From: Verrucomicrobiota bacterium
Lineage (GTDB): Bacteria; Verrucomicrobiota; Verrucomicrobiia; Chthoniobacterales; JAFAMB01
Direction of reading: 5' to 3'
NCBI GenBank assembly: GCA_019235445.1
Contig: JAFAKL010000398.1
Coordinates: 1 to 32,696, forward strand
Length of the DNA: 32,696 nucleotides
Of the stretch, positions 1-32,696 are shown one piece after another (positions within the stretch are counted from its first letter, which is position 1; every line of letters starts with the position of its first letter). The notes beneath the pieces were generated by a model, which worked only from the letters and a program-made list of their open reading frames with translations, was not told where the DNA came from and did no database searches. The position numbers were made by a program, and so were the translations under genes.

Positions 1-1
1 A

Positions 2-1087
2 TGCTTTGGAGATCAGGAAGTCGACCAGCCACACCTGAGTGTAAGAGGATTTGGGATCAATACCGCCGTCTTTCGCTGCCCCAAAAATCTCAATTCCGTA
101 TTCGGGGCGATCCGGCGTTGCACCGATTTCAACACGGTAGGTTTGGACGCCGACATCGTCCATTGCCACACCTGGTACTCCCATTTCGGTGGGATTCTGG
201 CCAAGCTCAATTACCATGTTCCGATGGTTCTGACGGTTCATTCGCTGGAACCCCTCCGGCCATGGAAACGTGAACAGCTAGGGTACGGCTACGATTGTTC
301 GACCTGGCTGGAAAAGACGGCGACCGAGATGGCCGATGTGGTGGTCGCTGTCTCGGAGGGGACGCGGAAGGATATCCTCCGACTCTTCAATATCGACCCC
401 GCACGAGTCCGCATTATCTATAACGGGATTGATCCTGAAGAATATTACCCCCGTAAATCCGGCGATCTGCTGCCGAAGTACGGCATCGATCCCAGCAAAC
501 CTTTCGTTTTGTTTGTCGGCCGGATCGCCCGGCAAAAAGGTATCATTCATCTCGTCAATGCGATCAAATATATGGACGCCGGATTTCAAGTCGTTCTTTG
601 CGCCGGCGCGCCTGACACCCCTGAGATTGCCGAGGAAATGAAACGGGCGGTGGCAGAGGCAGTAAAGAAGAGAGATGGGGTCAGCTGGATTGATGAAATG
701 GTGACGAAAGAAGTTGTTTACCAGCTTTACTCTCACGCTGCAGTCTTCGTTTGCCCTTCTATTTACGAACCCTTTGGAATCATCAACCTTGAGGCGATGG
801 CGTGTGAAACCGCAGTGGTGGCCGCAGCCGTCGGAGGCATTAAAGAGGTCGTGGTGGATGGAGAAACCGGGTTTCTCGTGCCCTTGGAGCAGATGCAGAC
901 GACGCCCTTCGAACCGGTAGATCCGGACAAATTCGCCCGCGATCTGGCTGAGAAGATAAATCTATTGATGGCCGATCCGGCCTTACGCAAAAGCTTTGGA
1001 GAGGCTGGACGCAAGCGAGCTGTCGAAAAGTTCAGCTGGTCGGCAATCGCCGCTGAAACAAAAAAAATGTACGAATCGCTCCTCTAA
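2..1087 (+). CDS. glgA: Glycogen synthase / GT4 glycosyltransferase, 5' truncated by window edge
   Basis: Frame 2 is open from base 2 (CFGDQEVDQPHLSVRGFGINTAVFRCPKN...DADIVHCHTWYSHFGG) and joins the listed ORF 143..1087. Motifs: HCHTWY, VLTVHSLEPLRPWK, NGIDPEEYY, FVGRIARQKG, PSIYEPFGIINLEAMAC. Confidence 0.9.
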   Translation, partial: CFGDQEVDQPHLSVRGFGINTAVFRCPKNLNSVFGAIRRCTDFNTVGLDADIVHCHTWYSHFGGILAKLNYHVPMVLTVHSLEPLRPWKREQLGYGYDCSTWLEKTATEMADVVVAVSEGTRKDILRLFNIDPARVRIIYNGIDPEEYYPRKSGDLLPKYGIDPSKPFVLFVGRIARQKGIIHLVNAIKYMDAGFQVVLCAGAPDTPEIAEEMKRAVAEAVKKRDGVSWIDEMVTKEVVYQLYSHAAVFVCPSIYEPFGIINLEAMACETAVVAAAVGGIKEVVVDGETGFLVPLEQMQTTPFEPVDPDKFARDLAEKINLLMADPALRKSFGEAGRKRAVEKFSWSAIAAETKKMYESLL

Positions 1088-1183
1088 CCCCGGCGGTTGA
1101 TACACAAGGAAGCGTCCCGCGGCTTTCTTTAAGCCGGGCAAAGCGGGACGGTTCGCCTCCGGGTTCAGCGCCGGCCCCACTCG

Positions 1184-1218
1184 GAACGTTGAACCTTGAG
1201 CGTCGAGCGTCGAACGTT
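1184..1218. repeat. Five tandem heptamers GAACGTT-GAACCTT-GAGCGTC-GAGCGTC-GAACGTT upstream of obgE
   Basis: Read directly; consensus GARCNTY, ends 8 nt before the ATG at 1227. Confidence 0.85.
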
Positions 1219-1226
1219 CATGCCTC

Positions 1227-2291
1227 ATGTTTGTCGATCGGATCAGAATTCATGCAAAAGCTGGGGATGGCGGTAACGGCTGCGTCAGTTTTCGACGGGA
1301 GAAATTTGTCCCGAGAGGCGGCCCGGACGGCGGTGATGGAGGCAAGGGGGGCGACATCATCTTCCGGACCAATGTGCATACTGACAACCTGGTAGCATTC
1401 TATTATCAACCGCTCTTGAAGGCGTCGCGCGGCGAACATGGAATGGGCAAGAACATGTACGGTAAAGCGGGCAAAGACTCTATCCACAAAGTGCCCGCAG
1501 GCACGCTGATCTACCGGATACCGTCCCACATTCTGGAGCTGCCAACGGCAGAGGAGACGCTGGATGTGCCCCCGCCCAAGCTGGTGATTTCGCCGATGGA
1601 TTGTGAATTGGTCGCTGATCTGAATCAGGAAAATCAGGAGCTGATTTTGTGCAGAGGCGGATCCGGCGGTAAAGGGAACACCCATTTTAAAAGCTCGACT
1701 AATCGCGCCCCGCGGCAATTCACCGAAGGTGAATCGGGCGAAGAGGGCTATTTTCTTTTGGAGCTGCGAAAGATAGCTGATGTGGGGTTAGTCGGTTACC
1801 CGAATGCCGGCAAATCAACACTGCTGGGAAAAGTTTCTGCCGCCCATCCAAAGATCGCGCCTTATCCATTCACCACCCTGAATCCAGTGGTGGGGGTCGT
1901 GGAATTTGAAGGGTACAGGCGCGCCACCGTGGCAGATATTCCTGGCCTCATAGAAGGAGCGCACCAGAATGTGGGATTAGGTCACGATTTCCTGCGGCAT
2001 ATCGTTCGTTGTAAATTGTTAGTGTTTATCCTCGATGCCGCTGGCAGCGAAGGACGTAATCCAATGGAAGACCTTCATTCACTGCGTCGCGAACTTGACC
2101 TGTACGATCCGACGCTAAGTCAGCGGTCATGGATTATCGCGGCCAATAAAATGGATCTGCCCAATGCCGAGGAAAATTTGGCCATCCTCCGGAATAGGTT
2201 TCCCGAGAAGATGATAGTGCCGATGGTTGCCGCAGACGGCCGCGGTGTGGACGATTTCAAACGCGCGCTGCATACGCTCCTGAGCTTATGA
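1227..2291 (+). CDS. obgE: Obg family GTPase (ObgE/CgtA), no evident OCT domain
   Basis: MFVDRIRIHAKAGDGGNGCVSFRREKFVPRGGPDGGDGGKGG Obg fold; GYPNAGKSTLL Walker A; DIPGLIEGAH; NKMD. Confidence 0.97.
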   Translation: MFVDRIRIHAKAGDGGNGCVSFRREKFVPRGGPDGGDGGKGGDIIFRTNVHTDNLVAFYYQPLLKASRGEHGMGKNMYGKAGKDSIHKVPAGTLIYRIPSHILELPTAEETLDVPPPKLVISPMDCELVADLNQENQELILCRGGSGGKGNTHFKSSTNRAPRQFTEGESGEEGYFLLELRKIADVGLVGYPNAGKSTLLGKVSAAHPKIAPYPFTTLNPVVGVVEFEGYRRATVADIPGLIEGAHQNVGLGHDFLRHIVRCKLLVFILDAAGSEGRNPMEDLHSLRRELDLYDPTLSQRSWIIAANKMDLPNAEENLAILRNRFPEKMIVPMVAADGRGVDDFKRALHTLLSL

Positions 2292-2375
2292 ACTGGTGGT
2301 GGCGACCTCTTTGGAAAGGGCCGGGAGTGGACGCAGAAAGCCGAGGGGGCTTATCTGATCGATTTTGAAGGACTG

Positions 2376-3575
2376 ATGCAATCCTCGGTCGCGACGTCCG
2401 AATCCAGAGCGAAGCCGCTCATTGCCAGCTTTTGCACCTATTTTCTCAAGGCGGAGATGCTTCATATCTATCGCCAGATTATTGCGCTGCAGAGGGTTGA
2501 GACCTTTGTTATCACGAAAATTCGGGAGAATGCAGCGCTGTATCCATTCCGCGATCTGGAGCTGCTCAAAAGCTCGAAGCCCAATCCCGTTTGTCGTGGG
2601 CGCCTGAAGTATTTGGCCCGAGCGCCCGCACTGGTTTACCGGGGCGAATTTGACGGCATCCGTCGCGTGCTCCTGCGACGGAACCCGGATCTCATGCACG
2701 TCTACTTCGGAAATACCGGCGTTCATCTGCTGCCGCTCATTGAGAGATGGGATCGTCCCTGCGTCGTTTCGTTCCATGGAATGGACGTTCAACGCCGGGA
2801 AAGCGAGCGAGGTTACGAAGCCAGTCTCCGGAAGCTGCTGCGATTAGTGCCGCTCGTCCTGGTCCGAAGCCGATCGATTGCGCAGCGTTTGATAGAACTT
2901 GGTTGCGATCCGCAAAAGGTTCGATTGAACCGTACGGGAATACCGCTGGGAGAGTTTCCGTATCTGGCCAGAACCCCTCCCACAGAAGGCGCGTGGACGA
3001 TTATTCAGGCTTGCCGATTGGTTCCCAAGAAAGGATTGCCGACGGCGTTGCGGGCGTTTGCACGATTCGCAAGAGAATTCCCAAGATCCAAATTCCTGAT
3101 CGCAGGCGGCGGTCCACTGCGCCAGGAGCTGGAACAACTGGTGCGCCGGCTAGACCTGCAAAAAGCCGTCGTCTTTCTTGGATTCCTTGGTCAATCCCAA
3201 TTGCGCGAGATGTACGAAAAAGCGCACATTTTCATGCATCCCAGTGAATTGCCGCCCGACTCTAATGAGGAGGGAGTTCCAAATTCAATGCTCGAAGCGA
3301 TGGCCAGCGGGTTGCCCGTGGTCGCAACTCGCCATGGCGGAATTCCCGAAGCGGTGACTGACGGCGTGAACGGGTTGCTGGTCCCGGAACGAGACGATGA
3401 AGGATTAGCCAAGTCTCTACTGAAGCTCGTCCAAGATCCTGCTCTTTGGAAGGCCTTGGGTGCGTCCGCTTCGCGTACGGTAACGATGGAATTCGCGCAA
3501 CCGCGCCAAATCGAATCCCTCGAATCTGCTTACTTTGAAGCTATTGAAGAGTGGCAAAAGAAAGCGTCAGTTTAA
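2376..3575 (+). CDS. GT4 family glycosyltransferase
   Basis: VSFHGMDVQRRE, RTGIPLGEFPY, ACRLVPKKGLPTALRAFA, AGGGPLRQELEQL, EEGVPNSMLEAMASGLPVVATRHGGIPEAV. Confidence 0.93.
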   Translation: MQSSVATSESRAKPLIASFCTYFLKAEMLHIYRQIIALQRVETFVITKIRENAALYPFRDLELLKSSKPNPVCRGRLKYLARAPALVYRGEFDGIRRVLLRRNPDLMHVYFGNTGVHLLPLIERWDRPCVVSFHGMDVQRRESERGYEASLRKLLRLVPLVLVRSRSIAQRLIELGCDPQKVRLNRTGIPLGEFPYLARTPPTEGAWTIIQACRLVPKKGLPTALRAFARFAREFPRSKFLIAGGGPLRQELEQLVRRLDLQKAVVFLGFLGQSQLREMYEKAHIFMHPSELPPDSNEEGVPNSMLEAMASGLPVVATRHGGIPEAVTDGVNGLLVPERDDEGLAKSLLKLVQDPALWKALGASASRTVTMEFAQPRQIESLESAYFEAIEEWQKKASV

Positions 3576-3613
3576 GCTTAACTTGCAAGCAGGGACGAAA
3601 GCACTGTAAGCAA

Positions 3614-3636
3614 AGCGCTCGATTTACTTCGACGCT
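3614..3636 (+). terminator. Possible hairpin terminator after GT4
   Basis: agcg(c)tcga ... tcgacgct stem with one bulge, followed by cttgttt. Confidence 0.3.
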
Positions 3637-3728
3637 CTTGTTTAATTGATGACGCGCTACGCTCCATTCCGCCCCTTCCAACGAAAGACCGCGCGAGCCA
3701 GAATCCGGCTTTTGAGCGCCGTTTCAAC

Positions 3729-4769
3729 CTATGCAGAAATCACCTGAATCTGTGCCTTTATGCAATCCGGCGGCATCTTCACTGCGAATTCAAATGCCTC
3801 GATGCTATCGCGAAAATCAAAGGTGCGACTGATCAAAGGTTTGAGATCGATTTTGCCCGATCCCATGAGAGCGAGCGCACGCGGATATACGTGAGCGTAC
3901 CTGAATACTGTCTCGATGGAAGCCTCCTTGGCGCTCAGCGCCACGATATCCAGTGAGACAGGACGTATCGGCAGCCCAACAAGCACAATCCGTCCTCCTG
4001 GGCACAGCGCCTCGGGCGCGGCTTGGATAGCAGCGGGAGCCCCGCTTGCCTCGAAAACGAGATCTGCGCCCCACCCGTCAGTTAGTTCATCAATAACCCC
4101 GCGCAAATTCTCCTTTGCCACATTTACCGGCCGAATTGGCCCCAAAGTGGCTGCCAGATCAAGCTTCGGTTGCTGGACATCGGTAATTACGACTTGGCTG
4201 CATCCTCCGGCAATCGCGGCTAACGAGGTGACGATGCCAATCGGTCCTGCCCCCATGACGACCGCGAGATCCCCTGGCTTGATCTTCGCTTTCACTGCTG
4301 CATGCATGCCCACCGCCAGTGGCTCAACCATGGCGCCTTCGGCGAAGCTGACGTTGTCCGGCAGCTTGAATGTATAGGCGGCAGGATGAATGACGTAGGG
4401 TGTCAGACATCCGTGGATCGGCGGCGTCGCCCAGAAGCGCACCGCAGGATCCAAGTTGTAAATTCCTAAACGGCTCGCGCGGCTATTCGGGTCAGGAATG
4501 CCGGGTTCCATGCAGACACGGTCACCAGGTTTATGATGCTTAACCGCATGACCGACTTCCACCACGGTGCCGGATGCTTCATGACCGAGGACCATTGGTT
4601 CTTTTACCACGAACGGGCCAATTGCACCGTATTCGTAGTAGTGGACGTCACTTCCGCAGATTCCCACCGTTTGTATTTTGATCTTAACGTCGTGGGGACC
4701 CACTTCGGTCGGTAAATTGATTTCGCGAATGGACAGTTCACCTTTGCGTTCCAGCACTAAAGCTTCCAT
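3729..4769 (-). CDS. Zinc-dependent sorbitol/xylitol-type dehydrogenase (MDR superfamily)
   Basis: [58 protein letters not shown]. Confidence 0.93.
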
Positions 4770-5066
4770 GAATAGACAAAATATTGAGGTTTAGCGTTTG
4801 TTTAAATCTGCGCCTTTCCGAACCAGACAAGAGGGGGATAAAAAAATGGTGAAAGTTCTATGCCGTTCGGCTTAGACCATCTCAACCTTTCCCGAACATC
4901 TTTCCGGTTGCAATGTCAAATAGAGGCCGCTGCCCACAAACTCCTTACCGCGTCCGCTAGCTGGGTTGGTCTGGCCGATCCAAAAAACAACTTGCAGAAG
5001 ACGCCTGTGCGCTGAAAGCGCAGAAACAAGGAAAACCCAGCCGGCGCCACCCCGGTCATTATAAGA

Positions 5067-5119
5067 GCCCCAAAACAAGGGAAAAGCCCCAAAACAAGGG
5101 ACAGCCCCAAAACAAGGGA
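5067..5119. repeat. Three tandem copies of GCCCCAAAACAAGGGA (periods 19 and 18 bp)
   Basis: Copies at 5067-5082, 5086-5101, 5104-5119, read directly. Confidence 0.9.
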
Positions 5120-5214
5120 CAGGTCAAATATTTGCCGGGGCGCCGGAGGCGAACGTACAACAAGGAGGACAGATTGGATGTTACGGGGAGGGAAATTTTG
5201 GGGACAGGTCAAAT
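5116..5214. repeat. Pair of 14-bp direct repeats GGGACAGGTCAAAT, 85 bp apart
   Basis: Copies at 5116-5129 and 5201-5214; the first overlaps the end of the tandem repeat. Confidence 0.85.
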
Positions 5215-5297
5215 GGCGCGGTGCGTACTCCGAGTGCAGACTGCGGCTTGAGCCAAGGAGCTAACTACCCCGAAACCGGGATGACAAGCGGGACTTC

Positions 5298-5398
5298 CAG
5301 CGGAACGACCTTTCTTCACCTGGGCCCGAGGGGCACAGGCGGCTACTTTGATCGAGCTGAGTTCCCCAAACAGCGGGCCGAAGTAGCTCGTTCCGCTG
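5298..5398. repeat. Nested inverted repeats upstream of the integrase remnant
   Basis: Outer cagcggaacga (5298-5308)/tcgttccgctg (5388-5398); inner gctactt (5342-5348)/aagtagc (5381-5387). Confidence 0.7.
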
Positions 5399-5989
5399 AG
5401 CCTCCCGTCGCCAACACTTTTCGGCACTGCCTTATAGCGGTCTGTTACGAGAGCCAGTGGCTGTCGACGAGGAGGGAGTTCAATGGTAGAGGAGAAGGGC
5501 CATTTTCTCCAGGTGGCAACGCGTAGCACCCGAAAAGCCTGGCGGATTAACCGCATCCAGCCGCCAGCAACTGCAGGAAGGAACCCGCAGTTGCGCTTCG
5601 CCGTCAGGGCGGGGACTCGGGCGTCGATCAGGCCGAGGCACCCCGGAGTAACGTTGGCCGGCCCCGTCGTTACGCCTCATTGCTGCTGCGCACTGGCTAC
5701 GTCCGCTCTGGCTCTGGCTCAGGCTCAGGCCCAGAACTTCTGCCAACGTTTTCCACACGGGCGCGGACCCGCATGGGTAGGATTCGCCAAAGTCTGGACG
5801 GATCTTCCCAATCACGTGCAACCATTCGTCGAGCGTTGGTTACGCGAACGAGGAACGCGCTGCCGCAACGAGCGCGCGCGCAAAAAGCTCGCCAACTGCG
5901 TCCGGAGCCCAGTCGAGCGGATGTTGGGCTTGGTCTTGCCGGATTACGTGGGGAGCGGGCGCGGCAAGCGACCCCACTCCTTCCTCGGG

Positions 5990-6564
5990 CAAGCTCCAGG
6001 CTATTTCGACTTTTTACAGGAGGAACGCGGGCTCAGTCCGCGCACTCTGGAGTATTACGATTATTGCCTGCGAAGTTTGCAGACCTATCTGCAGGATATT
6101 GAGGTTAGCGTGCTGGAGGAACTCTCGCCCATGATCCTGATTGCCTTCGTGACGGCTCGAGGCCAGGAATGGGGTAAAAGCGCCATCACCGTATTGTGTG
6201 CTGCTTTACGGGTGTTTTTGCGCTATCTGCATCGAGAAGGTCTGATTCGCCGGGCCTCAGTTCCAGTGTCGAATGTCCCAAGCAAAGGGCAGGCATCACC
6301 GTAGCTCGCAGCGGTTCTCACACACCCGACACACTTGCGTGCAGCGTCTGGTCGATGCCCATTTTTCTCTGAAGACCATCGGCGATTATGTGGGCCACCG
6401 CTCACCTGACTCAACCATGATCTACAGCAAAGGTGTTTACCGCCGCTTGGACCAATGTGCTGATGCGGGTTGGGAAACTCCGGACCCCAGCGGTCAAAGA
6501 ATAAGCAAGTCGAGCAGAGATAATTACTTGGATATCCAGGGATCGCGCCCAATGGTTGACCCAA
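5990..6564 (+). pseudogene. Decayed tyrosine recombinase/integrase (N-terminal SAM-like domain plus C-terminal end, central catalytic part missing)
   Basis: YFDFLQEERGLSPRTLEYYDYCLRSLQTYL...LRVFLRYLHREGLI in frame 2; SHTRHTCVQRLVDAHFSLKTIGDYVGHRSPDSTMIYSK in frame 3. The frame changes near 6290 and the first catalytic Arg region is absent. Confidence 0.85.
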
Positions 6565-6703
6565 ATTCGTGCAGACCGGGAGCGTACCCGGTGTGGTACT
6601 GTACCGCTCAGCCCCCGGAACGGCTGAACCGGGGGGTTTGTGCAGGAGATTAGATTAGTCGCCGAGCGGAGCGCCTATTTCCCGCAAGAGGAAAGTACAC
6701 CTG

Positions 6704-7129
6704 TTAAGCAATGAGCTTTTTGGTCAGGCTGATATCGGCCTTCAGCACTCGCGAAACAGGACACCCTGCCTTTGCTTTGTCGGCGATTTCATCGAATTTC
6801 GCAGCGTCTATTCCGGGAACCTTGCCTGTCAAATCAAGGTGAATCGTGGTGATAGTCCAGTTTCCGTCAACTTGATCCAACGTGAGCGTTGCTTGTGTGG
6901 ATAGTTCGTCGGGCTTGAATCCTTCGGCACCCAGGAAGGCCGAACATGCCATCGTAAAACAGCCCGCATGGGCTGCGGCGATTAGCTCCTCTGGGTTCGT
7001 GCCCACCCCGTTTTCGAAACGGGTTGAAAAAGAATATTGGGTCTGCTTTAACACGCCACTTTGTGTGGAAACCGTGCCTTTGCCTTGCTTGAGATCGCCG
7101 TTCCAGACGGCGCTTGCGGTACGTTTCAT
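6704..7129 (-). CDS. osmC: OsmC family protein (peroxide reductase-like)
   Basis: [65 protein letters not shown]. Start moved to the internal Met at 7129. Confidence 0.93.
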
Positions 7130-7417
7130 AGGTTTTCGGGGATTTTGATCCGGTGTAAGGGTTTGAGAAGCATCCCGGGATGCCTCGGTTTCAAAATGCC
7201 GCTCGAGCGCTGACAATCAAGTCAATTGAGTTGACGAGGAACTCTCCCGCTGAAGGTGGTTCGTAAACCTTCGCGCTGGCGCAAAACGCTGTAACGCCGC
7301 AAAAGCAGAGCGAATTCAGAGAGGCTGGCGCTAGATCCCGGAGAAAATAGGGGCTCGACTGACCTATCGAGACTCAAAATCGCCAGTCACGGACCAGAGG
7401 ACCTAGAGTGCAGAAGA

Positions 7418-7597
7418 TTAACTTTTCGAGAAAGCGAAACTCGGGATGGGGAATTTCGCGTTGATCAGTTTCAAAACCTCCGTACAAACTTCGTCCATTG
7501 AGATATCAAAGACCTCACTGATGGCACGCAACTCGGCGAGTTGGTCAGGCGTCGCGGCAAGCAGGACTTCGTTTAATTGCTGAGGAGAATATTTCAT
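7418..7597 (-). CDS. Small hypothetical protein (59 aa), not in the supplied ORF track
   Basis: Translated by hand: MKYSPQQLNEVLLAATPDQLAELRAISEVFDISMDEVCTEVLKLINAKFPIPSFAFSKS*. Confidence 0.45.
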   Translation of the reverse strand: MKYSPQQLNEVLLAATPDQLAELRAISEVFDISMDEVCTEVLKLINAKFPIPSFAFSKS

Positions 7598-7710
7598 CGA
7601 CCGTTTGAGCTAACGAGGTAAATCGGTACTCGTGAGCGGAACTTGAGATAGATTTCGATCTCGTGCCCTGTCCCTGAATAACAGGTACCTGATATTTCGG
7701 CGACAGTACA

Positions 7711-8595
7711 CTAGGCCAAGACATCGGACAGTGCGGCCCGTAACTCAGGGAAACGGAACGAGAAGCCGGTTTGTACGGCTTTCTCCGGGATGAGTCGCAG
7801 ACTGTCCAGCAAAAGCGACGCTTCGTTCGCCGGAAGCAGCCGGAGGGCAAACTCGGGCGCCGCAAACAAAGTTGGGCGTTTGAGAATTTCGCCCATGACT
7901 TTAGTGAACTCTTCGTTGCGTATTGGATTTGGTGATGCGCCGTTTACCGGACCGTGCACGGATTCAGTCTCAAGAGCGTGAAGAAAAAGAGCAGCGATGT
8001 CCGCGAGATGGATCCAGGACATCCATTGCTTACCGGATCCGAGTTTCCCTCCCAGCCCGGATTTGAAAATGTTTTTTATCAGTGGGATGGCTCCGCCGTT
8101 CTTTCCGAAAACCAAGGAGATCCGGACCGGAATGTAGCGGGTACCTGCCGCTTCGGCTTTTTGGCCTTCCGCCTCCCAAACGTTTGCCACTTCAGCGAGG
8201 AAGCCGACAGAAGTTGTCGCACTTGATTCGGTGATGGTCTCTTCACCACGGTTCCCGTAAATGGCCGCCCCAGATGCGCTGACTAGGACAGACGGTCTGC
8301 TCGGGGCCTTCCCGATCGCATCAACGATCCATCGGGTACCATCGATGCGGCTGCGTAAAATCCTTTCCCGTTTCTGTTTGGTCCAGAGTCCGAGAACGGA
8401 TTCGCCGGCGAGATGAATGATCGCTTCGATCCCGCTCAGGTCAATGTCAGGACCGAACGTGCGGACCGGTTCACAGCCCGTCACTGGTTCTCCCTTCCGT
8501 CTTGAAAATGGGATAACCCGATGACCGTGAGCGAGAGCGTCTCGAACGATCTGCTGGGCGAGAAAACCGGACGCTCCGGTGATTCCAATATGCAT
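7711..8595 (-). CDS. TIGR01777-type NAD-dependent epimerase (YfcH-like)
   Basis: MHIGITGASGFLAQQIVRDAL, IIHLAGESVLGLWTKQKRERILRSRIDGT, SASGAAIYGNRGEE, MSWIHLADIAALFLHALE. Confidence 0.95.
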   Translation of the reverse strand: MHIGITGASGFLAQQIVRDALAHGHRVIPFSRRKGEPVTGCEPVRTFGPDIDLSGIEAIIHLAGESVLGLWTKQKRERILRSRIDGTRWIVDAIGKAPSRPSVLVSASGAAIYGNRGEETITESSATTSVGFLAEVANVWEAEGQKAEAAGTRYIPVRISLVFGKNGGAIPLIKNIFKSGLGGKLGSGKQWMSWIHLADIAALFLHALETESVHGPVNGASPNPIRNEEFTKVMGEILKRPTLFAAPEFALRLLPANEASLLLDSLRLIPEKAVQTGFSFRFPELRAALSDVLA

Positions 8596-8710
8596 TTCTT
8601 CTCTAATAACCCCGCGAAGGGGTGGCTACAACCTTCGTGGCAGAGTTATCGAGGGGTCGCCGCGGAAGGCCAGCAATTCCCGGTACCGCGGATGCCAAAT
8701 AGTAGTCGCA

Positions 8711-9754
8711 CTAATCGGGGAACGATCTGTGAAGCCAGTTCAATGGGAAACGATTTCCCGGGCAATCGGTCGGTCGAGGATTGATCTCTTTGTGTCCTCG
8801 CACAATTGAATAATGGTCATCCACTTTGCCGACACGCCTCCGTAGGTAGCGTATCAGTTCGTCGAGGGCTTCATATTCCGCCTTCGTCGGCAAGTCTCGG
8901 TTAAAATCGCCGACCAGACAGATGCCGATCGAGATGTAATTGAGATAGTCGCTGTGCACATGTCCACCGTTGAGTTGCCGGACCCACCGGTTACCGATTT
9001 CGATCTGACCATTTCCAGAGGATGTGCCGTTGCCGATTACGAAATGATAAGCCAGCCCGTTTGGCATCCGTCGCACATACCTATGATAGTAGTCGAAGAT
9101 ACGAGCGTTTCCCTGGCGAGTTCCGCTGTTATGAACGATGATGTATTTCCATCGATTGCGGGCGACCCTGGCGTCGTCTATTGCCTTGCGGATTCCCGGA
9201 GTGAGGTATTGCCAGCGGACGTCGCCGCCGCCGGGAGCCGGTACGAGGTCCTTTTGTGCTTCGGCGCCGGACTTTTGCACGACGATGGAATCATCATCTC
9301 GTCTACCAAAGAAGAACCAATGCTTCTTCTTCCTGGCGGTTGGAGAGGGCGATTCTCTTTGGGTGGGGGGCGTTGCTGCGGCCTGGCTCGCGACCGACTT
9401 TGGCTGAGGAGAGGGGGTTGGGCTAGGAACTTCTTCGGCCTGGGTTGGGGAGGGCCGTACGGTGGGGCTTGGCGGAGCGGATTTCGGGGAGGCTGTTTCC
9501 GGGGAAGCGTAGTGGAAGGGTCTTAGGGGAGAAGGAGCCGGGCTTGGAGTTGGTTTCGGCGAGGGAGTGGGACTTTGGACGATCTCCATTTTCTGGCGGC
9601 TTTTTAAGAAGAGTTCCCGCAACCGTTTTTCCTCGTCAGTCTGTTGCGTCGCGCCGTGATTTGGACCGAGTGCCAAAAAGAAGAGCACCGTCAGGAAAAG
9701 TAGCTTCAGGCTGCGCCGATGAGAACTGATGGTACGGAAATTATAAAATTCCAA
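8711..9754 (-). CDS. N-acetylmuramoyl-L-alanine amidase / PGRP-like, with N-terminal hydrophobic segment and Pro/Ser/Thr-rich linker
   Basis: LLFLTVLFFLALG hydrophobic stretch; SPTPSPKPTPSPAPSP linker; YIIVHNSGTRQGNARIFDYYHR, NGLAYHFVIGNG, HVHSDYLNYISIGICLVGDF, GHKEINPRPTDCPG. Confidence 0.92.
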   Translation of the reverse strand: MEFYNFRTISSHRRSLKLLFLTVLFFLALGPNHGATQQTDEEKRLRELFLKSRQKMEIVQSPTPSPKPTPSPAPSPLRPFHYASPETASPKSAPPSPTVRPSPTQAEEVPSPTPSPQPKSVASQAAATPPTQRESPSPTARKKKHWFFFGRRDDDSIVVQKSGAEAQKDLVPAPGGGDVRWQYLTPGIRKAIDDARVARNRWKYIIVHNSGTRQGNARIFDYYHRYVRRMPNGLAYHFVIGNGTSSGNGQIEIGNRWVRQLNGGHVHSDYLNYISIGICLVGDFNRDLPTKAEYEALDELIRYLRRRVGKVDDHYSIVRGHKEINPRPTDCPGNRFPLNWLHRSFPD

Positions 9755-9789
9755 TCGGTATTCCTTCAGTATATCCGGACGCCAGAATA

Positions 9790-9807
9790 ATCACCCGGCC
9801 GGGCGAT
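9790..9807. promoter_or_regulatory. Imperfect 18-bp dyad atcacccgg/ccgggcgat between divergent genes
   Basis: Self-complementary except for one pair; lies between the amidase (-) and GT-PHP (+) starts. Confidence 0.3.
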
Positions 9808-9949
9808 CGGTAGCAGCTTTCGCCATCTCCAGCGATTTCCAAATTCGCTGGCAGGTGTCGTTTGTATCGTTTAACATCAACGCGTTACTCTCTATCTAAT
9901 CAAATTCATGCGCGGGAACGCAACGCGGTCGTAAGTTTTTTTCAGCTTA

Positions 9950-11932
9950 ATGAAAAAGATCCTGATCTTTACCGCCGGGTTCGGTGAGGGACACAACACG
10001 GCGGCGCGCAATATTCGTGACGCTTTGGAACATATTGCCCCTGAAGAGGCGAAGGTCGAGGTGCTCGATCTTTTCGATACATGTTACGGCAAGCTCAACG
10101 ACTTGGTCCGGAAAGCCTACATCACTGCGATCAATCGGACGCCGAGAGTCTGGGGAAAGATCTACAGCGTCATCGACGGGACGCAATTTGTGGAATCGAA
10201 CATGGCGATGCTCGCGAAGATGAAGCGCGCGATGAGCGACGTGCTTGCTGACCTGGAACCTGATGCCGTGGTTTCAACTTACCCGATTTACAATTATGTC
10301 ATCGACGCGATCTACGCGGATGGACGGCCCAAGACTTTTTCACAGGTCACCGTAATCACAGATTCCATTACCGTAAACTCAATCTGGTACCGGTGCGTGA
10401 GCGATTATTTCCTCGTCGCCAACGAAGATACCGCGAACGTGTTGCGAAATGCAGGCGTTCCGGAAGAGCAAATGCGGATCTTCGGCTTTCCTGTCACTTA
10501 CCGGTTTGCAGAAATGCCCGATAATCGCTATCGCAGCAGTGAAAAGGGCCCTCGACGTGTTCTCTACCTGATCAATTCTGGGAAAAAGGAAGCTCCAGCC
10601 TTGGTGCGTCGTCTCTGCAAGCGACCGGACTTACAACTGACGATCATCGTCGGACGCGATCGAACGCTTCGGAAAGAGATCGAAAGTGAGATCAAAACAC
10701 CGGCGCATCCCGTCGATATCCTCGGTTGGTCAAATCGGATGCCCGAGCTACTGATGGGGCATCATTTAGTCATTACCAAAGCCGGAGGCGCAACCGTGCA
10801 GGAAGCGATTGCCGGGCGTACGCCGGTCATTATCAGCCAGGTTGTTCCCGGACAAGAGGAGGGAAACGCGCGCTTGATCGTTGAGAACGACTGTGGGTGT
10901 CTGGCTCCTGATCCCGAGGGCATCCTGGAGGCGCTCGACAGCGCTTTCCACCAAGGCGAAAAACGGTTGCATACCTGGGTCAGCAATATCTCGAAACTAA
11001 GTAAGCCAGACGCCTCGCTGCAAATCGCCCATTTCTTACTACAGCTGGCTTCACCTGAAAATGCTCCTCCAAAAAAGTTGCCCCATTTTCTTCGCACCCA
11101 GTCCGAGGGGAAAGACGGGCGATCTATTCTCCTGTGCGATCTTCACACGCACAGCGTCTATTCGGACGGGAAGCTGACCGTCCAGGAATTAGTCGATTTC
11201 TACGGGCAACGGAACTTCGATGTAGTTTGTGTGACGGACCACATTTGTGATCACACGAGCTTGATCGGCAAGATGACAAATTTGACCGGGATGGTGCTCA
11301 CCCTCAACGAGGTCGAGGAATACTTCGAGACTATCGAAAACGAGAAAAAGAGGGCCCTCGAAAAGTATGGGATGATTTTGATGACGGGGTTGGAATTCAA
11401 TAAAGACGGCCTCACCAAAAAAAGCTCGGCTCATCTGCTTGCCGTAGATCTGAAGCTGCCCATTGATCCGGGGCAAAGCATCACTCAGACGATCGCGGAG
11501 ATTCATAGTCAGGGCGCGTTGGCGATCGCCTCGCATCCTCACGAAGTGAAAACACGCTGGGGCAAGAACACGCTTTACTTTTGGGAGAACATCGATAGGT
11601 ATGCACCGCTTCTTGATGCATGGGAGGTGGCAAACCGAGATGATCTTTTTAATCCCATCGGACTAAAAAGGCTACCGTTCGTGGCCAACAGCGATTTCCA
11701 CAAGCCGAAGCATATCTTTTCATGGAAGACGGTTCTTTTCTGCGAGAAAGAACCGGAAGCCATTAAGCAGTGTATTCGCGTCAATCGGGATGTTTCAATC
11801 ACGCTTTTTCGTGATCATCGGATCGGCTTTGGCTACAAGAACCCGGAGCGCGCCGCCCGTTTCGACTTTGCCGCCAATGAGTCTCCGAATCGATTGGTCG
11901 AGTTTCCGACGTATCGCGCTAATCTGGCCTGA
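9950..11932 (+). CDS. MGDG-synthase-like glycosyltransferase fused to a C-terminal PHP-domain phosphoesterase
   Basis: N-terminus MKKILIFTAGFGEGHNTAARNIRDAL and HHLVITKAGGATVQEAIAGRTPVIISQVVPGQEEGNARL; C-terminus LCDLHTHSVYSDGKLTVQELVDFY, VTDHICDH, TGLEFN, IASHPHE, FVANSDFHKPKH. Confidence 0.92.
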   Translation: MKKILIFTAGFGEGHNTAARNIRDALEHIAPEEAKVEVLDLFDTCYGKLNDLVRKAYITAINRTPRVWGKIYSVIDGTQFVESNMAMLAKMKRAMSDVLADLEPDAVVSTYPIYNYVIDAIYADGRPKTFSQVTVITDSITVNSIWYRCVSDYFLVANEDTANVLRNAGVPEEQMRIFGFPVTYRFAEMPDNRYRSSEKGPRRVLYLINSGKKEAPALVRRLCKRPDLQLTIIVGRDRTLRKEIESEIKTPAHPVDILGWSNRMPELLMGHHLVITKAGGATVQEAIAGRTPVIISQVVPGQEEGNARLIVENDCGCLAPDPEGILEALDSAFHQGEKRLHTWVSNISKLSKPDASLQIAHFLLQLASPENAPPKKLPHFLRTQSEGKDGRSILLCDLHTHSVYSDGKLTVQELVDFYGQRNFDVVCVTDHICDHTSLIGKMTNLTGMVLTLNEVEEYFETIENEKKRALEKYGMILMTGLEFNKDGLTKKSSAHLLAVDLKLPIDPGQSITQTIAEIHSQGALAIASHPHEVKTRWGKNTLYFWENIDRYAPLLDAWEVANRDDLFNPIGLKRLPFVANSDFHKPKHIFSWKTVLFCEKEPEAIKQCIRVNRDVSITLFRDHRIGFGYKNPERAARFDFAANESPNRLVEFPTYRANLA

Positions 11933-12537
11933 TGAGTATCGAGGCGCTGATCTTCGACATCGGTAATGTCCTTGTGCCGTTCGATTGGCAACTTTTTCAC
12001 CATCGACTAGAGGCGGAATTAAATAGCCTGACCGCGGATGCGGAACAGGAATTCAGGGATCTGATGATCCGGTTTGATCTCGGAGAAATGACGGGGGAAC
12101 AATTTGCGCGCATGGCCGTTCGCATGATCGGATTTCAAGGAGATGAGGGGGAGTTTATCAGGATCTGGAATAGTATCTTCAGTTCGAACCCGCCGATGGA
12201 ACGAACGATCCTTGCTTTACAGAAGCGTTTCCCTCTTTATTTGCTTTCCAACACGTCAGACCTTCATCTCGCATATCTGAAGGGGAGTTGTGATATTCTA
12301 AAACACTTTATAGACGGCGTTTATTCATTTCGGGCAAAATGCGCAAAGCCGGACCGCAAGATTTTTGAGAAAGCGATCAATCAATTCAGATTAAGGCCCG
12401 AGAACACTGCCTACATCGATGACCTGGCAGCAAACGTCCGCAGTGCTTCAGCGTTTGGCCTGAAAGCAATCCAATATGACCTGACGAAGCACGCCGAGTT
12501 TGAGCAGTGGCTTGCCGAAATAGGGGTCCTGATTTAA
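11932..12537 (+). CDS. HAD superfamily (class IA) hydrolase
   Basis: IFDIGNVLVPFDW, LLSNTSDLHLAYL, KCAKPDRKIFEKAI, YIDDLAANV. Start overlaps the upstream stop as TGATG. Confidence 0.93.
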   Translation: MSIEALIFDIGNVLVPFDWQLFHHRLEAELNSLTADAEQEFRDLMIRFDLGEMTGEQFARMAVRMIGFQGDEGEFIRIWNSIFSSNPPMERTILALQKRFPLYLLSNTSDLHLAYLKGSCDILKHFIDGVYSFRAKCAKPDRKIFEKAINQFRLRPENTAYIDDLAANVRSASAFGLKAIQYDLTKHAEFEQWLAEIGVLI

Positions 12538-12593
12538 TTTGATGGCCTGGAAGTCGCTCGGTCTTCCATTTCTCTGCTAATGCGGCGAAGCCT

Positions 12594-12620
12594 AAAACAC
12601 TACTAGCTTAGCTAGTGTTG
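12594..12620 (-). terminator. Possible rho-independent terminator overlapping the stop of the minus-strand lipoprotein gene
   Basis: Minus strand aacactagc-taa-gctag(tag)tgttttagg: stem followed by a short T run. Confidence 0.35.
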
Positions 12621-13379
12621 CTGGCTGGCGAATTGCGATAATTCGGCTGCTTTTTTGTTCAAATAATTCGCGAAGCGTTGCTGCTCTTCAGGGCTGAGTT
12701 CGCCGGAAAGCTTTTGGCTTTTCTTTTGCAGTTCCTTTGCCCCGTCTATGACGGCCTGGTATTTGGTCATATCACCTTCCCTCATTGCCTTATAAGCGGT
12801 CTTGAAGTCCCTGATGTAAGCCTCATAGCTCTGCAGATAGTCATTGGCAGGCTGACTGCTCAGCATTGGCCGGCCATCTGAATCAGCAGCAATTGGGGAG
12901 GAGCTGGGCGACGGCGTAACGGGAGAGGACGCCGGAATCGGCGCAGTTGTTTCAGGTGTGGCCGAGGGTGTGCTTTCCGGAGTCAGAGCCGGAGTGGCTT
13001 CCGGGGAAGTAGTTGGGATGGCCTTCGGGGTCGCTGTCGAAGGAGCTGCAGGGGTTGCCGTTGGAGTGGCTTCCGGGGAAGCCGTTGAAGTAGCCGCCGG
13101 GGTGGCGGTTGGAGTAGCCTCTGGTGTGGTTGTTGCACCGGCCTGGGGGGTAGTCACCGGGGTCTGTGCCGGAGTTGCGCTCGAGGGCGCTTCTGCCGCT
13201 GGGGTCACTTGAGAACCAGGAGTTGCTGTTGGGACGGGCATGGTCCCCGACGGAGTCGGCGTGGAGGCTGGCGTCGGAGAGCTCGAAGATTCTCCACCGG
13301 AAGGCGCTGCGGGCTGTTGTTCACATCCGACGACAAGAACGCAAGTAAAGGCAAGTGTCGCAACGAGACATCGGTTCAT
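12612..13379 (-). CDS. Putative lipoprotein with long Thr/Pro/Ala-rich repeat linker and charged C-terminal helical region
   Basis: MNRCLVATLAFTCVLVVGCEQQ (lipobox VVGC); TPEATPTATPAATSTASPEATPTATPA...; C-terminus LQSYEAYIRDFKTAYKAMREGDMTKYQAVIDGAKELQKKSQKL. Confidence 0.8.
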   Translation of the reverse strand: MNRCLVATLAFTCVLVVGCEQQPAAPSGGESSSSPTPASTPTPSGTMPVPTATPGSQVTPAAEAPSSATPAQTPVTTPQAGATTTPEATPTATPAATSTASPEATPTATPAAPSTATPKAIPTTSPEATPALTPESTPSATPETTAPIPASSPVTPSPSSSPIAADSDGRPMLSSQPANDYLQSYEAYIRDFKTAYKAMREGDMTKYQAVIDGAKELQKKSQKLSGELSPEEQQRFANYLNKKAAELSQFASQQH

Positions 13380-13486
13380 GCCAGTTTATATTTATATCGA
13401 CGCATGGGCGGAAGGGATATTCAAGGTGGATCTGATGAGGTCGAGATTAAAGCAGGTTAGTCGCGCCCCTGCACATACCTGCACAT

Positions 13487-13957
13487 CTAACGCGACAAGT
13501 CGGTCTGGCTCAAAATTCTGAACCCCTCTCCTGACAAGACAGACCATGCGCAATCCTGGTCATCCAGATGCAGTGCCATCGCGGATCTACCGTGCGGCCG
13601 GATCAGGATCGGATAACAAACCAGGATGTTGACCTCGGCCATCAGTAAACCTTGCAGCATTCGCTTTAGATCTGTGGCGACCTCCTTCATCTCAACGACC
13701 AGGATCTCGGATATACTATAGGCAATTTCGTGCAGATCGAAGAGGCTCTCGACGGCTTCCGGATCGCTGGCGATTATCCGCACGATGGCAGAGTCGGTTG
13801 AATCCTGCGAATTCAGCGCAAGGACGTGGACGTCGTTTGCGTTCAGGAGCTTCACTATTTCCAGCAGCGCTCCAACCCTATTATGAAGGAAAACAGAGAA
13901 CTGCTTAACCCTCGGTCCTGAAGTCTTTTCCACCACCCTAGACACATCTGTTGGCAT
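13487..13957 (-). CDS. ACT-domain protein
   Basis: KQFSVFLHNRVGALLEIVKLLNANDVHVLALNSQDSTDSAIVRIIASDPE is an ACT fold signature; a second ACT-like half follows. Confidence 0.85.
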   Translation of the reverse strand: MPTDVSRVVEKTSGPRVKQFSVFLHNRVGALLEIVKLLNANDVHVLALNSQDSTDSAIVRIIASDPEAVESLFDLHEIAYSISEILVVEMKEVATDLKRMLQGLLMAEVNILVCYPILIRPHGRSAMALHLDDQDCAWSVLSGEGFRILSQTDLSR

Positions 13958-13975
13958 GAAGTTGGCCAGAAGATT

Positions 13976-14407
13976 TCATTTATAAGAGTAAATCAAGCAA
14001 AAGGTGGCGGGTTGGCCTTCCTCTAACACCACCTTTACGTAATATAAGCCACTCGCGTCCGGGCTGAAACCAGCAGCAGCCCTGGACCCAGATTGGTACG
14101 GCATATAACTGACCGGTTTTCCTGAATCGTCGAAAATGGATATGTTCAGTTTGTCGGCTTTCTGTCCGGCAGACGCCGTGAACCAGTACGCGTTCCCGCT
14201 ATAAAGATTTACCGCCACGATTTGGGAATGGTCCTTCGAGATCTGGCCGAGGAAATTGCCATCGCGGATCTTAAATCCGTCATTTTGAAAGGCGCCGGCC
14301 AGATCTAAAACATCACTTCGAGCAGCGACCTGGGCGTCTGTGTCGGCAACACCATTCGAATTGAGAATGAGGCCGGTGGCGAGCGCGACTAAAATGAAGC
14401 GGCTCAT
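13976..14407 (-). CDS. Putative secreted protein, PPC-like C-terminal beta region
   Basis: N-terminal signal-like MSRFILVALATGLILNSNGVADT; AYWFTASAGQKADKLNISIFDDSGKPV...GLYYVKVVLEEG. Confidence 0.7.
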   Translation of the reverse strand: MSRFILVALATGLILNSNGVADTDAQVAARSDVLDLAGAFQNDGFKIRDGNFLGQISKDHSQIVAVNLYSGNAYWFTASAGQKADKLNISIFDDSGKPVSYMPYQSGSRAAAGFSPDASGLYYVKVVLEEGQPATFCLIYSYK

Positions 14408-15240
14408 TCTGAGGCTCCGATTTCCTTAGTTAGCTTTGCAGCGGCCAGGTTCAAATCTTTCACCTCCCCCTCACTCGGAACATGGTCGGGTGGAAAAGAG
14501 ACCATCTTTTGAATCCCATCGAGATCCCGGCTTACATTCTGCACGAGCGGATCCTTCTGCATTTTACCGGGCAGAAGAACTAGCTTTGACTTCAGGAAGC
14601 TGACTAACGCCGGTTGTCGCAGTAGCCTGGCATCTTCCGCACTATAGTTTTGCAGTACGAGGCCGGTCACTACTTCTGTCCCGCGAATCCAACCACCGAT
14701 GCTGACCAAGGTGATGAGATCGGTGTCGCGATTTGCTTCCAATGCCTTTTTCACCTCATTCTGGGTCGCCTCTAGCTCTTCGTTTAGTTGATCCCAGGCA
14801 TCTGTTTCAGCAAACTGCGTAATGCTCGCGCTACGGGCAAGTACACTCTGGGAAACGCTGAGCCTTTTTGCCAGCGCAAGAACGTCTTTACCCACATTTT
14901 TGACCTGCTGACCATCATGCGCCTCGACTGCAATATAACCGTCGGCGATCAACGTCCCCAGATTGAGCGCCATCTGGGCTCGATCGGTCGATTTGATTGA
15001 GACCGGCGGTCGATATTGGGAGGTCCAATTTGGTTTTCCATCCTTTTCGATCGCTTTAAAAAATTCTCCCGGGGTCGGGACGGTGAGTGAATCTACGGAG
15101 GCGGCACTTTTCAATTCGGCGGCGGACAATGGCTTTTCCGCGATCGTCGTGTTTGCGGCCGATGGTTGGTCAGCCAACGCTGAAAAGGCTGACACCAATG
15201 CGATTGCGCTCAGTCCGAGCCATTTCCGCAATAGAGCCAT
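14404..15240 (-). CDS. Hypothetical secreted protein
   Basis: MALLRKWLGLSAIALVSAFSALADQ signal peptide; long ORF overlapping the next gene by 4 nt. Confidence 0.75.
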   Translation of the reverse strand: MALLRKWLGLSAIALVSAFSALADQPSAANTTIAEKPLSAAELKSAASVDSLTVPTPGEFFKAIEKDGKPNWTSQYRPPVSIKSTDRAQMALNLGTLIADGYIAVEAHDGQQVKNVGKDVLALAKRLSVSQSVLARSASITQFAETDAWDQLNEELEATQNEVKKALEANRDTDLITLVSIGGWIRGTEVVTGLVLQNYSAEDARLLRQPALVSFLKSKLVLLPGKMQKDPLVQNVSRDLDGIQKMVSFPPDHVPSEGEVKDLNLAAAKLTKEIGASE

Positions 15241-15361
15241 AATTTGGCAGTTTATCAATGGAAGATAGCATGTCCAGTCCGGCCTGTCGGAACTGCATCC
15301 GCAGGGATAACAAATTTTTGACTTGTCGAGCCAAGCTTGTCCTTCGATGCTGGGTGTTCCA

Positions 15362-15592
15362 ATGAAGGTGGACGTCGTCGTGATGCCAAAGCAGAGCGTT
15401 CTGGATCCTCAGGGTGTTGCGGTGAGAAATGCACTGAAAGATCTTGGACTCGACAGCGTCGAATCTGTGCGCGTGGGGAAGTTCCTGGAATTGGAATTTA
15501 AAACTTTGCCCGATGAGGCGAAGCTGCAAGAGGTTTGTCGTGATCTTCTCTCGAATCCGGTGATCGAAGAGTACACGATCCGCATCGCGTGA
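15362..15592 (+). CDS. purS: Phosphoribosylformylglycinamidine synthase subunit PurS
   Basis: MKVDVVVMPKQSVLDPQGVAVRNALKDLGLDSVESVRVGKFLELEF; followed directly by purQ and purL. Confidence 0.95.
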   Translation: MKVDVVVMPKQSVLDPQGVAVRNALKDLGLDSVESVRVGKFLELEFKTLPDEAKLQEVCRDLLSNPVIEEYTIRIA

Positions 15593-16305
15593 AAACGCCT
15601 ATGAAGATTGCAGTAGTTCAGTTCCCTGGCTCAAACTGTGACCAGGACTGTTTGCGGGCGTTGACTGACGGACTTCACTTACCCGCCGAATACGTCTGGC
15701 ACAAACAGACCTCTCTGTCCGGCTTTGACGCCGTGGTGTTGCCCGGCGGATTTTCATATGGCGACTATTTGCGCTGCGGAGCAATCGCGCGCTTTTCACC
15801 GATCATGAGAGCGGTCGTCCGGTCGGCGAAGGAAGGAATGCCGGTGATTGGACTCTGCAATGGGTTCCAGATCTTGTGCGAGGCCGGGTTGTTGCCTGGA
15901 GCATTGATCCGGAATCAATCGCTGCGCTTCGTTTGCCAATCGATCTGGTTGCGCGTAGAAACTGGCGACACACCTTTCACCGCTAACTTGCAAGGGCGGC
16001 GAGTTCTCAAGATGCCGATTGCGCATGGGGAGGGTTCCTATTTTGTCGATGAAAGAAGCCTCGAAACCCTGGAATCCAAAAACCAGGTAGTGTTTCGTTA
16101 CGTCGACGAAACGGGAGATGTGACAGCGGGATCTAATCCAAACGGCTCGATCCACAATATTGCCGGCATCTGCAACGAAGCGCGTAACGTGCTGGGCATG
16201 ATGCCGCATCCTGATCGCGCGTGGGACCGCAAGCTTGGCAGCGAAGATGGGAAATTAATCTTCGGTTCGCTGGCCGAAACCTTGGAACCTGTCGTCTCCA
16301 GATAA
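15589..16305 (+). CDS. purQ: Phosphoribosylformylglycinamidine synthase subunit PurQ (GATase)
   Basis: [69 protein letters not shown]. Start may be 15589 (GTG) or 15601 (ATG). Confidence 0.97.
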
Positions 16306-18530
16306 TGGTTACTGAGATAACGCCGGACCTGATCCGAACTCATGGCTTAACTGACCAGGAGTACGCACAGATTAAGGCAATCCTGGGCCGAGAGCCGAAT
16401 TTCACCGAGTTGGGCGTCTTCTCGGTGATGTGGAGCGAACATTGTTCCTATAAGAACACCCGCCTCGAGCTTAAGAAATTTCCAATTAGCGGCCAGAAAG
16501 TTCTGGTCAAGGCTGGAGAAGAAAACGCGGGTGTGATTGACGTTGGGGACAGTTGGGCGGTCGCCTTCAAGATGGAAAGCCACAATCACCCCAGTGCCAT
16601 CGAACCTTTCCAAGGTGCAGCAACGGGAGTTGGCGGGATTATTCGCGACATATTCACCATGGGTGCGCGACCTCTATTCCTTTTGGATTCGCTCCGGTTT
16701 GGTCCAATCCAAGGTGCGAGCCCGGCAGCGAAAAACAATCGGCGGCTCTTTTCGGAGGTGGTAGCCGGAATTTCGCATTACGGAAACTGCATTGGCATTC
16801 CGACGATTGGTGGCGAGATCTCCTTTGACGAATCGTACGAAGGGAACCCCCTGGTAAATGTCTTTTGCCTGGGAATTCTTCGCCATGAACAGATTGCTCG
16901 CGGGGCCGCCAAAGGCGTTGGAAATTCAGTATTTTACGTCGGGTCGGAAACGGGGCGGGACGGCTTGGCAGGAGCGGCTTTCGCATCACGCGATTTAACG
17001 GAGCAATCAAAGCAGGACCGACCGGCGGTTCAGGTTGGCGATCCATTCAAAGGGAAGCTCTTGCTGGAAGCGTGCCTCGAACTTCTGGCAAGTGGTTGTG
17101 TGGCCGGCATTCAGGACATGGGGGCTGCGGGATTGACCTGCTCGACCTGTGAGACCGCGAGTCGCGGGGGTACTGGGGTAGAGATCGACTTGGCGCTGGT
17201 TCCTCAAAGGGAAACCGGAATGACCCCTTACGAGATTCTTCTCAGCGAGTCGCAGGAGCGCATGTTGATCATCGTGGAGCGAGGCGGGGAGGCAACGCTG
17301 AAGGAAATTTTTGATAAATGGGATTTGCCGTATGCCCGCGTGGGTGAAGTGACCTGCGACGGCATGATGCGCGTATTGGACCATGGATGCGTTAAGGTGG
17401 AAATTCCCGCGCGAAAGCTGGCCAACAACGCCCCCGTCTACGAGCGCGAGGCGTTGGCAGATCCACAGGCGCCTGAATTTCGGATTGAAGATCTCCCTGC
17501 TGCTGATTCGCACGAGAGCTTGATCCGGCTGCTGGCGTACCCGACGATCGCCTCAAAAAATTGGGTCTATCGCCAATATGATCACACCGTGCGGGCAGGA
17601 ACCGTTGTACCTCCGGGATCCGATGCGGCCGTGTTCTATGTTCGGGAAGCCGACAAGTTCCTCGCGGCCACGACGGATTGCAACAGCCTTTACTGCAAAT
17701 TGAATCCGCGCGAAGGAGCCCGAATTGCGGTGGCTGAAGCTGCCAGAAATCTGATTTGCTCGGGGGCGAAACCCTTGGCCGTGACGGACAACCTGAATTT
17801 TGGGAACCCGTATCAGCCGAAAATTTTTTGGCAGTTACGTGAATCGGTGGAGGGTCTGGCCGAAGCCTGCCTCAGGTTCGGTGTTCCTGTGGTGGGTGGC
17901 AATGTCAGTTTGTATAACCAGAACCCCAACAGCGCAATTGATCCCACTCCGACGGTGGGAATGGTCGGTGTCATCGGTGAAGAACGCTGGATAACGCGGC
18001 AATATTTCTGTGATCAATCGGATATCATTTACCTGATCGGTCCCGTGGGCCACGAACTGGGTGCGAGCCAATATCTGAAGATCATCCACGGCCGAAAAGA
18101 GTTTCTGCCTCCGCGTTTGAGTTACGATCTGGAACTTGGGGTTCAGGCAGTTGTGCTCTCGTTAATCCAGCAGGGGCTGGTTAAGAGTGCTCACGATTGT
18201 TCAGAAGGCGGTTTAGGAGTTGCCTTGGCCGAATGTTGCATTTCCGGCCCTCGAAGAGTTGGTGCGCGGGTGGACTTTGGCAATTGGCCGGAACGTCTGG
18301 ACCAGATCCTTTTTAACGAATCTCAATCGAGAGTAATCCTTTCTGCGCCGCCGGAAGCTAAGGAGGCGCTGGAAGCGGTATGCGCGGCCGCAGAAATTCA
18401 ATTTGGCAGAATGGGGCAGGTGGGCGGGTCCGATCTGATCGTCTCCGCTCGGCGAGAAACGCTGCTGTGGGACGTAGATGAACTTTACCATGCATGGTAT
18501 GATTCGATCGAACGGGTCATGCGTTCCTAA
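16305..18530 (+). CDS. purL: Phosphoribosylformylglycinamidine synthase subunit PurL
   Basis: [81 protein letters not shown]. Confidence 0.98.
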
Positions 18531-18536
18531 CGAAAC

Positions 18537-20000
18537 GTGAATAACTTCGATAAGCCACGCCACGAGTGCGGCGTCTTTGCCGTCTACGGTCACCCGGATG
18601 CTGCGATGTTGACCTATTACGGCTTGTTTGCCCTGCAGCATCGGGGCCAAGAGAGCGCCGGGATGGTAACCGCGGCAGGATCCAATCAGCCGTTCAATAT
18701 CCATCGTGGCATGGGCTTGGTCTCCCAAGTTTTCCAGGAAAAGGAGTTGCAGCAGCTGCGGATTGGGACCAGAGCGATTGGTCATGTCCGATATTCGACC
18801 AGCGGTTCGAGCACGCTGAAAAATGCGCAACCGTTGGTGGTCGATTGTGCGCGCGGACAACTGGCGATCGCGCATAATGGGAACCTGGTGAACGCGGCCA
18901 TGTTACGCGACGAATTGGAATCGAATGGTTCCATTTTTCAGACGACCGTTGATAGCGAGATCATACTGCATCTTCTCGCCCGTCCTACAGGGCGAAAAAA
19001 CGTGCTGAGTGCGTTGCGACTTGTGGAAGGCGCATTCTCGTTCGTCCTGATGGGAGAACAAGAAATCCTCGGCGTGCGAGATCCTTTCGGATTTCGGCCG
19101 CTGGTATTGGGCAAACTGGACGACGCATTTATCCTGACCTCTGAAACCTGCGCGCTGGATCTGGTCCATGCAGACTACATTCGAGAAATCGAACCTGGAG
19201 AAGTCGTCATCATCAACGATGACGGCATCAGATCAGAATGGCCGTTTAAAGAGGAGCGAAAGGCCTTTTGCATTTTTGAATACGTTTATTTTGCGCGACC
19301 CGACAGTCTCATCAACGACCGGAATGTGAGCAAGGCGCGCGTAGCAATGGGCGTTGAACTGGCCAGGTTGCATCCGGTGGACGCAGACATCGTGGTGCCG
19401 GTTCCAGATTCCGGAAATTATGCGGCGCTCGGTTACAGTCAGGAATTGAATATCCCGTACGAACAGGCGTTTGTCCGGAATCACTACATAGGACGAACTT
19501 TTCTTCAGCCGACCCAGTTGATCCGCGATTTTAACGTGCGGGTGAAGCTCAACCTGATCAAAGAATTGGTGAAAGATAAGCGTGTGGTGGTGGTTGACGA
19601 TTCCGTGGTCCGCGGAACCACCGCAAGAGCGCGCGTCGTGAACTTGCGCGAGGCGGGCGCGAAGGAAGTACATCTGCGGATCAGTTGCCCACCTCACAAA
19701 TACGCTTGCTATTATGGCATTGATTTTCCCGACCCGAAGAACTTGTTGGCCAATCAGTTCAAAACGGAAGATTTAGCTGAATATTTGGAAGTCGATTCGA
19801 TTGGTTATTTGAGTATCGAGGGGATGGTCCGGGCGACTGGGTTGCCGATGAACGAATTCTGCCTAGCCTGTTTTAATGGCCAATACCCGGTCCCAATCGA
19901 TCAGGAGCTGGACAAGTTCATCGTCGAACGCCGCAGTGCGCGTTCACGGGCATTGAGTGAACCGGCGGCGCATCCTGAGCTCTTTGCCGGCTTGAAATGA
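18537..20000 (+). CDS. purF: Amidophosphoribosyltransferase PurF (GTG start)
   Basis: HECGVFAVYGHPDAAMLTYYGLFALQHRGQESAGMVT; VVVVDDSVVRGTTARARVVNLREAGAKEVHLRISCPP. Confidence 0.98.
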   Translation: MNNFDKPRHECGVFAVYGHPDAAMLTYYGLFALQHRGQESAGMVTAAGSNQPFNIHRGMGLVSQVFQEKELQQLRIGTRAIGHVRYSTSGSSTLKNAQPLVVDCARGQLAIAHNGNLVNAAMLRDELESNGSIFQTTVDSEIILHLLARPTGRKNVLSALRLVEGAFSFVLMGEQEILGVRDPFGFRPLVLGKLDDAFILTSETCALDLVHADYIREIEPGEVVIINDDGIRSEWPFKEERKAFCIFEYVYFARPDSLINDRNVSKARVAMGVELARLHPVDADIVVPVPDSGNYAALGYSQELNIPYEQAFVRNHYIGRTFLQPTQLIRDFNVRVKLNLIKELVKDKRVVVVDDSVVRGTTARARVVNLREAGAKEVHLRISCPPHKYACYYGIDFPDPKNLLANQFKTEDLAEYLEVDSIGYLSIEGMVRATGLPMNEFCLACFNGQYPVPIDQELDKFIVERRSARSRALSEPAAHPELFAGLK

Positions 20001-21022
20001 GAAAAGCGGAGAAGTGGAAGGCGTACGCCTCCGCGGGGGTTGACATTGATCTAGGCAATCGGGTCAAAAAAGGACTCCAGGAAAAGGTCCGCACCACTTT
20101 CGGCCCAGAAGTGCTCGGGCGCATCGGTGGGTTTGGCGGCCTATTCAGGGCGGATTTCGCAGGCATGAAAGAGCCGGTGCTCGTCTCCAGCATTGATGGA
20201 GTGGGTACGAAGCTGAAAATCGCGGTCGCGCTCGGCAGGCATTCCACAGTCGCTCAGGACCTGGTGAATCATTGTATAAACGATATCGCGGTAACCGGTG
20301 CGCGCCCGCTATTTTTTCTTGACTACATCGGCGCCGAACGTCTTGAGCCGGTGGTTTTCGATCAGCTGATTTCAGGGTTCACGCAAGCATGCAAGAGAGG
20401 AGGCTGCGCTTTGATAGGCGGAGAAACCGCCCAGCTTCCGGAGCTGTACCATGCGGGGGAGTACGATCTGGCCGGCTGCATCATCGGCCTGGTGGATCGT
20501 GCCCGGATTCTGGATGGAAGTCGGATTGTGCCGTCCGACCTCTTGATCGCCCTACCCTCTAACGGGTTGCACACCAATGGGTACACTCTGGCTCGAAAGG
20601 TTTTATTGGAAAAAATGCGGCTTGATCTCCTCCAGAGGGTGAACGGTCTGGCGAAACCGCTCGGAGAGGAGCTTCTCAGGGTCCACAGGAATTACCAACC
20701 TGCCATGGCCTTGGTTCCCGCCGGAATAATCAAGGGGGCGGCCCATATCACGGGAGGTGGCTTAGTCGATAATTTGCCTCGAATCCTTCCGGCTGCGTGC
20801 GATGCATTGATCAAAACTTCCTCCTGGAAAGTTCCACCGATATTTCAGCTAATTCAGCGGGGTGGCGACGTTGGGCGGGAAGAAATGTACCAGGTATTCA
20901 ATATGGGCGTCGGGATGGTGCTGGTGGTCTCGAAGTTGCATGCTTCCGAAGTGCTGTTACAAACTAAGGGAAAGGTGGTTGGCCAAATTGTTCGAGGATC
21001 TGGCAAGGTTCTCCTGGACTGA
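19997..21022 (+). CDS. purM: Phosphoribosylformylglycinamidine cyclo-ligase PurM
   Basis: YASAGVDIDLGNRVKKGL, FRADFAGMKEPVLVSSIDGVGTKLKIAV, ALIGGETAQLPELYHAGEYDLAG, HITGGGLVDNLPRILP. Confidence 0.98.
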   Translation: MRKAEKWKAYASAGVDIDLGNRVKKGLQEKVRTTFGPEVLGRIGGFGGLFRADFAGMKEPVLVSSIDGVGTKLKIAVALGRHSTVAQDLVNHCINDIAVTGARPLFFLDYIGAERLEPVVFDQLISGFTQACKRGGCALIGGETAQLPELYHAGEYDLAGCIIGLVDRARILDGSRIVPSDLLIALPSNGLHTNGYTLARKVLLEKMRLDLLQRVNGLAKPLGEELLRVHRNYQPAMALVPAGIIKGAAHITGGGLVDNLPRILPAACDALIKTSSWKVPPIFQLIQRGGDVGREEMYQVFNMGVGMVLVVSKLHASEVLLQTKGKVVGQIVRGSGKVLLD

Positions 21023-21040
21023 ACGGTTACGCAATTGACT

Positions 21041-22045
21041 ATGTGGAAAAAGCTATTGGCTCGAGGGCGGCAGATTTGGGGTTTGAGCCTGAGTGCCGGC
21101 CTGTTGGGAGCGTTTGTTCTGGCGTTGCGGTACGCTTCCGGGCCAAGTGCCAAACCAAGGCTTCCCGACTCGATTTCGCCTGCAATTTTTGCGACGCGCA
21201 TCTTGCATACCAGTCGCGGCCAGTTGGTTTATCACGAGTCGGGGCAAGGCGGGCCTCTGGTTTTTCTCCATGGCATCTATGTGGGTGCCTCTTCGTACGA
21301 ATGGTCCAAGGTATATCCCCATTTTGCCGGGACTCATCAAGTGTTGGCCGTGGACATGCTAGGGTTCGGGGAATCTGAGCGATCCGATGGCCCCCTCTCT
21401 GCGGCTGATCATGTTCAAGCGTTGGTCGAATTCATTCGTGCAAAATCCGGTGGGGAACGAACTTCGATCATTGCCAGCGGGTTCGCTGCCGGCTTTGCCA
21501 CGATTCTAGCCGCGCAACACCCGGAACTGGTGCAACGGTTGATTCTCTTGATGCCGTTAGGACGGGTGGAATTCGGGCGACAGCGCCTGCCGAAGCGGTT
21601 TGGTCTCCTCACCAAGCCGCCGTTCATAAAACGGGCGTTCTACCGGCGCTATCTTTCCACCAGAGTTCAGATCCGAGCCTGGCTGAAGAACTTCGCATTC
21701 TTTGACCCTGAAAAGATTGCCGACGAAACGATCGAGGTCCTCACAAATTGCGCGCAGCAATTCGGAGCCGAGAGAGCGATCTTTCAGTGGTTGTCGCGGC
21801 GATTCGATTTCGATCTAGAACAAAGATTGGCGGAACTTTCGCAAGCGGTGACGCTGATCTGGGGAGAAAAGGCGGTATATCCGCCGCTTGAATTGGGTTA
21901 TCGCCTGCAATCGGTCGCAAAACAATGCAGTTTGGTAATCCTGCCAAATGCGGGATCGCTGGCGCCGCTTGAATCGCCAATGCAAGTCGCGGAGATGCTG
22001 ATCCAGGAGCTCGATCCGACGATCCGCATCTATAACGCCGGTTGA
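21041..22045 (+). CDS. Alpha/beta hydrolase with N-terminal hydrophobic segment
   Basis: GLSLSAGLLGAFVLAL; GGPLVFLHGIYVGASSYEWSKVYPHFAGTHQVLAVDMLGFGESERSDG; LIWGEKAVYPP. Confidence 0.9.
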   Translation: MWKKLLARGRQIWGLSLSAGLLGAFVLALRYASGPSAKPRLPDSISPAIFATRILHTSRGQLVYHESGQGGPLVFLHGIYVGASSYEWSKVYPHFAGTHQVLAVDMLGFGESERSDGPLSAADHVQALVEFIRAKSGGERTSIIASGFAAGFATILAAQHPELVQRLILLMPLGRVEFGRQRLPKRFGLLTKPPFIKRAFYRRYLSTRVQIRAWLKNFAFFDPEKIADETIEVLTNCAQQFGAERAIFQWLSRRFDFDLEQRLAELSQAVTLIWGEKAVYPPLELGYRLQSVAKQCSLVILPNAGSLAPLESPMQVAEMLIQELDPTIRIYNAG

Positions 22046-22120
22046 TCAGCCTGAATAGCCGGGAGTGCCAGTGCGCCCACCAAAGGCTCCCGCAATCTAA
22101 CTAATCTAGCTAATCTGCAA

Positions 22121-22558
22121 CTACCGAGCGTTTCGCCGTTTCAACTCACGCGCAAAGTTGCTTCGCGCGACAGTGACCAGTTTGTGAAGACCCGCTGCGC
22201 TGATGCAGTTGCCGCCGAACGCGATCGCTGTCTGCTGTTCGAGAAGATCGGAAGTGGCAACTGTGATCGAGTAAAGAGATCCATATTTTGCGACGAGCCT
22301 TTCAATGACGTCATCTGCTGTGTGGCCCGTATTCGAATAGAACACCTGAATACCACCCGGCTCACTCTCTTCCGTAATCGCGGTCCCTCTGCCGTCGAAC
22401 ACCAGAACAACATGAGTTCCGGTCAAATCCTGATACTCGGTCAAGATCCTGGTCAGACGGTCCCGAGCGGAAAAAGCTTTGGATTCGTGCATCGCTCGCA
22501 GCTCCGGCCACGCGAAAATAATGCTATGGCCATCGACGATCAGGACCTGGGAGCTCAT
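22121..22558 (-). CDS. NYN-domain (YacP-like) predicted ribonuclease
   Basis: MSSQVLIVDGHSIIFAWPELRAM...VVLVFDGRGT...VFYSNTGHTADDVIERLVAKYG...ITVATSDLLEQQ. Start moved to 22558. Confidence 0.87.
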   Translation of the reverse strand: MSSQVLIVDGHSIIFAWPELRAMHESKAFSARDRLTRILTEYQDLTGTHVVLVFDGRGTAITEESEPGGIQVFYSNTGHTADDVIERLVAKYGSLYSITVATSDLLEQQTAIAFGGNCISAAGLHKLVTVARSNFARELKRRNAR

Positions 22559-22647
22559 GGAAGGGAAATTACGCCGGAGGTTACGATTGGGCCAGGCAGT
22601 TAGTCTTCGATGGAAGAGGTTTGTAGTTCGTCGGGTGCGAATTGTCG

Positions 22648-23397
22648 CTAAAGAAAATGGTAGCGGACAATCAGGAATGAGAGGTAAGCGGCGATTTCGG
22701 CGGGATAGGAGGCCACATTGGGCGGAGCCGTTTTTTCGACGGTTGAAAAGGTCAGTCTGATCGAGAGGTACACCAAAGCGAAAGAGAGGGCAGGACCGCG
22801 TAGATTGAGAAGAAAACCTTGGCTTGTCGAGCTCTTCGGACCGCTGAGGAGGGCAGTGGCGCTCGCGACTAGCCATACCATGCCCAAAATTAATAGTGAG
22901 GGATGTTCCTTGCTCGGCCTGAGGAGGGGGGCAATGAAACTAACCAGTGATCCGAAAGTCAGCAGTCGAACCGATTCCAACAAATAAAACTGCCGGAGGA
23001 TAGCGTACTTGAGCAGAATTCCCAGCAGGAGACATGCGGCTCCCGGAATACCCAGGGCAGGACGCGCGGTAAAGCGCCTCCGGTGACCAAAAAGGAGATC
23101 GCATAGCTGAGCAAGATCTATCTCCGGCTTGAAACCTCGCAGCCAGCTGATCGCGGCCAATCCGGGAACAATCGCCACCTCCACCGGGAAGTAAAAAGCT
23201 GCCAGTGGGATGTAGAAGCTGATGGCAAGAAAGGTCGATAAAAGGCCGACCACCGGAAGCCAGGCAAGGACGAATGCATCGACCGGACGTCCAGCCACCC
23301 GGCTGATTCGCATCACGGTAAAATGGTGTACGGCGGAGAGGAAAGACTCCACGCGAAGTTCTTTCTCAGGCTGACAGAACTTCGTTGGAGGGTACAC
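22648..23397 (-). CDS. Hypothetical multi-pass membrane protein
   Basis: Several hydrophobic stretches (VLAWLPVVGLLSTFLAISFYIPLAAFYF, GAACLLLGILLKYAIL, LLILGMVWLVASATALL). Start uncertain. Confidence 0.65.
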   Translation of the reverse strand: MYPPTKFCQPEKELRVESFLSAVHHFTVMRISRVAGRPVDAFVLAWLPVVGLLSTFLAISFYIPLAAFYFPVEVAIVPGLAAISWLRGFKPEIDLAQLCDLLFGHRRRFTARPALGIPGAACLLLGILLKYAILRQFYLLESVRLLTFGSLVSFIAPLLRPSKEHPSLLILGMVWLVASATALLSGPKSSTSQGFLLNLRGPALSFALVYLSIRLTFSTVEKTAPPNVASYPAEIAAYLSFLIVRYHFL

Positions 23398-24598
23398 TTC
23401 TCAATTCATAAACGCGCAGTATCGTGTCTTCGATTAAATTGTTTGGACACGAAGCGCCGGCGGTGATGCCAACGATGGTTCGACCGCTGGGCAGCCAGTT
23501 CTCGGTCACTATTTCTCTTCTTTCGTGGAGGTTGTAGTGCGTGATGCGGGTTGCCGATTCCAGCTTGCTTGCACTCCGAATGAAATAGGTCGGAAGTTTG
23601 CCTTCGCCCATTTCTGCAAGGTGCGAGGTATTGGAACTGTTGTATCCGCCGACGACAAGCAACAGGTCCATCTTTTCCTGCAGTAGTCGATCGAGAGCAT
23701 CCTGGCGTTCCTGAGTCGCGCCACAAATCGTATCAAAAAACCGGAATCTCTTGGATCCGAGTTCCGGACCGTCGCGATCGAAAACTGCGGCTCGAATCCT
23801 TCTTTGCACTTCCTCGGTTTCACCGCGAAGCATCGTGGTCTGATTCGCTACTCCAACCGCCTCCAAGTGGGAGTCCGGATCGAACCCGGGAGAATAGGCA
23901 TCTTTGAAGCGATCAAAGAATTCCTGTTTGTTTCCGCCGTGCCGGATGTAATCACAAACGTAATCGGTGTCTTTGAGGGTCAAGACGATCAGGTAGTGGC
24001 CCCGCCCAAGTCCCAGCGCGCGGGAAGCGGTTGCCTTGGTTTCCTCATGCTCAGCCTTCCCGTGGATAATGGATGTCACCTGTTCCACTGCGTTTTGGCG
24101 AACGCGTTTCCAAACGCTCATGACATCGCCGCAGGTGGTGTCGACAATCTGGCAGCCACGGTCCTGAATTTTGTTCAGGGTAATCAGGTCAGTTCCAAAA
24201 GCCGGAACGATCACGACATCCGCTGCAGTGAGTTCGTCGATCTCGGCTTCGCGTCCGTTGCCGAGAAGATTCTTAATCCCCATGGCCGCGATTTGCTCGT
24301 TTACCAAAGGATTGTGAATGATCTCTCCCAAGATGAAAACGCGCGATCCAGAAAAAACCTTCCGCGCCGCATACGCGAGATCAATCGCCCGCTCAACGCC
24401 GTAGCAAAAGCCAAACTGCTTTGCCAAACGGACCGTGGTGTCGCGGACGGTTAAAATGCCTCCGTTCGCGCGGATGCGTTCGACCACTACGCTGCGGTAA
24501 TGCGACTCAACCTGCTCCTGCACCTTCGCCATGACGTCAGGCGTTCGGAGATTGATTTTTCTCGGTTTGGCAGGAGCAGGGGCAGAGTCTGCAGACAT
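23366..24598 (-). CDS. ispH: 4-hydroxy-3-methylbut-2-enyl diphosphate reductase, long cyanobacterial/plant-like form
   Basis: FGFCYGVERAIDLAYAARK, GEIIHNPLVNEQIAAMGIKN, VDTTCGDVMSVWKRV, IIHGKAEHEETKATAS, GYNSSNTSHLAEM, ITAGASCPNNLIED. 410 aa from the Met at 24598. Confidence 0.95.
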   Translation of the reverse strand: MSADSAPAPAKPRKINLRTPDVMAKVQEQVESHYRSVVVERIRANGGILTVRDTTVRLAKQFGFCYGVERAIDLAYAARKVFSGSRVFILGEIIHNPLVNEQIAAMGIKNLLGNGREAEIDELTAADVVIVPAFGTDLITLNKIQDRGCQIVDTTCGDVMSVWKRVRQNAVEQVTSIIHGKAEHEETKATASRALGLGRGHYLIVLTLKDTDYVCDYIRHGGNKQEFFDRFKDAYSPGFDPDSHLEAVGVANQTTMLRGETEEVQRRIRAAVFDRDGPELGSKRFRFFDTICGATQERQDALDRLLQEKMDLLLVVGGYNSSNTSHLAEMGEGKLPTYFIRSASKLESATRITHYNLHERREIVTENWLPSGRTIVGITAGASCPNNLIEDTILRVYELRSVPSNEVLSA

Positions 24599-24635
24599 GG
24601 GACAGAATAGCCGAATCTTCGGCGGTGCACGGAGA

Positions 24636-25313
24636 TTATTTGTCCAGCAACAGCGGGCCCTGCGGAGGCGCGAACACTGCGTCGGAAACCATGAAGGTTG
24701 CCGGCGGGTCTGGAGCAGAGTAGTCGGTAGGACGAGGTGCGGTTTTTCCGATCGTCTGATCTTCAGGCAGGGTTTGAGCGATGTAGACCGGCGTTCCCAG
24801 GTGAACGAGCGCGAAAAACTTTGGTGCCGCGTTGGGGTGCAGACGCAGGCATCCGTGGGAGTGGGGGATCGGCCAAACAGCACCCTGGTGAAAACCGTAA
24901 GATGGTTTAAATTCTACCCAGTAGGCCATCGGGTAGCCCACATAATGGTAACCGGCGCCGGGAGAGTGATCGCTGGTTCCCGGGCGAACGTCATTCCCCC
25001 GGGCCCAAAACCCATAGGTACTGGATCGCTTCTTTCGAATCTTGTCGGTCACATGATATAACCCGGTCGGCGTGGTGGCGCCGGCTTTCCCAATCGTGGT
25101 GGGTGTTACAAGTAAAGGACGGCTCCCCTCCACTACATAAATCATGCGGTTTTGCAGTGAAACTTTAACGCGAACGTCGCTCGGATTTCGCGGCTTGTAG
25201 GCAGCAACTTCGTATTTCCCTGTGAGAGCGGTGGGAAGGGTACCGCAGCCGGTAAGAAGGGCGAATCCAATTGCAGTTATGACAAAGAGGGCTCGAACGT
25301 AATAGCTTTTCAT
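24636..25313 (-). CDS. L,D-transpeptidase (YkuD) lipoprotein
   Basis: Lipobox ALLTGC; RVKVSLQNRMIYVVEGSRPLLVTPTTIGKAGATTPTGLYHV; HSHGCLRLHPNAAPKFFALV. Confidence 0.93.
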   Translation of the reverse strand: MKSYYVRALFVITAIGFALLTGCGTLPTALTGKYEVAAYKPRNPSDVRVKVSLQNRMIYVVEGSRPLLVTPTTIGKAGATTPTGLYHVTDKIRKKRSSTYGFWARGNDVRPGTSDHSPGAGYHYVGYPMAYWVEFKPSYGFHQGAVWPIPHSHGCLRLHPNAAPKFFALVHLGTPVYIAQTLPEDQTIGKTAPRPTDYSAPDPPATFMVSDAVFAPPQGPLLLDK

Positions 25314-25424
25314 TCATGAAGGTCAATTAGGTGACTAGTTTTACTTCATCATGAAAATTTGCAACGAGTAAAACTGAACGGTCTCAAAACGAACGGAAAC
25401 CGGTTGCCAGGTGCTAAACAGGTT

Positions 25425-26531
25425 TCACTCGCGCTCCCTTTGCCATCGCGCGTGTTCACGGATTTTCTCGCTCAGGGTCTTGGCTTTTTCTGGGTAAAGC
25501 TGGCTTTCAACCTCCAGATCAAACTGTGTCGAACGGTTTGCATAGAAGGGATAGGTGGCTCCCAAGGTTGAAGGCTGATAGCGCCAATGCTTATAGACCC
25601 AAAGCCAGTGGTCCGGGTTTCCGCGAATGATTGGCTCAAACTGGTTCCAGCAGGTCTGGGTAATCTCTTGGTACGAACTGCCGGAGGGAAACCGCAGCCA
25701 TGGCAGAACACGGACCAGATAGCCGCCATCTCCCCGCGGCAGAGTCACCCACGGGACAAGAGGGCATCCGGTACGCTGATGCAGGAAAGCGTGTATCTGA
25801 GTGACGCGCATTTTCAGGCCGAACCCATCAATAATGACGGCGGAGTCCCTCAGCTTGAGGGTCAAGTCGGTGAAAAGGAAGACCGATTCACCGGTGCGCA
25901 GCGCCCTCAGCAGGCCCACGACGGCGTTGTTGGGAACAATAATTTTGTGCCCGGTGGCTTCTCGCAAATTTCGGAAGATTGGCGTCAAACGCTCGTTCTT
26001 AAGCGGCTGCGAAACGATCACAAGCGGCCTTCCTTTGATCCCGAGCAGCGCGCCGGCTAATTCCACGTTCCCGAAATGCGGGCTGATCGCGATGAAAGGA
26101 ACTTCAGATTCGACAAGCTCGCGAAGTCTTTGGGGATCCTCGAAAGAAATGAAGTCGTCAACGTTCGAGTTGGTCAACCGGCGGCTCCAGAATAGCTCGA
26201 GAAAGTTCCTTCCAAAGACTTGGAGGGATCGTCGCGCGACGCGACGCCGCTGTCTGGGGTTAAGGCATGAGCCCAAGGCGACCTCGAGATTAGCCAGGGC
26301 GACCTTACGTCCTTTCGAATCGCCCCAGAATACGATGGACCCTGCGAGATCCCCCATTTTTTGGACGACTCCGAAGGGCAAGGTCCGGACGAGCCGGCCA
26401 AAGGAACTTACGAGCACCCATTCTATCCAGTAGCGGACGCGTTTCACCCTCTCTTTCAAGAATAATGTTCCGTTTGATAATCTCTCGAGCTGTACGTTGA
26501 GCAACTGGCCTGCCGTCGGCTCATGGCGCAT
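25425..26531 (-). CDS. Lysophospholipid acyltransferase, LpxL/HtrB-like
   Basis: FIAISPHFGNVELAGALLGIKGRPLVIVSQPLKNERL; GESVFLFTDLTLK; NPDHWLWVYKHWRYQP. Confidence 0.9.
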   Translation of the reverse strand: MRHEPTAGQLLNVQLERLSNGTLFLKERVKRVRYWIEWVLVSSFGRLVRTLPFGVVQKMGDLAGSIVFWGDSKGRKVALANLEVALGSCLNPRQRRRVARRSLQVFGRNFLELFWSRRLTNSNVDDFISFEDPQRLRELVESEVPFIAISPHFGNVELAGALLGIKGRPLVIVSQPLKNERLTPIFRNLREATGHKIIVPNNAVVGLLRALRTGESVFLFTDLTLKLRDSAVIIDGFGLKMRVTQIHAFLHQRTGCPLVPWVTLPRGDGGYLVRVLPWLRFPSGSSYQEITQTCWNQFEPIIRGNPDHWLWVYKHWRYQPSTLGATYPFYANRSTQFDLEVESQLYPEKAKTLSEKIREHARWQRERE

Positions 26532-26569
26532 TGGGTGTAACAGCGGCTGGGCGTCGGTTTTTAAAGGAC

Positions 26570-26863
26570 TTAATCGTCAGACTGATGCTCGGCAGGGGAA
26601 ATCAAAATCTCCAGTTTGTCACCAACTTTCAACTCCTCTCCGGAATTGAAGCTGAATTCGCCATGTTCCATCCGCGAGCCCTGTGCATGCTGAAGTTGCG
26701 GCTTCGCAATCTTCACCATAAATGTGCCATCCGAGTATCTGATTCCAGACGCGCACATTCTCGCATGGACAACGTAGCCACCGACTTCAACGCCCTCGGC
26801 AATCTCAATGACGGGTTGCTTTGCCACCCTGATCACTTCTGCGACTCCGGCGCCTTCCTCCAT
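26570..26863 (-). CDS. Small hypothetical protein (97 aa)
   Basis: Plausible composition, with VVHARMCASGIRYSDGTFMVKIAKPQ and GEELKVGDKLEILISP; co-oriented with the upstream acyltransferase block. Confidence 0.5.
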   Translation of the reverse strand: MEEGAGVAEVIRVAKQPVIEIAEGVEVGGYVVHARMCASGIRYSDGTFMVKIAKPQLQHAQGSRMEHGEFSFNSGEELKVGDKLEILISPAEHQSDD

Positions 26864-26973
26864 GCCAGCAGTTTGTCAGTGCATCAACTGCAGGTCAAAT
26901 GGTTGCTGGCGCCCCTCAACCACCTGATGAATCTTGCGAAACGGGTGCTACTCCCTTGACTTATGAACAGCTT

Positions 26974-27762
26974 ATGAATCTGGAACTAAACAATAAAACT
27001 GCTCTCATTTCAGGCTCCACGAAGGGTATCGGTTTCGCAATTGCCAACCGGCTCGCCGCGGAAGGAGCCCGTGTCATTGTGAACGGCCGGTCGGAAAAGG
27101 CCGTTGCGCTTGCCTCTGATCAAATTCGGCAGGTTTTTCCGGAAGCCAAACTCGAAGGCTTTGCCGGAGACCTTGCCACGGCAAAGTCGGCCCAAGAGCT
27201 GGTCGAACGGTTCGCGGCGGTAGACATTCTGGTAAACAATCTTGGAATATTTGAGCCTAAATCTTTCGACGAAATTCCTGACGAGGATTGGCGCCGTTTC
27301 TTTGAGGTCAACGTGTTGAGCGGCGCGCGTCTCAGCCGCGCTTATGTTTCTGGCATGAAGCAGCGGAACTGGGGTCGGATCATTTTCATCAGCAGCGAGA
27401 GCGCGATTCAAACTCCGGTGGAGATGATTCATTATGGCGCGACCAAGACCGCCCAATTGGCGATTTCGCGTGGATTGGCAGAGTATTGCGCAGGTACTGG
27501 CGTTACCGTGAATGCCGTCCTTCCCGGGCCAACGCGCTCAGCTGGGGTGGAAGACTTTGTCACGCAGCTTAGCGGTGGGCAAGAGTTCGAAGTTTTTGAG
27601 AAGGAGTTTTTCAGAAACGTTCGACCAAGTTCGCTCCTCAAACGCTTTGAGACACCCGAAGAAGTGGCCAGCCTGGTCACCTTTGTTTGCAGTCCTCTCG
27701 CCTCAGGCATCAGCGGGGCAGCACTGCGCGCGGACGGCGGAGTCGTTCGCTCTTGTTTTTAA
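26974..27762 (+). CDS. Short-chain dehydrogenase/reductase (SDR)
   Basis: ALISGSTKGIGFAIANRLAAEGARVIVNGRS, DILVNNLGIFEP, SSESAIQTPVEMIHYGATKTAQLAISRGLAEY, VLPGPTRS. Confidence 0.95.
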   Translation: MNLELNNKTALISGSTKGIGFAIANRLAAEGARVIVNGRSEKAVALASDQIRQVFPEAKLEGFAGDLATAKSAQELVERFAAVDILVNNLGIFEPKSFDEIPDEDWRRFFEVNVLSGARLSRAYVSGMKQRNWGRIIFISSESAIQTPVEMIHYGATKTAQLAISRGLAEYCAGTGVTVNAVLPGPTRSAGVEDFVTQLSGGQEFEVFEKEFFRNVRPSSLLKRFETPEEVASLVTFVCSPLASGISGAALRADGGVVRSCF

Positions 27763-27769
27763 CCGAAGA

Positions 27770-27867
27770 TCAAGACCGAGCGGTGTGGACGTTGTGCCAC
27801 GATGAACTGCAAGTTCTTCCTGTACGCATCGTGGCGCTGCAGCTGTTCTTACTTTGAGCGGTCTTGA
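27770..27867. ncRNA. Candidate structured element with nested inverted repeats downstream of the SDR gene
   Basis: tcaagaccg (27770-27778)/cggtcttga (27859-27867); gccacgatg (27796-27804)/catcgtggc (27827-27835); inner gaact-gca-agttc hairpin (27804-27816). Confidence 0.4.
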
Positions 27868-27985
27868 ATTTCTCCACCTTTTTCTGGCCGGCATTGGAAG
27901 CGCACACTTACCAGCCGTATTTCGACTTGGAATCCAAGCGGCACGCCAGCAGATCGGTTCTTGATCCGCGAATGAAACGCAAAAC

Positions 27986-28264
27986 TCATGCACAGCTGAC
28001 CAGCGTCTTCCCCTTTTTTGCCAACAGAGAATGAATCGACGCGATAGTTTGAGCGTGAATTTTGCAGATTTCGGTTTCTGTGAGACCGAGGCAATCCGCT
28101 ATCTCCATCGACCGCATATTTTCGTGGTAGAACATCGCCAGGACTTTTCTGGACGCCGGTGGCAGCTGGGCGAGTAAAGAGACAATTTCTTCACGTCCAG
28201 CTTCGGAAACACCGCGGTTTTCATCAGTACCGATTGATCCGCTGAGCTCTTCTATCGAATGCAT
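27986..28264 (-). CDS. Stand-alone sigma-70 region 4-like protein (FliA-like), 92 aa
   Basis: LLAQLPPASRKVLAMFYHENMRSMEIADCLGLTETEICKIHAQTIASIHSLL matches the region 4 HTH pattern; no region 2 present. Confidence 0.82.
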   Translation of the reverse strand: MHSIEELSGSIGTDENRGVSEAGREEIVSLLAQLPPASRKVLAMFYHENMRSMEIADCLGLTETEICKIHAQTIASIHSLLAKKGKTLVSCA

Positions 28265-28546
28265 GGCCTCTCCTTCGACCCTATGAGTTTTAGACGACTT
28301 AAAAACAAGCTACAAGAAAACGAAGATCGATAAAGCAGCTGAGCCAGACAAAATTCACATTAAAAATGGCTGATGCGGGACCTTCATTGATTATGGAAAA
28401 TAGACTAACTCGCCTGCAGAAGCTGCTTGAGGATTAACGGTTTCACCGAAAGAGAGCCGAAATCTCGCTGCGGTGATAGCAACCCCATACCTTGGACCGC
28501 CAAGAGAAGCTCCAGTTCTAAGCCATCTGCCAGACTTGGCGAACCA

Positions 28547-28795
28547 TTAAAGTTGCCCGCTGGGCACTCTGAGCATCGCCTCTTTGCTGACCACTTCGGT
28601 TTTTTCCCTGGCTTCTCGCTCTTCCTCTAGCTCAGGAGCCTGCTCTTTGTCCTCGCGTTTTTCTTGTCCCTCTTCCTCGCCGGTCGTCGGGCGTTCAATA
28701 TCTTGTTCGTGGATGAGAGGGGGATCAAAAGCCTCGGTCTTATTAGTACGATCAGGGGCGTCTTTATCGGTCCAAATCATACCGCCAGTTCGCAC
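28547..28795 (-). CDS. Hypothetical small, highly charged acidic protein
   Basis: PPLIHEQDIERPTTGEEEGQEKREDKEQAPELEEEREAREKTEVVSKE; co-oriented with neighbours. Confidence 0.35.
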   Translation of the reverse strand: MRTGGMIWTDKDAPDRTNKTEAFDPPLIHEQDIERPTTGEEEGQEKREDKEQAPELEEEREAREKTEVVSKEAMLRVPSGQL

Positions 28796-28816
28796 CCGGA
28801 TCCCTCTCTGGCCTTA

Positions 28817-29605
28817 CTAATTCCCCGGCTGTAAGAGCTCCGGACGATATTCAAAGTGCATCGTATCGTAATGGTACCATTTGCCTCCCCAGATAAAGCC
28901 GTGGCGCTCGAAGATCTCCACACTCCGGTGCGGGATCCGGTTCTTGTACGGAATCAGTTTACCGTGATCGTCGGAAGTATTCCAACGCCAGTAGTCGGAA
29001 TAGGCAGGATCGATATCGATCGCAATGCCGAATGAATGCGCGCTTAACTGATCGGATCCGGCAATCGGTCGCCAGCTAAAGGTGCCGCCAGGTTTGAGAA
29101 CATACTTCTTATCTTCCGGCGGTAGTTGGTCGAGTTCGGCCGATACCGCTTCCAGCTGGCGGTCGACTCCATTGACTCGAGTGATGCGGATAAACAGGTG
29201 AGCGGAGTGAGGCAGCCAGGGGACCGTGGTTAAGTGCGACTCCACTTCTTTCGCGTTTGCACCGTACATTTTCTTGAACAGAGCGGCGCACCGGAAACGT
29301 CCTGGATCAAAGTTGACCGCCGGCGTCCCATAGGATTGAGGACCGGTAGGATAGGGCTGGATAAGCTCATCCTCGGGGTCTGCCTCGGAAAGCAGCTCCT
29401 CAAAGCTTTTGGAACGGCCGTCGTCGAACTGGATGCCGCCCCCATCTCTTAAGATCAGCATATTGTCCCGATAGCCGGAGAAGAAATTCGGATAGGCTCG
29501 CAAGAATTTTTCCGCTTTGGATAGGACGCTGCCAGCCTCAGCAGATTGACCATGTGGTTGGAAACAGAGAATAATCAAACAAAAGATTAGAAAGCCTCTT
29601 CGCAT
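28817..29605 (-). CDS. M15 family (VanY/D,D-carboxypeptidase-like) peptidase, secreted
   Basis: MRRGFLIFCLIILCFQPHGQSAEA signal; TFSWRPIAGSDQLSAHSFGIAIDIDP; HGFIWGGKWYHYDTMHFEYRPEL. Start 29605 or 29623. Confidence 0.87.
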   Translation of the reverse strand: MRRGFLIFCLIILCFQPHGQSAEAGSVLSKAEKFLRAYPNFFSGYRDNMLILRDGGGIQFDDGRSKSFEELLSEADPEDELIQPYPTGPQSYGTPAVNFDPGRFRCAALFKKMYGANAKEVESHLTTVPWLPHSAHLFIRITRVNGVDRQLEAVSAELDQLPPEDKKYVLKPGGTFSWRPIAGSDQLSAHSFGIAIDIDPAYSDYWRWNTSDDHGKLIPYKNRIPHRSVEIFERHGFIWGGKWYHYDTMHFEYRPELLQPGN

Positions 29606-29712
29606 CGATTCCGAGACCGGCATCTTCGAATCTGAAGCGACTGTCCCCAGAACGCCATTTGAATAATTCTTGAGGTGGTGGAGCGGGTAGCATGGCGGCA
29701 CTAGTTTATATA

Positions 29713-29732
29713 TTTTCAGTAAACACTGAAAA
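29713..29732. promoter_or_regulatory. Perfect 8-bp dyad ttttcagt-aaac-actgaaaa
   Basis: Read directly; lies upstream of the M15 peptidase and downstream of the small membrane ORF, both on the minus strand. Confidence 0.4.
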
Positions 29733-29742
29733 GGATAGGCAT

Positions 29743-30069
29743 TTAGTGCGAGGGGCCACCGAGCGAATTTCCAAAAGGGCTGCTGCTGGTGGCGCCGCGC
29801 GGTCGCAGAGAGATCAAGAAAACCAAAAGAAGATTGGTCCAGGCTCTTTTTGTCACATGAAGCAAACTGGCTACAGTCTCTACCGCGACGCAAAGAGGTG
29901 CGCTTCCAGTGGCAATCAATCCGACTGAGGTTACAATCCGATCAAAAGCCGTCGTGGAGGCTGAGATGCCGTCAGGTCTTTCGTTGGCAAGATAGAAAAA
30001 CTGAGCTTGCAACGTGGTGGCCAATCCAAGGATTGCTCCGATTAAGAGTTGGGAAAAATTGGTTTTCAT
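29743..30069 (-). CDS. Small membrane protein, hypothetical
   Basis: MKTNFSQLLIGAILGLATTLQAQFFYL N-terminus; second hydrophobic stretch TNLLLVFLISL. Confidence 0.5.
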   Translation of the reverse strand: MKTNFSQLLIGAILGLATTLQAQFFYLANERPDGISASTTAFDRIVTSVGLIATGSAPLCVAVETVASLLHVTKRAWTNLLLVFLISLRPRGATSSSPFGNSLGGPSH

Positions 30070-30340
30070 CGCAGGACATTTGAGCACTAAGTGGAGAGTC
30101 CAGTCTACCTGGTGAAGGTAGTTCCTCTCGGAGAGCATCAACGTCCTGTTACTGCGACCACCACTGCAGCCAGGAGATCGCTACTCTCACAACTAGTTTT
30201 GCTCAGTAATCTCGAAGTGATCGATGTCAAAACCAGATTCAGCTGTCAGAGGCAACATGGCGAATCTTCATACTGGCCACAGCTTGCGACAGATAAGTTA
30301 TGGCGCCCGGGCCAGGTCGTGAGTTGCCTGGCCTAATTGA

Positions 30341-31918
30341 TCATAGACCGGAGGATGCTGAGGGGACCGGTTTGCCCCGGCGAACCCGAGGCCCAAGGCC
30401 GATCTCCTGGAGCAAAGGGAAATAGATTTCCTTTTGATCCATGACGAACCAAAAGACGACGAAATAGACGCTGAAGAGCACTCCGTTTGCCGCAATCAGG
30501 CGCAGGAGAGGCGAGGTGATTAAATGCAGAAAGTTCCAGGCTGCCAGGGCACATCCCGCTGCAATTAAGATGGAGAAGAAAGGAAGCATCACTACCTTGA
30601 TCGTTTCCGCAGCTGTAACGGGTGTCTTGTGCGTGGCCCAACAGATAACCGGCAGGACCAAAAGCGCTGTTGTGATCGAGAGTCCTGCGGCCACGCCGCC
30701 CGGCCCATACGGGAGACCGATGAGCTCACCCAGGATTACTGCTGGAGCGACAATCAAACCGATATGGAGGCTCCGCATTGCTCGCCCGGTGCTAAGAAGC
30801 AGCCAGGAAAGCGGATTGAGTAACGCGAAGGTCAAGATGGTGGGCGCCAATAATCTGCAGGCTGGAGCAGCCGCACTCCACTTTGATCCAAGAAAGACCT
30901 GGACAATGTCTTCCGCATACAGTGCACAGCCGACGGTGATTGGCATGACCAGAAATAGGAAAAAGCCGTAACCCTTGAGGAAGTAATTCTTAAAGCGCTC
31001 GGGATCATTCTGAAGGCGGGACAAGGCAGGGAAGGCGACCAAGGAGACGGTCGAGTTCAGGTTTGCGGTTGGAATATTAACGAGTTGGTACGCCCGTCCG
31101 TAGATGCCCAGGGGTTGGGAGCCCCAGAAACGTCCGATCAAAACTTTGTCGGCATTATACGTAATAAATGCCAAAACGCCGTCCAGGGTCACGGTGCCGC
31201 CGAATCGAAGTTGGGCCCAGACGTCAGTTCTCCAGCATGGCGGGCCGGGCGTCCATCGATATGCGGCCCAGATCCCGAGCATGTTCACGAGAGCAGGACA
31301 GATGTTCATTACAACCAGCGCCCAGTAGCTCCGCTCAGTCGCAGCCATCGCCACTCCGACCGAAGTGCTGACGATAAACGAGATAACGTCGAGGGCGGTC
31401 AGAACCGAGAAGCGCATGTCGCGCTGCAGCATTGCCCTATGCTGCGCTGCCGCTCCATTAAATAGGAACCCAAATCCGACCACGATCCCAATCCATAAAA
31501 GGCGTGGTTCATGGTAGAAGGCCACCAGAACCGGCGCGGCGGCCGCGCATATTGTCGCCAGAAAGGCTCCCACGCCAAGATTGATCCAGAAAAGCATCGA
31601 GAGCTGTGCGTGACTGATGGTGGCGCGCTGGACCGTGGCCATCGATAAACCAAAATCTCGAAACATGTCCAGAATCCCCGTGCATGCGGTTACCATGGAC
31701 ACTAATCCGAACTGCTCCGGGGCAAGAAGGCGGGCGAGCGCCATCATCGAACCGAGACGCAGGACAAAGGTTGCCCCTTGGCCGAGAGTTGAGACCAATG
31801 CTCCGCGAAGGGTTCTCCGTTTCAGGTCATCCCTTGGAGGGTTCCTGGGAGAACCGTCCGTTCTGCCGCTCTCCCCGGAAATGGAGTTCGCCTCTGGATG
31901 GAGCTGCTCAGTAGGCAT
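30341..31918 (-). CDS. Oligosaccharide flippase / lipopolysaccharide biosynthesis protein (MOP superfamily, WzxC-like)
   Basis: GALVSTLGQGATFVLRLGSMMALARLLAPEQFGLVSMVTA; FRDFGLSMATVQR; SQPLGIYGRAYQLVNIPTANLNSTVSLVAFPALSRLQ. Start 31918 or upstream. Confidence 0.92.
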   Translation of the reverse strand: MPTEQLHPEANSISGESGRTDGSPRNPPRDDLKRRTLRGALVSTLGQGATFVLRLGSMMALARLLAPEQFGLVSMVTACTGILDMFRDFGLSMATVQRATISHAQLSMLFWINLGVGAFLATICAAAAPVLVAFYHEPRLLWIGIVVGFGFLFNGAAAQHRAMLQRDMRFSVLTALDVISFIVSTSVGVAMAATERSYWALVVMNICPALVNMLGIWAAYRWTPGPPCWRTDVWAQLRFGGTVTLDGVLAFITYNADKVLIGRFWGSQPLGIYGRAYQLVNIPTANLNSTVSLVAFPALSRLQNDPERFKNYFLKGYGFFLFLVMPITVGCALYAEDIVQVFLGSKWSAAAPACRLLAPTILTFALLNPLSWLLLSTGRAMRSLHIGLIVAPAVILGELIGLPYGPGGVAAGLSITTALLVLPVICWATHKTPVTAAETIKVVMLPFFSILIAAGCALAAWNFLHLITSPLLRLIAANGVLFSVYFVVFWFVMDQKEIYFPLLQEIGLGPRVRRGKPVPSASSGL

Positions 31919-32040
31919 GCCTGCTGAGATCACTTTGTATTTAGGGTGGGAGACAAAGGGGGCCATCTGAACGGCCGGACCTTGGAGCATGGCGAAGAAA
32001 CAAAGTGAATTAGATTATCCCGGTCACACAGAGTGCTCAT

Positions 32041-32490
32041 GTGGGCGACACAATAGCTGCCCTTGTTATTATTGCAATTATTATATTAGCTGATATTCTG
32101 GAGACTCGCGCTACTAGACGGGACAGCCTTCCGGAATTCAACGCGCTGCTAAAAGCGCTCAAAGCCGGCCGAGCGCCGCTGGCGGCCAAGCGGGCCCCCT
32201 GTGCGCGTCGAGACGCAAAGACGCGCCCTGAAGGTTAAGCCGCCGGGGCGCAAGCATGGACATCCGGCCGCCTCCGACACAAACCCGACCATCTCGATGA
32301 GCACATTGACGCATTGAGGTCAAACTGTGCGCTTGTCCCCATTGCGACGGGTATGTCCCCATTGCAACGGTAGGCAGTTCAACAAGGCCAAAAGGGGCTT
32401 TCCATGCGCAAAAGCTCCGCTGTATTGCGCGATTGTTTCGGCCTGCGGCTGAGCCCAGGCGGCCTCTCTCAGGCGCTTAAAGCCATTCGC
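32041..32490 (+). pseudogene. Degenerate IS66-like transposase fragment with multiple frameshifts
   Basis: LKALKAGRAPLAAKRA, KPPGRKHGHPAAS, HLDEHIDA, CACPHCDGYV zinc-ribbon piece and LRDCFGLRLSPGGLSQALKAI occur in order but switch reading frames. Confidence 0.72.
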
Positions 32491-32496
32491 AAGGCC

Positions 32497-32694
32497 AACT
32501 TCGTCCCCCGGCAGGGCGAGGGCTTCTTTTGCGAAGTGGACACGGCGCCGTCGCTCTGCAATTTCAGCGAACACCAGCTCATTGGCCGCTGTTGGAGCAA
32601 TAACGCCAACACTAAAGTTGCCCGCATCATTTGAGTAGACGGTAGCTGTTACATCAAGCGGAAAAGAGGCAGCATTCGCAATATCATAGACCAC
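32497..32694 (-). CDS. Unidentified ORF fragment running to the window edge
   Basis: VYDIANAASFPLDVTATVYSNDAGNFSVGVIAPTAANELVF; downstream part is antisense to the IS66 remnant, so the real 3' end is uncertain. Confidence 0.25.
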
Positions 32695-32696
32695 AA

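Follow-up and report, generated by a model that had tools for sequence, protein, structure and literature searches.

The window, a stretch of 32,696 nucleotides from contig JAFAKL010000398.1 of a Verrucomicrobiota bacterium (assembly GCA_019235445.1), carries an open reading frame that starts with ATG, has no internal stops and encodes a glycosyltransferase (GT) joined to a PHP phosphoesterase (Table 1). A preliminary description of this DNA had proposed that both activities reside in one protein, and the single intact frame, the presence of both Pfam domains and the recovery of every motif that it quoted bear this out. The HAD-IA hydrolase gene overlapping the end of the fusion is kept in the window's lineage and also lies behind two orthologs of the same order that consist of the GT only. 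The divergent Amidase_2 gene, which adjoins GT-only orthologs as well, is probably not part of the system. Farther downstream (15589-21022, plus strand) lies an ordinary purine biosynthesis run encoding GATase_5 (PurQ-like), AIRS (PurL-like), PurF-like and PurM-like proteins.

Table 1. Coordinates of features in the window and of the GT-only gene at locus L168
Feature	Position	Strand	Basis or remark
GT-PHP fusion gene, 660 aa	9950..11932	+	Open ORF, Pfam domains, full-length orthologs
MGDG_synth N-terminal GT-B half, residues 15-182	9992..10495	+	PF06925
His15 of GEGH	9992-9994	+	Aligned to G-loop His of MGD1/PRK13609-type enzymes
Glyco_tran_28_C nucleotide-sugar half, residues 220-324; E285, GQEEGN 301-306	10607..10921	+	PF04101
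Interdomain linker, residues 371-390	11060..11119	+	Low pLDDT, variable length in orthologs
PHP phosphoesterase domain, residues 391-626	11120..11827	+	PF02811; 2anu by sequence and fold
Candidate PHP ligands H399, H401, D406, H431, E482, H495, H529, D582, H584	within 11120..11827	+	Invariant in 76/76
HAD-IA hydrolase (HAD-1A3/YihX-like)	11932..12537	+	Start overlaps fusion stop by one base
N-acetylmuramoyl-L-alanine amidase (Amidase_2)	8711..9754	-	PF01510; divergent neighbour
GT-only gene nested in fusion clade	L168 1081-3080	-	Overlaps PlcP-like gene upstream

The N-terminal half belongs to family GT28, with MGDG_synth (71.8 bits, Pfam cut-off 25) followed in order by Glyco_tran_28_C (28.3 bits, cut-off 22), each above its gathering score, and it contains both the GEGHNTAARNIRDAL and the AGGATVQEAIAGRTPVI motifs. 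Its 370 residues align throughout with MGDG synthase/diglucosyl-DAG synthase (GT28; AtMGD1 4wyi, NF010135), homology to AtMGD1 covering residues 2-375 in a sequence comparison with solved structures, and the GEGH loop and GQExGN site are common to both. This predicted DAG glycosyltransferase half scores 159.7 bits against an NF010135 equivalog cut-off of 500, and the C-terminal PHP domain sets the fusion apart from these enzymes. Profile match (PF02811 at residues 397-486, 30.8 bits, cut-off 26.4) and fold (2anu, 7ug9, 2yb1) place the C-terminal half in the PHP superfamily, and the motifs HTHSVYSDG, TDH, LEF, SHPHE and NSDFH and the full ligand set (HxH, D, H, E, H, H, DxH) are all present. 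Its closest structure is that of TM0559 from T. maritima (2anu), a 255-residue uncharacterised PHP protein that, unlike the fusion, has no GT; homology covers residues 391-625 (E 6e-57), and 2anu also heads the Foldseek list over the whole PHP half (TM-score 0.83-0.90, 42% identity), followed by 3e38 and RNase AM, with the C. violaceum structure 2yb1 further down.

An AlphaFold2 model of the whole protein (mean pLDDT 80.5, pTM 0.61) recovered both folds, with low confidence in the linker at 371-386 (pLDDT <50) and in the tail at 621-660; the PHP half modelled alone reached a pLDDT of 86.4 and a pTM of 0.87. Across orthologs the stretch corresponding to residues 368-392 is 24 to 106 residues long. 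In the window protein, each of the two domains looks catalytically intact. Assignment of the PHP half to HisJ, RNase AM, nucleoside bisphosphatase or CehA/McbA was rejected, all falling below NCBIfam cut-offs (CehA, 46.6 versus 80; RNase RNM, 30 versus 375), and it is not a member of the PlcP family, as it matches PF02811 in Pfam without a match to PF00149.

The suspicion that a missed stop or an assembly join at 11050-11130 had created the fusion is refuted, as the frame runs on unbroken in independent MAG contigs at 92%, 84%, and 69-72% identity to the window protein and in many further genomes at about 42-58% identity (Methylacidiphilum, Methylacidimicrobium, Pedosphaera/Limisphaerales, and others). 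Some 90 Verrucomicrobiota genomes, those of Methylacidiphilum/Methylacidimicrobium among them, have a full-length ortholog. By tblastn, 75 relatives were confirmed in verrucomicrobial genomes, almost all of them fused, and strong matches in 64 of the 293 genomes searched in one order were again nearly all fused. Among 388 genomes of the phylum, all nine PHPs of this type (>60% identity) lay in the fused frame, no stand-alone version appeared among the strong matches, and GT-only orthologs were more widespread than the fusion-type PHP. Plasmid relatives of the PHP half were looked for and none were found.

From this distribution it follows that the fusion is old and maintained. Far from being rare, the architecture is conserved in several verrucomicrobial orders, although no paper describing a PHP-glycosyltransferase fusion of this kind was found in the open-access literature searched. 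The fusion is real and conserved, and it is apparently undescribed. Two loci depart from the usual layout: L010 (1399-4296, minus strand) has a 965-residue fusion ORF with about 285 additional N-terminal residues that lack a Pfam match, its start being uncertain, and L172 of genome G266 (6870-7511, plus strand) has a partial, apparently degenerate GT duplicate some 2.5 kb ahead of its fusion gene.

The GT-only orthologs often have a neighbour of their own, a calcineurin-like metallophosphoesterase gene that we call PlcP-like, directly before or after the GT gene or behind a DAG kinase gene. In 19 of the 28 GT-only genomes that have one, it lies no more than 1.2 kb from the GT gene, the operons being ordered PlcP-GT or GT-DAGK-PlcP; no fusion was found to have one as a neighbour. 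The metallophosphoesterase shares 42% identity with a protein of S. meliloti whose gene adjoins AHL synthase and LuxR genes and which, by locus-tag and neighbour order, we take to be the product of SMc00171, the PlcP gene. Homologues lie before a glycosyltransferase gene in Sphingomonas and before ppk1 in Mitsuaria. Identity with LpxH was ruled out (39-45 bits versus an NCBIfam cut-off of 134). SMc00171 has been termed a phospholipase C (PMC3596328), and PlcP releases DAG and phosphoalcohols, the DAG feeding phosphorus-free lipids (PMC3972451, PMC4796936). In many strains plcP adjoins agt or btaBA (PMC4796936).

The distributions of PlcP and the fusion are nearly exclusive. A PlcP-like gene is present in 28 of 31 GT-only genomes versus 2 of 93 that carry the fusion or the PHP alone (Fisher p 4e-22), a value that ignores phylogeny and overstates the exclusion because there are only two phylogenetically independent contrasts; in a phylogeny-aware test these went mostly in the expected direction, and with them a sign test cannot reach significance. 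The GT-only genomes that lack PlcP are small (G036, G057, and G281; 0.9-1.7 Mb). Two genomes have both the fusion and a PlcP of about 40% identity (G433 and G425), which counts against replacement of one by the other. It is not likely that PlcP was missed through divergence, because the search finds homologues of 39-45% identity at E values of 1e-49 or better. Within the window's order, 7 of 10 GT-only genomes have a PlcP-like gene; none was found in the window's genome, 92% complete, or in six related MAGs.

In the GT tree, the GT-only gene of genome G551 (L168) is sister to a fusion (100/90) within a Pedosphaera-type fusion clade, and the order of genes there is PlcP-like, GT (with a 4-bp overlap), and a bioD-like gene assigned by eye, with no PHP remnant at the locus. 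This is a natural PHP-to-PlcP swap.

We consider it probable that the fusion is a bifunctional enzyme of membrane-lipid remodelling in which the PHP half is a replacement for the non-homologous, calcineurin-like phospholipase C PlcP. The PHP half would hydrolyse a phospholipid to DAG and a phospho-headgroup, as PlcP does, the MGDG-synthase/Agt-type half would move a sugar from a UDP-sugar onto that DAG, and a phosphate-containing lipid would be swapped for a glycolipid when phosphate is scarce. What the data show is the architecture and its conservation, a distribution nearly exclusive with that of PlcP, equivalent operon positions, and Pho-box-like sites ahead of many orthologs; the substrate, the bond cleaved, the sugar, and any hand-over or channelling of DAG we infer. 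That a single chain is both phospholipase C and glycosyltransferase, converting phospholipid to glycolipid with DAG passed between its sites, and thus contains a new PHP-type phospholipase C, is a proposal that we put forward tentatively. We know of no activity for this PHP subfamily, which counts against replacement, as does the finding that the fusion has no universal neighbour or operon partner.

The lack of universal neighbours and the small number of independent evolutionary changes would also suit a PHP half unrelated to lipid supply, acting as a regulatory or structural appendage or in another pathway, with the exclusion of PlcP a matter of lineage history. Conservation and the swap in G551 make this very unlikely. 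The candidate metal ligands, along with several other residues, are invariant in all 76 fusion proteins, and the PHP half is more conserved than the GT half (mean identity to the window protein, 65% versus 47%; higher in 74 of 75). In the GT half, D40, D105, and E285 are kept in 76 of 76 orthologs, E303 and N306 in 73 each, and the G-loop histidine, H15, in 71. The five related fusions in which H15 has become E (L052, L065, L072, L088, and L103) keep an intact PHP. BtaA consumes DAG, and it is present in all five of these genomes versus 18 of 72 others (p 0.0017, the five being one clade), as expected if PHP there still supplies DAG. Three of them (L052, L072, and L088) have an LMF1 (lipase-maturation-factor) gene directly upstream of the fusion. 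At L167 (8453-9385, minus strand; genome G662), the PHP stands alone, the GT being missing apart from a short remnant of its end, which suggests that PHP can persist without its GT; no BtaA was found in that genome, a point against replacement of PlcP that an unrelated PHP would accommodate.

Further associations come from genes that recur near the fusion, which were chosen after seeing them. BtaA/DUF3419 directly adjoins the fusion in L079 and L080, where we estimate roughly 0.01 adjacency to be expected; BtaA is present in 18 of 50 genomes examined, and it was not found in the window's genome, where absences, including that of PlcP, are weak because the genome is 92% complete. A YegS-type DAG kinase gene lies 9-10 bp downstream of the fusion in L069 and L110, an order matching the GT-DAGK-PlcP order of GT-only genomes, with the fusion taking the place of the GT. 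Genes for OlsB- and OlsA-like acyltransferases are near the fusion in L086, L096, L097, and L158, and ppk1 is nearby in L056, L076, L095, and L097. L097 also has a PhoB/PhoR-like pair, so named from among the best NCBIfam matches, which fall below the cut-off, and a PstS-type protein is encoded downstream of the fusion in L085. Other recurrent neighbours are a single-domain response regulator of the CheY/PhoB-receiver type immediately upstream of the fusion (L064, L066, L086, L096, L097, and L158) and a co-directional downstream gene of about 600 codons (L162 2629-4470, L165 2061-3887, L089 8275-10050, and L090 8172-9920), the L162 copy of which has no Pfam or NCBIfam match.

About 45-70 bp ahead of the start codon, many orthologs have Pho-box-like direct repeats of 11 bp, TTMACC-N3-YYGTCAC-N4-YYGTMAC. 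The best site per 3-19 kb locus falls 20-200 bp upstream and on the right strand in 52 of 71 loci, a figure that is partly circular because these promoters were also the ones inspected to derive the YYGTMAC box. The pstS genes provide an independent test: the two-repeat core precedes pstS in 14 of 30 loci versus 1.8 expected (p 3e-10), the pstS of the window's genome being one of them. Several GT-only operons have tandem copies some 1.2 kb ahead of the GT. The E. coli-type Pho box CTGTCAT was not enriched upstream (8.7 versus 8.6 matches). Two absences count against replacement: a Pho-box-like site was found neither ahead of the window gene and its closest relatives nor before BtaA genes. We infer that the window gene itself may be under Pho control. 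Beside the Pho-box-like repeats, some fusions (e.g., L052, L072, L051, L054, L087, and L104) have DnaA-box-like tandem repeats, TTATTCACA / TGTGAATAA, and the 6-mer TGTGAA occurs in 27 of 85 upstream regions versus 6 of 290 controls.

Together, the PlcP contrast, the operons, and the Pho-box-like sites point to phospholipid turnover that supplies DAG under phosphate starvation. The preliminary description had suggested glycosyl transfer coupled to phosphoester hydrolysis on a lipid or polyprenyl phosphate; a lipid is the best-supported reading, and nothing was found that links the fusion to polyprenyl phosphate. The main rival has the PHP half act as a phosphatidate phosphatase, a monoesterase passing DAG from new phosphatidate to the GT for de novo glycolipid synthesis. 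PHP enzymes are mostly phosphomonoesterases, and an activity that likewise yields DAG would fit the BtaA, DAG kinase, and Pho associations. We nonetheless regard it as unlikely, as the gene excluded is PlcP, a diesterase that frees headgroup phosphate, and a phosphatidate phosphatase would be opposed by the DAG kinase that shares its operon. Cleavage of a water-soluble phosphoester, be it the freed headgroup or some other (phosphoethanolamine, glycerophosphate, or a UDP/UMP by-product), with DAG coming from elsewhere, seems to us distinctly unlikely. Such phosphate scavenging would match the fold relatives of PHP, which are nucleotide and histidinol phosphatases, and Pho-type regulation would likewise be expected of it, but it leaves the absence of PlcP from 91 of 93 genomes unexplained and gives no account of the PlcP gene where PHP is lost.

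With the PHP half replacing PlcP, the fusion would not be a system of a new kind but a variant form of lipid remodelling by the PlcP-Agt pathway (S. meliloti SMc00171, Phaeobacter MED193, Methylosinus; PMC4796936, PMC9239053, PMC3972451). Both combine a DAG glycosyltransferase with a phosphoesterase, and, as in that pathway, the fusion lies near Pho, BtaA, OlsBA, and ppk1 genes in some genomes, with Pho-box-like promoters in relatives. The difference is that PlcP is a calcineurin-like metallophosphoesterase encoded by a separate gene, whereas the phosphoesterase of the fusion is a non-homologous PHP domain joined to the GT. To our knowledge, phospholipase C activity would be new to the PHP superfamily. 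A chemical precedent for a PHP diesterase is Sb-PDE of Sphingobium TCM1, a PHP enzyme that hydrolyses dialkyl phosphodiesters (PMC5460133); its likeness to the fusion is taken at the superfamily level only, and it differs from the fusion PHP in carrying a signal peptide and in using haloalkyl diesters as substrates.

PlcP has been reported absent from verrucomicrobial methanotrophs (PMC9239053), and these organisms carry the GT-PHP fusion, which names a likely candidate for the missing enzyme that fills the role PlcP has elsewhere. If the proposal is true, a PHP-type phospholipase C replaces PlcP in several verrucomicrobial orders, the acidophilic methanotrophs among them, and in Verrucomicrobiota of soil and freshwater the fusion would mark remodelling under phosphate stress. 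A phospholipase C activity of the PHP half would also suggest a function for the orphan structure of TM0559 and its kin.
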